NCBI RefSeq assembly: GCF_003610555.1
Contig: NZ_RAPQ01000008.1
Location: 186,001-250,000 of the forward strand
Direction of reading: 5' to 3'
Length of the DNA: 64,000 nucleotides
Origin: Marinifilum flexuosum
GTDB taxonomy: Bacteria > Bacteroidota > Bacteroidia > Bacteroidales > Marinifilaceae
The notes beneath the pieces are model-generated. The model saw only the letters and a list, made by a program, of their open reading frames with translations, was not told the DNA's origin and searched no databases. Of the stretch, positions 1-64,000 are shown piece by piece; position 1 is the first letter of the stretch; the number at the start of each line of letters is the position of its first letter. Made by a program: the position numbers and the translations under genes.

Positions 1-2
1 AT

Positions 3-488
3 TATAGACATGCCTACGGGAACATATACTGGAAGAAGAACAGGAAAACAGACAATGTAGGAAGGTATTTGAAAGAAGAGTTTCAAGATGAATTAACAAA
101 TGTATTTTTAAATAGTTATACCGAACGACGTTATACTGGCAAAGGTAAATTTCATGCACATAAAAAATGGGATCTGGCATTTGAAGCAAATGATGATAAA
201 CCTGTAGCCTTTTCATTGAAAGATTCGCCATTTGGAAATGATCGTTTTGATGATTATCCGTACATCAGAATCAAATTGAAATGGCATGAGGTTTTTGATC
301 ATTTTATTTTTTACAATCCTTTATCTGAACATATGATTTCATGGGGTATGGACAACATTATTGATTCGGAATTTCGAAAAGAATTGGAAAGAAGGTATCT
401 GATTATTGGTAAGGAGTTGACGCAGGGACGTATCAACTCTATGAATAAAACAATAGTTTACCATGATAAAAATACTCCAAGTTTATAG
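3..488 (+). CDS. Unrecognised protein, 5'-truncated by the window edge
   Basis: The reading frame is open back to base 3, so this is the C-terminal part (about 161 residues) of a longer gene. A TTG at 69 could be taken as a start, but it lies within the continuous stretch GRYLKEEF and is probably an internal Leu codon. The protein is charged and aromatic-rich (many Phe, Tyr, Trp, Lys and Asp), with no signal peptide, membrane segment or Cys cluster in the visible part. I recognise no family. It is followed by a repeat-rich gap and has no visible operon partner. Confidence is in the coding call, not in a function. Confidence 0.6.
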   Translation, partial: YRHAYGNIYWKKNRKTDNVGRYLKEEFQDELTNVFLNSYTERRYTGKGKFHAHKKWDLAFEANDDKPVAFSLKDSPFGNDRFDDYPYIRIKLKWHEVFDHFIFYNPLSEHMISWGMDNIIDSEFRKELERRYLIIGKELTQGRINSMNKTIVYHDKNTPSL

Positions 489-596
489 TGATTTATGAAG
501 TGAATTTCTTTTTCTGAATAAATCTAGTGAGGTTCGTAATTAATGCGAATCAAGGATTGAAAAGATAGATTAAAAATAATGGAAAGGTTTATTTAG

Positions 597-705
597 GAAT
601 TCTTCCCTTCCAGGGAAGATGGCGAAAGCCAGAAGGGTGTATTTTTGATTATATTGTTCTTATTTCACCCTTTTCCCTGCCGGGATTTTCCCTAAGAGGG
701 AAAAA
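597..705. repeat. Palindrome-rich intergenic element (REP-like)
   Basis: The gap 489-791 contains a run of short hairpins: CTTCCC/GGGAAG (602-618), GGC-GAAA-GCC (621-630, a GNRA-type loop), AAGGGTG (about 634-640) facing CACCCTT (667-673), and TTTCCC/GGGAAA (687-703). Similar C/G-run palindromes recur at 14356-14402 and 57733-57803, which suggests a dispersed extragenic repeat family. No ORF of note lies in the gap. Confidence 0.5.
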
Positions 706-791
706 CTCAACTTGAAAAAGCGATGAGATTCATTCTTGTCTAATCAATACAGTTATTTTAACCATAATCAACCAATCAAAAACAAAACACA

Positions 792-1637
792 ATGAAGAAA
801 TCGATATTCTTATTCTTGCTTTTTGCTTCGATGATTACTTCCTGTCATCAAGCTGATAAGTCAAATGGAATTTCAGCTTTTTCTGAAATGGCCGATGAGG
901 AAATGATCCCTATCACACGACAGCAAGGTGGTGCACCGCTAATGCCTATAGACAACAAGGAAGTCGTAAAAAAGAAAATCATAAAAGATGGAAGAATCGG
1001 TCTAAAGGTTACAAATGTTGATGCTGCCAAGGCAAGAGTCGATTCTATTGTGAAATTATACGGTGCGTATTATTCCAATGAAAACTTGAATAATACAGAT
1101 TGGGAAACCACTTATAGCTTAACAGTTAGAATTCCTTCTGTGCATTTTGAAAGTTTTATAAGTGCAATTGAACAGGGTAAGGGAGAGGTTTTGTATAAAG
1201 AAATTGATGCCAGAGATGTAACGGAACAGTTTATTGATTTGGAAACAAGACTTCAGAACAAACGAGCGTATGCGAAGAAATATAAGGACCTGTTAAAAAG
1301 GGCAAAAACTGTAAAGGAAATACTGGAAATAGAAGAGAAAATTCGTCGCATAGAAGAGGAAATTGAAAGCACATCGGGTCGATTGAAGTATTTAGGTGAT
1401 TTGGTTGATTACAGTACACTTACCCTAAACATTCACAAGAAAAAAGACTTTAAATACAATCCAGCTAAACGTGACAAATTCTCAGAAAGAATCAAGCAAT
1501 CCTTATCGAAAGGATGGTATGGATTTGTTGAGTTCCTATTAGACCTGGTAATGATTTGGCCATTCTGGATTATAGTTGTCTTGATTATCTATTTCTTTAA
1601 AAAACTGAGAAGAAAGAAAAAACAAAATAAAGAGTAG
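792..1637 (+). CDS. DUF4349 domain lipoprotein
   Basis: A 281-residue predicted lipoprotein. The N-terminus is a lipobox signal (MKKSIFLFLLF...ITSC, lipidated Cys at residue 18). The middle matches DUF4349: an initial beta region (IIKDGRIGLKVTNV...), the phrase DVTEQFIDLETRLQNK, then a strongly charged coiled coil at about residues 150-200 rich in KEILEIEEKIRRIEEEIE. A membrane helix near residues 245-268 is followed by a basic tail. This is the usual architecture of the family, whose function is not established; it is thought to be envelope-associated. The gene is monocistronic, with a strong hairpin terminator just downstream. Confidence 0.85.
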   Translation: MKKSIFLFLLFASMITSCHQADKSNGISAFSEMADEEMIPITRQQGGAPLMPIDNKEVVKKKIIKDGRIGLKVTNVDAAKARVDSIVKLYGAYYSNENLNNTDWETTYSLTVRIPSVHFESFISAIEQGKGEVLYKEIDARDVTEQFIDLETRLQNKRAYAKKYKDLLKRAKTVKEILEIEEKIRRIEEEIESTSGRLKYLGDLVDYSTLTLNIHKKKDFKYNPAKRDKFSERIKQSLSKGWYGFVEFLLDLVMIWPFWIIVVLIIYFFKKLRRKKKQNKE

Positions 1638-1645
1638 TTCAACAA

Positions 1646-1682
1646 GTTGCTAAGCATTTTCTAAATGCTTAGCAACGTCTTT
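1646..1682 (+). terminator. Intrinsic terminator after the DUF4349 gene
   Basis: A perfect 14-bp stem (1646-1659 with 1663-1676) with a TCT triloop, followed by a T-rich tract. Confidence 0.75.
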
Positions 1683-1840
1683 ATATTTACAAGAAATCAG
1701 CCCTAATCATAAAGCATCATAATGATCTGCGTCTAAATCATTCCTCATAACAGCTAATTGCCAATTCAAAATAAAATTCATTTTCAGATAGGGTATTCTT
1801 TCATTTAATCATCATACTAATACACACAAAACACAAAAAG

Positions 1841-2632
1841 ATGAAGAGACTACCTATTATTCTGATCTTTCTGGGGGTATTTATGGTATCCTGTCAGCAA
1901 AAGACTACAAAAAATGATGCATCTCAAGTATCTGAAACTGAAAAGAAAGTTGAGTATCCGAAAGTAGTGAAATTTCCATCTTTGGATTCTTTGATGATTA
2001 CAGCTCATTTGTATCAGATTGATAAAACATCACCTTTCATTCTGCTTTGTCACCAAGCCAGGTTCAACAAGTTCGAGTATTCGGGAATTGCTGAGAAGCT
2101 GAACGAAATGGGCTTTAATTGCATGGCAATTGATCAGCGTTCGGGTGGACCTATTGGTAAAACACAAAACGAAACCTATTTGCGTGCCCTTGCAAAAGAC
2201 TTGGGCATTGATTATGTGGATGCAGAGCCGGATATCCGAGCAGCCATTAAATATGTGAGCCAGAATTATTCGGATAAGGTAATTCTTTGGGGATCTTCCT
2301 ATTCTTCCACCTTAGCGCTTTATTTGGGTGTAGAACTAGATGAAGTATCAGCAGTGATCTCTTTTAGTCCGGGAAATTACATGGCGGATCACAAAGGATC
2401 TCTTATAGATAAGCTGGAAGGATTTGAAAAGCCAATGTTTATTACCAGTTCGAATTATGAAGCCAAATACATAAAAGAATTGTTGGAGAAGCATAAAATG
2501 GTAGAGAAGCAGGTGCATTTTATTCCAGAAGGTCCGGGGCATCATGGTTCGCGTGCGCTTTGGATCAATCAGCAAGGAGGAGAGGAGTATTGGACTGCAA
2601 TTACCGCATTTTTAAGTGATATAAAGAATTAG
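1841..2632 (+). CDS. Alpha/beta-hydrolase-like lipoprotein
   Basis: 263 residues with a lipoprotein signal (MKRLPIILIFLGVFMVSC, Cys at 18). The body has alpha/beta-hydrolase features: a strand plus oxyanion-type segment (FILLCHQARFN), a nucleophile elbow WGSSYSS (GxSxS, Ser about 153, instead of the usual GxSxG), and a late GPGHHGSRAL stretch supplying the probable catalytic His. The substrate cannot be read from sequence; esterase or peptidase are both possible. The gene stands alone and ends in its own terminator. Lipidation places it in the inner or outer membrane facing the periplasm. Confidence 0.75.
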   Translation: MKRLPIILIFLGVFMVSCQQKTTKNDASQVSETEKKVEYPKVVKFPSLDSLMITAHLYQIDKTSPFILLCHQARFNKFEYSGIAEKLNEMGFNCMAIDQRSGGPIGKTQNETYLRALAKDLGIDYVDAEPDIRAAIKYVSQNYSDKVILWGSSYSSTLALYLGVELDEVSAVISFSPGNYMADHKGSLIDKLEGFEKPMFITSSNYEAKYIKELLEKHKMVEKQVHFIPEGPGHHGSRALWINQQGGEEYWTAITAFLSDIKN

Positions 2633-2667
2633 TTAGGGTTAGTGGTTTATTAAACACAGACTTGATT

Positions 2668-2700
2668 GGGAATGGCATTATGCTGTTCCCTTTTTGTTTT
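2668..2700 (+). terminator. Intrinsic terminator after the hydrolase gene
   Basis: The stem GGGAATGGCA / TGCTGTTCCC encloses a TTA loop and is followed by TTTTTGTTTT. The same arm sequences recur in the terminator at 7917. Confidence 0.85.
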
Positions 2701-2742
2701 CAATAGCAATAGTTTATCGATTAATAATTACATTTGTTTTTA

Positions 2743-3852
2743 ATGGAACATGTACTAGCCCCACTTAATTCGTTCATTATTATTGTAATTGTAGGATCGA
2801 TATTTTTGTTATCCTTTTTACTGTTAGGGAATCTTTTAAAGGTAAACCGAAAAGCCAATATTTTACTGGCTCTCTTTTTATTGATTTGGGCTAGCTTTTG
2901 GATGGATGAGTTATTGGGAATGATAGGAATAAAAACTTATTCACCTACTTTAATTGAAACTCTAGGCGTAATACAAACATTTGCAGCAATCTTGTTTTAT
3001 TTCAGTGTTTTGTATTATACGAATCCATATCGGAAACTAAGAAAAAAAGATTCTCTCCATTTGATTATTCCGATACTTGTGGCTGTTGTTACCCTTTTCG
3101 ATATTGAAATAGGTGAGCGATTTGATTCATATCGATGGTTTGTGCTGGTGTTGCTCATTCAGGCTGCTTTTTATATTCTGACTTCTTTACTGTTATTGCA
3201 AAAGCACGAAAAAAGAATTGAACTCTTTAATTCGAATCGTGAGTTGGTTGATTTGAAGTGGATCAAGCAAATTATCTTTTCGCTCATAGCAATCAGTATT
3301 TTTATCATTGTTTACAACCTGATTATTTCAGAAGGGAATTTAAACATATTCGGAAATGTATTTTCTCTGATCATTTTGCTGTTTTTGGCCTACAATACAT
3401 TAAAGCAAAAAGAGATTTTTCTGATTAGTGAAGAGGAGTTGGAAAAGGTTTTAGAGGAGAAGAGCCTGGAACAGAAAGGCAAGCAAAAACTTTTGTCTGA
3501 TGAGGAGATTATTGTTTTAAGGGATAAGCTTGAATCGCTAATGAAAGGGAAAAGACCATATTTGGAAGGGGATTTAAGTCTCTCGAAATTGGCAGAATTC
3601 ATCGAAATAACACCGCATCATTTGTCTTATCTTTTAAATGAGGGTTTCAATAAGAACTTCTTTCAGTATGTAAATCATTATCGGGTAGAGGAAGCCAAAA
3701 AGCTTCTCCTGAGTGAAGAATACAAGCACATTTCAATCATTGGAATTGCGTATGATTCTGGATTTAACTCCAAGACGGCCTTTAATACGGTGTTTAAAAA
3801 AGAAACCGGGCTGACGCCTTCTTTGTTTAAGAAAAATTCGGGTAGTTTGTAA
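2743..3852 (+). CDS. Membrane-anchored AraC-family transcriptional regulator
   Basis: 369 residues from the ATG at 2743. An in-frame TTG at 2734 gives only three more residues, so the ATG is preferred. The first ~220 residues are hydrophobic, with about seven predicted membrane helices. The last ~105 residues form an AraC-type double helix-turn-helix (LSLSKLAEFIEITPHHLSYLLNE; then HISIIGIAYDSGFNSKTAFNTVFKKETGLTP split across the second HTH). This 7TM-AraC layout is common in Bacteroidota and implies signal sensing at the membrane. No obvious target gene lies next to it; the downstream repeat array and TonB receptor are the nearest candidates. Confidence 0.85.
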   Translation: MEHVLAPLNSFIIIVIVGSIFLLSFLLLGNLLKVNRKANILLALFLLIWASFWMDELLGMIGIKTYSPTLIETLGVIQTFAAILFYFSVLYYTNPYRKLRKKDSLHLIIPILVAVVTLFDIEIGERFDSYRWFVLVLLIQAAFYILTSLLLLQKHEKRIELFNSNRELVDLKWIKQIIFSLIAISIFIIVYNLIISEGNLNIFGNVFSLIILLFLAYNTLKQKEIFLISEEELEKVLEEKSLEQKGKQKLLSDEEIIVLRDKLESLMKGKRPYLEGDLSLSKLAEFIEITPHHLSYLLNEGFNKNFFQYVNHYRVEEAKKLLLSEEYKHISIIGIAYDSGFNSKTAFNTVFKKETGLTPSLFKKNSGSL

Positions 3853-3885
3853 TGGCAATTGGGTAAGGATATATCATTGTTTTAA

Positions 3886-4713
3886 AAATACTGCGCTGCT
3901 CTGCAGCTTGATTCCAATTGTTCGGATGTTGCTATAAATGCTGCGCCACTCTGTGGCTTGAGATTGGTGGAAAAGGAGTAAAGGTGCATAGCACCGAAGT
4001 CTTTATAGCAAATGATTGAGAACAAGTATTCAGGTACGTAGTACCGTGGTATCCGAATAAGGTATCATTGATTGTTGTTGTATTAGGTTAGAAATAATAC
4101 CGCGCTGCTCTGCAGCTTATTCTAAATATATGGCATTGTGCTATAAATGCTACGCCACTCTGTGGCTTGGGATTGGTGGAAAGGAGCAAAGGTGTATCGC
4201 ACCGAGGTTTCTATATCAAATGGTTGTGTACAAGCCTTAAAGTGCATGGTGCCGTGGTGTAAGAATGGGGTCTGCGATTAATGTATTATTTGTTTAGAAA
4301 AATACCGCGCTGCTCTGCAGCTTGATTCCAATTGTTCGGATGTTGCTATAAATGCTGCGCCACTCTGTGGCTTGAGATTGGTGGAAAAGGAGTAAAGGTG
4401 CATAGCACCGAAGTCTTTATAGCAAATGATTGAGAACAAGTATTCAGGTACGTAGTACCGTGGTATCCGAATAAGGTATCATTGATTGTTGTTGTATTAG
4501 GTTAGAAATAATACCGCGCTGCTCTGCAGCTTATTCTAAATATATGGCATTGTGCTATAAATGCTGCGCCACTCTGTGGCTTGGGATTGGTGGAAAGGAG
4601 CAAAGGTGCATAGCACCGAAGTCTTTATAGCAAAAGATTAAGCACGGACCTTAAGGTACATCGTACCGTGGGATATAACAGGTAATCAGATTCGAATAAT
4701 TATTAAAAAATGT
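3886..4713. repeat. Four tandem ~207-bp nested-palindrome units
   Basis: Anchor motif GCGCTGCT starts at 3893, 4102, 4307 and 4516 (spacings 209, 205, 209). A segment of about 300 bp from 3893 and its copy from 4307 (offset 414) look identical except for A/G at 4152 versus 4566. In unit 1 each hairpin has a 5-bp stem and triloop: 3895-3907 (GCTGC-TCT-GCAGC), 3945-3957 (GCCAC-TCT-GTGGC), 3983-3995 (GGTGC-ATA-GCACC), 4033-4045 (GGTAC-GTA-GTACC). Hairpins 3 and 4 are reverse-complement relatives of 2 and 1: TTGCTATAAA (3929-3938) faces TTTATAGCAA (4002-4011), and ATACC motifs precede hairpin 1 and, inverted, follow hairpin 4. The order is therefore A-B-B'-A'. Resembles REP/BIME elements. No protein-coding signal seen. 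Confidence 0.9.
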
Positions 4714-4733
4714 TCGCATTGATAAATGCGAAC
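4712..4733. repeat. Perfect 9-bp hairpin
   Basis: GTTCGCATT (4712-4720) and AATGCGAAC (4725-4733) with a GATA loop. There is no T-run after it on either strand, so it is not an obvious terminator. It lies between the repeat array and the TonB locus and may be a boundary or a regulatory structure. Confidence 0.55.
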
Positions 4734-4774
4734 CTGTTTAGGCGTTCTACTTTATAAAAAACACCCGTTTAAAT

Positions 4775-4915
4775 ATGAAAGTATTGTTGGTTTGCAACAA
4801 AACGGCAATGCTTATGAACGTTCTAAAGTGTTTTCTACTTATCATGTTTTACCTGATAAGAATGCTTAGCCTCGTATTTCGAGTGTTGCTGTTTTGTTAC
4901 AAACAAAAACGGTAA
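4775..4915 (+). CDS. Possible 46-residue hydrophobic peptide upstream of the TonB receptor
   Basis: An ATG ORF of 46 codons (starts MKVLLVCNKT, ends FCYKQKR) stops 5 nt before the TonB receptor ATG at 4921. It has one long hydrophobic segment (about residues 12-41) and a basic tail, the profile of a single-span membrane peptide or a translated leader. An imperfect 19-bp inverted repeat (4790-4808 with 4886-4904) and a 7-bp hairpin (4838-4860) lie within it, so the DNA may instead be a structured leader or small inverted-repeat element that happens to be open. No family recognised. Confidence 0.35.
   Translation: MKVLLVCNKTAMLMNVLKCFLLIMFYLIRMLSLVFRVLLFCYKQKR
4790..4904. repeat. Imperfect inverted repeat in the TonB receptor leader
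   Basis: Arms of 19 bp at 4790-4808 and 4886-4904 match at 17 positions as inverted copies. An inner stem CTTATCA/TGATAAG (4838-4844, 4854-4860) lies between them. The whole could fold as a leader RNA or be a small MITE-like element; no transposase is present. Confidence 0.45.
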
Positions 4916-4920
4916 TAGGT

Positions 4921-7251
4921 ATGAAGATTTTAAAGACTTTCCTTTTGGTGTTGATTTGTGTAAATCTGCAAGCACAAGACCTAAGACAAACCATAAAGGG
5001 GAAAATCGTAAGTAAGGAAACAGAAGAACCCTTGGCTTTTGCCAATATTCATGTGAAGGATACGGATCCTATCATTGGTGCAACAAGTGATTTCGATGGA
5101 AATTTTGAGCTTAAAAATGTTCCTGTAGGGAGGGTAAACATAGAGGTTTCATATATTGGGTATGAATCCTTACAAATTCTGGATGTGCTCGTGAATTCAG
5201 CCAAAGAAGTGCAGCTAAATATTCGATTAAACCCTTCTTTTTCTACATTAGGAGAAGTTGTTGTGGCACCCAAAATTAACAAACAGGAACCTGTCAATAC
5301 GATTACATCAGTAAGTGCCCGAATGCTTAGTATTGAGGAAGCCAGTAGGTATGCAGGAGGTTTTGATGATCCGGCCAGGCTGGCATCCTCATTTGCAGGT
5401 GTGGCAAGTAGTAATGGAGAGGATAATTCCATTATTGTTCGTGGTAATGCCCCTAAATTCTTGCAATGGAAGATTGAAGGGGTAGAGATTCCCAACCCGA
5501 ATCACTTTGCCAACTTAAACAGCTTTGGAGGAGGTGGATTAACCGCATTAAGTTCTAATGTTCTGGCCAATTCCGATTTTATGACCGGAGCTTTTCCATC
5601 GGAGTACAACAATGCGCTGGCAGGGGTGTTTGATATTAAAATGAGAACAGGCAATACCAGCAATTACCAGCATAGTTTCGAAGCTGGATTAATTGGAATC
5701 GATTTTGCTTCGGAAGGTCCGCTGACAAAGAACAACGGATCGTACCTGGTAAATTACAGGTATTCAACCTTGGCACTAATTCCTTCCATGTTGCCAGAAG
5801 ATGCTGATGGAACCAAGTACCAGGATTTATCCTTTAAGCTAAACTTTCCAAGTCAGAAGTTGGGTACATTTTCACTTTGGGGAATCGGTTTAATCGATGA
5901 ATCGGATACCAGCCCAGAGAAAGATCCGAATGAGAGGGAGTATTATCAAGATATAGAAGATCAGGAAGTAAAACAATACATGGGAGCCATTGGTTTGAAT
6001 CACAAATTACGATTTAAAAATTCGGCTTATTTGAATTCAACGCTGGCCTTTACTTCCGAAGGTATCGACATGCTAACCGATAGACTGGATGAAAATGAAG
6101 TGTTGCAAGCAGAAAATCTGGTAAAAAACACCAAGTACAACATTGAGTTTAAATCCTATTACAACAGAAGGTTCTCGGAGCGATTATCGAACAGAACAGG
6201 AGTTTCATTAAGAGGAATGGGCTATGATTTGGATATTCGTGAAGCAGATGAAAGCAAAACATTGCAGAATATAAGCAATGAGAATGGATTTAGTTTATTG
6301 GCATCGGCTTATACCAACTTTAGCATTACAGGGAAAAAGTTAAAGTTCAATTTTGGTTTGAACTCTCAAGTATTTACATTGAATAATAACTATACGATTG
6401 AACCTCGTTTGGGAATCAAGTTCCAACTTAATGACAGAAACAGTTTTAGTTTTGGTTACGGTTTGCACAGTAGGTTGGAGCCTTTGCAAATGTATTTTTC
6501 CAAACCAATCAACGATGATGGTAGCATAAGCAATAAAGACCTCGATTTTATTAAGGCGCATCATTTGGTATTGTCTTACGATTGGAATATCAGCGAGAAA
6601 CTACATGTTAAAATAGAACCTTACTATCAGGAATTGTATGATGTGCCAATTGCGGATAACAGTAATGAATCACTATTGAATTTGCAAGGCGATTGGTTTG
6701 TAAACGATACCTATGCCAATACAGGTAAAGGTAGAAATTACGGTGTTGATTTAACTTTAGAGCAATACATGCACAAAGGATTTTACTATCTATTAACTGG
6801 ATCTCTATTTAAATCGCAATACAAAACTTCTGATTCAGATTGGTTCAGTACCCGATACAATAAAAAATACCTGGTTAATGCTTTGTTTGGAAAAGAGTTT
6901 TTGCTTGGCGATAGAAAACAAAACTCCTTGGGATTGAACCTGAGACTATCGATACAGGGAGGTGAAAGATTCTCAAGAATAGATGAAAATGCTTCTGCAT
7001 TAGCTCGAGATGTGGAGTACGACCAGACTGCTCCTTTCAATATGAAAACAAAAGCTTCAACGATAGTGCATACAACTATTAATTACACCTGGAATAAACA
7101 GAAAACGAGTCACAGATTGTCTCTTAAGATATTAAACCTAACGGGTTACGAAGGCTTTCACGGACATAAATACAATATAAAAACAGACAAAGTGGATGAG
7201 GATAGAGAGGCATTAATGATACCAAACTTGAGTTATAGAATTTCGTTTTAA
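4921..7251 (+). CDS. TonB-dependent outer-membrane receptor
   Basis: 776 residues from the ATG at 4921; the upstream TTG at 4894 sits in an inverted repeat and lacks a proper signal sequence. Domains: signal peptide (MKILKTFLLVLICVNLQAQ), carboxypeptidase-D-regulatory-like beta domain (about 25-110: IKGKIVSKETEEPLAFANIHV), plug domain (about 115-235, with IIVRGNAPKFLQWKIEGVEIPN), then a ~540-residue beta barrel ending in aromatic Phe (SYRISF). The size is that of siderophore/cofactor-type receptors rather than SusC (~1000), and no SusD follows, so a polysaccharide role is unlikely. The substrate is unknown. The gene is preceded by a possible small ORF 5 nt upstream. Confidence 0.9.
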   Translation: MKILKTFLLVLICVNLQAQDLRQTIKGKIVSKETEEPLAFANIHVKDTDPIIGATSDFDGNFELKNVPVGRVNIEVSYIGYESLQILDVLVNSAKEVQLNIRLNPSFSTLGEVVVAPKINKQEPVNTITSVSARMLSIEEASRYAGGFDDPARLASSFAGVASSNGEDNSIIVRGNAPKFLQWKIEGVEIPNPNHFANLNSFGGGGLTALSSNVLANSDFMTGAFPSEYNNALAGVFDIKMRTGNTSNYQHSFEAGLIGIDFASEGPLTKNNGSYLVNYRYSTLALIPSMLPEDADGTKYQDLSFKLNFPSQKLGTFSLWGIGLIDESDTSPEKDPNEREYYQDIEDQEVKQYMGAIGLNHKLRFKNSAYLNSTLAFTSEGIDMLTDRLDENEVLQAENLVKNTKYNIEFKSYYNRRFSERLSNRTGVSLRGMGYDLDIREADESKTLQNISNENGFSLLASAYTNFSITGKKLKFNFGLNSQVFTLNNNYTIEPRLGIKFQLNDRNSFSFGYGLHSRLEPLQMYFSKPINDDGSISNKDLDFIKAHHLVLSYDWNISEKLHVKIEPYYQELYDVPIADNSNESLLNLQGDWFVNDTYANTGKGRNYGVDLTLEQYMHKGFYYLLTGSLFKSQYKTSDSDWFSTRYNKKYLVNALFGKEFLLGDRKQNSLGLNLRLSIQGGERFSRIDENASALARDVEYDQTAPFNMKTKASTIVHTTINYTWNKQKTSHRLSLKILNLTGYEGFHGHKYNIKTDKVDEDREALMIPNLSYRISF

Positions 7252-7375
7252 TTGGTTGTGTTGAATTATTTAGGGGTATGATATTGAGCTGTTCCGTATT
7301 CTTTGAAAAGCTTATCAGAATATTTGTATGGTTTATGATAAAGTATTACTTTCATGGAAATTAAATTAAATAAAA

Positions 7376-7804
7376 ATGATAATGAAAAAGCTTTTACTAA
7401 TCACATCACTTATTGGAATTTTCTTTGTAGGCACTGCTCAAACTAAAAATTGGACTGCAAGCTATTATCACAAAAATGAATTAGGGATTGCATTGTTTAC
7501 GCAAGGACAATTTTATCCCGAGTTAAGAATTCAGGCTGAGAATGAACACTTTGATAATACAGAAGTATCATTGTTTATTCGTAATGATTTATCTGTTGAA
7601 TTAGCTTCTGATGTAAACCTTTCTTGGGGAGTTGGTGCATCTGTAATAGATGGAGAATTTGGAAACTTTAGAGTACCCCTATACATTGTTAAAAAGGATG
7701 TTTTAGCAGAAAATATAAATCTAATGTTAGGATTGGAGTTGAATTCTGATTTTGAAGATAAAACCAAACTACTTCCTAAATTTGGAATTAGTTTAAACTT
7801 TTAA
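7376..7804 (+). CDS. Small secreted, probably outer-membrane, protein of unknown function
   Basis: 142 residues (a second ATG two codons in is equally possible). It has a clear Sec signal (MKKLLLITSLIGIFFVGTAQ) and then an all-beta profile with alternating hydrophobic/aromatic strands ending in LLPKFGISLNF, typical of a small outer-membrane barrel or barrel fragment. It lies 124 bp behind the TonB receptor in the same direction and is followed by a terminator, so the two may share a transcript. No family recognised. Confidence 0.7.
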   Translation: MIMKKLLLITSLIGIFFVGTAQTKNWTASYYHKNELGIALFTQGQFYPELRIQAENEHFDNTEVSLFIRNDLSVELASDVNLSWGVGASVIDGEFGNFRVPLYIVKKDVLAENINLMLGLELNSDFEDKTKLLPKFGISLNF

Positions 7805-7916
7805 TTTTAGGATATAGATTTCTATGTAATACTTATAGCTGTGATATTCATTATTTCGAAGCAAGGTAGTGAAGCTATAAGCTAAGATTAGTAATTTATA
7901 TGATACAAAATTTATA

Positions 7917-7950
7917 GGGAATGGCACTGTGCTGTTCCCTTTTATTTTTA
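7917..7950 (+). terminator. Intrinsic terminator
   Basis: GGGAATGGCA / TGCTGTTCCC stem (7917-7939) with a CTG loop, followed by TTTTATTTTT. The arms are identical to those of the terminator at 2668. Confidence 0.8.
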
Positions 7951-8006
7951 GCTACTTTTTAACGCAGATGTGAAATAACATTATTGAGATTCTTAATCGT
8001 TGAAAC

Positions 8007-8233
8007 AACCACAAAGGTACACAGGGGAACACAGAGGATTATTATTTCTTTGTGTTCCCCTGTGTTTAGAATTGAATTAGACAATCTTAAATAAATTAAG
8101 AATGAAATTGCATCAGGACAAGTACATCTTTCTTAAGCGAAGAAGAGAATTTGTTTAATCTGAAAGACATGCACAGAGCCCATAGGGTCAAGTATGTCTA
8201 AATTCTCTGTGTTCCTCTGTGTACTCTGTGGTT
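8007..8233. repeat. Long inverted-repeat element (ACCACA...CACAG type)
   Basis: The gap 7805-8280 holds two ~30-bp arms that are near-perfect inverted copies: 8007-8037 (AACCACAAAGGTACACAGG then GGAACACAGAGG) and 8205-8233 (reverse complement AACCACAGAGTACACAGAGG then AACACAGAG). A third partial copy, inverted relative to the left arm, is at 8048-8065. This wording is familiar from intergenic repeats in many bacteria. No ORF inside; it looks like a non-autonomous element or hairpin-forming spacer. Confidence 0.7.
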
Positions 8234-8266
8234 TACCTAATTACAATTGTTTTGTGAAAATCAAGT

Positions 8267-8274
8267 TATATTTG
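8267..8274 (+). promoter_or_regulatory. Possible -7 box (TATATTTG) for the AraC gene
   Basis: Matches TAnnTTTG of Bacteroidota promoters and lies 6 nt before the ATG at 8281, implying a very short leader. The -33 element is weak (ATTG, 17 nt upstream). Confidence 0.4.
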
Positions 8275-8280
8275 TAAGCG

Positions 8281-9072
8281 ATGTTGGATATCAGAACATA
8301 TCAGCCCAAACAGTATTCCGATTTGATAGAACGAATTTGGGTACTTGAGTCTGGCAATGAAGCAACTGATGTGCTGATACCACCAAGTCAGTACATGCAA
8401 TTACTGGTTCCATTGGAAGGCTGTGAATACAATTGGAATGGCAGGCCCAATGGTAAGAATGTGCTTGAAGGCATTAGTTTGCAGACCCATTGTGTGCATT
8501 ATCCTGCAGGAACAAAACTTTTGGGCATTCGCTTTTATCCATTTGGAGCATTTCCTTTTCTGCAATGCGAAGGAAAGGATTTACTGAATCAAATGATGGA
8601 AGTAACTCTTCCGGGAAAACCGGGACTTGAAGCCGTGAATGATGAGGAACTGTTGAATGAAGTCTATCATATGCTACATGTGCTTTACGATGAGTTTTCC
8701 TATCAAAGAATTAAACCCCTAAAAGATTATTACCAGACTGTTCGATGGAGTGAGGACTCCATGTCGATTGAAGAATATTGCAAATTGAATGGTACGAACT
8801 ACACGACCTTAAACCGGAAGTTTTCCATAATTACAGGCTTAAGTACCAAAAAGTTTGAACGTCTTGTAAAGTTTCGAAAATCGCTATGCAATTTAATTGA
8901 CAGTAGTGACAAACTAACCGAGATAGGTGCTGATGCAGGTTATTTTGATCAGGCCCATTTTATACGTGAATTCAAATTGTTTCTTCATTGTACCCCGTCT
9001 ACCTACCAATCCTTGATCCAATCGGCTGATAAGGATACACAAATCATCAATTACAACTTCAGATTATTTTAA
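8281..9072 (+). CDS. AraC-family regulator with DUF6597-like sensor domain
   Basis: 263 residues. The N-terminal ~150 residues (YQPKQYSDLIERIWVLES; VLIPPSQYMQLLVPLEG; a GIRFYPFGAFPFL stretch) fit the DUF6597 ligand-sensing type found in soluble AraC regulators. The C-terminal ~100 residues carry the AraC helix-turn-helix pair (SIEEYCKLNGTNYTTLNRKF; KLTEIGADAGYFDQAHFIREF). Soluble, no membrane helix. The VOC-family gene 81 bp downstream is the likeliest target by position. Confidence 0.85.
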   Translation: MLDIRTYQPKQYSDLIERIWVLESGNEATDVLIPPSQYMQLLVPLEGCEYNWNGRPNGKNVLEGISLQTHCVHYPAGTKLLGIRFYPFGAFPFLQCEGKDLLNQMMEVTLPGKPGLEAVNDEELLNEVYHMLHVLYDEFSYQRIKPLKDYYQTVRWSEDSMSIEEYCKLNGTNYTTLNRKFSIITGLSTKKFERLVKFRKSLCNLIDSSDKLTEIGADAGYFDQAHFIREFKLFLHCTPSTYQSLIQSADKDTQIINYNFRLF

Positions 9073-9153
9073 GTGCTTAAAATATACAATTCTGCTTGCT
9101 GGAAGCAGTATAGCTTTGTCTTTTGAAGTTTAAATGGTGTAAAATCAAAAGAC

Positions 9154-9543
9154 ATGAGAATAGAACATTTGGCAATTTGGACACTTGATTTAGAATCTAT
9201 GAGATCCTTCTATATGAAGTATTTTAAGATGATTAGCAGCAAAAAGTACCACAACGAAAAGAAAGGATTTACTTCTTATTTTTTATCCTTTGAAGGGGAA
9301 AAAAGCAGGATTGAGTTGATGTATAGGGATGATATTACTAAAGAAAGTAAGGATAGGGAAAGTTGTTTGGGATTTACTCATTTCGCGATTTCGGTGGGAG
9401 GTAAAGAAAAGGTTGATGAATTGACTGAACTTATGAGAGCAGATCAATGCAGAATAGTTGGAGAACCGAGAACAACAGGTGATGGCTACTATGAAAGTGT
9501 TGTGTTGGATTGTGAAGGAAATCGTGTGGAAATAACGGAATAA
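9154..9543 (+). CDS. VOC/glyoxalase superfamily protein
   Basis: 129 residues in the beta-alpha-beta-beta-beta pattern of a vicinal-oxygen-chelate protein: MRIEHLAIWTLDLESMRSFY opens module one, GFTHFAISVGG opens module two, and the C-terminus VLDCEGNRVEITE closes it. Candidate metal ligands are His5, the His of GFTHF and the C-terminal Glu. Possible functions are lyase, dioxygenase or resistance protein; the sequence does not decide. A TAGCTTTG -7-like box lies at 9111-9118. It follows the AraC regulator and may be controlled by it. Confidence 0.85.
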   Translation: MRIEHLAIWTLDLESMRSFYMKYFKMISSKKYHNEKKGFTSYFLSFEGEKSRIELMYRDDITKESKDRESCLGFTHFAISVGGKEKVDELTELMRADQCRIVGEPRTTGDGYYESVVLDCEGNRVEITE

Positions 9544-9717
9544 TCAAAAAAATGATTTTATCCCGAACAAGACCTAATTGAGTTGTTGTTTAAATCTAAA
9601 TTAATATATTTGAATTGTTCATAATTAGTCGATTGACATCTTTTGATTATAGTGAAATAAATATGTGTTTCAGAGAAATAATATGTGATAAAATATAAGT
9701 TGAAAACTGTAAGAAAA

Positions 9718-10473
9718 ATGAAATTTAAAAATTTGATCTCAATATTACTTTTAAATATGGTGATAATGGGGTGTTCTAAAGATGAAGATACTTTGACAAT
9801 TAGCAATGATTTTAAAGGTATAGATATGGTAGTTGTTAAAGGTGGAACATTTTTAATGGGAAGTAATGATGGTGATAGATATGAAAAGCCTGTTCACTCT
9901 GTAAGCTTAAGTAGTTTTGAGATTGGTAAATATGAAGTTATACAAGCTCAATGGGTAGCGATAATGGGAGACAACCCATCTTATTTTAAAGGAGATAGTT
10001 TACCAGTGGAGAATGTAAGTTGGAATGATATCCAAATATTTATTGCAAAATTGAATGAACAAACGAATAAGACATATCGCTTACCAACAGAAGCTGAATG
10101 GGAATATGCAGCTAGTGGTGGTTTAGAGGCTTTGCCAACAATTTATTCAGGAAGTAATAGTATTGTTGATGTTGCCTGGAGTGCTGAAGACAAAGAGTAT
10201 ACTACCCAAAAAATTGGGAGAAAACAAGCGAATGAACTTGGGCTTTATGACATGAGTGGAAATGTTTCGGAGTGGTGTAGTAATTGGTATGGGATTTATT
10301 ATGAGGATTCTGTAACGAATCCAAAGGGACCATCCACTGGATCTAAACGTATCAGCCGTGGGGGAAGTTGGAGTAGCAATGATTTTTTTACTCGCATTAC
10401 CATTCGAAACTTTAATGAACCAGAGCATAAGACCTATTTAAAGGGATTTCGACTTGCTCGCAGTTTGCAATAG
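9718..10473 (+). CDS. SUMF1 (formylglycine-generating-enzyme-like) lipoprotein
   Basis: 251 residues from the ATG at 9718, which gives a good lipobox (SILLLNMVIMGC); a GTG at 9685 is less likely. The body is a SUMF1/FGE-like fold: MVVVKGGTFLMGSNDGDRYEKPVHSVSLSSFEIGKYEV, LPTEAEWEYAASGG, ELGLYDMSGNVSEWCSNWYG (each quoted across shorter blocks), ending SRGGSW...GFRLARS. In true FGEs two Cys sit near the C-terminal RGGSW segment; here that segment reads SSNDFFTRITIRN with no Cys, so sulfatase-maturing activity is not expected. The fold is often reused for binding. A second SUMF1 lipoprotein lies at 43804. Confidence 0.85.
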   Translation: MKFKNLISILLLNMVIMGCSKDEDTLTISNDFKGIDMVVVKGGTFLMGSNDGDRYEKPVHSVSLSSFEIGKYEVIQAQWVAIMGDNPSYFKGDSLPVENVSWNDIQIFIAKLNEQTNKTYRLPTEAEWEYAASGGLEALPTIYSGSNSIVDVAWSAEDKEYTTQKIGRKQANELGLYDMSGNVSEWCSNWYGIYYEDSVTNPKGPSTGSKRISRGGSWSSNDFFTRITIRNFNEPEHKTYLKGFRLARSLQ

Positions 10474-10644
10474 TTTCTCTAAAAACTTCTTACCACATGT
10501 GTGTGGGAAGACAATTCATAATCAATTTTAGCAATCAAGCTGTAAGGTGTAGTTTGTAAAGTTGCTTAGCAACTAATCAATTCAAAAAAAACTTTCTAAA
10601 ACTCAAACACAAATTGTAACTTAAAGTATCTTAATCGCAATAAT

Positions 10645-11142
10645 ATGAGGTGCTTATTTGTTGTTACATTACTTCTGCTTTTATTTTCCTGCAGCCATCC
10701 TGTTGATAAGAAAAGAATTATCGATTCAAAGAAGTTAGATGAGATTATCTCAAAAAAGGACAAAACACTGGTATACATTTGGACTACATGGTGTAGTGGC
10801 TGCAGGAAGAGTCTGGAGAAAACATTGCCTAAGTTGATACAAGACATCAATGAGGAAGAGTACCAATTGTTGCTGATTGCAGTAAGTAAAAACAGGGCAG
10901 AGGTGGACTCCTTGGTAGAGGCAAGTGGTTTAAACAACAATTCCTTTTTCCTGGACTTTATCGGACCTGATAAAGGCAAATTTCAATCCATTGGCATCAG
11001 GCAGTTTCTTAAATCCAATTTCCCCAACGAAAAGATCTACACGGGAGGAATTCCAGTATTTGTTCTTGTAAGCAGAGATAAGGAGGTTTTGGTTAAAAAG
11101 CTTCCTCATACTTATGATGGAGTTATGGAGATTCTGAAATAA
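10645..11142 (+). CDS. Thioredoxin-fold lipoprotein
   Basis: 165 residues; lipobox MRCLFVVTLLLLLFSC (Cys at 16) and then a thioredoxin-like domain with redox motif WCSGC in the context VYIWTTWCSGCRKSLE. The later GIPVFVLVSRD strand supplies the cis-Pro loop. The protein is predicted to be membrane-anchored in the periplasm and to act as a thiol reductant or disulfide carrier. It stands alone between SUMF1 and the convergent kamA-like gene. It is shorter and more divergent than the TlpA-like protein at 14474. Confidence 0.8.
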   Translation: MRCLFVVTLLLLLFSCSHPVDKKRIIDSKKLDEIISKKDKTLVYIWTTWCSGCRKSLEKTLPKLIQDINEEEYQLLLIAVSKNRAEVDSLVEASGLNNNSFFLDFIGPDKGKFQSIGIRQFLKSNFPNEKIYTGGIPVFVLVSRDKEVLVKKLPHTYDGVMEILK

Positions 11143-11299
11143 AACTCCAAGCTTCAAATCTCTGGCAATAGCTTCAAATTTTGGATCAATTAGAACAAAG
11201 GGGTAATCGACTGCTTCGCTTTTCGACGATCAGACTTTCAACAACAAAAAAAGACCCATCAGAAAACTGACAGGTCTTGAAGTAAAATATCTTGATGGA

Positions 11300-12577
11300 C
11301 TAAGCCTCTTCGTAGAAGAATTTATCAGCGAAAGCTGGTTTCAAATCATCCAACCAAAGTGCTTTAGGGTCATATTTTGCAAAGAAAGGGCGTCCAACCC
11401 AATCGGAATCTCTTCCCTGAATAAAGTTTAGAACGTAAACTTTTTCACCATTAACTTCGGTAACTCCAGCAACTTGAACTTTTCCAGGATTAGCCGACAT
11501 GCTTGGTCCTCGAACCGTACGACAAACTCCGCTAACCTGAGCATAAGCCTTACGGAAGATATCCCAAGCTTCTTCAAGTGTAACAGCAAAATATTCTTGA
11601 GCACCAGTTTCACGAGCAATAAACATGTAGTAAGGAATCATTCCCCAGTCTACCTGCTTTCTCCACATGCGAGCCCACATATCAGCATCAAAGTTCAAAT
11701 GCTTCATTAATGGCGATTGAGTGCGAATTACTGCACCTGTAGCGCGAATATTTTTTACAGCTTGTTCTACAGCTTCAGTGCTCATTTCATTAATGTGGTT
11801 GAAGTGAGCCATAATAGATAGGTTCAAACCACTATCTTGAATCTTTTTGAATACATCCAACAATTGTTGAGCATCATTATCTTTGGTGTAACGATATGGC
11901 CAGTAACCTAATGTTTTGGTTCCAATACGAATTGTCTTTAGGTTTGGAATCTCAGCAGCAATAATGGCATCGATATATTGTTCGAATACTTTCGATTTCA
12001 TTACCATTGGATCACCACCTGTAAACAACAAGTCGGTAATTGATGGATTCTGACGCAAGTACTCAATGATTAGATCAACCTGCTTCATAGCAAATTTCAA
12101 CTCATCGATACCTGTAAACTGAGGCCAACGGAAACAGAAAGTACAGTATGCATGGCATGTTTGTCCCTGCGATGGGAAAAACAACATTGTTTCGTCGTAT
12201 TTGTGCTGAATACCAACCAATTTTTCACCGTTTAGCTCAGGAACATTGTGTACTTGTCCTGCCGGATTTGGATTCAGTTCCATTCTAATTTGGTTGGCTG
12301 CTTTGGTGATTTCAGGTCTTGAAGCACCACTTTTAATCAACTCAGCCATTCTGTCGTAATGCTTGGCTGAAAGCATATCTTTTTGAGGGAAAGTCAGGAT
12401 AAAAATCGGATCATTTTCGAAATTGTCCCAATCGATCAACTCATCAACTACGTAATTATTTGCTTTAAAAGGAAGGACCTCTCCAACAACTTCAATATCA
12501 AAAATCTGCTCTTCACTCAGTTTACTAATCTGAGGAATATTCTTAAAGGTCTTCAGTGTGTAAGCTCTATACTTCAT
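11300..12577 (-). CDS. KamA-family radical SAM protein (lysine 2,3-aminomutase-like)
   Basis: 425 residues. The radical-SAM [4Fe-4S] motif CxxxCxxC is CHAYCTFC (Cys141, 145, 148), followed by LLFTGGDPMVM, the SAM-binding GGDP element. The size and N-terminal extension match the KamA family of PLP-dependent aminomutases; a late GPSMSANPGKVQVAG segment holds a Lys suited to PLP attachment. The true substrate (lysine, glutamate or another amino acid) cannot be called from sequence; no lysine-fermentation genes are nearby. Monocistronic, convergent with the thioredoxin lipoprotein gene. Confidence 0.85.
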   Translation of the reverse strand: MKYRAYTLKTFKNIPQISKLSEEQIFDIEVVGEVLPFKANNYVVDELIDWDNFENDPIFILTFPQKDMLSAKHYDRMAELIKSGASRPEITKAANQIRMELNPNPAGQVHNVPELNGEKLVGIQHKYDETMLFFPSQGQTCHAYCTFCFRWPQFTGIDELKFAMKQVDLIIEYLRQNPSITDLLFTGGDPMVMKSKVFEQYIDAIIAAEIPNLKTIRIGTKTLGYWPYRYTKDNDAQQLLDVFKKIQDSGLNLSIMAHFNHINEMSTEAVEQAVKNIRATGAVIRTQSPLMKHLNFDADMWARMWRKQVDWGMIPYYMFIARETGAQEYFAVTLEEAWDIFRKAYAQVSGVCRTVRGPSMSANPGKVQVAGVTEVNGEKVYVLNFIQGRDSDWVGRPFFAKYDPKALWLDDLKPAFADKFFYEEA

Positions 12578-13062
12578 AGGCTAATATCTGGTTTTGATGT
12601 TTTAACAAGTAAGCGCGCGCGTAAACGCGATTACTCCCCCTGGTTGTAATTATTTACTCAAAATCAAGCTATTAGGATATGGTAGCGCAGATGTATGTGT
12701 GTAACTCATCAGAGTTATTGGCTACAAATGAGATTCCCCATTTTCAAGTTAGGGAAAAATTGGGACATTTTCCACATAAACTGTTCACTGTCAGCTGTAA
12801 AGGAAGACTAATATCCCAGCGTATCAAATAGCTGTGGCACAAATGTATAATATTTAAAAATTTTAAACAAGCTTGTTGGTGAGTTAAGTATTTGTATTAG
12901 TGATAGATTTAACTTTACTCACTCACTAATTTATATTGCAGGAATGAGTGATAAAGATTACTTTTGCTGAGGATCAGGAAGAAGGCATAATTAGGCTAAA
13001 TAAATAATTTAACAGCTTACATATGCATTCTAAATAAGTATTTTTTGCATATCAGTAATTTA
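12578..13062. other. Divergent promoter region between kamA-like and U32 genes
   Basis: 485 bp without a gene. Visible features are a GCGCGCGC tract near 12613, a perfect 12-bp palindrome AACAAGCTTGTT (12866-12877), and an 8-bp inverted repeat ATTAGTGA/TCACTAAT (12896-12903, 12923-12930). These could be operator sites for either gene; no exact TTTG-N19-TAnnTTTG promoter was found. Confidence 0.4.
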
Positions 13063-14319
13063 ATGAAGAGAAGAGATATAGAATTAATGGCACCAGTAGG
13101 TTCATACGAATCTTTAATGGCTGCCATTCAAGGGGGAGCTAACTCGATATACTTTGGTATTGAGCAATTGAACATGCGTTCAAGGTCAGCAAATAACTTT
13201 GGATTTGAAGACCTAAAAAAAATTGCCAATATCTGTAAAGAGAACAATGTGAAATCTTACCTTACCGTTAACACGGTATTGTTCGATCATGATATTAAGT
13301 TGATGTATAAAATTGTTGATGCTGCCAAAGAAAGTGGTGTTACTGCAATTATTGCATCGGATGTTTCGGCAATTATGTACGCACGATCGGTTGATGTTGA
13401 GGTACATATATCTACTCAATGTAATATCACTAATATTGAGGCAGTAAAATTTTACGCTCAGTTTGCCGATGTTGTGGTTTTGGCTCGTGAGTTGGATTTG
13501 AACCAGGTAAAAGCCATTTACGATCAGATTGTTGAACAGGATATCAGAGGTCCTAAAGGTGAATTGGTGCAGATCGAGATGTTTGCGCATGGAGCTTTGT
13601 GTATGGCAGTTTCGGGTAAGTGTTACCTGAGTCTGCATGAGAAGAACTCATCTGCTAATCGTGGGGCATGCATGCAAACCTGCAGAAAAGCTTATACAGT
13701 AACGGAAAAAGAATCGGGTAACGAGTTGGAAATTGACAATGAATACATCATGTCGCCAAAAGACTTGTGTACCATTGGATTTTTAAATAAAATGATTGAT
13801 GCAGGCGTTCGAGTTTTGAAATTCGAAGGTCGTGCACGTTCTCCGGAATATGTAAAAACTGTGGTTGGTTGTTACAACGAAGCAGTTGATTCTTACCTTG
13901 ATGAATCTTACAATAAAGAAAAGATTGATGCTTGGATGGAGCGTTTGTCTACAGTATTCAACCGTGGATTTTGGAATGGATATTACCTGGGACAAAAACT
14001 GGGTGAGTGGAGCAATGAATACGGAAACCGTGCTACCAAGCGTAAAATGCTTGTTGGTAAAGGAACCAACTATTTTACCAAGATTAAGGTTGCGGAATTT
14101 TTGTTGGAATCCAACGAACTTACAGTTGGGGATAACATCTTGATTACAGGACCTACAACTGGAGTGGTTGAAACCACAATCAAAGAAATTAGGGTAGACC
14201 TTAAACCAGTAGAAAAAGCGGTGAAAGGAGATAGTTTCTCTATTGCTTTGGATACTATGATCCGTCGATCGGACAAATTGTATAAGATTGTTGAGGTAAC
14301 CAATGATTTGATACAGTAG
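13063..14319 (+). CDS. Peptidase U32-family protein (TrhP/RlhA-type RNA hydroxylation)
   Basis: 418 residues from the ATG at 13063 (a TTG at 13045 is less likely). It starts with the family's MKRRDIELMAPVGSYESLMAAIQGGAN. The U32 signature is EMFAHGALCMAVSGKCYLS, followed by RGACMQTCRKAY, giving four Cys (ALC, GKC, GAC, QTC) that in this family bind an iron-sulfur cluster. Members once called collagenase-like are now known to hydroxylate RNA: TrhP acts on tRNA wobble uridine with prephenate, RlhA on 23S rRNA. Length (TrhP ~450) favours a TrhP-like role, but this is inference. The minus-strand kamA gene is divergent. Confidence 0.85.
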   Translation: MKRRDIELMAPVGSYESLMAAIQGGANSIYFGIEQLNMRSRSANNFGFEDLKKIANICKENNVKSYLTVNTVLFDHDIKLMYKIVDAAKESGVTAIIASDVSAIMYARSVDVEVHISTQCNITNIEAVKFYAQFADVVVLARELDLNQVKAIYDQIVEQDIRGPKGELVQIEMFAHGALCMAVSGKCYLSLHEKNSSANRGACMQTCRKAYTVTEKESGNELEIDNEYIMSPKDLCTIGFLNKMIDAGVRVLKFEGRARSPEYVKTVVGCYNEAVDSYLDESYNKEKIDAWMERLSTVFNRGFWNGYYLGQKLGEWSNEYGNRATKRKMLVGKGTNYFTKIKVAEFLLESNELTVGDNILITGPTTGVVETTIKEIRVDLKPVEKAVKGDSFSIALDTMIRRSDKLYKIVEVTNDLIQ

Positions 14320-14355
14320 AAAAGTCTAGAAGTCTAAAAGTCAAAATGTCCAAAA

Positions 14356-14402
14356 GTCTCCCTTTTAGGGGAGTCCCGAAAGTTTTCGGGATAAAGGGGT
14401 GT
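14356..14402. repeat. REP-like double hairpin
   Basis: CTCCC/GGGAG (14358-14373) followed by CCCGAAA-GT-TTTCGGG (14375-14390) and AAAGGGGTG. It resembles the palindrome clusters near 600 and 57760 and is probably a dispersed extragenic repeat. Confidence 0.55.
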
Positions 14403-14419
14403 TAAGAAAAGAATAAAAA

Positions 14420-14451
14420 AGCTGTCAGCTGAATGCTGATAGCTGTTTGCT
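14420..14451 (+). terminator. Probable terminator after the U32 gene
   Basis: A 10-bp stem with one mismatch (AGCTGTCAGC 14420-14429, GCTGATAGCT 14435-14444) followed by GTTTGCTT. Confidence 0.5.
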
Positions 14452-14473
14452 TAAAAATTAAACCAAAATAAAC

Positions 14474-14977
14474 ATGAACAAGATCGTTCTAACATTTATT
14501 ACTTTGTTCGCTGCGCTATCCCTTAATGCAAGCGACTTTAAAGGTTCATTATTAAAAAATGGAGATAAAGTACCAGAGTTTACTGTTACCACTTTAGATG
14601 GGAAAGAAGTTTCGATAAAGGATTTGAAAGGAAAAGTGGTTCTGATCAATTTTTTTGCTACATGGTGTGGACCTTGTATGAAAGAGTTGCCAGAAGTTCA
14701 AAAACAATTGTGGCCGAAATTTAAGGATGAAAATTTTGCAATGGTTTCAATTGGTCGTGAACATACAAAGGATGAGTTAACTAAGTGGAATCAGAAGAAA
14801 GGTTTTACCTTCCCAATTGCACCGGATCCGAAGCGTGAAGTTTATTCAAAATTTGCCAGTCAGTACATTCCTCGTAACTTTATTGTCGATAAAACAGGAA
14901 AGGTCATTTGGCAAGGGGTTGGATTCGATCAAAAAGAGTTGGATCAAATGATAAAAGCCATTCAGGAAAACTTATAA
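14474..14977 (+). CDS. TlpA-like periplasmic thioredoxin
   Basis: 167 residues: Sec signal (MNKIVLTFITLFAALSLNAS), then an AhpC/TSA-Redoxin type thioredoxin domain. Visible are the typical TlpA entry GDKVPEFTVTTLDGKEVSIKDLKGK, the redox site FFATWCGPCMKELP, and the cis-Pro region YIPRNFIVDKTGKV. Predicted to be a soluble periplasmic thiol-disulfide oxidoreductase. The DUF2797 gene starts 3 nt after the stop and is cytoplasmic, so the pairing may be only transcriptional. Confidence 0.88.
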   Translation: MNKIVLTFITLFAALSLNASDFKGSLLKNGDKVPEFTVTTLDGKEVSIKDLKGKVVLINFFATWCGPCMKELPEVQKQLWPKFKDENFAMVSIGREHTKDELTKWNQKKGFTFPIAPDPKREVYSKFASQYIPRNFIVDKTGKVIWQGVGFDQKELDQMIKAIQENL

Positions 14978-14980
14978 TCC

Positions 14981-15775
14981 ATGCAAGGAAATATCAGAAA
15001 AATGCGCACCGATTTAGGGGAGCAAGTACAGTATCAATTGCCAATTGGTGATGATTTAACTGAAATGAACTCACTAATTGGTAAGAAGATCAGTTTGAAA
15101 TTTATGGATCAAATCAATTGCATCCATTGTGGAAAGAAAACCAAAACATCCTTTTCGCAAGGATATTGTTATTCATGCTTTACCACTTTGCCTCAAACCG
15201 ATCCCAGCATTGTTCGTCCTGAGTTAGATTTATCTTATTTGGGGATTTCCCGTGATATGGAATGGGCAAAAGAAAATTCCCTTACACCGCATTACGTTTA
15301 TTTGGCTTATTCTGGCAATTTAAAAGTTGGTGTTACCCGCGAATCGCAAGTTCCAACACGTTGGATCGATCAGGGAGCTAGTAAGGCAATAAAGCTTGCC
15401 AAAACTCCAAACAGACATATAGCTGGTGTTATGGAGGTGGCTTTAAAGGAGCATTTTTCTGATAAGACTAACTGGCGCGAAATGCTAAAACAGGATGGCA
15501 CTATGGATATTGACCTATTAGAGGAGAAAAAGAAAGCTGCTGATAAGCTTCATCCAGAATTGAAACAATATTTAAGTGATGAGGATGAAATTTACAGCAT
15601 TAATTATCCTGTAGATGAGTTGCCTAAAAAAATTACCAGCTTTGGTTTTGATAAAATAAAAGAGTTCGAAGGAGTTTTGAAAGGGATAAAAGGTCAATAC
15701 TTGATTTTCGAAGAAGGAAAAGTTATAAATATTCGAAAACATAACGGATATCTTATCGAATTGAAAGTTATTTGA
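14981..15775 (+). CDS. DUF2797 domain protein
   Basis: 264 residues. The zinc-ribbon-like CIHCGKK...CYSCF (CxxC, CxxC) lies near residues 47-67, and the DUF2797 core follows with HYVYLAYSGNLKVGVTRES and VPTRWIDQGA, a stretch reminiscent of GIY-YIG nuclease folds. The family has no established role; the RNA- or DNA-binding look is inference. The gene starts 3 nt after the TlpA-like gene, implying co-transcription. Confidence 0.8.
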   Translation: MQGNIRKMRTDLGEQVQYQLPIGDDLTEMNSLIGKKISLKFMDQINCIHCGKKTKTSFSQGYCYSCFTTLPQTDPSIVRPELDLSYLGISRDMEWAKENSLTPHYVYLAYSGNLKVGVTRESQVPTRWIDQGASKAIKLAKTPNRHIAGVMEVALKEHFSDKTNWREMLKQDGTMDIDLLEEKKKAADKLHPELKQYLSDEDEIYSINYPVDELPKKITSFGFDKIKEFEGVLKGIKGQYLIFEEGKVINIRKHNGYLIELKVI

Positions 15776-15819
15776 TAAAAAAAGTAAGAAACTGTAGGTA
15801 AAAAGAACAAATTTCTTAA

Positions 15820-15827
15820 TACATTTG
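15820..15827 (+). promoter_or_regulatory. Probable -7 box (TACATTTG) for ilvE
   Basis: Matches TAnnTTTG and lies 56 nt before the ilvE ATG. No clear TTTG at -33. Confidence 0.45.
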
Positions 15828-15883
15828 TGTAGACTTGAAAAACTTAAAGAAACAAAACACTAATCGCTAAATTCATATCTGAA

Positions 15884-16900
15884 ATGGAAAGCATTAACTG
15901 GAAAGAATTTGGTTTTGGTTATACTAAAACTGATTACAATGTTCGTTGTCACTATCGTGATGGAAAATGGGGAGAATTAGAAGTATCTTCTTCTGATCAA
16001 ATCAATGTTCACATTGCATCAACTGGTTTGCACTACGGACAACAAGCATTCGAAGGCTTAAAAGCATTTAAAGGTCCTGATGGAAAAGTTAGAGTTTTCC
16101 GTATTGACGAAAATGGTAAACGTCTACAAAGCTCATCTCACGGTATTATGATGGCTGAAATGCCTTTGGATTTATTCCGTGAAGCTGTAATCAAAGCTAT
16201 CAAATTGAATGAAAGATGGATTCCTCCTTATGAATCAGGAGCTTCTTTATACATTCGTCCGGTATTATTTGGTAATGGTGCTCAGGTTGGAGTGAAGGCT
16301 TCAGATGAATATACTTTCGCAGTATTTGTAATGCCTGTTGGACCATATTTTAAAGAAGGATTCAAGCCAACTGACTATGTGATCTATCGCGAGTATGATC
16401 GTGCTGCTCCTCAAGGAACAGGTATCTATAAAGTTGGTGGTAACTATGCAGCTTCGTTAAGAGGTGGAACAAGAGCTCACGATGAAGGTTTCTCTGCTGT
16501 ATTATTCTTAGATGCTAAAGAGAAGAAATATATTGATGAGTGTGGTCCTGCTAACTTCTTCGGAATTAAAGATAACACCTACGTAACTCCAAAATCAAAC
16601 ACCATTCTTCCATCTATTACAAACAAAAGTTTGTGTCAAATTGCTGAAGATTTAGGTATGAATGTAGAGCGTCGTCCAATCACTGTTGAAGAATTGGCAG
16701 ATTTCTCAGAAGCTGGAGCATGTGGTACAGCAGCTGTTATTTCTCCAATCCGTAAAATTGTTGATGCAGATAATAAGATTGACTATATGTATGGTGAAGA
16801 GGCAGGAGAGCGTAGCTTTAAGCTATACGAAACTCTTCGAGGCATTCAGTACGGAACTGTTGAAGACAAACACAACTGGAATACAATCATCGAGTTTTAA
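15884..16900 (+). CDS. ilvE: Branched-chain amino acid aminotransferase
   Basis: 338 residues, fold-type IV PLP enzyme of the longer BCAT class. Seen: HYGQQAFEGLKAFKG near the start, the PLP-Lys segment GIYKVGGNYAASLRG, the FLDAKEKKYIDECGPANFF strand, and the late SEAGACGTAAVISP loop that binds the cofactor phosphate. It transfers the amino group between Leu/Ile/Val and 2-oxoglutarate in the cytoplasm, the final step of branched-chain amino acid synthesis. Monocistronic, own promoter-like box and terminator. No other ilv gene is nearby. Confidence 0.95.
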   Translation: MESINWKEFGFGYTKTDYNVRCHYRDGKWGELEVSSSDQINVHIASTGLHYGQQAFEGLKAFKGPDGKVRVFRIDENGKRLQSSSHGIMMAEMPLDLFREAVIKAIKLNERWIPPYESGASLYIRPVLFGNGAQVGVKASDEYTFAVFVMPVGPYFKEGFKPTDYVIYREYDRAAPQGTGIYKVGGNYAASLRGGTRAHDEGFSAVLFLDAKEKKYIDECGPANFFGIKDNTYVTPKSNTILPSITNKSLCQIAEDLGMNVERRPITVEELADFSEAGACGTAAVISPIRKIVDADNKIDYMYGEEAGERSFKLYETLRGIQYGTVEDKHNWNTIIEF

Positions 16901-16930
16901 TCGATAACTTTAATTCCTTTTAAAATATAA

Positions 16931-16960
16931 AGAGCATCGGGTTTTCCTGATGCTCTTTTT
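16931..16960 (+). terminator. Intrinsic terminator after ilvE
   Basis: AGAGCATCGGG / CCTGATGCTCT stem with a TTTT loop (16931-16956) followed by TTTT. It may also serve the convergent ahpF. Confidence 0.85.
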
Positions 16961-16994
16961 CGTTTGTTGTAAGTAATTTCGTAATTAATCCGGA

Positions 16995-18554
16995 TTAATT
17001 TACCAGAAGCAATCCTTTTATTCGATCGTCAAAAGCCGAAAGTGCAGCTTTTGAACCTTCTCCCATGGCAATCACAATTTGTTTGTAAGGAACGATAGAA
17101 ACGTCACCAGCAGCATAAATACCAGCTTGGTTGGTTCTACAGTGTGAATCAATTTCAATTTCGCCAACTTGGTTGGTTTTAACTGTATCGGCAAACACTT
17201 TGCTGTTGGCATTTAAACCAATCTGAACAAAAACGCCATCGGTTGTTAAAACTTCTTCCTTTTCGGATATTCGATCCTTATATTTTAAAGAGTGTACCTT
17301 ATTGCCATCACCATCAATACTTAATGTTTGAGCATTGGTGGTAATGCTTACATTCGATAATTCTTTAATTTTATCTTGCAAAACCTGGTCGCCTTTTAAT
17401 TCATCCATAAATTCTAGTACATGAACTTCTGAAGCGATTGAAGACAAGTCAATTGCAGCTTCTAGTCCAGAGTTTCCTCCACCGATTACAACCACTTTCT
17501 TGCCTTTGTAGAAAGGACCATCGCAGTGAGTACAGAAAGCCACTCCTGAACCAATATAATCGCTTTCTCCGGGAACATTTAATTTTTTCCAGCTAGCTCC
17601 AGTAGCAATGATAAGTGCAGGTGTAGTGATTGTTTCATTCAGTGAAGTGGTAATGGTTTTAATTCCATCAACAACATCCAGGTTTTCAATCACACGATTT
17701 TCCAGGATATCAATAGGATAATCATGAAGGTGTTTCATTAAGTTACCTGATAATTCAGCTCCACTTGTTTTGGGAACGGAAATCATATTCTCAATGGATA
17801 CCGTTTCGGTTACCTGACCGCCTATTTTTTCGGCAACAATGGCTACCGAGAAACCTTTACGTGCTGAATATACTGCGGCAGAAACTCCAGCAGGGCCACC
17901 ACCAGCTACAATAACATCATACTCTTTCTTTTGCTGCAATTCAGGTGTGTACTCAGTTCCCAATTGTTCTTCCAGCTTACTTAGCAATTCACCTAGTGAT
18001 GAACGACCAACATGCAATTGTTTGTCATTTGCATAAACTGTTGGAACAGCTTGAATGTTTAAATTTTCTACTTCTTCCTGATTAATGGCTCCATCAATAA
18101 TTTCGTGTGAAATATTTGGATTCAGAAAGGCAAAAATGTTTAATGCTTGAACAACATCAGGACAATTGGTACATGATAGGGAGATGAAGCTTTTGAGTTC
18201 AACTTTATCTGAAATCGCTTGAATTCTTTTTGTAAGCATTTCATCTGGCAAGTTTTTTCCAATTCCATCAAGGTTTAAAACTGCCAATAGCAAGGTTGTA
18301 AATTCATGACCATTAGGTACAGCTTTAAAAGTGACATTGGTTTCTGCTCCATTTTTTAGAATGGTAAATGCCAATCCATCTGCTTCTGATATTTCTAGGT
18401 TTACCTTATCGCTACATGATGCAACATCCTCTAAAAGAGAGATTAATTCTTGCTTGTTAGAGTGTGATGATGATACTTGTATTTGAAATGTATATTGGTT
18501 TTTAAGCGATGAAAATAAATCAATTACCTGATTTTTTATTGTTTGTTCCAGCAT
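16995..18554 (-). CDS. ahpF: Alkyl hydroperoxide reductase subunit F
   Basis: 519 residues, full AhpF length. The N-terminal tandem thioredoxin-like region has the redox pair SCTNCPDVV (CxxC). The flavoprotein half has the FAD site VAGGGPAGVSAAVYSARKG, the second redox pair FCTHCDGPF and an NADH site VVIGGGNSGLEAA, ending in GIYAAGDV. It passes electrons from NADH to AhpC. It lies 96 bp downstream of ahpC with a long inverted repeat between them, which may set unequal expression. Confidence 0.95.
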   Translation of the reverse strand: MLEQTIKNQVIDLFSSLKNQYTFQIQVSSSHSNKQELISLLEDVASCSDKVNLEISEADGLAFTILKNGAETNVTFKAVPNGHEFTTLLLAVLNLDGIGKNLPDEMLTKRIQAISDKVELKSFISLSCTNCPDVVQALNIFAFLNPNISHEIIDGAINQEEVENLNIQAVPTVYANDKQLHVGRSSLGELLSKLEEQLGTEYTPELQQKKEYDVIVAGGGPAGVSAAVYSARKGFSVAIVAEKIGGQVTETVSIENMISVPKTSGAELSGNLMKHLHDYPIDILENRVIENLDVVDGIKTITTSLNETITTPALIIATGASWKKLNVPGESDYIGSGVAFCTHCDGPFYKGKKVVVIGGGNSGLEAAIDLSSIASEVHVLEFMDELKGDQVLQDKIKELSNVSITTNAQTLSIDGDGNKVHSLKYKDRISEKEEVLTTDGVFVQIGLNANSKVFADTVKTNQVGEIEIDSHCRTNQAGIYAAGDVSIVPYKQIVIAMGEGSKAALSAFDDRIKGLLLVN

Positions 18555-18575
18555 GTTTTTTTGATTTTGGGAAAA

Positions 18576-18634
18576 TCTGCCTTAAGGTAGTTTAACTTTA
18601 ATCGGATCTTTTTTAAAGATTACTTCAAGGCAGA
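18576..18634 (-). promoter_or_regulatory. Inverted repeat between ahpC and ahpF
   Basis: TCTGCCTTAAG (18576-18586) faces CTTCAAGGCAGA (18623-18634), with a smaller ATCTTT/AAAGAT palindrome inside (about 18605-18620). It may be an mRNA processing or attenuation site giving more AhpC than AhpF; it could also be a leaky terminator. Confidence 0.55.
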
Positions 18635-18650
18635 CTCGGGTATTTTTTTC

Positions 18651-19214
18651 TTAAATTTTGCCTACTAAGTCGATGCTAGGCTGTAAAGTTTCATTTCCTT
18701 CTTTCCATTTGGCAGGACAAACTTCTGATGGATTTTTAGCAACAAACTGTAATGCTTTTAATCTTCGTAGTAATTCATCGGCATTTCTACCTACATTACC
18801 TGCAACTACTTCGTATGCTACAATTTCTCCCTCTGGATTTACAATGAAAGTTCCACGTTCAGCCAAACCTACTTCTTCAATCATTACGTCAAAACCACGA
18901 GATAAAACTCCCGTTGGATCTGCTAACATTGGGTATTGAATCTTCTTAATGGTATCTGAAGTATCGTGCCAAGCTTTGTGTACGAAGTGTGTATCGGTTG
19001 ATACAGAGTAAATTTCGCAATCTGTAGCTTTAAATTCAGGATATAGGTTTGCAAGATCTTCCAATTCAGTTGGACACACGAAGGTGAAATCGGCAGGATA
19101 GAAGAAAAAGACAGACCATTTACCCAATAAATCTGATTTTTTTACTGTTTTAAAATTGTTGTTTGCAAATGCTTGTACTTCAAAATCTACTACTTGTTTT
19201 CCAATTTGTGACAT
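18651..19214 (-). CDS. ahpC: Alkyl hydroperoxide reductase subunit C (peroxiredoxin)
   Basis: 187 residues, a typical 2-Cys peroxiredoxin. The peroxidatic Cys is in FTFVCPTELEDL, and the resolving Cys in NPSEVCPAKW near the C-terminus. Conserved Arg-containing and GLAERGTFIVNPEG segments are present. It reduces H2O2 and organic peroxides, and is re-reduced by AhpF, whose gene follows. The promoter at 19264-19295 fits a Bacteroidota consensus; peroxide induction by OxyR is known in the phylum, but no regulator lies here. Confidence 0.97.
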   Translation of the reverse strand: MSQIGKQVVDFEVQAFANNNFKTVKKSDLLGKWSVFFFYPADFTFVCPTELEDLANLYPEFKATDCEIYSVSTDTHFVHKAWHDTSDTIKKIQYPMLADPTGVLSRGFDVMIEEVGLAERGTFIVNPEGEIVAYEVVAGNVGRNADELLRRLKALQFVAKNPSEVCPAKWKEGNETLQPSIDLVGKI

Positions 19215-19263
19215 ACTTTGTTTTTTTATGTGATTATTTTTATTCTTTTGTTTTTATCTGTTA

Positions 19264-19295
19264 CAAATCTAATTCTAGATTCAATATAAATCAAA
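19264..19295 (-). promoter_or_regulatory. Candidate ahpC promoter
   Basis: On the minus strand: TTTG (19295-19292), a 20-nt spacer, then TAGATTTG (19271-19264), close to TTTG-N19-TAnnTTTG. It lies 49 nt from the ahpC start codon. Confidence 0.6.
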
Positions 19296-19394
19296 TAGAT
19301 AATAATTCTAAAAGTATAGATATAATCAATAATGTTGAGTCAAGGCATTTGTTATTAGTGGATTGTGTGATTGTAAGAGTGATGGAGTAATGGT

Positions 19395-19433
19395 AAAAAA
19401 TAAACGAGCACAAACTGAATTGCACTCGTTTTT
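19395..19433 (-). terminator. Probable terminator of the aminotransferase gene
   Basis: Imperfect stem AACGAG.. / ..CTCGTT (about 19403-19430), followed on the minus strand by TTTATTTTTT. Confidence 0.5.
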
Positions 19434-19524
19434 CTCATTGTAAGGTGAGATTTAGGATTTATAATCTATTAAATGTTTGGTTCAATTTGAACTCAAACGA
19501 TGTTACTAAATTAATGAATTGCTT

Positions 19525-20748
19525 TTAAATTTCAACTCGATTGTTCATTAATGCTTTAATCGAATCTGCCAATCGCTGAACACCAATTCTGTTTTGTTCT
19601 TCATCCATGAACGAAAAATTAATTCTCATGGTGTTTTTACCACTTCCATCGCAGTGGAATACAGAACCAAGAACAAAAGCTACATTTTTTTCTATCGCAA
19701 TCTTAAAAAGATCTTCTGCATCCATGTCTTCAGGCAGCCTTAAGAATAGGAATAATCCACCTTCAGGTTTTGTCCAACTTACACCTTCAGGCATAAAATC
19801 TTCAAAAGCTTTTAGCATTACATCTCTTTTTCGGTGATACATTTCGATAATTTTCTTCAAGTTCTTATCGAATAAACCTTCTTCAAGGTATTTAGCAGCA
19901 ATCTTTTGAACAAAAGGAGCTGTGCATAAATCTGTTGATTGCTTCGCTTTAACAAACTTGTCAATAATTGCCTCGTGGGCAACGATCCATCCAATTCTAA
20001 AACCAGGCACAAAGATTTTGGAAAAAGTTCCCAGGCTCATTACTTGTCCAGTGTTGTCCAGTTCAAACATCATTTTTTGTGCTTCCCCTTCGAATCTTAA
20101 TTCTCTGTAAGGGCTATCCTCAATGATTAAAATATTGTATTTTTTTGCTATTTCTATGATTTCTCGTCGGCGAAATTCTGGCATTGTGATTCCGGCAGGG
20201 TTCTGAAAGTCGGGAATAACATAGATGAACTTAGGCATTTCGTCTTGTTCCTGCATTTTTTCTAAAGTTTCTTCCAATAAGTCAGATCGCATTCCGTGCT
20301 CATCAAATTTAATTCCTATTGGAACACCACCATAACTTGAAAAGGCACCTAAACCGCCTAAGTAACTTGGTAATCCACAAATGTATTTATCGCCACGGTT
20401 TAAAAAAATCTTACCAGCCAAATCTAACCCTTGTTGCGATGATGTAAGGATTACTAGGTTGTCTGTCGTAATTTGCAAACCCTGATCTAGATAACGTTTG
20501 GTGAGGATTTCACGAAGTTTGCGATCACCTTCGGTCGCACCATACTGAAGGGCTGAACTTCCTTCCTGATCAAGAATCTTACAGGATATTTTCTTTAAAT
20601 CATCAATAGGAAAAGAGCTTGGTGCAGGCAAGCCACCTGCAAACGAAATGATATCATCTCGCTGGGTTAATTTTAACAATTCTCTGATTACCGACCGCTT
20701 CATTCCTTTTGCACTGTCGGAAAGAATACTTTCTAAGTTAGTTATCAT
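19525..20748 (-). CDS. PLP-dependent class I/II aminotransferase
   Basis: 407 residues, fold-type I. The opening SDSAKGMKRSVIRELLKLT and IISFAGGLPAPSSFP are typical of the aminoadipate/kynurenine-aminotransferase and MocR-type C-terminal group. The PLP Lys is in GTFSKIFVPGFRIGW; NPAGITMPEFRR and the C-terminal NTMRINFSFM are also present. No helix-turn-helix precedes the domain, so it is an enzyme and not a MocR regulator. Substrate is probably an aromatic or long-chain amino acid (inference). Monocistronic. Confidence 0.88.
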   Translation of the reverse strand: MITNLESILSDSAKGMKRSVIRELLKLTQRDDIISFAGGLPAPSSFPIDDLKKISCKILDQEGSSALQYGATEGDRKLREILTKRYLDQGLQITTDNLVILTSSQQGLDLAGKIFLNRGDKYICGLPSYLGGLGAFSSYGGVPIGIKFDEHGMRSDLLEETLEKMQEQDEMPKFIYVIPDFQNPAGITMPEFRRREIIEIAKKYNILIIEDSPYRELRFEGEAQKMMFELDNTGQVMSLGTFSKIFVPGFRIGWIVAHEAIIDKFVKAKQSTDLCTAPFVQKIAAKYLEEGLFDKNLKKIIEMYHRKRDVMLKAFEDFMPEGVSWTKPEGGLFLFLRLPEDMDAEDLFKIAIEKNVAFVLGSVFHCDGSGKNTMRINFSFMDEEQNRIGVQRLADSIKALMNNRVEI

Positions 20749-20912
20749 TTTGATCCCTTTTTTGATTAGTTTATGTTGTGATTTTTTGAAAATCAGGCAT
20801 TTTGACTACTAATAAATTTACGTTTTTATAGTGGTAAAACCATAGAATCATAAACAAATGGGATTTCAGAATGACAATTTATAATAAATATGCATTCAAA
20901 ACTTTAAAACAA

Positions 20913-22418
20913 TCAAATCAGCTCTCTGAGCTTTTCAAGTTGTTTGTACTTGTTAACATTCCGCATACTTCTGGCGGTTTTTGTAAAATACTGATGATTC
21001 TCGATGAACCGGATTTGTAATCGGTTCCATTCATCAATACTTTTAATTTTGCCGTATTCTTTAAGCTCTCGGTATAAATTTCCCGAAACAGGAATGAAAT
21101 CTGTTCTTCCAAGGTAATCCAAATCTGCATCGCACATGATCATTTCCAGTAAGGATTCTGGTTGTGGTGGATGCTTGGTGTGCATAATCAGATTGGAAAC
21201 TTCATCAATTTGTTTTTCAGTGTATTTGTATTTGGGAAGGATATGTTTGGCAAGTTTTACGCCAAACTCTTCATGATCGTTATAAGAAAGAATAAAACCG
21301 GTATCGTGGAAAAGGGCTGCAGTTTTAATGATTAGCATTTCTGCTTCTGTAATTCCTTCTTTTCGGCCAATAATCTCCACTTCTGTAATTACATCTATGG
21401 TATGTTTCAGATTGTGATAATATAAGTTCTTGGGAAGTTCATTTTCCATTTTTGTAAGAATGGTCTCTTCCAAGTCATCGTAACGAAGCATTTGAAAGCT
21501 GGTTAGGAAATAATCGTTAGGAAGTAAACCTTTCAAATCTGCTGACATATTTGGTAAGAATCCTTTCACAAAGTACATGTCGATGTTTCCTTTGTATTTT
21601 ACAGGCATTCTTCCGCGATATTCACAAATGAAAAAATCTTTTACCAGCATGTATGTCATTCCCGAGATGTTAATTTCTCCGACCGAACCGGAAGACTCCA
21701 TTCGACTTGCTGTATTTACTGTATCGCCCCAAATGTCGTAACTGACTTTTTTTGTTCCTACTACACCAGCAATAACAGGTCCGGTATGAATTCCGATTCT
21801 CAATCCCCAAATGGCTTTTTTTCCATCTTTCGAATTGATTTTCATCTTATTCATGTATTGCTGAATTTCCAATGCCGCAAGAATCACCTCAATGGGGTTG
21901 GTTCTGTTTTTATTTGGGATACCACCGGCACACATATAAGCATCACCCACGGTTTTTATTTTTTCGATATTGTATTTCTCAACAACAGAATCGAAATGCA
22001 TGAAGAATTTATCCAGTTCATCAATCAGATCTTCGGGATTCATTTGTTCTACAATTTTTGTAAACCCATGAATATCTGAAAATAGAACCGTGACCATTCT
22101 AAATCTTCGGGAACTCACTTTTCCTTTGGATTGTAATTCTTCAGCGGTTTGTTTGGGTAGAAGGTTAGCTAGCAGTTTTTCTGCTTTTTCTTTCTTAAAA
22201 ATTAACTCTTGATTCTTATTGTAAAATTCTTTTTCTAACTCGCTTCTTTGTCGTCGAAGTTCAATTCTGAACCACAAAAAAAGAAACACAACAATAATTG
22301 GAAGAAGTAAGCCAAACAGGATGAGATTCTGCGAAAATAAACCAATTTCTACTTGCCCCAATATGTGCAACATCATATTAGATTTTACAAGAAGTATACA
22401 GAGAGTGTAATGAGTCAT
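20913..22418 (-). CDS. Class III adenylate/guanylate cyclase fused to a PDE-like HD domain
   Basis: 501 residues from the ATG at 22418 (a TTG at 22439 would add seven). Layout: membrane helix (about 31-50), charged linker helix (52-95), cyclase catalytic domain (about 105-285), HD domain (about 325-480). Cyclase residues: metal Asp115 (FSDIHGFT) and Asp159 (KTVGDAY), Lys155, Asp228 (YDIWGDTVN, pointing to ATP), Asn235 and Arg239; all present. The HD part has YYHNLKHTIDV then ALFHDTGF (His371-Asp372), echoing the YHNxxH signature of cyclic-nucleotide phosphodiesterases. The protein may both make and degrade a cyclic nucleotide. Single gene, no effector visible next to it. Confidence 0.85.
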   Translation of the reverse strand: MTHYTLCILLVKSNMMLHILGQVEIGLFSQNLILFGLLLPIIVVFLFLWFRIELRRQRSELEKEFYNKNQELIFKKEKAEKLLANLLPKQTAEELQSKGKVSSRRFRMVTVLFSDIHGFTKIVEQMNPEDLIDELDKFFMHFDSVVEKYNIEKIKTVGDAYMCAGGIPNKNRTNPIEVILAALEIQQYMNKMKINSKDGKKAIWGLRIGIHTGPVIAGVVGTKKVSYDIWGDTVNTASRMESSGSVGEINISGMTYMLVKDFFICEYRGRMPVKYKGNIDMYFVKGFLPNMSADLKGLLPNDYFLTSFQMLRYDDLEETILTKMENELPKNLYYHNLKHTIDVITEVEIIGRKEGITEAEMLIIKTAALFHDTGFILSYNDHEEFGVKLAKHILPKYKYTEKQIDEVSNLIMHTKHPPQPESLLEMIMCDADLDYLGRTDFIPVSGNLYRELKEYGKIKSIDEWNRLQIRFIENHQYFTKTARSMRNVNKYKQLEKLRELI

Positions 22419-22525
22419 TTTAGATCTATTATTAATCAAAAATAAGCGATGAGACTAAAAATAGGTAAGAATTTTTAATTATTGGACTGAAACAGAAAAT
22501 AATCAACAAACTTTAACTGGTGGAA

Positions 22526-22533
22526 TAAATTTG
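22526..22533 (+). promoter_or_regulatory. Possible -7 box (TAAATTTG) for the Usp gene
   Basis: Matches TAnnTTTG, 78 nt before the ATG; no clear -33 element. Confidence 0.4.
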
Positions 22534-22611
22534 TTGTTTTAACAAAAAATACCTAAATTGAATCCAGTTATGTTAATACATGTTTTTACTGTCTCCCTTT
22601 TAAACTAAACT

Positions 22612-23439
22612 ATGGAAAGTACAAAAAGATCTTTACTTGTAGCATGGGATTTTTCAACCGTTGCTGAATATGCACTTGATCATGCAAGTATTTTTGCGGA
22701 AAATGTTGAAGCTGAGGTAATTTTGGTTCATATTGTTAAGAAAGAATCACAACTTGAGGAAGCCAAAGTTAAAATGGCGGAAGCTGTTGAGAAAATCTAC
22801 AAGGAGAAGAACATTCGACCTGAATTCATTGTTCGTGATGGAAGTATTTTTACTACAATAAATGATGTTGCCAAAGAAATGAATGCTATGTTGGTTCTTA
22901 TGGGGACTCATGGAATTAAAGGCATGCAGAAACTTACAGGAAGTTGGGCCCTTAAAGTAATTGTAGGATCCAGAGTGCCATTTGTTGTGGTTCAGGCTCC
23001 TCCGGTTCAGAAAAAATATTCTTCGGTTGTTTTACCAGTAGACTTTAAGAAAGAGAACAAGGAGAAATTGAGTTGGGCAGAATTTTTAGGGAAGTTCTTT
23101 AAAGCCAAAATGCGAATTATTACGCCTAAAATGCCTGAAGGACAGATGTTACAAAGAACAAAAGCCAATTTGGTTTTTGCTAAGAAATATCTGGAGAGCA
23201 GAGGGATTGATTATGAGATTGATACTGCTGATGGGGGCAATGATTTTGCGATGGAGACAGTTGAATTTGCAAAGAAGATTGATGCTGATATCATATTGAT
23301 TATGACTACAAAGAACATCTCTTTCCAGGACTATATGCTTGGTGCACACGAGCAGTTTGTGATAGCCAATTCGGCTCATATACCGGTAATGTGTGTAAAC
23401 CCAAGAACCGATTTATCTAAATACGGTAGTTTTTACTAA
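22612..23439 (+). CDS. Universal stress protein, two-domain type
   Basis: 275 residues, two tandem UspA-like domains. Domain 1 (about 1-145) starts [21 protein letters not shown] and carries [18 protein letters not shown] with VPFVVVQAP, the ATP-binding type ending. Domain 2 (about 150-275) starts [18 protein letters not shown] and ends [10 protein letters not shown], with a less conserved nucleotide loop. Cytoplasmic stress-response protein; binding of ATP or another ligand is likely by family. Monocistronic, with its own terminator before rdgB. Confidence 0.92.
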
Positions 23440-23466
23440 AGCTTATCTTATTAATATCTATATTTG

Positions 23467-23494
23467 AACAACGGTTTTTTAGCCGTTGTTTTTT
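23467..23494 (+). terminator. Intrinsic terminator after the Usp gene
   Basis: AACAACGG (23467-23474) and CCGTTGTT (23483-23490) stem followed by TTTT. Confidence 0.75.
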
Positions 23495-23519
23495 GTTTGA
23501 TGTAAATGGTAAAAGAAAG

Positions 23520-24101
23520 ATGAAATTAATATTTGCAACCAATAACTTAAATAAATTAAAGGAGTTACAGCAGTTACTTGGTGAGAAAGTTGAGCTGTTA
23601 AGTTTGAAGGATATCAATTGTAATGATGAAATTCCGGAAGACTATGAAACCCTTGAAGAGAATGCAACTCAAAAGGCAGAATACATATACAAAAAGTACA
23701 ATGTGAATTGTTTTGCCGATGATACAGGTTTGGAGATAAAATCTCTTAACAACGAGCCTGGTGTTTACTCTGCTCGTTATGCAGGAGTAGATAAGGATGC
23801 CAAAGCCAACATGAAAAAGGTATTGACGAAACTTGAAGGAATCGAAGATCGTTCAGCAAGATTTAGAACGGTAATTTCTTTGTTTTTAAATGATAAAGAG
23901 TATCAGTTTGAAGGAATAGTTGATGGTAATATTCTTGAATCTGAGAGAGGGAAAGATGGATTCGGTTATGATCCGATATTTGAACCTAAGGGCTACAAGG
24001 TATCATTTGCTGAAATGGAAATGAGCGAAAAAAATAAAATTAGCCACAGAGGTTTGGCTGTTCAGAAATTAGTCCAGTTTTTATTGGATTACAAAAATTA
24101 A
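23520..24101 (+). CDS. rdgB: Non-canonical purine NTP pyrophosphatase (RdgB/HAM1)
   Basis: 193 residues from the ATG at 23520; a TTG at 23493 overlaps the preceding terminator and is rejected. Family motifs: [15 protein letters not shown] at the N-terminus, [31 protein letters not shown], and [12 protein letters not shown]. It hydrolyses dITP/ITP and XTP to monophosphates and keeps deaminated purines out of DNA and RNA. It starts a run rdgB-porZ-recO with 9- and 6-nt gaps, so likely one operon. Confidence 0.95.
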
Positions 24102-24110
24102 TAAGTTGCT

Positions 24111-26366
24111 ATGAGAAAGATTGCTATCCTTTTTGTTTTGATTTTTTACATTTGCTCAATTCAAGCACAAAATTTTGTGGGATGGAGTGAGCATTTGCCA
24201 TATCGTAAAGCCAAACAACTGGTAGCATCTTCTGATCATATTTTCTGTCTTACAGAATCGGGTGTGTTTTCTTATTCTTTAATTGATAATGAAATAAAGT
24301 CATTTGGTAAAACAAATACTTTATCAGATTCTGATGTGTCATCGATAGCCTGGTCCGAAGAAAATGAGACTCTTGTTTTGGGCTATGAAAATGGAAATGT
24401 TGATTTAGTAAGAAAGAGTGAGCTTGTAAATATCGCTGATATTAAGAATTTTGGAGGTTTTGCCGATAAACAAATCCGATCGATACATGTAAAAAATGAT
24501 ATTGCTTACTTGGGAACGAGTTTTGGAATTGTTGCTCTTAATTTAAGTAAACAAGAAGTTGCTGATACTTATTTGATCGGTGAAAATGGATCTCAAATTC
24601 AAGTAAATGATATAATTACTGATGAAACGAGTATTTGGGCAGCAACAGAAAATGGAATTTTTAAAGCCAATTTAAACTCAAGTAACTTAGTCGATTTTAA
24701 CAATTGGGCACGAATTACTAATATTCCAAATCATACAAGAGAATGTGTTGATCTTAGTGTTCTAGATGGAAAAATGTATGTTCTGAGAAATTCAATAGGA
24801 TTGGCTAGTGAGATATATCAATACAGTAATGAAAATTGGGATGAATTTTACTCAAGTGCAGAGTTAATTTATTCAATGTCAACTTTTGATGATGAGTTGT
24901 ATGTTGTTTTAAATGAAGAAATAAAGAAATTTGATTCTTCTGGTAATGAAATGGCCAATATTTCAAGTGCTGAAGCAAGTAATTTTAGGGATATTTTAGT
25001 TGGGAATGATCGAGTTTTTATTGCTGACCATGAGAAATCACTTTTAGAACAAACTGGTGGTGAATTCATACAAATCAAGCCTGATGGGCCATTAAGATTG
25101 GATATAACATCGGTTTATTCTAGGGGAAAGCAAACATGGGCAAGTGCCGGCCTGACAAATAAGGATTTACCTGCAGAATTGTATTTGTTTACAGATTCGG
25201 AATGGAAGAACTTTACTGATAGCAATGTTGAGGAATTAAGGGATAAAAAGAATATCACAAGCATTGCTGGAAATCAGAAAAATGAAACGAGAATTTATGC
25301 TGGAACCAGCGGAGATGGCATATTTGAATTCGAAAATGAAGAATTAAAAAATTACTATCACTCTTCTAACTCGCCTCTGAGCAATAATGGAATTATTGCG
25401 ATGGATTCTGATGATGAAGGTACATTATGGGTTTTAGATGCTAATTCAGGAAAGAGTATAAAAGCTTTAAGCTACAATAATGAATGGATTTCTTTGTCGT
25501 ATAGCAGTATAGATAATCGTTCGGATTTACGAAAAATTATTGTCCTTCAGAATGGCGATAAATGGATTTTAAGAGGATTGGGAAGTTCATTGTTTGCATT
25601 TAATGTAAATGGTACAATTGCCAATAATGATGACGATGTGAAGAGCAATTTCTTTGTGCGGGATGAAAATAATTCCAATATCAGTACGCAAATTCATGAT
25701 ATTACAGAAGATCAAAAGGGGAGTGTTTGGGTTGGTACAGCAAGTGGAGTAGCTGTGTATTCAGACCCAGGAACTATTTTTAGAGAGGGAAGCTTTTTCG
25801 CATACCGTCCTGTGATTACAATTGATGGCTCAACTCAATATTTACTTTCTACCGAAAAGGTTCAGTGTATTGAAGTAAATGGGGCAAACCAAAAATGGCT
25901 TGGGACAGAAAATTCCGGAGCGTTTCTGGTTTCGGAAAATGGAGATAAACAATTGACTCATTTTAACACATTGAATAGTCCTTTACCATCAAATAACATT
26001 CAAAAGATATCTGTGAATCCGGGAACGGGAGAGGTTTTCTTCCTTACTGATAATGGAATGGTATCCTACAGAGGAAAAGTGACTGAAGGAACCGAAAATT
26101 ACCAAGACTTGTACGTGTATCCAAACCCGGTTAGAGAGACTTACAAAGGAGATATCACGGTAAGTGGATTAATGAGCAATTCAACCGTTAAAATTACTAA
26201 TGTAAGTGGAAATCTGGTTTGGGAAGGCAAATCGGAAGGAGGCCAATTTATTTGGAATGGCAAAAATTTTAATGGATCAAGGGCTCATACTGGTGTATAT
26301 CTGATATTTTGTTCCAATGCTGATGGTTCAAAATCTAAGGTGATTAAGCTGTTATTCATTAACTAA
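24111..26366 (+). CDS. porZ: PorZ-like type IX secretion protein, beta-propeller
   Basis: 751 residues: Sec signal (MRKIAILFVLIFYICSIQAQ), then FVGWSEHLPYRKAKQLVAS, the characteristic PorZ opening. About 600 residues of repeated beta-propeller blades follow, of the two-component-regulator-propeller type (for example DITEDQKGSVWVGTASGVAVY). A C-terminal type-IX-sorting-like domain starts YVYPNPVRETYKG and ends KVIKLLFIN. In Porphyromonas, PorZ is a surface part of the T9SS attachment complex that delivers anionic LPS to the PorU sortase. Neighbours rdgB and recO fit a conserved context I recall for this family. The protein stays at the cell surface. Confidence 0.8.
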   Translation: MRKIAILFVLIFYICSIQAQNFVGWSEHLPYRKAKQLVASSDHIFCLTESGVFSYSLIDNEIKSFGKTNTLSDSDVSSIAWSEENETLVLGYENGNVDLVRKSELVNIADIKNFGGFADKQIRSIHVKNDIAYLGTSFGIVALNLSKQEVADTYLIGENGSQIQVNDIITDETSIWAATENGIFKANLNSSNLVDFNNWARITNIPNHTRECVDLSVLDGKMYVLRNSIGLASEIYQYSNENWDEFYSSAELIYSMSTFDDELYVVLNEEIKKFDSSGNEMANISSAEASNFRDILVGNDRVFIADHEKSLLEQTGGEFIQIKPDGPLRLDITSVYSRGKQTWASAGLTNKDLPAELYLFTDSEWKNFTDSNVEELRDKKNITSIAGNQKNETRIYAGTSGDGIFEFENEELKNYYHSSNSPLSNNGIIAMDSDDEGTLWVLDANSGKSIKALSYNNEWISLSYSSIDNRSDLRKIIVLQNGDKWILRGLGSSLFAFNVNGTIANNDDDVKSNFFVRDENNSNISTQIHDITEDQKGSVWVGTASGVAVYSDPGTIFREGSFFAYRPVITIDGSTQYLLSTEKVQCIEVNGANQKWLGTENSGAFLVSENGDKQLTHFNTLNSPLPSNNIQKISVNPGTGEVFFLTDNGMVSYRGKVTEGTENYQDLYVYPNPVRETYKGDITVSGLMSNSTVKITNVSGNLVWEGKSEGGQFIWNGKNFNGSRAHTGVYLIFCSNADGSKSKVIKLLFIN

Positions 26367-26372
26367 GTCATT

Positions 26373-27104
26373 ATGCTGCACCAAACAAAAGGCATAGTAT
26401 TGAATCGGGTTCAGTATGGAGAAACCAGTCTGATTGTTCATGTTTATACCGAAAAGTTTGGTCGCCAAAGTTATATAGTGAAAGGTGGTCGCTCAAAAAA
26501 ATCGAAAAACAAAAGCAATTTGTTCCGACCTTTCTTCTTACTTGATATGGAGGTGTACCATCGCGAGGGGAAAAGCATACAATCCTTAAAGGAAGTCAGA
26601 CTTGCAGAAACCTTTAGCAGCCTGATTTTTGATGTATACAAAAGCTCAATTGCTCTTTTTTTAACTGAAGTGCTTTCCAAAGTGTTGCGCGAGGAAGAAG
26701 CCAACCATGAACTGTTTGTTTTCTTGTATAATAGCATTAGATACCTTGATCTAACAAATGAATCGGTAGAGTTGTTTCATCTCTATCTTTTAACCAAATT
26801 GACTCGCTTTTTAGGTTTCTATCCTCAACTAAATAGAAGTGAGATTGCCTCTTGTTTCGATATGGACAATGGACGATTTGTTTCTGAAATAAATTCACAT
26901 GCTCATTGTTTAAATAAGGAAGAAAGTAAAGTGTTATTTGATTTGTTTAATGCTTCAATTGATAAGCTTAATGAGTTAAAAATAAACAAGAACACATCAA
27001 GAATTCTTCTTCGAGGGATTCTTAATTTTTATGCACTGCAAAGTCAAGGATTTTCTTCGCTTAAGTCACTCTCTGTGATTGAGGAGCTTTTAAATGGAGA
27101 CTAA
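26373..27104 (+). CDS. recO: DNA repair protein RecO
   Basis: 243 residues. The N-terminal OB fold is visible (HQTKGIVLNRVQYGETSLIVHVYTEKFGRQSYIVKGGR), followed by a basic patch KKSKNKSNLFRP and the helical C-terminal domain (LYLLTKLTRFLGFYPQLN). The four-Cys zinc site of some RecO proteins is absent. RecO loads RecA on SSB-coated single-stranded DNA in the RecFOR pathway. It follows porZ with a 6-nt gap. Length agrees with Bacteroidota RecO. Confidence 0.92.
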   Translation: MLHQTKGIVLNRVQYGETSLIVHVYTEKFGRQSYIVKGGRSKKSKNKSNLFRPFFLLDMEVYHREGKSIQSLKEVRLAETFSSLIFDVYKSSIALFLTEVLSKVLREEEANHELFVFLYNSIRYLDLTNESVELFHLYLLTKLTRFLGFYPQLNRSEIASCFDMDNGRFVSEINSHAHCLNKEESKVLFDLFNASIDKLNELKINKNTSRILLRGILNFYALQSQGFSSLKSLSVIEELLNGD

Positions 27105-27128
27105 TTATTAAATTTTTTTATGCTCTGT

Positions 27129-27159
27129 TTTGATCTTCCAAGCTGATTAAATACATTTG
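27129..27159 (+). promoter_or_regulatory. Promoter of tRNA-Arg (exact Bacteroidota consensus)
   Basis: TTTG (27129-27132), spacer of exactly 19 nt, then TACATTTG (27152-27159), 12 nt before the mature tRNA start. A textbook TTTG-N19-TAnnTTTG promoter. Confidence 0.85.
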
Positions 27160-27171
27160 CAAGACCAAAAT

Positions 27172-27243
27172 GGCCCCATAGTTCAAGGGATAGAATAGTT
27201 GTTTCCTAAACAATAGATCCAGGTTCGAGTCCTGGTGGGGCTA
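27172..27243 (+). tRNA. tRNA-Arg (anticodon CCU)
   Basis: All cloverleaf arms can be drawn: acceptor GGCCCCA/TGGGGCT, D-arm GTTC/GAAT, anticodon arm GTTGT-TTCCTAA-ACAAT with anticodon CCT, T-arm CCAGG-TTCGAGT-CCTGG, discriminator A. No CCA is encoded (CCCA follows). It reads AGG codons. The ~300-bp gap around it holds only this gene, its promoter and a terminator. Confidence 0.95.
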
Positions 27244-27252
27244 CCCAATCGG

Positions 27253-27285
27253 AAAAGCTGACAGTTTTGTTGGCTTTTTTGTTTC
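27253..27285 (+). terminator. Terminator after tRNA-Arg
   Basis: Imperfect stem AAAAGCTGAC / GTTGGCTTTT followed by more T residues. Confidence 0.65.
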
Positions 27286-27400
27286 TACTTTTCTCAAATC
27301 TACAGCTTTTTTATCCAATTCATAGAAAAGGATTTGTTATCATTAAAATCTACCTGAGGTTTTACCTATTATAAGTGATGTAGATGAACTCAGAACACAA

Positions 27401-27766
27401 TTATGACTCAAACTTAGCTCTCGATTCCATTATATCTTCCATATTTTCTTCTGCCCAATCCACCAATTTGTTGATATGTACTAATAATGATTTTCCTCTT
27501 TCTGTGATTTCATATTCTACTCTTGGTGGGATTTCAGGAAATACAGTTCTTTTTATTAATCCATCAGCTTCCAGTGTTCGAAGAGTGACTGTAAGCATTT
27601 TTTGGGATATGTCACCTATGGTTTTGTGTAATTTATTAAAACGCATATTATCTACTTCTCCTAAAACCAGAAGGATCAATACTGACCATTTATCACCACA
27701 CCTATTTAAAACTTTTCTTACGGGACATTCCTCAAAATGAGAAAATATTTCTAGTTTTTTTTCCAT
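27401..27766 (-). CDS. HxlR-family transcriptional regulator
   Basis: 121 residues, a single winged-helix domain of HxlR/MarR type: ECPVRKVLNRCGDKWSVLIL, then MRFNKLHKTIGDISQKMLTVTL (recognition helix), TVFPEIPPRVEYEITERGKSL (wing). Cys14 matches the redox-sensing Cys of HxlR relatives such as YodB, so a thiol-stress signal is possible (inference). It is divergent from the cupin-BFD gene, with a palindrome 27-40 bp upstream of its own ATG. Confidence 0.9.
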   Translation of the reverse strand: MEKKLEIFSHFEECPVRKVLNRCGDKWSVLILLVLGEVDNMRFNKLHKTIGDISQKMLTVTLRTLEADGLIKRTVFPEIPPRVEYEITERGKSLLVHINKLVDWAEENMEDIMESRAKFES

Positions 27767-27792
27767 TTTATCATCTTGGTTTTCAACATTAG

Positions 27793-27806
27793 TTACTTGA
27801 AAGTAA
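27793..27806. promoter_or_regulatory. Candidate HxlR operator
   Basis: Perfect palindrome TTACTT-GA-AAGTAA in the intergenic region between the HxlR and cupin-BFD genes; an AAGTAA half-site recurs near 27870. Same 6-2-6 layout as the palindrome at 30201. Confidence 0.5.
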
Positions 27807-27942
27807 GTATCTCACTTTGCTGTAAGTTCTTGGAATATAGATACTATGCAATTAGCTTTGACGCACTAAAAGTAAGTTAAAATACATTAGTTATCAAGAA
27901 TTATCAGTTTGGTTTAAACCTAAATTATAGATATTAGTTATT

Positions 27943-28506
27943 ATGGATTTAAGTACTATCGAAAAAGCTATCGAAACAAAAGTATACCATATTCATTCCG
28001 ATATGAAAGTACCATATCATGAACATGCAGCTCAGGATGAAGTATTTTATTGTATAAAAGGAGAAGGTATTGGTATTGTAGACGGAAAAGAAGTAGAGTT
28101 AACCGTAGGAAGTGTTTTACTTGCTCCAGCTGGTTCGATGCATACTCTTAAAACTGACGGAGATTTATACGTAACAGCTTTACTAATTCCTGTAAATAGA
28201 ATTATCTGCCACTGCAAACAAGTGACCTATGGTGATATTAGAATGGCTATGGTTAATGGAGCTCGTACCGTAGAAGAAATAAAAGAAATTACAGGAGCAG
28301 GTACCGGTTGTGGGAATTGTATTGATGATATAAAGAAAGTATTGGGCTTAGCTTGTGGTTGTAAGATGATTACTATGGAAGCGCTTGTTGATGCTTTTAA
28401 TAATGGAGCCAATACAGTTGAAAAGCTTGGAGAAGTGACAGGAGCAGGCACCGATTGTGGAAAATGTAAACTTTTACTACAGAATGTAATTGATACAAGA
28501 AGGTAA
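27943..28506 (+). CDS. Cupin fused to two BFD-like [2Fe-2S] domains
   Basis: 187 residues in three parts. Residues 1-85 are a small cupin with metal-site residues (PYHEHAAQDEVFY and MHTL; His, His, Glu, His). Residues 87-137 form a BFD-type [2Fe-2S] domain: ICHCKQVTYGDIRMAMVNGA then GTGCGNC (CxC, CxxC). Residues 139-187 repeat the pattern: ACGCKMITMEALVDAFNNGA then GTDCGKC. BFD domains carry clusters in bacterioferritin-associated ferredoxin and NirB-type proteins. The fusion suggests a redox or metal sensor/enzyme; its role is unknown to me. Divergent from HxlR, which probably controls it. Confidence 0.85.
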   Translation: MDLSTIEKAIETKVYHIHSDMKVPYHEHAAQDEVFYCIKGEGIGIVDGKEVELTVGSVLLAPAGSMHTLKTDGDLYVTALLIPVNRIICHCKQVTYGDIRMAMVNGARTVEEIKEITGAGTGCGNCIDDIKKVLGLACGCKMITMEALVDAFNNGANTVEKLGEVTGAGTDCGKCKLLLQNVIDTRR

Positions 28507-28593
28507 TAAACTTCGCAAGATTCGGATTTTTCAGACCTACCTGCTAGAAGCTTAAAGGCAGCATAACAGTTGAGAGAGGTGAAAATAGCTTGG

Positions 28594-28639
28594 TAAAAAA
28601 AATAAATACCTCTTTAATTATTTCAATTAAAGAGGTATT
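28594..28639 (-). terminator. Strong terminator for the minus-strand YdhR/nitroreductase operon
   Basis: Perfect 15-bp stem (28605-28619 with 28625-28639) and 5-nt loop; on the minus strand it is followed by TATTTATTTTTTTTACC. It separates the convergent cupin-BFD gene. Confidence 0.85.
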
Positions 28640-28739
28640 CATGTCACTTATGAATAATTTTTTGCCTTTTCTGTTTATTGAAAGTTGAATAAAGAGATGT
28701 TTTTTAAAAGAAATTGCCAGTATGATAAAATATTAAACG

Positions 28740-29045
28740 TTAGTTGAAAGGCCCATTGTTAATTTTTGAAAGTTCTTCATTTACTTCGAAGATTCGCCCT
28801 CTAATTTCTGAATATCCCCACTGGTTTAGTCTTTCGGTATGCATTGCCAAATATTTTTCTGCATTTGCTCTGTTGTCAAATACATAAACACCTCCGGCTG
28901 TTTTGTCAGATTCATTCTGAGTCCAGATTTTCCAAACTACACCTGGTTCATTATTAATACTATTTGCAAGATCTTTCATTTGTTTTGCCATTTCCTCGCC
29001 AAAAGGTCCTGAATGAGGAAAATCTACATACATAATTACTGCCAT
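28740..29045 (-). CDS. YdhR-family putative monooxygenase
   Basis: 101 residues, an ABM-like ferredoxin fold: AVIMYVDFPHSGPFGEEMAKQ, then VVWKIWTQNESDKTAGGVYVFDN and AEKYLAMHTERLNQWGYSEIR, which match the YdhR-type small monooxygenases. Such proteins act on quinone- or polycyclic-type substrates in E. coli, though the true reaction is unsettled. It follows the nitroreductase by 36 bp, which fits a quinone/nitro-compound detoxification unit under the divergent HxlR regulator (inference). Confidence 0.85.
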   Translation of the reverse strand: MAVIMYVDFPHSGPFGEEMAKQMKDLANSINNEPGVVWKIWTQNESDKTAGGVYVFDNRANAEKYLAMHTERLNQWGYSEIRGRIFEVNEELSKINNGPFN

Positions 29046-29081
29046 TTTACTTTATTTTAAATTGTTTATACTTATCGAATT

Positions 29082-29672
29082 TTAAAATCCCATCCACTTC
29101 ACTTTTTCTTTTAAATCAGGACTTTGTCTTTGTGGAGCAATTGGCTCCATATCAGGATACCCAATTGGAATAATCCCAGCTATGAGCCTGTCTTCGGGCA
29201 TAGCTAAAATTTCTTTTACCTTTTCAGAATGATTTAATCGGCTCCCAATCCAAACAGTACCCAGACCCATTGCCTTTGCTTGCAGAAGTATATTCTGAAT
29301 AGCTGCACAACTGGCTTTCAAAGCCTCTTCTCTTTTGAAGTTGTCCTCTAGTTTTGGGTAGCTTACAATGATGTGGCAAGGAGCACCTCCAAAATTTTTT
29401 GAGTATTCCAGCATTCTTTGCTTTTCCTTTTCAGGGATATAAGGTGCTGATGGAATGTATTCTTTGGCAAACTTGTAGAACTCATTGGATATTTTTTTTG
29501 CAAATTCATCTCGTGCAACAACGAATTCCCAGGGTTGACTATTCCCAGCTGATGGTGCCCAATTGGCAGCTTGCAATAGCTTTTCTATTAAGACGGGTTC
29601 AAGTTCTTCATCCTTATATTTTCTAATGCTTCTCCGATTTTTAATTACATCTATTACATCTATTACATCCAT
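29082..29672 (-). CDS. Nitroreductase-family flavoprotein
   Basis: 196 residues: the FMN-binding NRRSIRKYKDEELEP, AANWAPSAGNSQPWEFVV, and GLGTVWIGSR segments are classic for the family. It reduces nitro groups or quinones with NAD(P)H in the cytoplasm. The N-terminus MDVIDVIDVIKNRR is encoded by three in-frame 9-bp units (GATGTAATA type, 29643-29669), so the exact start is uncertain by a few codons. It lies between the 4-TM protein and the YdhR gene in one minus-strand run. Confidence 0.92.
   Translation of the reverse strand: MDVIDVIDVIKNRRSIRKYKDEELEPVLIEKLLQAANWAPSAGNSQPWEFVVARDEFAKKISNEFYKFAKEYIPSAPYIPEKEKQRMLEYSKNFGGAPCHIIVSYPKLEDNFKREEALKASCAAIQNILLQAKAMGLGTVWIGSRLNHSEKVKEILAMPEDRLIAGIIPIGYPDMEPIAPQRQSPDLKEKVKWMGF
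29643..29669 (-). repeat. Three 9-bp in-frame repeats at the nitroreductase start
   Basis: GATGTAATA, GATGTAATA, GATGTAATT in tandem, each encoding Asp-Val-Ile. Copy-number change would alter only the N-terminal length. Confidence 0.8.
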
Positions 29673-29751
29673 TCTCTTTTTATTTTTCTACCAGCCCCAT
29701 ACATGTTAGCACTTTGATTGACTTTTCTTGATGGGCTTCATTGGTTTAGTG

Positions 29752-30144
29752 TTATTGATTGTCTTTTAGTTTTATAAAGCTTAAAATTGCCAGCAAGGCA
29801 AAAAATATTGGATCCGACCATCCAAATCCAACAAAGATTTTAGTAAAACCTGCATATAGTGTTATTAGTACTCCAAGAACATTTGTTAGCATCAAGCCTT
29901 TAAATAGTTTTTGTGCAGTAAGGCTTTTAGTTTCTGTATCCTTAAATAAAAAGCCTATAATTGCTATACCACCTAAGAAAATGCTATTGTGTTGAGATAA
30001 AAATGTTGAATATTGATCATTTAATTGTACACCATAATTAGGCCATATGAGCTTAGGGAAAAGGAATAATCCAATTGCGAAAATCGCATAAATGCTACTA
30101 TGTACTTTTAGAAAAGTACTGTTACTTATTTTTTTCATCTCCAT
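29752..30144 (-). CDS. Small four-helix membrane protein, unknown
   Basis: 130 residues (ATG at 30144, or at 30138 two codons in). Four hydrophobic segments: about 13-30, 52-67, 84-101 and 109-123. No charged active-site motif stands out. It precedes the nitroreductase by 79 bp and is divergent from HxlR, so it belongs to that regulated group by position. I do not recognise a named family with confidence. Confidence 0.7.
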   Translation of the reverse strand: MEMKKISNSTFLKVHSSIYAIFAIGLFLFPKLIWPNYGVQLNDQYSTFLSQHNSIFLGGIAIIGFLFKDTETKSLTAQKLFKGLMLTNVLGVLITLYAGFTKIFVGFGWSDPIFFALLAILSFIKLKDNQ

Positions 30145-30200
30145 CTAATTTTATTTTCATGTACAAATAAAGAAATAGAATGCTGTATATTTACTATGTA

Positions 30201-30214
30201 TTTCCTCAAGGAAA
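30201..30214. promoter_or_regulatory. Candidate HxlR operator
   Basis: Perfect palindrome TTTCCT-CA-AGGAAA, with CCTCGAGG (30222-30229) next to it. It lies between the divergent 4-TM gene and the HxlR gene, and has the same 6-2-6 form as 27793-27806. Confidence 0.5.
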
Positions 30215-30255
30215 CCAGTATCCTCGAGGTAACTAACTGGGAAATTCTGAAAAAA

Positions 30256-30612
30256 ATGGAGAAGAAAGAAGATGTCATTTTGTCCAGGCAATGTGAATTG
30301 CAAATAAGAGCTATAAAAGATACCATGGAACTCTTATCGGGAAAATGGAAAATGCAGATAATTGGTACATTGTTACGGCATGGAACAATGCGATTTATGG
30401 AACTTAAAAGAACTTTAAATGGGATAGCTCCCAAAAAATTATCGAAGGATTTACATGAGCTGGAAATGAATAAATTAATAACGCGAACAGTTAAAAATAC
30501 GAAACCGATTACGGTTGAGTATTCGATAACAGAACATGGAAGAACATTAGATGGTTTAATAGGGGAAATAATTGATTGGGGATTAACTCATCGCCAAACG
30601 ATAATAGGATAA
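30256..30612 (+). CDS. HxlR-family transcriptional regulator
   Basis: 118 residues from the ATG at 30256. An in-frame ATG at 30196 would add 20 residues, but that stretch holds two palindromes and would leave only 51 bp to the divergent gene; HxlR proteins are usually ~110-120 residues. Motifs: RQCELQIRAIKDTMELLSGKWKMQIIGTL, MRFMELKRTLNGIAPKKLSKDL, TVEYSITEHGRTL. Cys13 matches the sensing Cys of YodB/HypR-type members. Likely regulates the divergent 4-TM/nitroreductase/YdhR genes. Confidence 0.88.
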   Translation: MEKKEDVILSRQCELQIRAIKDTMELLSGKWKMQIIGTLLRHGTMRFMELKRTLNGIAPKKLSKDLHELEMNKLITRTVKNTKPITVEYSITEHGRTLDGLIGEIIDWGLTHRQTIIG

Positions 30613-30637
30613 TCTCTGCTCATATACAATAAAAACA

Positions 30638-31828
30638 ATGTCTCGATTTACTGAAACTCTCTCCTCTGATCAAGCCAGAAAGTTGGTCTTGTTATCTCAA
30701 CAAATCCCTCCGGTAAAACATAAGGGAACAGCCATTGATGCCAGCCTTTCGGCCATCGAGCATTTGGGCTACATTCAAATTGATACCATTTCGGTAGTTC
30801 AGCGAGCGCATCATCATACTTTATGGACTCGAAATCCAAAATATCAAGCTTCACATCTCGACCAGTTGCTTGCCGAAAAAAAAGTATTTGAATATTGGTC
30901 GCATGCAGCTGCATATCTGCCTATGCGCGATTTTCGTTTTAGCTTGATACGAAAGCATGCAATAGCAAGTGGAGCTCAAAATCACTGGTTCGAAAAAGAT
31001 GAGAAATTAATGAATTCCATCATGAAGCGAATTGAGCTTGAAGGTCCTTTGATGGCAAAAGATTTTGAGAATACCGACAAAAAAAGAAGAGATTGGTCGA
31101 GTAAACCTGCCAAAAGAGCCTTGGAAAATCTGTTTATGCAAGGCGATTTGATGATTCCCCGCAGAAACAATTTCCATAAAGTTTACGATCTTACCGAAAG
31201 GGTAATTTCAAGTGATATTGATATTTCCATGCCAACGGAAGAGGAATACATTCGCTTTTTGATTGTTAGGTATTTGGAGGCAAATGGCTTGGGATTGGCA
31301 TCTGAAATGGCCTACCTGCTGAAAAATACCAAACCCATAGTGGAAAGGTATCTAAAAGAAATGCACTTAAGCGGTGAGTTGTTGCAAATAAAAGTAGGAG
31401 AGGTAAATTACTACACTTTGCCAAGTGCTCTTGACCTATTGAATAAACTTTTGTCGCGCAGTAAACTCAAAATTCTTTCCCCCTTCGACAACTTGTTGAT
31501 TCAGCGAAAGCGCATGCATTCCTTATTCAATTACGATTACCAAATTGAATGTTATGTGCCCGAGGCCAAACGCAAATTTGGATATTTTTGCTTGCCAGTT
31601 CTTTGGGATGGAAAGTTGGTGGCCAGGATGGACTGTAAGGCCGATAGAAAGACATCGGTATTACATGTAAATCATTTAGCATTAGAAGCAAACCTGAAGA
31701 AATTAGATGCTTTTTCCGAAGCCTTATCGAAAGAATTAAAAGCATTTATGATCTTTAATGATTGTAAACAGGTAAAAATTCACAGAACAACACCAGAGTC
31801 GTTTCATTTTGCAATGGATAAGTTTTAA
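30638..31828 (+). CDS. YcaQ/AlkX-type winged-helix DNA glycosylase
   Basis: 396 residues of the HTH_42 superfamily. Near residue 50 the segment LGYIQIDTISVVQRAHHHTLW carries QID, the catalytic QxD motif of the YcaQ branch (AlkZ proteins have QxQ), and the following His-rich stretch corresponds to the DNA-probing part. Three winged-helix modules are predicted, and the late ILSPFDNLLIQRKRMHSLFNYDYQIECYVP region is typical. E. coli YcaQ unhooks interstrand cross-links and removes N7-alkyl bases. The gene is 25 bp downstream of HxlR. Confidence 0.85.
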   Translation: MSRFTETLSSDQARKLVLLSQQIPPVKHKGTAIDASLSAIEHLGYIQIDTISVVQRAHHHTLWTRNPKYQASHLDQLLAEKKVFEYWSHAAAYLPMRDFRFSLIRKHAIASGAQNHWFEKDEKLMNSIMKRIELEGPLMAKDFENTDKKRRDWSSKPAKRALENLFMQGDLMIPRRNNFHKVYDLTERVISSDIDISMPTEEEYIRFLIVRYLEANGLGLASEMAYLLKNTKPIVERYLKEMHLSGELLQIKVGEVNYYTLPSALDLLNKLLSRSKLKILSPFDNLLIQRKRMHSLFNYDYQIECYVPEAKRKFGYFCLPVLWDGKLVARMDCKADRKTSVLHVNHLALEANLKKLDAFSEALSKELKAFMIFNDCKQVKIHRTTPESFHFAMDKF

Positions 31829-31920
31829 AAGTACTTATTCTTTGTTTTAACATTTTGAAGCAGATTTTTTTATAATTTCGTCCGTACAAATCAGAAAATA
31901 AACGATTAATATAGATAAAA

Positions 31921-32529
31921 ATGGATATTAAAGCACTTAATGAGGAATTGAGAGGTAAAACTCCAAAAGAGATTATTGAATGGGCAGTTGCATATGGAAA
32001 AAAATCAGTGGTTACCACAAACTTTAGACCTTACGAAGCTGTAATTTTGCATGCTTGTGCCGAAGTGAAGAAAGATATTCCGGTAATTTGGTGTGATTCA
32101 GGATACAATACTTCCAATACCTATCGTCATGCTGAAGAGACAATAAAACAATTGGACTTAAATGTAAAATTGTATGTTCCTAAGCAAACTGCTGCACATC
32201 GCGATGTGGTTATGGGTATTCCTGATATCAACGATCCAAAACACAAAGAATTTACCGAACAGGTAAAAATGGAGCCTTTCCGCAGAGCAATGGAAGAGCA
32301 CAAACCAGATGTTTGGTTCACAAACTTGAGAAAAGGTCAAACTGCTTTCCGCGATTCTATTGATATTCTTTCTCTATCAGCTGATGGAATGCTAAAAGTA
32401 AGCCCGTTTTACAACTGGAGCGACGAAGAAATGGACAAATATCTTGCTGAGAATAATTTAGGAATTGAAACCAAGTATTTCGATCCAACAAAAGTTCTTG
32501 GCAACCGCGAGTGTGGATTACACGGATAA
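31921..32529 (+). CDS. CysH-like phosphoadenylylsulfate (PAPS) reductase family protein
   Basis: 202 residues. The PP-loop-like nucleotide site is SVVTTNFRPYEAVILHACAE, followed by VIWCDSGYNTSNTYRHAEE, and the C-terminus ends NRECGLHG, the catalytic ECGLH motif of sulfonucleotide reductases. No CC/CxxC pair for an APS-type iron-sulfur cluster, so a PAPS-type thioredoxin-dependent enzyme is indicated. At 202 residues it is shorter than E. coli CysH (~244). No cysDN or sulfite reductase is nearby, so involvement in assimilation is plausible but not shown. Confidence 0.85.
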   Translation: MDIKALNEELRGKTPKEIIEWAVAYGKKSVVTTNFRPYEAVILHACAEVKKDIPVIWCDSGYNTSNTYRHAEETIKQLDLNVKLYVPKQTAAHRDVVMGIPDINDPKHKEFTEQVKMEPFRRAMEEHKPDVWFTNLRKGQTAFRDSIDILSLSADGMLKVSPFYNWSDEEMDKYLAENNLGIETKYFDPTKVLGNRECGLHG

Positions 32530-32570
32530 AGAATTTCAGTAGACTTGCCTAAAGTTTACTGCAAAGAATT

Positions 32571-32612
32571 GAAAGACGCTTTCGTACCTGTGTGGATGAA
32601 GGCGTTTTTTTA
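32571..32612 (+). terminator. Probable terminator after the cysH-like gene
   Basis: GACGCTTTCGT / ATGAAGGCGTT stem with wobble pairs, followed by TTTTT. Confidence 0.6.
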
Positions 32613-32743
32613 TTTGCGATGCCATAAAACCATTCGCAAAAGCAAATTTACGTAGAGACCATTCGAAGAGCTAAACCATCGATTTTACCGACTGATTTGC
32701 CAATTCTAAGCAAGATTTATCAATCCAAGCATTGAATTAAGCT

Positions 32744-33967
32744 TTAAACTGCATAAAAACCTTCCTTTTTAAACTCTTCCAACTTCTTTTCAAAAAGTAG
32801 CGAGAAATTGTTCAGTTCGGCTTTGTGTTTATTTACGAATGAAAAACGGAAAGGAGAGTGACGTTCACATTGTTGGATAAATTCAGGACTAAAATCTTTA
32901 GGGTTGCTAACAACCGATGATCCGAACAACAATCCAAAACTACGCTTAATCAATCCCTGGAATGCAATTTCGTTTGGATAAACTTTCTTTACTGTTGCCA
33001 AAACTTCTTTTCCCAAATGATAGGTTTTGCATAACATTCTATCGAGATATTGTGAATGCAGGTTTTTAGAGAAACAGGTGAAAACTCCTTCATACAAATC
33101 ATCTCTGGCATCTTGTAAATCGTCTAATATTTGCAAATATGCGCCATACTCGTAAAGAAAATGAAGTTGATCGTAGCTCAATTCGCCAGCAATTAAATAT
33201 CCATCGGCAATAACCGATGTTGCACCTTTGGTAACGGCAATCTCGAAACATTCTATATCGCTCATGAGCGTTTTTTTAGTCAATGCAATGCTTCTGGTTT
33301 GTGCATGGTGAATATCCAATAAACTTTCGTGCACTTTGGGATAATTGCCTCGGTCATAATCATCTTCTATCATTCCAACCAATTGATAGATTTTTTCTTC
33401 GGCTTCGCTTTTTGCAATTATCTCTTCGCCTTTTAGTCGCAATTCAAAACGTTCAGAAAATTCAATTTTATCTTGATGAGAGATTCTTCGCGAATCAATG
33501 AAATTATCGGTATACGGATAAAGGAGGCTATACGCCAGGGTAGATGAAGTGGTTTGAACAGGATATCCAAACAAGGATTGAAGACCAAAAACAATCCACT
33601 GGTTTCTTAATGCCTGAAAAAGTTCCTCGTTACCCAAGTTCGAATCAAACTGAAGGGCTTTTCGGATAAAATCCTTGGTGGCATGAATCATATCATCAGA
33701 AAAAATCAATTGCAATTGATCATTGGAGTATGACAACTCCTCTTTAAAGAAGGACTTACACTTTTTAAAAAGCAATTCATTTTCGAGAATTTCTTTTTCG
33801 CTGTTCGATTTTACAAAGCTGAGAAATCGTTCGCATTTTAACTCCCAGATGTATTTCTCAATAAAAGAGAACTTTGGCTTATTGACAGGAAATTCTTCCG
33901 AGCAATTTAGCCATTTGTTGATGAATTGATTTAGAAATTTGTTGTATGTTTTTGTGTGGTCAATCAT
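32744..33967 (-). CDS. Class I isoprenoid-synthase-like protein
   Basis: 407 residues, nearly all helix. Two acidic motifs at the spacing of class I prenyl/terpene synthases are visible: DNFID (Asp154, Asp158) and LDDLQDARDD (Asp282, 283, 286, 289, 290). In this fold such Asp bind Mg2+-diphosphate. It is not a standard trans-prenyltransferase (no canonical first DDxxD, longer N-terminus). NCBI uses the label class 1 isoprenoid biosynthesis enzyme for similar Bacteroidota proteins, as I recall. It is an orphan: no other terpenoid gene lies nearby, and a possible divergent promoter region (261 bp) separates it from the hydroxyacid dehydrogenase. Substrate unknown. Confidence 0.7.
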   Translation of the reverse strand: MIDHTKTYNKFLNQFINKWLNCSEEFPVNKPKFSFIEKYIWELKCERFLSFVKSNSEKEILENELLFKKCKSFFKEELSYSNDQLQLIFSDDMIHATKDFIRKALQFDSNLGNEELFQALRNQWIVFGLQSLFGYPVQTTSSTLAYSLLYPYTDNFIDSRRISHQDKIEFSERFELRLKGEEIIAKSEAEEKIYQLVGMIEDDYDRGNYPKVHESLLDIHHAQTRSIALTKKTLMSDIECFEIAVTKGATSVIADGYLIAGELSYDQLHFLYEYGAYLQILDDLQDARDDLYEGVFTCFSKNLHSQYLDRMLCKTYHLGKEVLATVKKVYPNEIAFQGLIKRSFGLLFGSSVVSNPKDFSPEFIQQCERHSPFRFSFVNKHKAELNNFSLLFEKKLEEFKKEGFYAV

Positions 33968-34228
33968 TTGGTAATTTGTTCATTTACTGATACAAATTCA
34001 GAAAAATATCCGAAGCATGAAATTTAAATCGTTCAAAGCCAATAATTACCTGCTGAATGCTTTTTTTGCACAGCTATGGCAGGATATCAGTCCCTAATTC
34101 ATTGATTCTGAAAAATGAAATCTTTACTTTAGCAGTCTGATGATCGTGAAACGTCTGAATAATCTTGAAATGTATAATAATTAATAGTAACAGTTCTCAA
34201 CTAACTGTTTACTGATAATTGTAAAAAT

Positions 34229-35173
34229 ATGAAATTCACAATACTTGAACCAATAGGAATGACCGCCTGTAAATATGGTCAACTTAAAAAAGAATTTGAA
34301 GAGTTGGGACACGAGTTGGTGTTCTTTGGAGATCGAAATGAGGACGAGCAAGAACTCATCAAACGAGCAGAAGGAGCCGATGCGATTGTAGTCAGCAATA
34401 TTCCAATCACTAAAAATTTTATTGATGCCTGTCCAAATCTTTCCATGATTTCGGTGGCATTTACAGGTGTAGACCACATTGATATGCAAGCTTGCAACGA
34501 GCGAAACATTTTAGTTTCCAATGCGGCCGGGTTTTCTAATGAATCGGTTGCCGAACTTGCCATTGGCATGATTTTGTCGGTATACCGCAAGATAGTTGGT
34601 GGAGATGCAATGACTCGTTTTGGAGGTGATCGTGGAGGATTTTTAGGAACTGAGCTAAATGGAAAAACATTAGGTATTATCGGAGCTGGCGAAATAGGCC
34701 TTAGAGTGGCCGAAATAGCCAAGGTTTTTAATTGTAATGTTCTTGCCTATAGTCGAAGCGAAAAGAGCGTAGAAGGCGTTAAATTCGTCGATAAAGAAAC
34801 TTTATTGAAGGAGTCGGACATTGTTTCATTGCACGTGCCATTAACATCGGAAACAAAAGGCTTAATGGGAAAGGATGAATTCAAACTAATGAAACCAGAA
34901 GCAATTCTGATTAATACAGCTCGCGGACCTGTTGTAGATAGTGATGCATTGTGTTGGGCCCTTGATGAACACGAAATTGCAGGTGCAGCTGTTGATGTTT
35001 ACGAAAAAGAGCCACCATTGGACAAAGAGCACATCTTGTTTACTGCTCCAAATCTAATTATGCTTCCGCACATTGCTTATGCTACCAACGAATCATTCGA
35101 AAAACGAATCGATATCGTGATGGATAACATCAAATTGTGGCTGCAAGGCAAACCTAGAAATATAATGAATTAA
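34229..35173 (+). CDS. D-isomer-specific 2-hydroxyacid dehydrogenase family protein
   Basis: 314 residues. Rossmann site GIIGAGEIGLRVAEIAKVF (GxGxxG), then SLHVPLTSETKGLM, INTARGPVVDSDAL (catalytic Arg), VYEKEPP (catalytic Glu) and MLPHIAYAT (catalytic His). It reduces a 2-oxoacid or oxidises a D-2-hydroxyacid with NAD(H). The substrate could be phosphohydroxypyruvate, glyoxylate/hydroxypyruvate or lactate; no serine-pathway neighbour decides. Monocistronic, with a bidirectional terminator downstream. Confidence 0.9.
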   Translation: MKFTILEPIGMTACKYGQLKKEFEELGHELVFFGDRNEDEQELIKRAEGADAIVVSNIPITKNFIDACPNLSMISVAFTGVDHIDMQACNERNILVSNAAGFSNESVAELAIGMILSVYRKIVGGDAMTRFGGDRGGFLGTELNGKTLGIIGAGEIGLRVAEIAKVFNCNVLAYSRSEKSVEGVKFVDKETLLKESDIVSLHVPLTSETKGLMGKDEFKLMKPEAILINTARGPVVDSDALCWALDEHEIAGAAVDVYEKEPPLDKEHILFTAPNLIMLPHIAYATNESFEKRIDIVMDNIKLWLQGKPRNIMN

Positions 35174-35190
35174 TTAAGGATGAATTAAAA

Positions 35191-35224
35191 AAAGGAGAAA
35201 GTAGTAACAGACACTTTCTCCTTT
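35191..35224. terminator. Bidirectional terminator
   Basis: Perfect 12-bp stem AAAGGAGAAAGT/ACTTTCTCCTTT between the convergent dehydrogenase and TapB-like genes; A- and T-rich on both sides. Confidence 0.8.
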
Positions 35225-35238
35225 ATATTTTGAACTTT

Positions 35239-35940
35239 TTACTTTATAATCTTCACCAACTGTGTAATTCCGGTTAACTTTCCTTTCTTGTTGTAGGATT
35301 CACTTCGAATGGTTCCTATATCTTTCGAAATCCACATTACATTACGGATGGTAACATTTACAAAGCCAGTTTTACTCTGAACCTCCTCAGAAAGTTTGTA
35401 GCACTTAAAATTACCTGCTGGGGTATCCATATTTTCTAAAGCTTCAACTTTTCGATTCACGATATTGGTGGTCATATTCATGTTCATTACTCCACCTTCA
35501 ATCGAAATGGTAATTGAACCATCTTTTAGTGATTGTCCAGGCTTTAAATTTGGGGGATACATCAAATCATCCGTGGTAATTTTGACCTCCATATTCTGGA
35601 AAGCCTCCATTTGTTTTTGGTTTAGGTACTGATCCATATCAATGTAAAATTCATTGCCTTTACAGCGGAATGTAATGGTGTCCGACAGAATAACTTTGTC
35701 TTTTGAATTTTTATCCATCGTGTTTTGCAACATGGAGTAAATGGTTTCACCACCTTTATTTTTAATCGATAGTAGTTTTTGGGTATACGAGCCTAGTACT
35801 TTTCCTTTTTGATTAGTCATTTCATAATGCAACTCGGTTCCTACTGTGTTGGGAATGTAAATGCTGCATTCCTGGGCAAGTACAAGCTTAGAGCTCAAGA
35901 ATAGCATAAGAATCAGATAAAATATCTTTTTCATGATCAT
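35239..35940 (-). CDS. Secreted TapB/DUF3108-like protein
   Basis: 233 residues with a Sec signal (MKKIFYLILMLFLSSKLVLAQ). The mature part is all-beta: YIPNTVGTELHYEMTNQKGKVLGSY, DGSITISIEGGVMNMNMTTNIV, and AGNFKCYKLSEEV, followed by WISKDIGTIRSESYNKKG; this pattern fits the DUF3108-like/TapB family of exported proteins. Function not established. A GTTGCCA-AA-TGGCAAC hairpin (35985-36000) lies upstream. Monocistronic. Confidence 0.7.
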   Translation of the reverse strand: MIMKKIFYLILMLFLSSKLVLAQECSIYIPNTVGTELHYEMTNQKGKVLGSYTQKLLSIKNKGGETIYSMLQNTMDKNSKDKVILSDTITFRCKGNEFYIDMDQYLNQKQMEAFQNMEVKITTDDLMYPPNLKPGQSLKDGSITISIEGGVMNMNMTTNIVNRKVEALENMDTPAGNFKCYKLSEEVQSKTGFVNVTIRNVMWISKDIGTIRSESYNKKGKLTGITQLVKIIK

Positions 35941-36300
35941 TAAATTGTGGCTAAAAGCCGCGGTTTAAAGTGAATTGGTAGCAAGTTGCCAAATGGCAAC
36001 CAAAAGAGTATGTGGGACCTTTTAATTGATTATCTAATTTATCAAATTATGGCTTGTAAGAAAAATAAATTTTAGGAGATTTTAGAAATTTAAGAGTGAT
36101 TGGTCTTTTTTTTAATAAAGCAGTAGCGATTTAGAAAATCTTTGATACTTTTAAGTTTAAATCAAGTAATAATACCGATTATAAATTGTATTCGCCATCT
36201 GTTCATAAAACTTCAAATGTCGAACCAATTATATATCGGCATTTCAATTTAATATTTCATAGCTTCTCTATAGCTTACTCTGAAATTTAAATGGTATAAT
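35941..36300. other. Divergent gap between TapB-like and globin genes
   Basis: 360 bp, AT-rich, no convincing ORF. It holds a 7-bp hairpin GTTGCCA/TGGCAAC (35985-36000) near the TapB-like start and AT-rich sequence before the globin, where no exact TTTG-N19-TAnnTTTG promoter was seen. Confidence 0.5.
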
Positions 36301-36732
36301 ATGAAACTGGAAATTAAAGAATATCAATTTGGTGAACGTCCACAGGTAACCAGACCAAATAGAGAAATATTAACGATTTTGGGTGAAGAAGGAATCAGAA
36401 AATTAGTAGACGATCATTACAGTCTTTTGCGTGAAAGCGAGATAGGTGCTATGTTTCCTCCCGATGATAAAGAATTTGAAGCAGCCAAGTTGCGCTCATC
36501 AGATTTTTTTATTCAAATTTTAGGAGGACCACAATATTTCAATCAGAACAGGGGAGAACCAATGTTGGTGCGTCGCCACAAGCCATTTAAAATTACGGCC
36601 GAAGGAAGAAAAATCTGGCTTGAATGTTATCAGAAATTGTTACCAGAGCTTGGTCTTTCAGATGAGCTTTTAATGTCTTATTGGAATTATCTGAATGTAT
36701 TTTCAACATGGATGATAAATAACGAAGAATAA
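36301..36732 (+). CDS. Truncated hemoglobin-like globin
   Basis: 143 residues of the 2-over-2 globin type. The segment LVRRHKPFKITAEGRKIWLECY supplies the proximal His (RRH) and the Trp at G8 seen in group II. YFNQNRGEPM precedes it, and IRKLVDDHYSLLRESEIGAMFPP opens the domain. An N-terminal extension of ~20 residues is present. Likely roles are NO or O2 chemistry in the cytoplasm. Monocistronic with a strong terminator. Confidence 0.88.
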   Translation: MKLEIKEYQFGERPQVTRPNREILTILGEEGIRKLVDDHYSLLRESEIGAMFPPDDKEFEAAKLRSSDFFIQILGGPQYFNQNRGEPMLVRRHKPFKITAEGRKIWLECYQKLLPELGLSDELLMSYWNYLNVFSTWMINNEE

Positions 36733-36764
36733 AAAAAGAGATCTGTGTAACAGATCTCTTTTTT
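36732..36764. terminator. Bidirectional terminator
   Basis: Perfect 15-bp stem (36732-36746 with 36750-36764), GTA triloop, poly-A/poly-T outer part; it serves the convergent globin and TM2 genes. Confidence 0.9.
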
Positions 36765-36775
36765 AGTTTTACTAT

Positions 36776-37000
36776 CTAGTTTTTAATATAGCGCCCTTCT
36801 TTATCTTTAAAGCTTCCTACTGCAATGATGATTAAATCAATTAGAGTCCAGATTCCTAATCCACCTAATGTTAATAACATTAATACTCCAGTTCCAATTT
36901 TACCTGCATAAAAACGGTGAACTCCCAGATTTCCTAGGAATAGACACAATAGTATCATCGCAACAAAATTCTTGTCGCTTCTTTCTACAACAACTTCCAT
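36776..37000 (-). CDS. TM2-domain membrane protein
   Basis: 74 residues, two membrane helices (about 12-28 and 38-62) joined by the TM2 signature LGNLGVHRFYAGKIGTGVLM, with GIWTLIDLI in the second helix. The family is widespread and of unclear role. It is a separate unit from queA, which ends in its own terminator just upstream. Confidence 0.9.
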   Translation of the reverse strand: MEVVVERSDKNFVAMILLCLFLGNLGVHRFYAGKIGTGVLMLLTLGGLGIWTLIDLIIIAVGSFKDKEGRYIKN

Positions 37001-37071
37001 AGTTAAATTTTAATTTGTTAAACGGATGTGTAAAATAGTAAAAATTATCACTACTCATGTTAAGACTACAT

Positions 37072-37105
37072 AAAAAAAGCTGATGATTAATCAATCACCA
37101 GCTTT
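37072..37105 (-). terminator. Terminator of the ftsX-queA cluster
   Basis: Stem AAAGCTG.TGATT / AATCA.CAGCTTT; on the minus strand it ends in TTTTTTT. Confidence 0.75.
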
Positions 37106-37127
37106 GCAAATTATTTTATAGATTGTT

Positions 37128-38177
37128 TTAGATGATCAACATTGCATCACCGTAAGTTCCAAATCTGTATTTTTCTTTAATTGCCTCTTCGTAAGCAGCC
37201 ATTACATTGTCGTAACCTCCAAATGCACAAACCATCATCATTAAAGTAGAAAGTGGTAGGTGGAAATTGGTAATCATTCTGTTTGGCACATGGAATTCGT
37301 AAGGTGGGAAAATAAATTTATTTGTCCATCCTTCGAAAGGTTTAAGCGTTCCCATGGTTGATACAGAACTTTCAAGCGTTCTCATAACAGTAGTACCAAC
37401 TGCACAAACATTTTTCTTCTTCTTTTTAGCCAAGTTTACTTTCTCAACAGCTTCATCCTCGATAAAGATCTGCTCAGAATCCATTTTGTGTTTGGTCAAA
37501 TCTTCAACATCAACAGTGCGGAAATTACCCAAACCAACATGTAGAGTTACCTCTGCAAAATCGATACCTTTAATTTCCAAACGCTTCATTAGCTCACGGC
37601 TAAAGTGCATACCAGCTGTTGGAGCAGCAACTGCACCCTCATGCTTTGCAAAAATAGTTTGGTAGCGCTCTGCATCTTCAGGTTCTACCGAACGATCAAT
37701 GAATTTTGGAAGTGGAGTTTCTCCTAATCCGAAAAGAGTTTTCTTGAATTCATCATATGGTCCATCGTACAAGAAACGAAGTGTTCTACCTCTCGATGTA
37801 GTATTGTCAATTACTTCGGCAACCAACAAATCGTCATCGCCAAAGTATAATTTATTACCAATTCTGATTTTACGAGCCGGATCAACCAAAACATCCCATA
37901 GTCTTTGTTCGCGATTTAATTCGCGTAACAAGAATACTTCAATTTCGGCACCTGTTTTCTCTTTGTTACCATACAAACGAGCAGGAAATACTTTGGTATT
38001 ATTGAACACCATTACATCTTCATCATCGAAATATTCAATTAAATCTTTAAAGATTTTGTGCTCAACTTTACCTGTATCTTTGTGAAGTACCATTAAACGA
38101 GATTCATCTCTGTTATAGGCTGGATGTAAAGCAATAAGTTCTGTAGGTAATTTATACTTAAACTTAGATAACTTCAT
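37128..38177 (-). CDS. queA: tRNA S-adenosylmethionine ribosyltransferase-isomerase QueA
   Basis: 349 residues, full length. Family segments: [20 protein letters not shown] at the N-terminus, [50 protein letters not shown], and the C-terminal [19 protein letters not shown]. It converts preQ1 to epoxyqueuosine in tRNA using SAM. It is the last gene of the minus-strand run ftsX-DUF3098-uppP-truB-queA, a recurring order in Bacteroidota as I recall. Confidence 0.97.
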
Positions 38178-38258
38178 AAGGCTGACTGACTTTTAAATAT
38201 ATTTTTTTGTTACTGCAAAAAGCGAAGCTTTCCTTTTTACGAAAAAGTTGCAAGATAG

Positions 38259-38963
38259 TTATAAATTTTCTAAGAATTTTATAAAATCTTCAATTTCAAT
38301 AGCATCGTCGATTTTGAAATCGCCGATTTGAGTACGTTGCAGAGCTGTTAAGTGAGCACCGCTATTTAAAGCTTGACCAATGTCTCGTGCTAAAGCTCTG
38401 ATATAGGTTCCTTTACTGCAAACCACTCTAATATTTAGAACATTTTCTTCAAATTCAAGAACTTCGATTTCATCGATCACCAAAGTTTTCTTCTTGATTT
38501 CAACCTCCTGACCTTTTCGAGCATATTCATAAGCACGTTTACCGTTAACCTTAACTGCCGAATAATCTGGTGGTCGTTGTTCAATACTTCCAATAAAACC
38601 TTTTAATGTTTTATCAACCAGTTCACGAGTAATGTGTTCTGTTGGATATTCCTGATCGATTTCTGTTTCCAAATCGAAGGAAGGAGTGGTTGCTCCCAAT
38701 TGCAAAGTGGCAATGTATTCTTTCACCTGTGATTGATAAGTATCAATCTTTTTGGTGTATTTTCCAACGCATACTATCATCAATCCGGTAGCCAAAGGAT
38801 CCAATGTTCCTGCATGACCAACCTTAATTTTTTTCACACGAAGCATGTGTTTGACTTTGAACTTTACCTTGTTCACCAAATCAAACGAAGTCCATTTGTA
38901 TGGCTTATTCAGCAGAATAAAAGCCCCTTGTTGAAAGTCATTATCGGTTTCGAATCGAATCAT
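38259..38963 (-). CDS. truB: tRNA pseudouridine(55) synthase TruB
   Basis: 234 residues from the ATG at 38963 (MIRFETDNDF); a TTG at 39008 would overlap uppP and is rejected. The catalytic Asp is in KVGHAGTLDPLATG, preceded by LLNKPYKWTSFDLV; KGFIGSIEQRPPDYSAVKVNGKRAYEYAR (here in part) and SKGTYIRALARDIG follow. It isomerises U55 in the T-loop. The PUA tail is short, as in many Bacteroidota. It lies in the ftsX-queA cluster with short gaps (82 bp to queA, 25 bp from uppP). Confidence 0.95.
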   Translation of the reverse strand: MIRFETDNDFQQGAFILLNKPYKWTSFDLVNKVKFKVKHMLRVKKIKVGHAGTLDPLATGLMIVCVGKYTKKIDTYQSQVKEYIATLQLGATTPSFDLETEIDQEYPTEHITRELVDKTLKGFIGSIEQRPPDYSAVKVNGKRAYEYARKGQEVEIKKKTLVIDEIEVLEFEENVLNIRVVCSKGTYIRALARDIGQALNSGAHLTALQRTQIGDFKIDDAIEIEDFIKFLENL

Positions 38964-38988
38964 TAGAAGTGATTTGCCATTTTTACAA

Positions 38989-39777
38989 TTAGGCTGCAAA
39001 AATAGCAATTACTCCGATAATCAGGCAATAAATGGCAAAATAGATTAGTTTTCCTTTCTTAACCAGCTTAATCATCCAGCTGCAAGCCAGTAATCCAGAG
39101 ATAAAAGCTGCAAAGAAACCAACAATTAAAGGTGTAACTTCAATGTTGCCTTGAGAGGTAAATTCGCCATTAGCCAGACATAGAATATTTTCTCCAATAA
39201 TTGGAACCAAAACCATTAGGAAAGAGAATTTTGCAATGTCTGCTTTTCTGTTGCCAAGCAGTAATCCTGTTGCAATGGTAGCTCCAGAACGCGAAATACC
39301 AGGTAGAATGGCAAATGTTTGTGCCAAACCAATGATTAAAGCATCTTTGAAGGATATTTCTTTTTCTTTTTGTTTTGCATAGTAGGTAAATCCCAGTAAA
39401 GTTGCTGTTACCAATAGCATACAACCTACCAAAAGCAGGATGCCATTGTTATCGAAAAGTGCTGATACTTCATCCTTAAAGAAAACACCAACAATTCCGA
39501 TTGGAATCATCGATATGGCAATTTTAAAAAGGTATTGGGTAGATTCATTCCATTGGAAATGAAAAACATCCTTAAACAGTGATAGAATATCTTTTCTGAA
39601 AACAATAATGGTACTAAGTACTGTTGCTCCATGAACAATTACAGTAAATGCAAGATTATTTTCAGCGTCCACACCTAAAAGAGCTTTTCCAAGTTCAAGG
39701 TGTCCGCTACTACTAACAGGCAAAAATTCAGTAAGTCCCTGGAGCAATCCAAGAATTAAGGCTTCAATCCAATTCAT
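38989..39777 (-). CDS. uppP: Undecaprenyl-diphosphatase UppP (BacA)
   Basis: 262 residues, about eight membrane helices. The two catalytic motifs are clear: [17 protein letters not shown] (ExxxP...SSSGH) and [14 protein letters not shown]. It recycles undecaprenyl diphosphate to the monophosphate carrier for peptidoglycan and polysaccharide synthesis and confers bacitracin tolerance. Membrane-embedded. Part of the ftsX-queA cluster. Confidence 0.97.
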
Positions 39778-39832
39778 AAAAATAAGTAGTGTGTTATTCC
39801 GATATTTAGCTCGGAATCAGATAGGTATTACG

Positions 39833-40078
39833 CTATTTGTCTTCTTTTGGTTTCTTCATAATGGCATAAATTTCGAAAGCAAATCCGAACAATACCACCA
39901 ATGGAGCAAGCGTAATTCTTCTGAAACTGAAAATGCTTTCGTCGAATACATTAGGATCATCAGATCCTCCACCCATCATAAGCAAAAATCCAATAATGAT
40001 AATTACAAAACCAATCAGAAGAAGTTTGTAGTTCTCTTTGCCAAGAGCGAAGCCTGGTTTGTTATCTTGTTTGTTCAT
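39833..40078 (-). CDS. DUF3098 small membrane protein
   Basis: 81 residues with two helices (LLLIGFVIIIIGFLLMMGG and RITLAPLVVLFGFAFEIYAI). The short GGGSDDPNVFDESIFSFRR linker between them is typical of DUF3098, a family I know mainly from Bacteroidota located between ftsX and uppP, as here. A role in envelope biogenesis is guessed from position only. Confidence 0.88.
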   Translation of the reverse strand: MNKQDNKPGFALGKENYKLLLIGFVIIIIGFLLMMGGGSDDPNVFDESIFSFRRITLAPLVVLFGFAFEIYAIMKKPKEDK

Positions 40079-40179
40079 GTTTTCAAAATTTATCCGTGTT
40101 CGGAAATCAATGCCAAATTTACAATAAATTTTACTGAATTAGCATTTAAAATGTCTTAAGTTTTGTTAACTCCTAATCT

Positions 40180-41052
40180 TTAGTACAATGATCTTGACTC
40201 TAATCGCAAATACTTATTCACCGCAAATAAGGTAGAAATCCAGGTGATGAATAAACCTGTTAAAATAATCAGTAAAAATAAAACTCCTACCAGTTCGGTA
40301 TTGTTAAAAGTAATTACTTGTCTGAGTTCTTGCTGTGAAAGGTATATAACACCAGAAAGCATTGCATTGGCAATTAATGCGCCTAAAAATCCGTGAAGAA
40401 GTCCTTTGCCTATAAATGGTTTACGAATAAAACCTCTTGTGGCACCAACCAATTGCATGGTGTTTATAATTAAGCGCTGTGAGTAGATTGACAATCGTAT
40501 TGTGTTGTTGATTAGTGTAAACGAAATAATAAATAAAATGGCACTAAAGCCCAAAAGGATTAAACTGATTCTTTTTACGTTATCGTTTACCAAATGAACC
40601 AATGATTTTTGATAGTAAACCTCTTGTACTTGCGAGTATCTGGTGAAATCTTTTTCGATTACAGCAATGCTATCAGGGTTGGCATACTCGGCATAAAGTT
40701 TTACGTCTATTGTAGCTTGCAGTGGATTGTAGCCCAAAAAAGAAATAAAATCTTCACCTAATTCTTTCTGTAGCTCTTTTGCTGCAGTTTCTTTGTCAAC
40801 AAACTCGGTTGCTTTTACAAATTCTGTGGCATCAAGATTTTTTTGTAAACGTCTTATTTCTACTTCCTTCACATTGTCTTTTAGAATGATGGAGACTCCA
40901 ATATTTTCTTTCACATAGTTTGAAAGCTGATTTGCATTTAAAATTAGCAAACCCGTTAGTCCCAGCATGAAAAGAACCAGAGAAATACTGATAACTGAAG
41001 TGATATAAGAGGAGCGCAAGCGGCGCTTTGAGCCATTTTCTTTTTGTGCCAT
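40180..41052 (-). CDS. ftsX: Cell division protein FtsX
   Basis: 290 residues: one N-terminal membrane helix (about 18-38), a periplasmic domain of ~110 residues, and three C-terminal helices, the ABC-permease FtsX layout. Segments such as VKENIGVSIILKDNV, GYNPLQATIDVKL and MQLVGATRGFIRKPFIGKGLLHG (short cytoplasmic coupling loop) support this. It works with FtsE to activate peptidoglycan hydrolases at division. ftsE is not in the window. First gene of the minus-strand cluster. Confidence 0.93.
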   Translation of the reverse strand: MAQKENGSKRRLRSSYITSVISISLVLFMLGLTGLLILNANQLSNYVKENIGVSIILKDNVKEVEIRRLQKNLDATEFVKATEFVDKETAAKELQKELGEDFISFLGYNPLQATIDVKLYAEYANPDSIAVIEKDFTRYSQVQEVYYQKSLVHLVNDNVKRISLILLGFSAILFIISFTLINNTIRLSIYSQRLIINTMQLVGATRGFIRKPFIGKGLLHGFLGALIANAMLSGVIYLSQQELRQVITFNNTELVGVLFLLIILTGLFITWISTLFAVNKYLRLESRSLY

Positions 41053-41242
41053 ATGTTAGCTTGTTTTAAACCGATTAGGATCAATCATTAATTGGTCACT
41101 TGCGAAAATACAATTTTTTGATGAAAAGCTTCATGTTACCAGTTACAAGTTTCAAGAGCAAAAAGTGGTTTTGGTAATTGGATGTTTAAGCTTACTCATT
41201 CACAAAATTACACATTCACTCATTCACTCATTCCTTTTTTGT

Positions 41243-41250
41243 TAAATTTG
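41243..41250 (+). promoter_or_regulatory. Possible -7 box (TAAATTTG) for the flippase
   Basis: Matches TAnnTTTG. A transcript from here would start near 41257, which supports the later start codon at 41284. Confidence 0.4.
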
Positions 41251-41283
41251 TGATTGTATCACTACCAAATATACAATTGCACA

Positions 41284-42756
41284 TTGGGAATTATTCGACA
41301 ACAAACCATTAAGGGAAGTTTCGTTTCGTATATCGGAGCGATTTTGGGATTTATAAATACAGGTATATTGTATCCCAGTTTTTTTGCAACCGATCAAATT
41401 GGATTAATTGCCTGGTTGGGTGCGATTACTACAGTTGCAGCACAATTTTCAACTCTTGGCTTTAACAATGTAACAGCCCGTTTGTTTCCTTACTTCCGTA
41501 ACGAGAATGTAAATCACAACGGCTATTTGTTTATTCTGTTTTGGGCTGGTATGGCTGGTTTTGCAATGTCGCTTATTGCTTATTTTATTTTGCAACCTAT
41601 TGCAATCGAAACCTATCAAGATGAATCACCAATGTATTTGAACTACTTGATTTATCTGATTCCATTGGTGTTTTTTACCCTTTTCTATAATTTGTTTGAA
41701 GGGTACAACAGGGTAATGTACGATGCAGTTTCAGGTACATTTTTCAGAGATATTGTTTTTAAAGTACTAAACCTTATTTTCTTGATCCTCTTCACGGTAA
41801 AAGTGATCGATTTTTCTCAGTTTATTTTACTATACGTTCTGGCATATTGCTCTCCAACAGTGTTTTTATTCATTTTACTTTGGGTACGTGGACAAATTTC
41901 TTTTGCATCCAATTTAAAGTTTGTTACGCCAGAACTGCGTAAATCAATGGCAAGTGTTTCCTTATTTGGGATATTGAATGGTTTAAGTGATAAGTTAGCC
42001 AATCAAATTGACAGAATCATGATTGAAGGGTTTATTGGCTTGGGGCCAACGGGGATTTTTGCAACCATGACCAATTTTGGAACATTGGTTTCCATGCCTT
42101 CAAGAAGTTTGAAAAAAATAGCAAGTACTGTAATTGCTGAAGCCTGGAAAAAGAATGATTTGAAAACCATAGCTCAGATATACTCACAAAGCGGATTACA
42201 TCAGTTTATGGTAGGATGCCTGTTGTTTATTGGCATATGGATCAATATCGATAATGTTTTTGAAATTGTATCTCATCGATTTATTGATGGAAAATATGTT
42301 GTATTTTTTATTGGTATCGGGCATGTAATACAGATGGCATCAGGAGTGAGTGGAGTGGTTATTCAATCGTCGCCTTACTATAAAATGCAAGCTGTATTCA
42401 TGACTCTATATGGTCTTCTGGTAATTATTACCAATCTTATCATGATTCCCATATGGGGGATTACAGGAGCAGCAATAGCCTCTGTAACAGCAACTTTGTT
42501 TTTTAACTTATCCAAATATCTGTTTTTACTGAATAAGTATAAATTTCAACCATTTAATTACCGATATTTAATGGTGATATTGGTTGCTGCCACAGCTTAC
42601 TATGCCGGAACACTTTTACCAAAAATGGACTGGTTTGTATTCGATATTGCAATCAGATCATCAATAGTTGGCGGAGTATATCTTTTATTATCTTTTGCCT
42701 TTAAAATATCAGCTGATTTCAACCAGTTTGTTAAAAAGTACATAAAGCTTGGTTAA
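41284..42756 (+). CDS. Polysaccharide/oligosaccharide flippase (Wzx/MOP type)
   Basis: 490 residues from a TTG at 41284, giving MGIIRQQTIKGSFVSYIGA, a start typical of this family; an earlier TTG at 41254 lies on the promoter. About 12-14 membrane helices. The arrangement fits the polysaccharide transport (PST/Wzx-like) part of the MOP superfamily, which moves lipid-linked sugars across the inner membrane. It faces the LpxL-like gene convergently: the two stop codons overlap at TTAA (42753-42756). Confidence 0.82.
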   Translation: MGIIRQQTIKGSFVSYIGAILGFINTGILYPSFFATDQIGLIAWLGAITTVAAQFSTLGFNNVTARLFPYFRNENVNHNGYLFILFWAGMAGFAMSLIAYFILQPIAIETYQDESPMYLNYLIYLIPLVFFTLFYNLFEGYNRVMYDAVSGTFFRDIVFKVLNLIFLILFTVKVIDFSQFILLYVLAYCSPTVFLFILLWVRGQISFASNLKFVTPELRKSMASVSLFGILNGLSDKLANQIDRIMIEGFIGLGPTGIFATMTNFGTLVSMPSRSLKKIASTVIAEAWKKNDLKTIAQIYSQSGLHQFMVGCLLFIGIWINIDNVFEIVSHRFIDGKYVVFFIGIGHVIQMASGVSGVVIQSSPYYKMQAVFMTLYGLLVIITNLIMIPIWGITGAAIASVTATLFFNLSKYLFLLNKYKFQPFNYRYLMVILVAATAYYAGTLLPKMDWFVFDIAIRSSIVGGVYLLLSFAFKISADFNQFVKKYIKLG

Positions 42757-43634
42757 TGACAAATTTCATGATCTTGCTTTTGTAACTTCCATCTTTTGTG
42801 ACTCCATAGCCAGTATTGGGGATTTTGTATGATTTGATCTTCGAGTAATTTGCTATGTTGCTTTGTAATGCTTCCATATTTAGCTTGTTGCGGATTTTCT
42901 TCGATGATTTTTAATTCTACTTCGTAATATCCGCGTTTAACTCTCTCAATATTTAGGAAAACAACTGCATAATCAAAATCAACAGCATATTTTTCTGTAC
43001 CAAACATTACAGCGGTATCCTGATTTAGGAATTTAGTCCAGAATAAGTTTGTCTTGTTGCGTTTGGGACATTGATCACTACCAAATCCTACTAAATAGGT
43101 TTTGTCTTTTTTATCTTCTAAAAATCTTTTTGTCTCTTGCTTAGGAATCAGTTGAAGTCCCGATTTACCTCTGGTTTCTCTAAATTTCCTGTCAAAAAAT
43201 TTGTTTGATAATGGTTTGTAAATTGCACTGGTTTTGTGTTTTAACGATCCGCCAAGTGCAGTAGCAACCATTTCCCAGTTGTTGTAATGCCCAAATGCAA
43301 GCACAATACTTTTCTTTTGTCTATACAATTCATCAATAGCTTCCAGATTTTTTATTCTGCATCGTTTTTGAGCTTCTTCAGCACTTATGCTAAAGCATCT
43401 GATACTTTCCACTATAAAATCACAAAAGAAACGATTAAAATCTCGGGCAATACTTTTGTGTTCCTCATCGCTTTTTTCAGGAAATGAGTTTCGAATGTTA
43501 TTCAAAATCAGATTTTTTCGATATCGAATGACATAATGGTTTAAAACAAAAAGTAGATCCGATATCAGGTACGAAAAACGAAGTGGAAGTAGAGATATTG
43601 GCTTTAGAAATAGGTAATACAATAGTGGTGTCAT
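42753..43634 (-). CDS. LpxL/HtrB-like lipid A acyltransferase family protein
   Basis: 293 residues. The acyltransferase motif is AFGHYNNWEM (HxxxxE), and the FGSDQCPKRN and FGTEKYAVDF stretches correspond to later family motifs. One N-terminal membrane helix (about 10-30) anchors it. Family members transfer acyl chains to lipid A or related lipids. Overlaps the flippase gene by 4 bp at the stop codons. Part of the envelope block by position. Confidence 0.88.
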   Translation of the reverse strand: MTPLLYYLFLKPISLLPLRFSYLISDLLFVLNHYVIRYRKNLILNNIRNSFPEKSDEEHKSIARDFNRFFCDFIVESIRCFSISAEEAQKRCRIKNLEAIDELYRQKKSIVLAFGHYNNWEMVATALGGSLKHKTSAIYKPLSNKFFDRKFRETRGKSGLQLIPKQETKRFLEDKKDKTYLVGFGSDQCPKRNKTNLFWTKFLNQDTAVMFGTEKYAVDFDYAVVFLNIERVKRGYYEVELKIIEENPQQAKYGSITKQHSKLLEDQIIQNPQYWLWSHKRWKLQKQDHEICH

Positions 43635-43803
43635 GCTTAATATATTGGTGGTTCGGCCACAAATATAGAAGCATTCTTCAAATAAGTAGTGTTTTATTCA
43701 ATCTTCTCAATCTTACTCTGATTTGTTATCAAACAATATAATTATTTTCGTTTATTAATGATAAATCACTATTTTTATGCAATAAACCTAACTATCTTTT
43801 TAT

Positions 43804-45384
43804 ATGAAATTTCTAAACTTTTTTGGCATTTTGCTACTTACAGCCATTATTGGCTTAAGCTCTTGTAGTGAAGATGATTCTGAATCTACCGAAGGATTTG
43901 GTTCAATTGAATTTGCCGTAGATTTGTCTGAAGCAAGTACTTTAAAATCAGTTGAAGATATCAATGGATTAGTAATATCCATTGTAGATGTAGACAACAA
44001 TATTATTTATGGCAAAGAGGAACTTGAAGTATTCCACTTTAATGGTTCTTATATTGCTGGTCCCATAAGCTTGCGTGAAGGCAATTATAGCCTGACGGAA
44101 TTTTTCCTGGTTGATAAAAATAATAACATTATTTATGCATCTCCTAAAGATGGTTCAGAATTGGATTATCTAGTGGAAAAACCTTTGAATATAGAATTTG
44201 AGGTAAAAACCGACGAGGTATTGAAACTATCTCCTGAGGTTTTATCAACAGAAAGTTTTGATGCGGCAGACTTTGGATATACTTCCTTTGGTTTTATAGT
44301 AAAAGAGTTTTTTGACTTTTCCTTAAGTACCTTTACGTATAACAAGAATGTCATGAATTTTGAATTGGCACAATCCAGTATCAAAATTACTTCTGATGAT
44401 TCTTTGCTTTATTCCGGCGACTTAAAAGCCGAAACGAATACAATTCGCATTAGTGATGAATTCGAAAATTATAATATTCAAATTACCAAAGAAGGATTTA
44501 ATACGTTTCATTATTCTTATTCTGCAGATTCGTTGCATTATTACAATACTGAAAGAAATAATGCTCCATTAAAAATTATTTTGGTTGAAGAAACTGATGG
44601 TGTAATTCCTGAGATCGAGTTTGTAAGTGTTAATGGAGGTACTTTTCAAATGGGAGACGAGCTATATATTGGGCAGTCGGATGAACTACCAGTACATTCT
44701 GTTACGGTGAGTGATTTCCAAATAAGCAAATATGAAATTACACAATCTCAATTCATCGAATTTCTGAATAGTATTTCTTGCAATAGCGATGGAACTTATA
44801 TGGATGAAGAATTTGGAGTGGTTAGCTATATTGTGAATCTTGATGAAGATTATTGTCCTGTTGGTTACTCTGATGATGAGGGTTTTTATTTTAAAGGTTC
44901 TTATTGTGTACCTGGCATTGATTGTCCTGCTACCTGTGTTTCATGGTTTGGAGCCAATGCTTTTTGTAAGTGGGCAGGCGGAAGGTTGCCTTACGAAGCT
45001 GAATGGGAATTTGCTGCAAGAGGGGGAAATCTTAGTGAAGGATATAAATACAGCGGTAGTAATTATTATGATGAGGTAGCTTGGAATAGCTATACTTCTT
45101 ACGATATCGCCCAGCCTGTTGGACAGAAAAAACCAAATGAACTTGGAATATACGATATGAGTGGTAATGCTTGGGAATGGTGTTTTGATTGGTATGGTGA
45201 ATACAGCAGTGATCCACAAACCAATCCTACCGGACCTGAAACGGGAGATGACAGAGTTGGGCGTGGAGCAAGCTATTTGAGCAATGATTTATCTTGTAGA
45301 GTTGCCAATCGTCACGATAATAATCCAGATAATTTAATTACTCTGAGAGGACATGGAATTCGCATGGTTAAATCTGCAAATTAA
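43804..45384 (+). CDS. SUMF1-domain lipoprotein with beta-sandwich N-terminus
   Basis: 526 residues: lipobox signal (FGILLLTAIIGLSSC, Cys about 21), an N-terminal ~250-residue beta-rich region (DUF4493-like look, low certainty), then a SUMF1/FGE-like domain from about residue 275: FVSVNGGTFQMGDELYI, ISKYEITQSQFIEFLN, CKWAGGRLPYEAEWEFAARGG (in part) and DMSGNAWEWCFDWYG. The C-terminal segment GRGASYLSNDLSCRVANRHD keeps one of the two Cys positions of FGEs, so catalysis by the normal Cys pair is doubtful. It may be a surface binding protein. Confidence 0.85.
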   Translation: MKFLNFFGILLLTAIIGLSSCSEDDSESTEGFGSIEFAVDLSEASTLKSVEDINGLVISIVDVDNNIIYGKEELEVFHFNGSYIAGPISLREGNYSLTEFFLVDKNNNIIYASPKDGSELDYLVEKPLNIEFEVKTDEVLKLSPEVLSTESFDAADFGYTSFGFIVKEFFDFSLSTFTYNKNVMNFELAQSSIKITSDDSLLYSGDLKAETNTIRISDEFENYNIQITKEGFNTFHYSYSADSLHYYNTERNNAPLKIILVEETDGVIPEIEFVSVNGGTFQMGDELYIGQSDELPVHSVTVSDFQISKYEITQSQFIEFLNSISCNSDGTYMDEEFGVVSYIVNLDEDYCPVGYSDDEGFYFKGSYCVPGIDCPATCVSWFGANAFCKWAGGRLPYEAEWEFAARGGNLSEGYKYSGSNYYDEVAWNSYTSYDIAQPVGQKKPNELGIYDMSGNAWEWCFDWYGEYSSDPQTNPTGPETGDDRVGRGASYLSNDLSCRVANRHDNNPDNLITLRGHGIRMVKSAN

Positions 45385-45433
45385 TCAAGAATGATATAGA
45401 AACAGCTATTTTCATATGTGCTATTATCACCGG

Positions 45434-46399
45434 TTAAGCTTCAATAAATTCATTCACACGTTTTATTAGATCGCTTCTGTATTTTTGATGAACTGTGGGA
45501 TTTCCTTTGGCGTACTCATTTACCAAAATTTGTAATTCTTCCGATGATTTATTTTGAATATCATGCATATTAATTGTATTTAGCATGGAATCGGTATAGC
45601 TACTTAATCTGCTGGTGTCAAATTTTCTACCCAGTTTTCCATCAATGAAAATAACGGGTGTACCAAAAGCCAAACAGGGTAAAGCAGTATGCAAACGAGA
45701 AGTGACCACCAGCTTGGCATTCGCCAATTTCTTTAAGAAATCAGTAGCGATATTAAATCGCTCTTCATGAGAATACTTTCGTAAGCTTTTTTCCTGAATG
45801 ATGTATTTGGCTTTACTTAAGATAGGTTCAGGAAATATCTTTTGAATTAGTTTCCTTTTTTTCCACTCTTGATAGATTACCTTTGGAGTTCTTAAAATAC
45901 TTCTTGTTAGTGAAATAATACTAATTCTTGGATTAAATCTAGCCATATTATACAATACATCACTAAAAATGATTTCATCTGTATTATTTTCATCCAGATA
46001 AAGATCTCTGTTAAGAGCTAGCGTTAAACAACCCGAAAAATAGGCATCTACACCTTTGTTTTTAAGTAGATTGACTGTGTCATGATCTCGACAACCAATT
46101 GGTTGATGAATTTTATAATATTCAATAGCCTTATCTGAAAGTAACAGATCTTTTGCTTTTGGTGATATATGAAACGAAATAAAAAGCGGCTTAATATGAT
46201 TTGCAGGTGGCCAATTTTGAGGATAATGCATAAACCAACCATTTAAAATAAGTTTATGCACATCGCCAGAAAAATCAGAAAGAGTTTCTTTATTTAGATA
46301 ATTGTCAACAGTAGGTAGAAAAGGCAAAGCTGCCAGACTTTGAATGTATTCGCCAATATTTCTAACCTTATTCCAATATACCAATAGGGCAAACTTCAT
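45434..46399 (-). CDS. Polysaccharide pyruvyl transferase family protein
   Basis: 321 residues. The opening FALLVYWNKVRNIGEYIQSLAA and the C-terminal VVTSRLHTALPCLAFGTPVIFI (SRxH...GxP) are diagnostic of the PS_pyruv_trans family. It would add a ketal-linked pyruvate from PEP to a sugar on a polysaccharide. Last gene of the minus-strand polyol-phosphate run, 24 bp after the cytidylyltransferase/SDR gene. Confidence 0.85.
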   Translation of the reverse strand: MKFALLVYWNKVRNIGEYIQSLAALPFLPTVDNYLNKETLSDFSGDVHKLILNGWFMHYPQNWPPANHIKPLFISFHISPKAKDLLLSDKAIEYYKIHQPIGCRDHDTVNLLKNKGVDAYFSGCLTLALNRDLYLDENNTDEIIFSDVLYNMARFNPRISIISLTRSILRTPKVIYQEWKKRKLIQKIFPEPILSKAKYIIQEKSLRKYSHEERFNIATDFLKKLANAKLVVTSRLHTALPCLAFGTPVIFIDGKLGRKFDTSRLSSYTDSMLNTINMHDIQNKSSEELQILVNEYAKGNPTVHQKYRSDLIKRVNEFIEA

Positions 46400-46423
46400 A
46401 TTTATGGCTTGTTTTAAGGATTG

Positions 46424-47803
46424 TTATTTTTTAACATAAACCACTTGTCCGGTCAATTCAGAAAGAAGTGTTTGAACTGAGATTTGAGCTACATCCTCAG
46501 ATTTTAGCAGGCTATCCACAGGTTCATTGCCAAAATTCTTAACACGCATTGGCGTTTTGGTTCTTTCCGGGTTGATACAGTTCACCCTAATACCAAAATG
46601 TCTCCACTCCTCTGATATTGCCTGGGTAAAATTAACTGCTGCAGCTTTGGTTGAAGAGTATAAGCTATATGATGCTCTTCCTCTTGTGTAGGAACTAGAG
46701 GTGAACAAAAGCAAATGACCTTTGGTTTCCTTTAAATATTGAAAACTCTCTTTTGCAACATTAACCATTCCCAAATAATTAACGGCAATAATTTCTTCAA
46801 CGGTTTCCTGATCAACATTAATCAAAGCTTCTTTGTTTAAAATGGCAGCAGTGTTGATGATGTAATCAATTTTTCCAGCTTCAGCATATACTTTCTCCAG
46901 GCTAGTTCTTACGTCTTCAATGTTTTTAACATTCACACCATTTTCCGATCTGCTAAAAGAATATACTTTAGCTCCAGCTTCCTGGCAAATGGTAGCTATA
47001 TCTTTACCGATACCATAGCTACCACCGAAAACAACAATACACTTATCATTAATTTGATCGATATTTTCAGAGCTAAATTTAGAGGTTTTAAACTCCTGAT
47101 TTTTAAGCTGGAATAGTTTGTCGGCAATGAACATGTCCAAATCATAGGTGATTTTGATGTTATCGGCCGCACCTTCAACAACAGTAATGGTTTCTTCAGG
47201 TAAATATTTTAATACAACACCACAATCATCCGTGGTTTTAAACTTAGGATCAGATAATGCCTTCTCGTAAGCTTCTTTGATGGTTTTTAGTCTAAATGCC
47301 TGTGGTGTTTGCCCCTGTCGAAGCTGATCCCGGTTGGGTACGTTTACAATCTGGTTTTTATCGCAAACTTCAATAATGGTATCGGTTGCTTTAATGGCAA
47401 CATCCACCGCATTGCAATGGTTAAGGCTGTCGATTACCTCATTAATAATGGTGCGATTGATAAAAGGACGAACAGCATCATGAAAAATCAGCTTGATTTC
47501 ATCAGCATTTTCCTCGTTTTGATATGCTTTTATGGCAGCTAAACTTGAATCGCTTCTTTCCTTACCGCCAATTAAAATTTTTTTAACCTTGTTGTATTGA
47601 TTGTTACTGACAATCGTTTCTATTTCGCTTGTGAAATTTGGATTGATAACAATGGCAACTTCATCTATACTACTGCATTTCTGAAATACATCTAAAGTGT
47701 GTTCAATAATGGTTTTGCCTGCTACTTTTATAAATTGTTTTGGCAGATTACCACCAAATCTTGATCCATTCCCACCAGCTAAAATTACTCCAATATTTCT
47801 CAT
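46424..47803 (-). CDS. Bifunctional cytidylyltransferase/SDR (CDP-ribitol synthase type)
   Basis: 459 residues in two domains. The N-terminal ~235 residues are an IspD/TarI-like cytidylyltransferase: VILAGGNGSRFGGNLPKQF, FHDAVRPFINRT, and TTDDCGVVL. The C-terminal ~210 residues are a short-chain dehydrogenase: VVFGGSYGIGKDIA (NADP site) and YSLYSSTKAAAVNF (YxxxK). This is the layout of H. influenzae Bcs1, which reduces ribulose-5-P and makes CDP-ribitol; TarIJ do the same as separate proteins. Two TagF/TarL-like genes just upstream fit this role. It is not the housekeeping IspD because of the SDR fusion. Confidence 0.85.
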   Translation of the reverse strand: MRNIGVILAGGNGSRFGGNLPKQFIKVAGKTIIEHTLDVFQKCSSIDEVAIVINPNFTSEIETIVSNNQYNKVKKILIGGKERSDSSLAAIKAYQNEENADEIKLIFHDAVRPFINRTIINEVIDSLNHCNAVDVAIKATDTIIEVCDKNQIVNVPNRDQLRQGQTPQAFRLKTIKEAYEKALSDPKFKTTDDCGVVLKYLPEETITVVEGAADNIKITYDLDMFIADKLFQLKNQEFKTSKFSSENIDQINDKCIVVFGGSYGIGKDIATICQEAGAKVYSFSRSENGVNVKNIEDVRTSLEKVYAEAGKIDYIINTAAILNKEALINVDQETVEEIIAVNYLGMVNVAKESFQYLKETKGHLLLFTSSSYTRGRASYSLYSSTKAAAVNFTQAISEEWRHFGIRVNCINPERTKTPMRVKNFGNEPVDSLLKSEDVAQISVQTLLSELTGQVVYVKK

Positions 47804-47928
47804 ATTGCCTTTATTTATTATAGATGAAAAGTTTAATTCATATAAAATACGAATGCGAATTTACTATTAATTTAGGTAGTTGAGAAACAAGCAAGAGTAT
47901 TATACCATTTTTGATGTTAGTTTATGCT

Positions 47929-49149
47929 TTAATTGTTTAGGATATTATCAATTTCAGAAGCGATTCGTTCCGATGATCTCTCATCTTTAAATTTGAAAGC
48001 AACATCGCAAATTTCTGCTCTCTTTTGTTTTTGATCATCTTTCCCTTCAATGATGGAATAGCTGATCTGCTTTAAAAGCTCTTCTTCCGATTTACAGATG
48101 GTTCCTGCAGTAATCCATTCATAGTCAAACTGAATTGCACGATCTTTGGCAATGTACTTTTCGTAGTCGTATGGATAATACAAAATCGGTCTGTCCAAAA
48201 GAAGGTAATCCATGTAGATGGAAGAATAATCGGTAATAAGAAGATCGATTAATTTGAGTGTTGGATATACATCCAATTCATTATCAAACCAGACAATATT
48301 GGATAAGTTTTCCTGAGTGTTTGTAAGATTGGTATAGGTGTGAAATTTGAATACAAACAGTAGTTTATTTGCTTTTGCAAATTCATTTAGAACAGACATA
48401 TGAATTGCTCCACTCGAAATGGGATCACCTCCTGTTTCTCGGTAAGTTGGAGCATACAAGATGGTTTTATACCCTTCTTTCTTAAATTCTTGTATGGTAT
48501 GGTGTGCTTCGACATCACAACGAATAAAATCATCTTCAACTATTTCTCTGAAAAAGATATCATTTCTAGGATATCCTGTTTCTATGATTTTATCCGATTT
48601 AAAAGCCCTTGAAAAAAGTTGCTCTGTATAAAACTTTGATGTTGAGACAAGAACATCATATTTTGGATATAAAGCATACAAAGCAGCCTCTAAACGATGG
48701 AAAAACTTTTTACGGTTTTCGATATAGGCAGGACTATCCAGCTGAATTCGTTTAAAACCCACGCCATGCCACAGTTGAACGATTGTTGAGCGGCGCAGAA
48801 GAAAGTATCTAAAATCCTTAATCCATTCATAGATATCAACCACAGCTATTTTAGAGCGCAATAAAATGTAAATGGACTGAGCACTTGGATACAAAACAAC
48901 CTTATTATAGAACTTTTTGATTTCAAGATATTCTTCTTTGCTATACGTCAAAAAGTATAGGCTCTCATGAGTTTTATGAAGGTATTGATACAAGTACTTG
49001 ATATTGCCTTGAAAAAGACCATCTTTTCTTCCTCCGATAAAAACAATTAAATCATTCTTTTTTGGGAATAAATAACTTAGCGGAAGTAGAATACACCAGC
49101 CAATAAAGGCGTAAATTATAATGCTGACTCTACGTATAATGATACTCAT
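47929..49149 (-). CDS. TagF/TarL-like CDP-polyol phosphotransferase
   Basis: 406 residues with an N-terminal hydrophobic anchor (about 7-28). Family motifs: [19 protein letters not shown] (catalytic His in WHG) and [25 protein letters not shown] (the DYSS phosphate site). It would transfer glycerol-phosphate or ribitol-phosphate from a CDP donor to a membrane-linked polymer. Its ATG directly abuts the stop of the upstream homolog (TAAATG), so translation is probably coupled. It is a distinct paralog, not a recent copy. Confidence 0.88.
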
Positions 49150-50370
49150 TTAATTAATGCTTAGAATTTTCTTGTAAATACGATGACAATGATTTTCATC
49201 TGTATAGTAGTGATAAGTCTCTCGAACAGCTTGGCGCCATTCTTGGTCGATGTTTGGATTGGCGATATAATCATTCAGACCTTCTATCAAGTCCTGCATG
49301 CTCGCAAATTTCTTACCTGGAGTATTTCTCTCATAATCCAGTATCAAACCCTGATATTTGCTGTATTCCTCAATATCGTATGGGATAAAGCAGATTGGTC
49401 TGTCCAATAGCAGGTAATCTACCAAAATTGATGAATAATCGGTTATTAAAATATCCACAAAAGGCAATAGTTCGGTTACATCAGGAAAATGATCCTGCTC
49501 TGCTTTTTTAACTCTTTTCAGTTTGAATAAAGATTCATCCTTCAAAATACTTTTTCGCTTAACGGATTCTTTGTGCCCGCGAATAAGCAGGTAGGTATCA
49601 TGCTCTTCTAAAAAGCGTTCCAATAATTCAGCTTTGTAATCCTCGAAAGGGAAAAACTCTGTTAGCTTCCCATCCCTCCATGTTGGAGCATAAAGAATCA
49701 CCTTCTTATCCAGGTAAGGATGTTGCTGAATCAGTTCAGCATCCTGATTATTTTCAGATAGCAAATAGTCATAGCGTGGCATTCCGGTCAACCACACCTG
49801 ATTCAAATTCACTCTGAAACCAGAAGCCAACATCAAACATTCGATATCAGAACAGGCGGTTAGGTAAGAATAGGATTGAAGTTGGTATGATTTACCAAAT
49901 TTGTTCCAAACTGGAGTCTGGTAACCAATTTGCTTTACTGGTGTTCCATGTCCTAAATAGATGATTTTTTTGCGCTTTTCATGTAGGTAATACGGGAAGA
50001 AAACCGCAGCACTGGTCCCATAGGATATGATTACATTTTTAGTGTGTAAAAATACTTTTAATGCAGTAAAGGAATTTGCGTAAACGACCTCATTGGGGAA
50101 TTTCTGCTTGAGTTCGGCATACAGCTTTTTGTTTGCCGTAAAAAGCAGGCACTTGAAAGCTTCCTGTTTTCGCAAATACTCAAAAAGAAATTTCGAATTG
50201 TCGTAGTAAAACTGCTCTGTCAGAAAGAACAGAGCAATTTTCTTGTTCTTTCTGAATAGTTTCTCGACAATGAAATAAAGGTTTCGCAGACAAAATATAA
50301 GCAGATGCAGAAAAACGATTTTCTGCATGAAGTTTGCAAATTGTTGTGGTTTAGTGTATCCGCTAGACAT
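49150..50370 (-). CDS. TagF/TarL-like CDP-polyol phosphotransferase, second paralog
   Basis: 406 residues from the ATG at 50370 (a TTG at 50403 adds 11). Family motifs: IIYLGHGTPVKQIGY (HG motif), YLTACSDIE, and [27 protein letters not shown] hydrophobic stretch near residues 20-37 may be a monotopic membrane anchor. One of the pair may prime the polymer and the other extend it, as TarK/TarL or TagB/TagF do; sequence alone does not say which. It overlaps the YfhO stop by 8 bp. Confidence 0.88.
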   Translation of the reverse strand: MSSGYTKPQQFANFMQKIVFLHLLIFCLRNLYFIVEKLFRKNKKIALFFLTEQFYYDNSKFLFEYLRKQEAFKCLLFTANKKLYAELKQKFPNEVVYANSFTALKVFLHTKNVIISYGTSAAVFFPYYLHEKRKKIIYLGHGTPVKQIGYQTPVWNKFGKSYQLQSYSYLTACSDIECLMLASGFRVNLNQVWLTGMPRYDYLLSENNQDAELIQQHPYLDKKVILYAPTWRDGKLTEFFPFEDYKAELLERFLEEHDTYLLIRGHKESVKRKSILKDESLFKLKRVKKAEQDHFPDVTELLPFVDILITDYSSILVDYLLLDRPICFIPYDIEEYSKYQGLILDYERNTPGKKFASMQDLIEGLNDYIANPNIDQEWRQAVRETYHYYTDENHCHRIYKKILSIN

Positions 50371-52972
50371 TTTCCTTTTTAAAGTTTTTGATTCCAAAAA
50401 CAATTGCTCCCAATGCTACCACAAAGAAAAGAATCATACTGGTCAATGAAATTTTCTCACCCACAAAGTATCCCTTAGGTTCAAATTTGAACTCAACTTT
50501 GTGTTTTCCTGCAGGTAGTTTCATGCCACGAAGAACATAGTTTGCTCTAAAGTGTTTTGCTGGTTTTCCATCGATATATGCATTCCAACCAGGCTGATAA
50601 TAAACCTCAGAGAAAACAGCCAGTTGTTCTGTTTTTGCCTGATATTGGTAGCCAATCTGATTTGGCGAATATTTTGTCATTTGAATGTTGGCTGTTGAAT
50701 CTGCAATAATGCTTAAGCCATTCAACTGATTTTTAAAACGCTGATCAACAATTGCCTCTTTAGCCGGATCGAAGCCATTTAAAAGCATGATTTCTTCATT
50801 GGCATCTTTAACCAATTTGTAAGAGTCAACAAACCATGCATTTCCAAGTGCATTAGGATTAATACTTAGCTGAGCTCCCTTTTCTCCCTGGCTGATAATG
50901 TATTTCGCATTCAACATATCCAAAGCTTTCATGTTGCCTTTGTCGATATGATATTCGTACAATTCCTGAATACGACGCAATTTTGCTCCATGATAACCCC
51001 CAATGGACTTGTGGAAGTAGGATGGACGTGCATTCTGGAAAGGACCGCCGATTTGTTCAAACACCCTGTAATTGGTGTTGTAGGTAACGGCCCAAAGTTG
51101 TGCTGCTACTTTTTCGTAATCGCTGGCTTTTCTGTTCTTTCTGGTGTAGTTTTTTACTGCCTGATCGGCAATTGCCTTTAATTCAGGATTGTTTTTTAAC
51201 TCGTTCTGCAGAATTTGAAAATCTGCCATATTAGGCATGTATGCCAGGTTCAATTCTTTCTTTTCTACAAATGCATCATTGGTAGTAAAGCGTTTATTAA
51301 CCGGGTACAAATCGACTAAAATCAAAACAACCACCGCCGGGATAAAGAATTTTGCTTTCAGATAATCTTTAGAATATGCCCAAACCAAAGCTGCACCTAC
51401 TAAAATGAACAGGAAGCTTCTTAAAGCATCAGCTCTAAACATATCGATACGAGCATTGATCAAATCGTTCTGAATTTGAGCGATGAAAGAAACTGCATTC
51501 GGATTGGAAGCACTAATCTGGGTAAAATAGTTTTGTTCCACATCGCTTAAGAAATCCAATCCAAAAGTTGGGATAAGATAAAGAAGAAGGGCGATACCAC
51601 CTGTTAATGCAAATGGCAGAACCAATACATTTAGGTTTAGAGAAGCAAACTTCACTTTTTTCTTCAGTATCTCAGGTTCATCAATTAGCTTTTTAAGCGC
51701 TAAAATGGCCAATAGAGGAATACACAGCTCAACTATAATTAGGATGGATGATACTGCTCTAAACTTGTTATAAAGTGGTACGTAATCGAAAAACAGATTT
51801 GTAAGGGCAGGGAAGTTATGTCCCCAGGATAGCATGATTGCCAAAATAGTAGCTGTTAGCAATCCCCATTTTAGGCGACCTGCCACAATAAATAAGCCTA
51901 AAAAGAACAGAAACAAGATAAAGGCTCCTACATAAACAGGACCAACGGTAAATAACTGATTGCCCCAGTAATGGTGGTTTTTCACCTGTTCCATATTGTA
52001 ATAATCAGCAACCGATTTAACCTGACCGCCATTTACATAGTTCAAAACCTGAATGCCCTCTTGTGGAGATCCACCGCCACCTTTTGCATTGGGAATCAAT
52101 AAGCTTAAAGTTTCCTGGATTCCATAACTCCACATGGTTCCGTAATCTTTATCTACTCCAGTGGTTTGGTTGTCCTTATTACCCAAACTCAATTCCGATT
52201 TACCTCGAATTGTTGATTTACTGTATTCGTATGAGCTATATAAGTTCGTGAAGTTAACGCCCAAAGCAATAATCGAAGCTATGGCAAGCACTCCTATGGC
52301 TTTAAAGAAATGTTTCAGATTCTTTTCTTTAAACTGGTGGTAGAATTCGTAGATTAGAATACAAATAACCGTTAACATGAAGTAATAAGTCATTTGTATG
52401 TGGTTGGAATACAATTCCATGATCAGGAAGAATGTGGCTATAATTCCACCCCAAAGATATCGTCCTCTTAATACCATTAATATTCCACCAAGGGCGGGAG
52501 GGATGAAAGCCAATGCATTTACCTTCCACAAATGTCCTGCTCCAATGATAATGATGAAATAAGTGGAAAATGCATATGCAACGGAACCCGCGATGGAGAG
52601 CCATGGATTAACTCGTAAACTAATGAGAAGGATATAAAAACCAAGCATGTACAGAATGAGGTACTTCACAGGATCTGGAGTATAAAGCTCCATCATCTTC
52701 TTAAAAGTGTACATGTCTTTTGCCTGGTAATCAACATTAATTTGGTAAGATGGCATTCCTCCAAACATCGAGTTGGTCCACAAGGCATCTTCGCCTGTCT
52801 TTTCTCGAAAATCAATAATTTCTTTTTTAGCACCCCAAGCGTGAATTGAGTCACCCTTTTTGTACTGTTTTCCCTCCATAGCAGGCTGGAAATACATGAA
52901 TGCTACAATTAAAAATACCAGGATGGATACCAGGTGAGGCAATGCGGACTTAAATATCGACTTAAAACTCAT
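50363..52972 (-). CDS. YfhO-family GT-C membrane protein
   Basis: 869 residues with about 12 membrane helices in the first ~600 residues and a periplasmic beta domain at the C-terminus, ending in a final helix (LTSMILFFVVALGAIVFGI). The opening LPHLVSILVFLIVAFMYFQPAMEGKQ and FGGMPSYQINVDY are typical of YfhO proteins. In Bacillus and Listeria, members of this family glycosylate lipoteichoic/wall teichoic acid from a lipid-linked sugar. Its 8-bp overlap with a TagF-like gene suggests a similar decorating role here (inference). Confidence 0.85.
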   Translation of the reverse strand: MSFKSIFKSALPHLVSILVFLIVAFMYFQPAMEGKQYKKGDSIHAWGAKKEIIDFREKTGEDALWTNSMFGGMPSYQINVDYQAKDMYTFKKMMELYTPDPVKYLILYMLGFYILLISLRVNPWLSIAGSVAYAFSTYFIIIIGAGHLWKVNALAFIPPALGGILMVLRGRYLWGGIIATFFLIMELYSNHIQMTYYFMLTVICILIYEFYHQFKEKNLKHFFKAIGVLAIASIIALGVNFTNLYSSYEYSKSTIRGKSELSLGNKDNQTTGVDKDYGTMWSYGIQETLSLLIPNAKGGGGSPQEGIQVLNYVNGGQVKSVADYYNMEQVKNHHYWGNQLFTVGPVYVGAFILFLFFLGLFIVAGRLKWGLLTATILAIMLSWGHNFPALTNLFFDYVPLYNKFRAVSSILIIVELCIPLLAILALKKLIDEPEILKKKVKFASLNLNVLVLPFALTGGIALLLYLIPTFGLDFLSDVEQNYFTQISASNPNAVSFIAQIQNDLINARIDMFRADALRSFLFILVGAALVWAYSKDYLKAKFFIPAVVVLILVDLYPVNKRFTTNDAFVEKKELNLAYMPNMADFQILQNELKNNPELKAIADQAVKNYTRKNRKASDYEKVAAQLWAVTYNTNYRVFEQIGGPFQNARPSYFHKSIGGYHGAKLRRIQELYEYHIDKGNMKALDMLNAKYIISQGEKGAQLSINPNALGNAWFVDSYKLVKDANEEIMLLNGFDPAKEAIVDQRFKNQLNGLSIIADSTANIQMTKYSPNQIGYQYQAKTEQLAVFSEVYYQPGWNAYIDGKPAKHFRANYVLRGMKLPAGKHKVEFKFEPKGYFVGEKISLTSMILFFVVALGAIVFGIKNFKKENV

Positions 52973-52991
52973 ATTGAATTATGAATTAGGA

Positions 52992-53040
52992 TCCCGATAG
53001 TTATCGGGGATGAATTATGAGTGAATCAATTCATAATTCA
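52992..53040. repeat. Short palindromes upstream of yfhO
   Basis: CCCGATA-GT-TATCGGG (52993-53008) followed by GAATTATGA facing TCATAATTC (to about 53040). REP-like extragenic sequence before the yfhO start. Confidence 0.5.
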
Positions 53041-53081
53041 TCATTGATAATTGATAATTTTAAATTCAGGCTCTAAAATAC

Positions 53082-53112
53082 AAAAAGCACAGAACAATAT
53101 TGCCCTGTGCTT
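53082..53112 (-). terminator. Terminator of the C45-like gene
   Basis: AAGCACAG / CTGTGCTT stem (53085-53092, 53105-53112) with a CAATATTG core; T-run on the minus strand. Confidence 0.65.
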
Positions 53113-53142
53113 CACTTAATGTTTTTCCGATTGTTTATTTCC

Positions 53143-54375
53143 TTACAAACTTTGGTACTTTTGGGTATCAAGCATGCCCTTATAAGTTTTGTAAGTGTAA
53201 TCATCCAACCATTGGTAGAATTCTTCAATCTCTTTTTTATTCACTTTAGCTGAACGCCATTTCTTTTGGTGCTCCTCTGTGTTTTTGAAAAGTTCTTCTT
53301 CAGCTTTTTCAAGTTTTTGAATAATACCAGTCTTCTCAGCATTAATCAATTCTGATACTTTTAAGTATTTGTATCCAGCCGAACGAGAAATTGGATAGCA
53401 GCGGTCTTTCAATTCCATAGCCATAGCATTTAGTGGACAGTTTTCTTTTCCATCAGCCAATAATACTTTAGGCAAATTCTTACCTCCTTTTACCCAAACA
53501 GGTAATGCAATTGAGGTATTTGGGAATCCTACTTGAGTCCAGATGGTAGCCATATCTTTGTCTTCACCTTCTTTCACACCTTCAATCAAAATCATTGATG
53601 ATGAGCCGTGGCGAGTAATCAAATCACCTGAATTCACAAAGTTTTCGTCGTATGGAATGGTTTCGTATTCTTTTCTATAATCCTTTTTCAGTACAGGATG
53701 TTTTAAACATCTTGAGAAATCTTGAATAACAGTTTGGGAATTGATATTTCCATATGCATCTGCCTGATAGAATATATCCTGAGCGGTTTGGAAACGAATA
53801 AACCCGTAACCAATATCTTTTTTACCAGTAAAGGAGTAGTTGGTTCTAAGAATGTAGCCATTTGGAGCTTGTGCAGGATCGTTAGCATCAAATTTGGTAA
53901 AAGTATGATTATTTACCTCATAAAAAGCTACATTTCCATCAGCATCCAGTACACCAAAGTGAGCAGCTAAGCCCATTGGTTTAGGTGTGTCTTTCAGCAA
54001 TTGCTCAAACTCTTCAAGATTAGAACACTGTTGCAAGGCCAATTTCATAAAGCGTCCTTCCTGATCTTTCAATGAAGTTGTATCCTGCATGTTTACATTA
54101 AAGGATGCAGAGTTCATGATTGCAAAACCCATAGCGTTAGATCCACCCCAAACTTGTTCCCCTTTTTCGTCGTTGGAATTGATCATGCCGATGTATGGAT
54201 ATTTGCCATCGGTGAAATACATCATTTTGTTTTCAAAACTTTCTGTGTCGCGCAGTTTCCAAATCATAGGACGACCATCTTTGGTGTACTTGCCGGAAAT
54301 TACGGCAGTTGTGCAGGCTCCAGCCTGCCATACGCTTACTACAACAAGTAGCAGTAGGCTTAATAAATTTTTCAT
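53143..54375 (-). CDS. C45-type Ntn hydrolase (secreted)
   Basis: 410 residues. The signal peptide ends ...WQAGA and is followed directly by CTTAVISGKYTKDGRPMIWKLRDTE. Signal cleavage would expose an N-terminal Cys nucleophile, the hallmark of C45/penicillin-acylase-like Ntn hydrolases. WGGSNAMGFAIMNS and LAAHFGVLDADGNVAFYEV fit the family. It would hydrolyse an amide bond (acyl-amino acid, peptide or beta-alanyl conjugate) in the periplasm. Monocistronic; not part of the nitrilase gene, which is 51 bp upstream. Confidence 0.85.
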   Translation of the reverse strand: MKNLLSLLLLVVVSVWQAGACTTAVISGKYTKDGRPMIWKLRDTESFENKMMYFTDGKYPYIGMINSNDEKGEQVWGGSNAMGFAIMNSASFNVNMQDTTSLKDQEGRFMKLALQQCSNLEEFEQLLKDTPKPMGLAAHFGVLDADGNVAFYEVNNHTFTKFDANDPAQAPNGYILRTNYSFTGKKDIGYGFIRFQTAQDIFYQADAYGNINSQTVIQDFSRCLKHPVLKKDYRKEYETIPYDENFVNSGDLITRHGSSSMILIEGVKEGEDKDMATIWTQVGFPNTSIALPVWVKGGKNLPKVLLADGKENCPLNAMAMELKDRCYPISRSAGYKYLKVSELINAEKTGIIQKLEKAEEELFKNTEEHQKKWRSAKVNKKEIEEFYQWLDDYTYKTYKGMLDTQKYQSL

Positions 54376-54426
54376 TTGTTAGTTAGTGGTTTAGTTGTGT
54401 TATCCTTTATGAAGCCTCTAAATTAA

Positions 54427-55227
54427 TTAATAATTCTTTTTTCTGTCATTTCTAAATTGATATTCGTCACGAACTGTATCAATAACATTTGTATCTACTT
54501 CCCCAATCATTGCCTCTTCCTGTTCTTTAAGAATGCTTGGAGAGGTGTTGTAATCCATCCAGGGAGGACAGAAAATAGAATTGCCATATTCTTCTCCAGC
54601 TCGGTTCAAACTCAACATGTAAATTTGATTTTCCAGTGCTCGGGTAATCACAAAATGATGCCAGCTTGGAAAACTGTTGTCCTTGTAAAAAGCCACCGGA
54701 TGTATCAGAAAATCAATTTCATGATCTAAGGCCAATGTTCTTGTTAATTCAGGAAATCGCATATCGTAACAAATGATAATGCCAATTTTTACACCATTGA
54801 TATTGAAACTGATAGTATCCTCACCTTTTAGGAAATACTCCTTTTCCATAGAGTTTCCGAATTGAGCCATGTGTTGCTTGCTGTAAATGGCTTCCAGTTC
54901 ACCTTTAGGATTGACAAGGGCTTGTGAGATAAAGAAACCATCTTCTCTTTTCCGGGGAAATCCGTAACAGATGTAGCAGTTTCTCTTTTGGGCGATATCC
55001 GAAAAGAATTGGAAACTTTTGCCATTTACATCTTCGGCTAATTCGCCTAATTGCTCGAATGTTTTCCGGGAATATCCACTTGTGAAAAGCTCTGGCAGAA
55101 CAATTAGATCAACCGCTTCTAATTCATCAATTATTTTTTGAGCATGAAGCAGGTTGGCATCTCGTTCCTCGATGGACTTTGTATCACAATTGCTGATTTG
55201 TATGGCAGCAAATTTAATCTTGGGCAT
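54427..55227 (-). CDS. Carbon-nitrogen hydrolase (nitrilase superfamily)
   Basis: 266 residues. The catalytic triad can be read: Glu in LIVLPELFTSGY, Lys in AIYSKQHMAQFG, Cys in IGIIICYDMRFPEL. Likely an omega-amidase or N-carbamoyl-type amidase; 2-oxoglutaramate/2-oxosuccinamate amidase is common for this size. Cytoplasmic. It shares direction with the C45-like gene 51 bp downstream, so a joint amide-scavenging role is possible but unproven. Confidence 0.88.
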   Translation of the reverse strand: MPKIKFAAIQISNCDTKSIEERDANLLHAQKIIDELEAVDLIVLPELFTSGYSRKTFEQLGELAEDVNGKSFQFFSDIAQKRNCYICYGFPRKREDGFFISQALVNPKGELEAIYSKQHMAQFGNSMEKEYFLKGEDTISFNINGVKIGIIICYDMRFPELTRTLALDHEIDFLIHPVAFYKDNSFPSWHHFVITRALENQIYMLSLNRAGEEYGNSIFCPPWMDYNTSPSILKEQEEAMIGEVDTNVIDTVRDEYQFRNDRKKNY

Positions 55228-55450
55228 AAGTGTAGGGATTAAAAGATAAGATTAAAGATAGTGAAATTGAAATTACCTCATCAAAGGTGATTTTTTATGC
55301 TCTGACTTTAAGTAATCCGTAAATGTAAGAGGTAGATTATGTGGGGTTTATTTTACTGTGAGCCTTACTTAGGGGGAGCCCCTCAAACTGCTAAATTATT
55401 TTTTTGCAGTTCTTTTTCCTCAATTAGAAGGTTAGGATGAGGTGAAAACA

Positions 55451-55481
55451 AAAAAAGCCATCCTCAAATGAGAATGGCTTT
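55451..55481 (-). terminator. Terminator of glyS
   Basis: AAAGCCAT.CTC / GAG.ATGGCTTT stem (55454-55481) with an AAAT loop; T-run on the minus strand. Confidence 0.8.
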
Positions 55482-55500
55482 CCAATATTTTGAATTTCGC

Positions 55501-57054
55501 TTATTTCAATTTCTTGAATAAAGATTTCATGCTAACATGTGAATCTAAGATTTCAGCTAGTTTAGAAATCTCGATACGCTCTTGTTCCATGCTATCGCGA
55601 TGACGAATGGTAACTGCGTTGTCTTCCAGTGATTGGTGATCAACAGTTACACAGAATGGAGTACCAATAGCATCCTGACGACGGTAACGCTTACCAATAG
55701 AGTCTTTCTCATCGTACTGACAGTTGAAATCGAATTTCAAGTTGTTGATGATTTCACGAGCTTTTTCAGGAAGACCATCTTTCTTTGTTAATGGCATAAC
55801 TGCCAATTTGATTGGAGCCAAAGCAGCTGGTAGTCTTAAAACAACACGTTCGTCGGTTTTTCCATCTTCTTTCTCTATTTTCTCTTCGGCATAAGCTTCC
55901 GACATAATTTGAAGGAACATACGGTCAACACCAATCGATGTTTCCACTACGTAAGGAACGTAGCTTTTGTTCAGTTCAGGATCGAAGTACTGAATTTTCT
56001 TTCCTGAAAATTCCTGGTGCTGGCTTAAATCGAAATCGGTACGAGAGTGAATCCCTTCCACTTCTTTAAATCCGAATGGGAATTTAAATTCTACATCGGT
56101 TGCAGCGTTAGCGTAGTGAGCCAACTTATCGTGATCGTGGAAACGATATTTATCATCATCGAAACCTAGAGCTTTGTGCCAGCTCATACGCGTTTCTTTC
56201 CACTTGTCGAACCATTTCATTTCTTCTCCCGGACGAACAAAGAACTGAAGTTCCATTTGTTCGAACTCACGCATACGGAAGATAAACTGACGAGCAACAA
56301 TCTCGTTACGGAATGCTTTACCAATTTGAGCAATCCCGAAAGGAATCTTCATACGACCTGTTTTCTGAACATTTAGGTAGTTTACGAAAATACCCTGTGC
56401 AGTTTCCGGACGAAGGAAAATTTTGCTACTACCATCAGCAGTAGAGCCCATTTCAGTTGAGAACATCAAATTGAACTGACGAACATCGGTCCAGTTTTTA
56501 GTTCCCGAAATAGGACAAGCAATCTCGTTATCGATAATGATTTGCTTTAATTCGTCCAAATCGTTCTTATCCAAAGCATCAACAAAACGCTTGTGGACAG
56601 CATCCATTTTCTCTTTGTTTGCCTTAACACGAGGATTGGTTGCTCTAAATTGTTCTTCGTCGAAAGATTCACCAAATTTTTTCTTTGCTTTGGCAACTTC
56701 CTTATCCATTTTGGCTTCATATTTAGCCATCAAATCCTCGATTAAAACATCAGCACGGTAACGTTTCTTCGAATCTTTGTTATCGATCAAAGGATCATTA
56801 AAAGCATCAACGTGGCCCGATGCCTTCCAAATGGTTGGGTGCATAAAAATAGCAGAGTCAATCCCTACTACATTTTCGTGCAACTTTACCATTGAATCCC
56901 ACCAATACTTTTTGATGTTGTTTTTCAATTCAACACCCAATTGTGCGTAATCGTAAACAGCACTTAGTCCATCGTAAATCTCCGACGACTGAAATACAAA
57001 ACCGTATTCCTTACAATGGGCAACCAGTTTCTTGAAAACATCTTCCTGAGCCAT
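55501..57054 (-). CDS. glyS: Glycyl-tRNA synthetase (dimeric type)
   Basis: 517 residues, class II synthetase of the homodimeric (eukaryote/archaea-like) form used by Bacteroidota. Segments: LVAHCKEYGFVFQSSEIYDG at the N-terminus, LRPETAQGIFVNYL (motif 2 region), FAQIGKAFRNEI-type stretch (here FGIAQIGKAFRNEI), VEFKFPFGFKEVEGIHSRTDFDL in part, YVVETSIGVDRM (motif 3) and the C-terminal anticodon-binding domain. It charges tRNA-Gly. Monocistronic, with a -7-like TATTTTTG upstream on the minus strand (57105-57098). Confidence 0.95.
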   Translation of the reverse strand: MAQEDVFKKLVAHCKEYGFVFQSSEIYDGLSAVYDYAQLGVELKNNIKKYWWDSMVKLHENVVGIDSAIFMHPTIWKASGHVDAFNDPLIDNKDSKKRYRADVLIEDLMAKYEAKMDKEVAKAKKKFGESFDEEQFRATNPRVKANKEKMDAVHKRFVDALDKNDLDELKQIIIDNEIACPISGTKNWTDVRQFNLMFSTEMGSTADGSSKIFLRPETAQGIFVNYLNVQKTGRMKIPFGIAQIGKAFRNEIVARQFIFRMREFEQMELQFFVRPGEEMKWFDKWKETRMSWHKALGFDDDKYRFHDHDKLAHYANAATDVEFKFPFGFKEVEGIHSRTDFDLSQHQEFSGKKIQYFDPELNKSYVPYVVETSIGVDRMFLQIMSEAYAEEKIEKEDGKTDERVVLRLPAALAPIKLAVMPLTKKDGLPEKAREIINNLKFDFNCQYDEKDSIGKRYRRQDAIGTPFCVTVDHQSLEDNAVTIRHRDSMEQERIEISKLAEILDSHVSMKSLFKKLK

Positions 57055-57102
57055 AAATCTTATATTTTGAGTTTATTATTTTAATTTGAACGAAACACAA
57101 AA

Positions 57103-57130
57103 ATACAAAAAAAGCCATTCGATGGCTTTT
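57103..57130 (-). terminator. Terminator of the DUF4834 gene
   Basis: AAAAGCCAT-TCG-ATGGCTTTT stem (57110-57130) with T-run on the minus strand. Confidence 0.75.
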
Positions 57131-57218
57131 CCATATCATTAATTTCTAGTGTTTTTGATAATTTATTTGCTGGATAGTGTAATACTATCGTTTGCGTAGC
57201 AGAAGATTAAAAAATTAA

Positions 57219-57464
57219 TTAATCCACATCTTCGAAATCCACATAATCACCTACATCCTTTTTGTTAGGATTAGATTTGGTATTTGAATTTTTATCGATG
57301 GTAACTTCACCTTCTCGCTTTTCTTGTTCTTGTTGCTGTCTGTTGGCCTCTTTTTGCATTTTATCAAAAGTTTTCTGCACCAAAAAAGGGAACATTGCAC
57401 GAATGATCAATTTTAGCAGGTAATAAATACCGACAGCAATAATGATAAACTTTATAAATGCCAT
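57219..57464 (-). CDS. DUF4834 small membrane protein
   Basis: 81 residues: one N-terminal membrane helix (about 4-20: IKFIIIAVGIYYLLKLI), followed by a charged Gln/Glu/Lys-rich tail (KMQKEANRQQQEQEKREG) and an acidic end VGDYVDFEDVD. This matches DUF4834 of Bacteroidota; role unknown. Stands alone with its own terminator. Confidence 0.8.
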   Translation of the reverse strand: MAFIKFIIIAVGIYYLLKLIIRAMFPFLVQKTFDKMQKEANRQQQEQEKREGEVTIDKNSNTKSNPNKKDVGDYVDFEDVD

Positions 57465-57575
57465 ATTCTTATAATTTGATTGACAAAGATAACAGAATTA
57501 TAACGAATGAGTAAATGGGAGCTGAGGAATTGGTATGTTATAGTTATTGAGACTGATATTGATTTAAACCAAAGA

Positions 57576-57605
57576 AAAATCCCGAACTCGCAAGTTCGGG
57601 ATTTT
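57576..57605. terminator. Bidirectional terminator-like hairpin
   Basis: AAAATCCCGAACT / AGTTCGGGATTTT stem with a CGCA loop. It lies in the 513-bp gap 57465-57977, which has no supported gene. Confidence 0.6.
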
Positions 57606-57732
57606 CTTCTAACCACTATTTACTAACCTAAATCTAATTCTATGAAAAAACTTCTCTGTTTTGTACATTACAAATGTAGGTTATAAATGTGCTAAATGGT
57701 TTAAACAAAAGTTAATGAAACTTAAAAGTGTA

Positions 57733-57803
57733 TTGCACCTCTTCGTCCATTAGCACTTCCCCCTAACAGGGGAAGACTTAAATTTAATGAATGGTGCATG
57801 ATT
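57733..57803. repeat. REP-like palindromic element
   Basis: CTTCCCC/GGGGAAG (57756-57775) is flanked by TGCACC (about 57734) and GGTGCA (about 57798). Resembles the repeat clusters near 600 and 14360. Confidence 0.5.
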
Positions 57804-57891
57804 TAGAATATAGTTAATTATAGTGTGTTTTTCTTTTAGGGAAACTGTAGAAAGACTAAAGGGTGAAAGAATAAAACAATATCTTAATATC

Positions 57892-57922
57892 AAAAAAAAG
57901 GACTACCCACAAAAGGTAGCCC
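57892..57922 (-). terminator. Terminator of the DUF5723 gene
   Basis: GGGCTACC / GGTAGTCC on the minus strand followed by TTTTTTTT. Confidence 0.75.
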
Positions 57923-57977
57923 GGAATTTAAATTGATGTAAACACTCTGTTTACACAGAGCAATATAAAGTTACAAC

Positions 57978-59450
57978 TTATTTGTATAATGGTTTCTTTT
58001 TATTTCCTATAGGTTCAAACCATGAGCATTCATCTTTCTTTTTGTTTTTATCCTTACAGCCAAACAATAGGTTGAAGCCAAAGCGTACGTTGGCAACTTG
58101 AGCACTGTTAGGGCGAATTGCTGCCAATATATTATCGGTAATGGTATAAAATTGAACAGGACCAAGTTTAGCAGCTACTCCAAATCCAATATTATTGTAA
58201 GAATTGTTTACAGCAGTATAGCTTAAGCTTGTACTAAGGTTTCTAAAAAATCGTGCATTTGCCGATAAGGTAAGTGATGATTGAATTTTGCCATTAAAAA
58301 TTTCTGTTCGACTTAAAGCTCCTAAATTTATTCTATTATGAATTTGGTGTGTACCTCCCAAATAAATTTTGGTTGGTAAGCCTACAGAGTAGGAACCAGT
58401 TAAATCTGATACTCTAAATTCATCTTGGATGTCATCCACCAAATCATCAAATACATCTTCTATTTCTCTGTAGTTTGGGTCGTTTGAATTTCCCGATTGT
58501 GACCAGTCTGCACCATTGTAAGTGAATGATCCATCCTGAACAAACTCATAACCGTTCGATTTCCAGGTAATGCCTCCAATATCAAGTATACTTGCGTAAA
58601 GTGTGGTTTTCTCATCCATTTTGTATGTCATACCCAAATCTACAGCAAAACCTTTGTTATCGGTATTCAAGAAGAAATCTTCATCAAAATCATCACTGTT
58701 AAAATTGATATCATCAACAAAGCCATTGGCATCGTAAGTAATTTGGTTGATTGGAACAGATGCTCTTAATCGATGTTTGGAGTTCAGTATCACTTGGGCG
58801 CCGGTTAAGGATGTAAAAACAGACATGTCTGATTCCTCCATATGAAGATTGGCAATACCAAAAAGAACTTTCCCTTTTACACCTACAGTCCATTTGTCGT
58901 TGATTTTCTTTGAAACTCCCAAGGCAATTTCATGATACGCATTGGCATCAATGCCCAATCCACCCCAATTGGCGGTTCTTCCTCTATAATCGTAATTACC
59001 ATTCTTTAAAAATGTAATCATTTCCTTATCGAAACTAAAGCGCGAGTCTTCTTTTTCGATCACATCAAGAGTGAAATAGAAGTCCTTCGCTTTAATTCCC
59101 AATGCAAAAAGTGTCAATTCAAATTGCTGAGAAAGAAAGTTGGTGGTTTTTAATGCATCGTGAAAACTATTTACATCTACAACCAACGAATCGCTTCTAA
59201 TGCCTGTTCCATCAGTAATCACATCCTTGTAAGCAAAACTACTATTGCTGTAATTAAAATAGATGGAACTAAGAGCCGGAAGGCCAACAAAGACTTTACA
59301 ATCTGGCTGTATGGCTGGATTTACCTGGTTTGATTGAGGTACATTCTGCATCAAATACAAGGTGTTGTTTAGTTTTTGAGCTGTACCGTTCATAGTCAGG
59401 AGTACAAAAAGTAATCCTGTTAGAGATATCTTGGTTAAAATTCGTGTCAT
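57978..59450 (-). CDS. DUF5723 outer-membrane barrel protein
   Basis: 490 residues: Sec signal (TKISLTGLLFVLLTMNGTAQ), then LNNTLYLMQNVPQSNQVNPA, the DUF5723 opening, and a long beta-barrel profile with repeated aromatic strands and a FGFNLLFGC end region. The family belongs to the larger PorV/FadL-like outer-membrane barrels by appearance; function unknown. It lies 25 bp behind a large lipoprotein gene, so the two are probably co-transcribed partners at the outer membrane. Confidence 0.85.
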   Translation of the reverse strand: MTRILTKISLTGLLFVLLTMNGTAQKLNNTLYLMQNVPQSNQVNPAIQPDCKVFVGLPALSSIYFNYSNSSFAYKDVITDGTGIRSDSLVVDVNSFHDALKTTNFLSQQFELTLFALGIKAKDFYFTLDVIEKEDSRFSFDKEMITFLKNGNYDYRGRTANWGGLGIDANAYHEIALGVSKKINDKWTVGVKGKVLFGIANLHMEESDMSVFTSLTGAQVILNSKHRLRASVPINQITYDANGFVDDINFNSDDFDEDFFLNTDNKGFAVDLGMTYKMDEKTTLYASILDIGGITWKSNGYEFVQDGSFTYNGADWSQSGNSNDPNYREIEDVFDDLVDDIQDEFRVSDLTGSYSVGLPTKIYLGGTHQIHNRINLGALSRTEIFNGKIQSSLTLSANARFFRNLSTSLSYTAVNNSYNNIGFGVAAKLGPVQFYTITDNILAAIRPNSAQVANVRFGFNLLFGCKDKNKKKDECSWFEPIGNKKKPLYK

Positions 59451-59475
59451 TATAGGATGTTTTAAAGTGCTGGTT

Positions 59476-61125
59476 TTAGTTGCTTAGGTCAAGTTGTGCT
59501 TGTACCGATATGGTGAACTTTAATTCGTAATCGCCTTTTAGCTTCACCGGGATTCCTCCATTTTGGGTACTTACAACCGCATTTATAATGATGTTTTCGG
59601 TTTTGTTAAGATTTGCAATTTGAGTCTGCGTTAATTTTATTTCGTGGGAAACTTCCTTAATCGAATTTGGATCAACTACACCAATATTTGCTCCCGAAGT
59701 ATAAACCGAAGCAGCATCAATTACTTCATTGTCTTTAATTTCATCAATTACATTGTAGCTTGCATCGGTAAGCTGAATGTTTTCAACGGTAACATCAAGT
59801 GGATAACCATTTTGGGCTGTAATTACTACCGCGGCATTCATTACTTTATCGGCATCATCAATGTCAACACCATCAATTGTATCCTTAAGCGTTAGGTTTG
59901 TTGCGGTAAACTCCAAAGGAATTTCAATTTCGATATCTGCATCAATTCTAGAAGTATTACTTATAATGTTTGGCTGAGTAGCAATATCTACGGTGTTGGG
60001 ATTTAAGTCTACATTACCAAAATAATCCAACCTGTCTGATGGAGGCAATGCCATTAAATCAACAATGTCAGAGTTGTTTTTATCGTAAGTAATGGTTTCT
60101 TCATTAGGTGTATCTAAAACATCAGTAATGGTTTTAGGATAATTAGTAGGTTGTAATACATCCGGATTTAAATTTTGAGTCGATCCACTTGAGCTGTAAC
60201 CAGTGATGTTTGCGTTTATTGCAAAAGGAACACCAACCGAGTTGCGCAAGTGAACATGAATTTTAGGATCTGCAAAACGGTATTCACCATCTACATCATC
60301 CCAAAAATCAACACCCAAGTCAATACTGCCTGTTCCAATGTTAATTGTTTGCTTGCCAAAATCACCTGATGCAGTAATAAAGTCGATGTTTTGAACTGTA
60401 AGATTGACTCCTACATCTCCGCTTCCGCTGATAGTAGTTCCATTATCACGTATGTAAACAGAGAAATCAATGTTAACTTCGTTACTGGTAGTGTACGGAG
60501 TTTTGAAATTGACTATAGCATTGCTAAGTGAAATGCTTTCTGGATGATTGATTGCATTAGCCCCTACACGAAAAGTTCGAGTCACCACGCTTCCACCTTC
60601 TGTTATTCCAGGAAATGTAACCGTTAAATCAATTTCGGTATCCAAAGGGTTGGTTAAGCTTAAATCGATAGTTGCGTTTAGCTGCAAATTAGAAAGAATG
60701 ATATCAGGATCTCCGGCATCAACAGAGAATGTTTCTGAAAAAGGTATTGGATTTGTAGGGATCGAAGCATGCGGAATCCCTGCGAAAGTACCAATTGTGA
60801 TGCCAAGGTTTTGACTCACTTGGTTTGGAAAATCTAATACATCATCTACAGCATAAGTAAATATATCATTTTCGCGATGTCTTATCACCAGGTTGTTTCC
60901 TTCCAAAAATATGGTTTGATCGTTTGGATTCAACTCGTGTTCGTTTAGAAGATACCAGAGTGTATAGGTTCCATATCCAACAGGAGCAATCATGTTCGGA
61001 GTCCATTCAACTTTATCCGATAAGCGATCCATATCGTAATCGTCAGAATCGAAGCATGATTGTGTTGTAATGGCCAATAGTCCACATAGAATGAGTGGAA
61101 TCAGAAATCGTGATTTAGATATCAT
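59476..61125 (-). CDS. Large beta-rich lipoprotein, partner of DUF5723
   Basis: 549 residues; lipobox LILCGLLAITTQSC (Cys about 24), then an almost purely beta sequence: conserved-looking SDKVEWTPNMIAPVGYGTYTL near the start and many strand-turn repeats (FSVDAGDPDIILSNLQLNATID; later TIDGVDIDDADKVMNAAVVI). No catalytic motif. I do not know a named family with certainty. The gene heads the two-gene unit with DUF5723 and is likely exposed on the outer membrane. Confidence 0.75.
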   Translation of the reverse strand: MISKSRFLIPLILCGLLAITTQSCFDSDDYDMDRLSDKVEWTPNMIAPVGYGTYTLWYLLNEHELNPNDQTIFLEGNNLVIRHRENDIFTYAVDDVLDFPNQVSQNLGITIGTFAGIPHASIPTNPIPFSETFSVDAGDPDIILSNLQLNATIDLSLTNPLDTEIDLTVTFPGITEGGSVVTRTFRVGANAINHPESISLSNAIVNFKTPYTTSNEVNIDFSVYIRDNGTTISGSGDVGVNLTVQNIDFITASGDFGKQTINIGTGSIDLGVDFWDDVDGEYRFADPKIHVHLRNSVGVPFAINANITGYSSSGSTQNLNPDVLQPTNYPKTITDVLDTPNEETITYDKNNSDIVDLMALPPSDRLDYFGNVDLNPNTVDIATQPNIISNTSRIDADIEIEIPLEFTATNLTLKDTIDGVDIDDADKVMNAAVVITAQNGYPLDVTVENIQLTDASYNVIDEIKDNEVIDAASVYTSGANIGVVDPNSIKEVSHEIKLTQTQIANLNKTENIIINAVVSTQNGGIPVKLKGDYELKFTISVQAQLDLSN

Positions 61126-61281
61126 AGTAATGTAATTAAATAGACAATATTAGTTTTGAACCGAATTCAACTCATAAAACCCTAGCTTTAATGTTAAATT
61201 ATATTCAGATCAGAAAAGCAATAATATCATGTAAGAAAATAGATCTTATACATGAATTAGTTGTTATTATTGACAAACGGC

Positions 61282-64000
61282 CTAGTGTACGGAATAGTTT
61301 AACAAGAAGTTGCGATTATCACCTACATAAAGATTAAACGATTTGTTGCCGGCTTTGGCAAAGCCAATTGAAAACTCGGTATTGCCTTTTAAAGGGAAGC
61401 CAGAATGATTATTTCCTTTCAAATCAATCAAATAGATTTTGTTTTCGTTTTCGGTACAGATGCCAATTTCTATTTTTCTTCTCGAGAACTTATAAACATT
61501 GGGTCTGTAGCTAATTCCTGAATCGAATTTCTTCTCTAGCTTTTGATCTCCAGATGCATCGAAAATTTTAAGGAAATTGTAATCAGCAAATAAATATTCG
61601 TTCTTTCCATCGGAGTTTAAATCGGCAGCGGTAAAATAATGCGCTTCCGACAGCTGAGTGAAAGATTTTGATTCTACTTTACCATTAAAATAGATGTAAT
61701 GAATGTTTCCATTGGTATCACTAGTCACCAATCGATTACTTTGTTTCTCAAGGTAAAAAGGATTGCTCTCCGATTTAGAGAATTGTTTTTTCAGTTTCAC
61801 CCTTTCAACACCACGACGGTTTAGGATGTAAACCCTAAATTTATCAGCATATACGATGTAGTCTTTACCACCAATTCTAAAATGTTGTATTTCACAGGTA
61901 ATTGGATTCTCGGCCTTGGCAGGACTCCAACCTTTTATAATCTTACCTTCTTTAGAATAAGCATATACGCGCTGATCCTTACAAGGAATAAAAATGCGGT
62001 AGTTTTTGTTCTTGTCGTAATCGAAAATGGCAATGCCACGAGTAGCTTCCGCTTTTAGTCGCACCGGATAATTTTTCACGTAGTTTCCGTTTCTGTCGAT
62101 TAAGTGCAAATGATTTTTGGTTGCAAAAAGGTATTGTAGCTTGTTATTTTTAAATAGATCAATCTGTTCCACCTTACCAATTATCTGAGAATCCAAAGGC
62201 TTTGTCCATAGAATTCTTCCTGCTGGATTTACCAGGTAAATTTGGTTCTGAATATCTTGTACAAAGATTTCATTCTCTTTGGTATAATGATTTTTAACCA
62301 GGTAAGGCTTGTGGCGGAAACAAGTGTCAATTCTCGATTCCCAATCGGTTTGCGGTGCCGATTCCAGAACCGGATCGTATTCAATAAACAGGTTGTTGTA
62401 AATTAGGTTTCTGTTAGAGCTCAACTGTAAGCCAACTGCCTGAAACTTATTTACACTTTCCTTATGGTTTTGTATTTCAGATTGAAGTTCCTCGTTTAGA
62501 AAACTGGTGATAAAACGGTTCGCCTTCGGCGTTGAAGTATAAAAGAAGAAATTTGCTTTATTCGATAGATACTCTTTGTTTTCCTGGTAGTTTTGGTTGC
62601 TATCCAAAGTTTTACCCAGAACAGATTCCTGGATAAATTCTGATAGGGCGCTAATGCTTGGCCCCATTACCAAATAGTTATCGATAAAGGTAAAGTAAGC
62701 CGATGAGGCATCACTAAAGAAACTACCAAATAACTTTTCTGGTAGTCGATCTTCTGGTAATCGGTAAATGTCAAAAGAAGTTTCAGAATCGAGCTTGTAA
62801 GTTCTTTTGTAGTAGGATAGGGTTCGTTCTTGTTTTTTAGCAAAACCAAGAATTGGTTTTAACATCTTCTCTTTTGCAATACTGGCACTCTTTGTGCGGA
62901 TTACAGTAAACTTTTTATCCGCATTTCCTTCTGCAAAGGCCAATCCTATTTCTTTATAGATGATCGAGAAAATGATCTCTTCAAAATCTTCACCCGTTTT
63001 CTTTTTCAGATCATTAATGGCTTTCTGGTAATCGGAAAGTTTTCCCATTTGATCTAAAAACTTGCGATATTTTCCTTTGTGAAGCAGTGGATCATCAATG
63101 CCCAACACAGCCAAAACACCAGTTGTAGCTGGCAGAATGGATTCCATTTCCATCTTTACAGGTTCTTGCTGTAAAAACAAGTTCATTAGGTTTCCTTGAC
63201 TTGGATCGCTATAGGTAAATCCATTCAACAGGATGATTCTGTTTCTGAAACTTAAATCCAGCTCGGTCCAGTTTCCGATGTTGGTATAATTGCGAATAAA
63301 CTTGCTGTGTTCCTTGTTCAACGAGAAGGAAATTTGTTTTGGAAAAGTCTTTAAATTCAGGAAGATATTCGCATCAACATTTTTGCCAATGGTTCTTCTG
63401 ATTTGTTCAAATCCTTTGGTTTTAGATATGGAATTATCAGTGCTTAATTGTCGAACCGAGTTTTCCAATAGTAGCATCGATCTGCTGGCCAGGAACAAAC
63501 CTTTTGAGAAGGTAAAGTGCAATTCTTTTTCCTTTTTACTTGTTGCAGGAATACTGTATATGCTTGTGTTTTGATAATTTCTTTCACGCAAAACCAAGTC
63601 TGGTCCAATCCAATTCGAAACAGCAGTTTGTAGTTTCTTTTCCTCCAGATAATCCAGTATTGGCAGAATGTAAAGGTATTCAATGTCATTTTTTCCTTGC
63701 AGATGACTGGCTATGGTAAACGATCGGTCGAGTGTAAATTGATGATCCGAATCAATCTTACTAGCCAAACTATCTATGAACTGAAGGTTTTCATTGATTT
63801 TTGCAATCTTATCGAAATTTCCTAACTCTTTCCATGCACCGGTATTGTTCTCCAATTTTGTGATTAGATGCTCTAAACTTTCAAACTGAACGATTAATTC
63901 GGAGTTCACCGGAATTGCTGAAAAAGGGTCGACGCCTTTGTATTCCTTTTGTTTTTGAAGATATAGGTAGCCTAAAACGATGATTGCCAAAAGCAAAACA
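61282..64000 (-). CDS. DUF3352/propeller-like membrane-anchored protein, cut by the right edge
   Basis: At least 904 residues; the frame continues to the window edge without a start, so the first codons are missing. The visible N-terminus is a membrane helix (LLAIIVLGYLYL), followed by DPFSAIPVNSELIVQFESL, the DUF3352-type opening. From about residue 545 it continues into short beta repeats of the form YLFATKNHLHLIDRNGNYVKN and IYLIDLKGNNHSGFPLKGN, like a beta propeller or PQQ-type repeat. Periplasmic by topology. Function unknown. Confidence 0.75.
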   Translation of the reverse strand, partial: VLLLAIIVLGYLYLQKQKEYKGVDPFSAIPVNSELIVQFESLEHLITKLENNTGAWKELGNFDKIAKINENLQFIDSLASKIDSDHQFTLDRSFTIASHLQGKNDIEYLYILPILDYLEEKKLQTAVSNWIGPDLVLRERNYQNTSIYSIPATSKKEKELHFTFSKGLFLASRSMLLLENSVRQLSTDNSISKTKGFEQIRRTIGKNVDANIFLNLKTFPKQISFSLNKEHSKFIRNYTNIGNWTELDLSFRNRIILLNGFTYSDPSQGNLMNLFLQQEPVKMEMESILPATTGVLAVLGIDDPLLHKGKYRKFLDQMGKLSDYQKAINDLKKKTGEDFEEIIFSIIYKEIGLAFAEGNADKKFTVIRTKSASIAKEKMLKPILGFAKKQERTLSYYKRTYKLDSETSFDIYRLPEDRLPEKLFGSFFSDASSAYFTFIDNYLVMGPSISALSEFIQESVLGKTLDSNQNYQENKEYLSNKANFFFYTSTPKANRFITSFLNEELQSEIQNHKESVNKFQAVGLQLSSNRNLIYNNLFIEYDPVLESAPQTDWESRIDTCFRHKPYLVKNHYTKENEIFVQDIQNQIYLVNPAGRILWTKPLDSQIIGKVEQIDLFKNNKLQYLFATKNHLHLIDRNGNYVKNYPVRLKAEATRGIAIFDYDKNKNYRIFIPCKDQRVYAYSKEGKIIKGWSPAKAENPITCEIQHFRIGGKDYIVYADKFRVYILNRRGVERVKLKKQFSKSESNPFYLEKQSNRLVTSDTNGNIHYIYFNGKVESKSFTQLSEAHYFTAADLNSDGKNEYLFADYNFLKIFDASGDQKLEKKFDSGISYRPNVYKFSRRKIEIGICTENENKIYLIDLKGNNHSGFPLKGNTEFSIGFAKAGNKSFNLYVGDNRNFLLNYSVH

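Follow-up and report, generated by a model that had tools for sequence, protein, structure and literature searches.

What kind of element forms the four tandem units at positions 3886-4713 of the stretch of Marinifilum flexuosum DNA analysed here (64 kb, hereafter the window), and how did the units come to lie between two protein-coding genes? An earlier note, made from the letters alone, had described four ~207-bp units, each bearing triloop hairpins in the order A-B-B'-A', and had proposed either a BIME-type element or a structured RNA array. We present here the anatomy of the units, their distribution in this genome and its relatives, their association with a Y1 transposase gene, and the reading that we consider best supported.

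Anatomy of the array and its arms

Tandem Repeats Finder recognizes the array as a repeat of period 208 with 3.6 copies (score 1071, window positions 3887-4639), and the four ~207-bp units are spaced 206-208 bp apart. The described hairpin order was confirmed, with 14 of the 16 expected hairpins forming perfect 5-bp triloop structures (Table 1); the imperfect pair comprises both right-arm hairpins of unit 2 (~4191 and ~4241, by eye), and the corresponding arm is absent from the matches of R1, a covariance model built from arms. The ~300-bp repeat noticed earlier at offset 414 is equally real, positions 3884-4183 and 4298-4597 being 99% identical over 300 nt as a direct repeat. Against the assembly error that the earlier note had named as a possible refutation, the orthologous spacer of the sister genome G038 carries the same repeat, with two units vs four, the first of the two partly decayed.

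Table 1. Arms, hairpins and flanking terminator of the array, in window coordinates (R1, covariance-model match on contig G000:C1)
Feature	Position	Strand	Evidence and details
Unit 1, left arm	3881..3965	+	R1 match G000:C1:189881-189965, 70.8 bits; hairpin A 3895-3907 GCTGC-tct-GCAGC; box CTATAAA; hairpin B 3945-3957 GCCAC-tct-GTGGC
Unit 1, right arm (inverted)	3975..4059	-	R1 match 189975-190059, 61.2 bits; B' 3983-3995; box inverted TTTATAG; A' 4033-4045
Unit 1, perfect hairpin starts	3895, 3945, 3983, 4033
Unit 2, left arm	4090..4174	+	R1 match 190090-190174, 72.8 bits; A 4104-4116, B 4154-4166
Unit 2, right arm, decayed	4183..4267	-	Direct repeat D2, 77%; positioned from the register of units 1, 3 and 4; B' ~4191-4203, wobble needed to pair; A' ~4241-4253, mismatched (by eye)
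Unit 2, perfect hairpin starts	4104, 4154
Unit 3, left arm (copy of unit 1, offset 414)	4295..4379	+	R1 match 190295-190379, 69.1 bits
Unit 3, right arm	4389..4473	-	R1 match 190389-190473, 61.2 bits
Unit 3, perfect hairpin starts	4309, 4359, 4397, 4447
Unit 4, left arm	4504..4588	+	R1 match 190504-190588, 71.6 bits
Unit 4, right arm	4597..4681	-	R1 match 190597-190681, 61.1 bits
Unit 4, perfect hairpin starts	4518, 4568, 4605, 4655
Terminator-like hairpin, T-run (- strand) facing the array	4706..4739	-	Inverted repeat I13

Each unit consists of two inverted arms of ~85 nt, such that B'-A' is the A-B of the opposite strand. The distal hairpin of an arm is followed, ~50 nt further along, by the box CTAYAAA and by a second hairpin that starts 13 nt after the box does. 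The consensus of the distal part is (A)TTAC - 5-bp stem - triloop - stem - TT, followed by ~24 nt, and that of the proximal part is CTATAAATATTAC - stem - TCT - stem - TT. Start-to-start distances between the two hairpins are mostly 49-51 nt (range 48-53, excluding two spurious cases), and when plus- and minus-strand arms of the genome were paired by script, the inner gap was -1 to 28 nt in 28 of 35 pairings; the remaining seven have gaps of 92-217 nt, and some of these span from one unit to the next because an arm escaped detection. Folded as single-stranded DNA, the unit at 3886-4060 is more stable than most shuffled sequences (z = -2.55 vs 200 shuffles, 2 of the 200 being equally stable), and its centroid structure contains, besides the four hairpins, an inner stem in which TTGCTATAAA pairs with TTTATAGCAA, that is, the two boxes with each other.

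The earlier observation that stems change while pairing is kept was examined in an alignment, A1, of 53 of 64 arms; two arms whose 55-nt pitch is spurious were excluded, as were near-duplicates. In A1, 98.1% of cells are paired, and both sides of a pair are changed in 93 cells against a shuffled mean of 35.1 (0 of 500 shuffles as high). Two of five covariation measures fail to exceed the shuffles, namely pairs with double change (5 vs a mean of 4.2; 134/500 as high) and further pair types (12 vs 10.7; 107/500 as high). Because the A1 arms were selected for pairing, A1 overstates covariation, and the test of hairpins at a fixed distance from independently selected boxes, presented below, is therefore the fairer one. 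Column counts of the same 53 arms define a hairpin foot that is mostly T-[TAC]-[ATG]-C distally and [TC]-T-[ATG]-C proximally; the tetranucleotide foot GT[AG]G was not found in these counts.

The array is flanked by an HTH_18/AraC regulator, as the earlier note had it, and by a protein with N-terminal CarboxypepD_reg domains. The latter had been called a TonB receptor, a label that fits in context; the protein matched CarboxypepD_reg only, and no TonB-receptor Pfam model. The proposal of a structured RNA array found no support: the sole Rfam match at gathering score in the 64-kb window is a tRNA at 27172-27243, with none on the array; nor did Rfam yield a structured RNA family in L014, another locus of this genome.

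Dispersal, insertion sites and terminators

A pattern for hairpin B matched 36 times in the genome vs 0 for the reversed pattern, and R1 identified 86 arm matches at E <= 0.01, including a small number that overlap one another on the two strands. The window array is intergenic, and the copies elsewhere in this genome are dispersed and mostly form inverted pairs. Arms at E <= 1e-4 occur in 18 of 56 genomes of the family, among them G036 with 16 arms and G038 with 34, some of the latter 89-97% identical to a copy in the M. flexuosum genome (G000). An exact pattern was found in 97 stretches of named genomes, and all 80 among the matches listed carry names of Bacteroidota groups. The covariance-model search that the earlier note recommended thus returned the further copies, and A1 together with the box-selected test below the covariation, on whose presence that note had staked its reading.

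Comparisons with sister genomes define two sites at which a copy is present in one genome and missing in another. The copies at C1:892116-892304 and C1:2172457-2172645 share 93% identity along 249 bp, diverge beyond, and carry no gene. In G038, which lacks the C1:892116 copy, query positions 1-1101 and 1345-1470 match at the adjoining positions 313639 and 313640, with 243 bp absent; in G036, which lacks the C1:2172457 copy, ~240 bp are absent and ~30 nt of partly different sequence occupy the site, while in G039 this copy is present at the same place. Target duplication, as expected of a MITE of a cut-and-paste transposon, is not evident by eye at either empty site, where the ends are ambiguous by some bases. 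The unit at C2:806946 lies inside unbroken matches in G036, G038 and G039, and further locus queries against the sister genomes yielded no empty site for a unit. The shared copies, the missing ones and the difference in unit number at the window site therefore point to older insertions, younger ones, and local duplication.

In one genus, most of the aligned copies lie beside intrinsic terminators. Among 21 aligned Marinifilum copies (19 among the matches listed plus L060 and L067, with orthologs included and 14 distinct terminators counted), the terminator T-run ends 25-45 nt before hairpin A in 17; two of the other four have a T-run at 19 nt and two have no terminator, and a shuffled-flank control gave 6/2100. 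The mapped end of the ~245-bp subfamily starts directly after the T-run, the terminators differ between copies, and both empty sites retain hairpin and T-run (by eye). Of 42 outer sides of 21 clusters in the M. flexuosum genome, 14 have an element-facing terminator within 230 nt, and 8 of these 14 lie at 29-37 nt, including the right side of the window array, where the T-run ends 37 nt from A' of unit 4 and thus within the range of the other copies; seven terminators face away from the element, the nearest at 63 nt.

As a rule for the whole family, terminator targeting was tried and rejected. At the 80 named loci, 64 of which are not labelled Marinifilum, a terminator was found at 30-39 nt on 4 of 105 outer sides, three of these on Marinifilum contigs and one in a Marinilabiliaceae MAG; the test used 126 of 174 full-length matches (at least 46.5 bits), and a weaker arm may lie beyond a side scored as outer. 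As a pattern, adjacency was not seen outside Marinifilum-like genomes at these loci and is therefore a trait of one branch. A search of the open-licence literature found no description of terminator-side insertion by a single-strand DNA transposase.

A Y1 transposase gene and the geometry of nearby hairpins

The earlier note had also suggested a search for a RAYT/Y1 transposase elsewhere in the genome, and this search succeeded in part: the genome has seven matches to the Y1_Tnp family, and one of them, the 152-aa protein encoded at L009 (G000:C2:803163-803618), directly follows a five-unit array, but this protein is no canonical RAYT. The L009 protein scores 58.9 against NF033573 (IS200; cut-off 55) and 22 against NF047646 (REP-associated; cut-off 80). 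Solved structures related to it by sequence include 2fyx (E 7.4e-6), 2xm3 and others, all of them named transposases; 2xm3 is ISDra2 TnpA. Its motifs are PDHIHIF, NWQKGYG and YVLNQEEHH, and our own regular expression for the Y motif matches 80 of 103 extracted Y1 proteins. In a 2018 classification, TnpA-Y1 subclass 1.2 is described by the motifs DH[IV]H, WQ and Y---Q--HH, a length of ~148 aa, low copy number and occurrence in Bacteroidetes (PMC6006769), and the L009 protein fits this subclass, to which we provisionally assign it by its motifs. In the table of that paper the row for subclass 1.2 has 'no' under REPs (Quentin et al. 2018, PMC6006769); its text states that IS200-type ends are generally absent, and the manual REP searches it names concern other subclasses (PMC6006769).

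Proteins resembling that of L009 at E <= 1e-20 occur in 143 of 395 sampled Bacteroidota genomes. The M. flexuosum genome has one intact close tnpA and one broken relative, its other Y1 genes being distant. The broken relative of a subclass 1.2 transposase (L010, G000:C3:554472-554848) precedes a unit; an open relative of L010 occurs in G037 at what looks like the same place. Two 184-aa transposases of the REP-associated type (L011 and L012) reach 84.5 and 87.5 bits against NF047646 (cut-off 80), and stretches of 17 and 15 kb around them (L018, L019) gave no arm match at E <= 0.05; a RAYT partner was rejected on this ground.

Arms of at least 57 bits lie within 1.5 kb of the gene at 8 of 9 loci whose Y1 is at least 60% identical to L009, vs 0 of 24 loci with more distant Y1 genes (Fisher 6e-7); at the ninth close locus, in G004, the Y1 is 70% identical and the arm match reaches only 20 bits. 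When the 80 named loci were picked for the element instead, seven had a Y1 gene, in five of the seven within 100 nt of an arm, with the proviso that one of the seven, L116, is the G039 locus already counted. At the level of the 56 genomes, seven have arms and a close Y1, one a Y1 alone, 11 arms alone, and 37 neither (Fisher 0.0009). Thus, 11 of 18 arm-bearing genomes have no close Y1, and arms are therefore often present without a close enzyme, as in G036 and G038, which have no Y1 of >60% identity despite their arms. The L009 gene with its array has a counterpart in G039, and G036 and G038 match one side only. In G028 and G030, similar arm groups flank the Y1 gene on both sides, an arrangement that would also fit an IS-like unit.

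To place the hairpins in a broader context, 84 family loci and 29 phylum loci were fetched by their Y1 gene alone, and each was assigned to the nearest of three queries. Of 91 Y1 matches listed for the family, five were left out as fragments or weak and two loci hold a pair of matches each, which leaves the 84; the phylum loci were taken as top matches rather than at random, with identities of 50-58% to L009 or 48-52% to L008. Hairpin density within 600 nt of the gene vs beyond 900 nt was 3.99 vs 0.56 per kb (42 loci), 3.77 vs 0.38 (26 loci) and 4.86 vs 0.78 (the 29 phylum loci), compared with 1.97 vs 1.71 at the 16 loci of a divergent Y1 group used as control, which matters because the far zones probably hold more coding sequence. 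At least three hairpins lie within 600 nt of the gene at 76 of 97 loci vs 7 of 16 in the control. The control is the Y7 group (L007, with DHCHC, plus 15 loci), where no hairpin enrichment was seen.

The offset between box and hairpin is conserved as well. Within 700 nt of the 97 Y1 genes, 79 of 134 CTAYAAA boxes have a perfect 5-bp triloop hairpin at exactly +13. These hairpins come from no more than 25 of the 97 loci and show 19 different stems, so that in this box-selected set, too, stems change while pairing is kept; the next-best offset accounts for 4 boxes, and the far zones for 1 of 35. The mean number of pairs out of five over the 134 boxes is 3.81 at +13 vs 0.9-1.4 elsewhere in offsets 9-19, and no CTAYAAA box was found near the 16 control genes. 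The 49-51 nt hairpin pitch recurs in 88 more distant loci and is absent in the 16 control loci. Near Y1 genes <43% identical to the queries, hairpins are many and the +13 peak is absent; the Y8-type group mostly fails the hairpin count (4-bp stems by eye).

Stems and boxes are lineage-specific, the arrays of other Y1 genes having different stems and the boxes CTATAAACAT, CTACCATAAT and CTACGAAGA. On a Y1 tree of 103 proteins from the 113 loci (broken, short and identical ones left out), box labels require 22 changes against a shuffled mean of 42.9 (0 of 200 shuffles as low); the tree was built by a fast method and leaves many forks unresolved, near-copies contribute to the clustering, and L008 was labelled box A by a counting rule though it also carries CTACGAAGA.

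Relation to known systems and rival explanations

The closest known counterparts are the REP, BIME and REPIN sequences of E. coli and Pseudomonas with their TnpA-REP (RAYT) enzymes, which likewise are dispersed short palindromes in inverted pairs or clusters, beside a Y1 gene (the REPtron). To this extent the BIME-type reading of the earlier note stands: the element is dispersed, inverted and hairpin-bearing, and lies beside a Y1 (HUH) gene. Instead of the REP doublet, however, it has a pair of two-hairpin arms, with a ~50-nt pitch within each arm, four hairpins per unit and 5-bp stems, it has no GT[AG]G foot, and the adjoining enzyme is of the IS200 type (NF033573) and not of class 2 (NF047646). 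Because the tests of foot and enzyme class fail, we do not file the element under the TnpA-REP type; we see in it a REP/BIME-like element whose architecture is new and whose partner is probably new as well.

Other systems share single features with the element. IS200/IS605 elements such as IS608 and ISDra2 have a related transposase and subterminal hairpins, but the mapped ~245-bp copies are gene-free and their arms inverted, whereas in IS608 the end hairpins are both on one strand. Class C (IIC) group II introns insert just past intrinsic terminators; unlike these, the ~245-bp unit has no reverse transcriptase, and Rfam gave no ribozyme in the window or L014. The L009 protein shares DHIH, WQ, Y---Q--HH and a length of ~150 aa with TnpA-Y1 subclass 1.2, for which the published table has 'no' REPs (PMC6006769), whereas 76 of 97 loci here have at least three near hairpins. 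Subclass 2.6 TnpA, for its part, is described from Bacteroidetes with 'atypical secondary structures' and copies elsewhere in the genome, but is a different enzyme class (Y---NP; PMC6006769); two Y1 genes of the M. flexuosum genome with a fitting motif, YIHNNP, have no arms nearby. In the open-licence literature we recognised neither REPs for subclass 1.2 nor four-hairpin units of this kind.

With a probability of roughly 0.7, we read the array as a non-autonomous REP/BIME-like element with two-hairpin arms, a subclass 1.2 transposase as its presumed partner, terminator-side insertion in one subfamily, and subsequent tandem duplication. The recognition module would be the ~85-nt arm, with its two 5-bp triloop hairpins ~50 nt apart and the box 13 nt before the second, and the complete element would be two inverted arms flanked at either end by ~30 nt, with a length of ~245 bp in the sole subfamily whose ends are mapped. 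A Y1 (HUH) transposase of subclass 1.2 would bind the hairpins in single-stranded DNA, cut near the box or the hairpin foot, and move or copy the element. One Marinifilum subfamily would insert immediately behind intrinsic terminators, 3' of the T-run, a place where little harm to the host is expected, and the four units of the window would reflect an insertion first and local tandem duplication after. Evenly poised, in our judgement, is the broader proposal that subclass 1.2 runs a REPtron-like system across Bacteroidota in which geometry sets the element and stems and boxes diverge with the enzyme, one branch targeting terminators, whose hairpin, about one pitch upstream, may replace an arm hairpin.

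The main competitor holds that the element moves by another enzyme, REP-associated or unrecognised, with the subclass 1.2 gene a frequent neighbour or passenger. The arms of G036 and G038, genomes without a close Y1, are what it would lead one to expect, given that some in G038 are so similar to G000 copies, and two NF047646-type transposases are at hand in the genome; yet the 17- and 15-kb stretches around these genes gave no arm match at E <= 0.05, well beyond the genus the +13 offset and 50-nt pitch recur at subclass-1.2-like genes, and the Y1 tree groups the box labels. We consider this explanation unlikely. A host function in RNA or DNA, whether terminator extension, protection of mRNA ends or a protein site, with mobility secondary or old, would account for stems that vary yet remain paired and for the terminators beside Marinifilum copies, and similar roles have been attributed to REPs of other systems (PMC6006769). 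We nevertheless consider it quite improbable, as copies are missing at orthologous sites of sister species, unit number at the window site varies between species, and no Rfam family lies on the array. Plain tandem expansion of no special origin would explain the stretch repeated at offset 414 and the two units vs four in a sister species, but is contradicted by the 36-vs-0 pattern matches and the 86 arm matches, and by arms dispersed, mostly as inverted pairs, through many genomes; we regard it as very improbable indeed.

In these arms, a transposase subclass that is common in Bacteroidota but has had no reported DNA element gains a candidate partner. The apparent joint change of enzyme and hairpin supplies a natural comparison set, in which exchanging stems and boxes from one lineage to another would put HUH hairpin recognition to a direct test. 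For a transposase that works on single-stranded DNA, placing copies next to terminators would be a way of doing little harm.

Other repeats were observed alongside the element. Weak arm matches of 29-36 bits at G000:C1:1991564-1996387 and 1964159 have GCCCC/GGGGC stems and, where read, a 'cccaagg' flank, and perhaps represent a separate derived family. A second hairpin family with the box CTACGAAGA has 9 matches in the M. flexuosum genome vs 0 in the control, two of them adjoining the L008 Y1 gene, and includes G000:C2:561782-561850 and seven others among the matches listed (L252-L260). Another dispersed repeat of ~190 bp, at L014:15325-15515 (G000:C2 ~805324-805514), has dozens of copies among the matches listed in four sister genomes; the stretch that contains it, query 3751 to 4104, is absent from G036, and Rfam gave no match in L014, this repeat included. 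A 44-bp motif at L014:15679-15722 likewise occurs many times among the matches listed in sister genomes.
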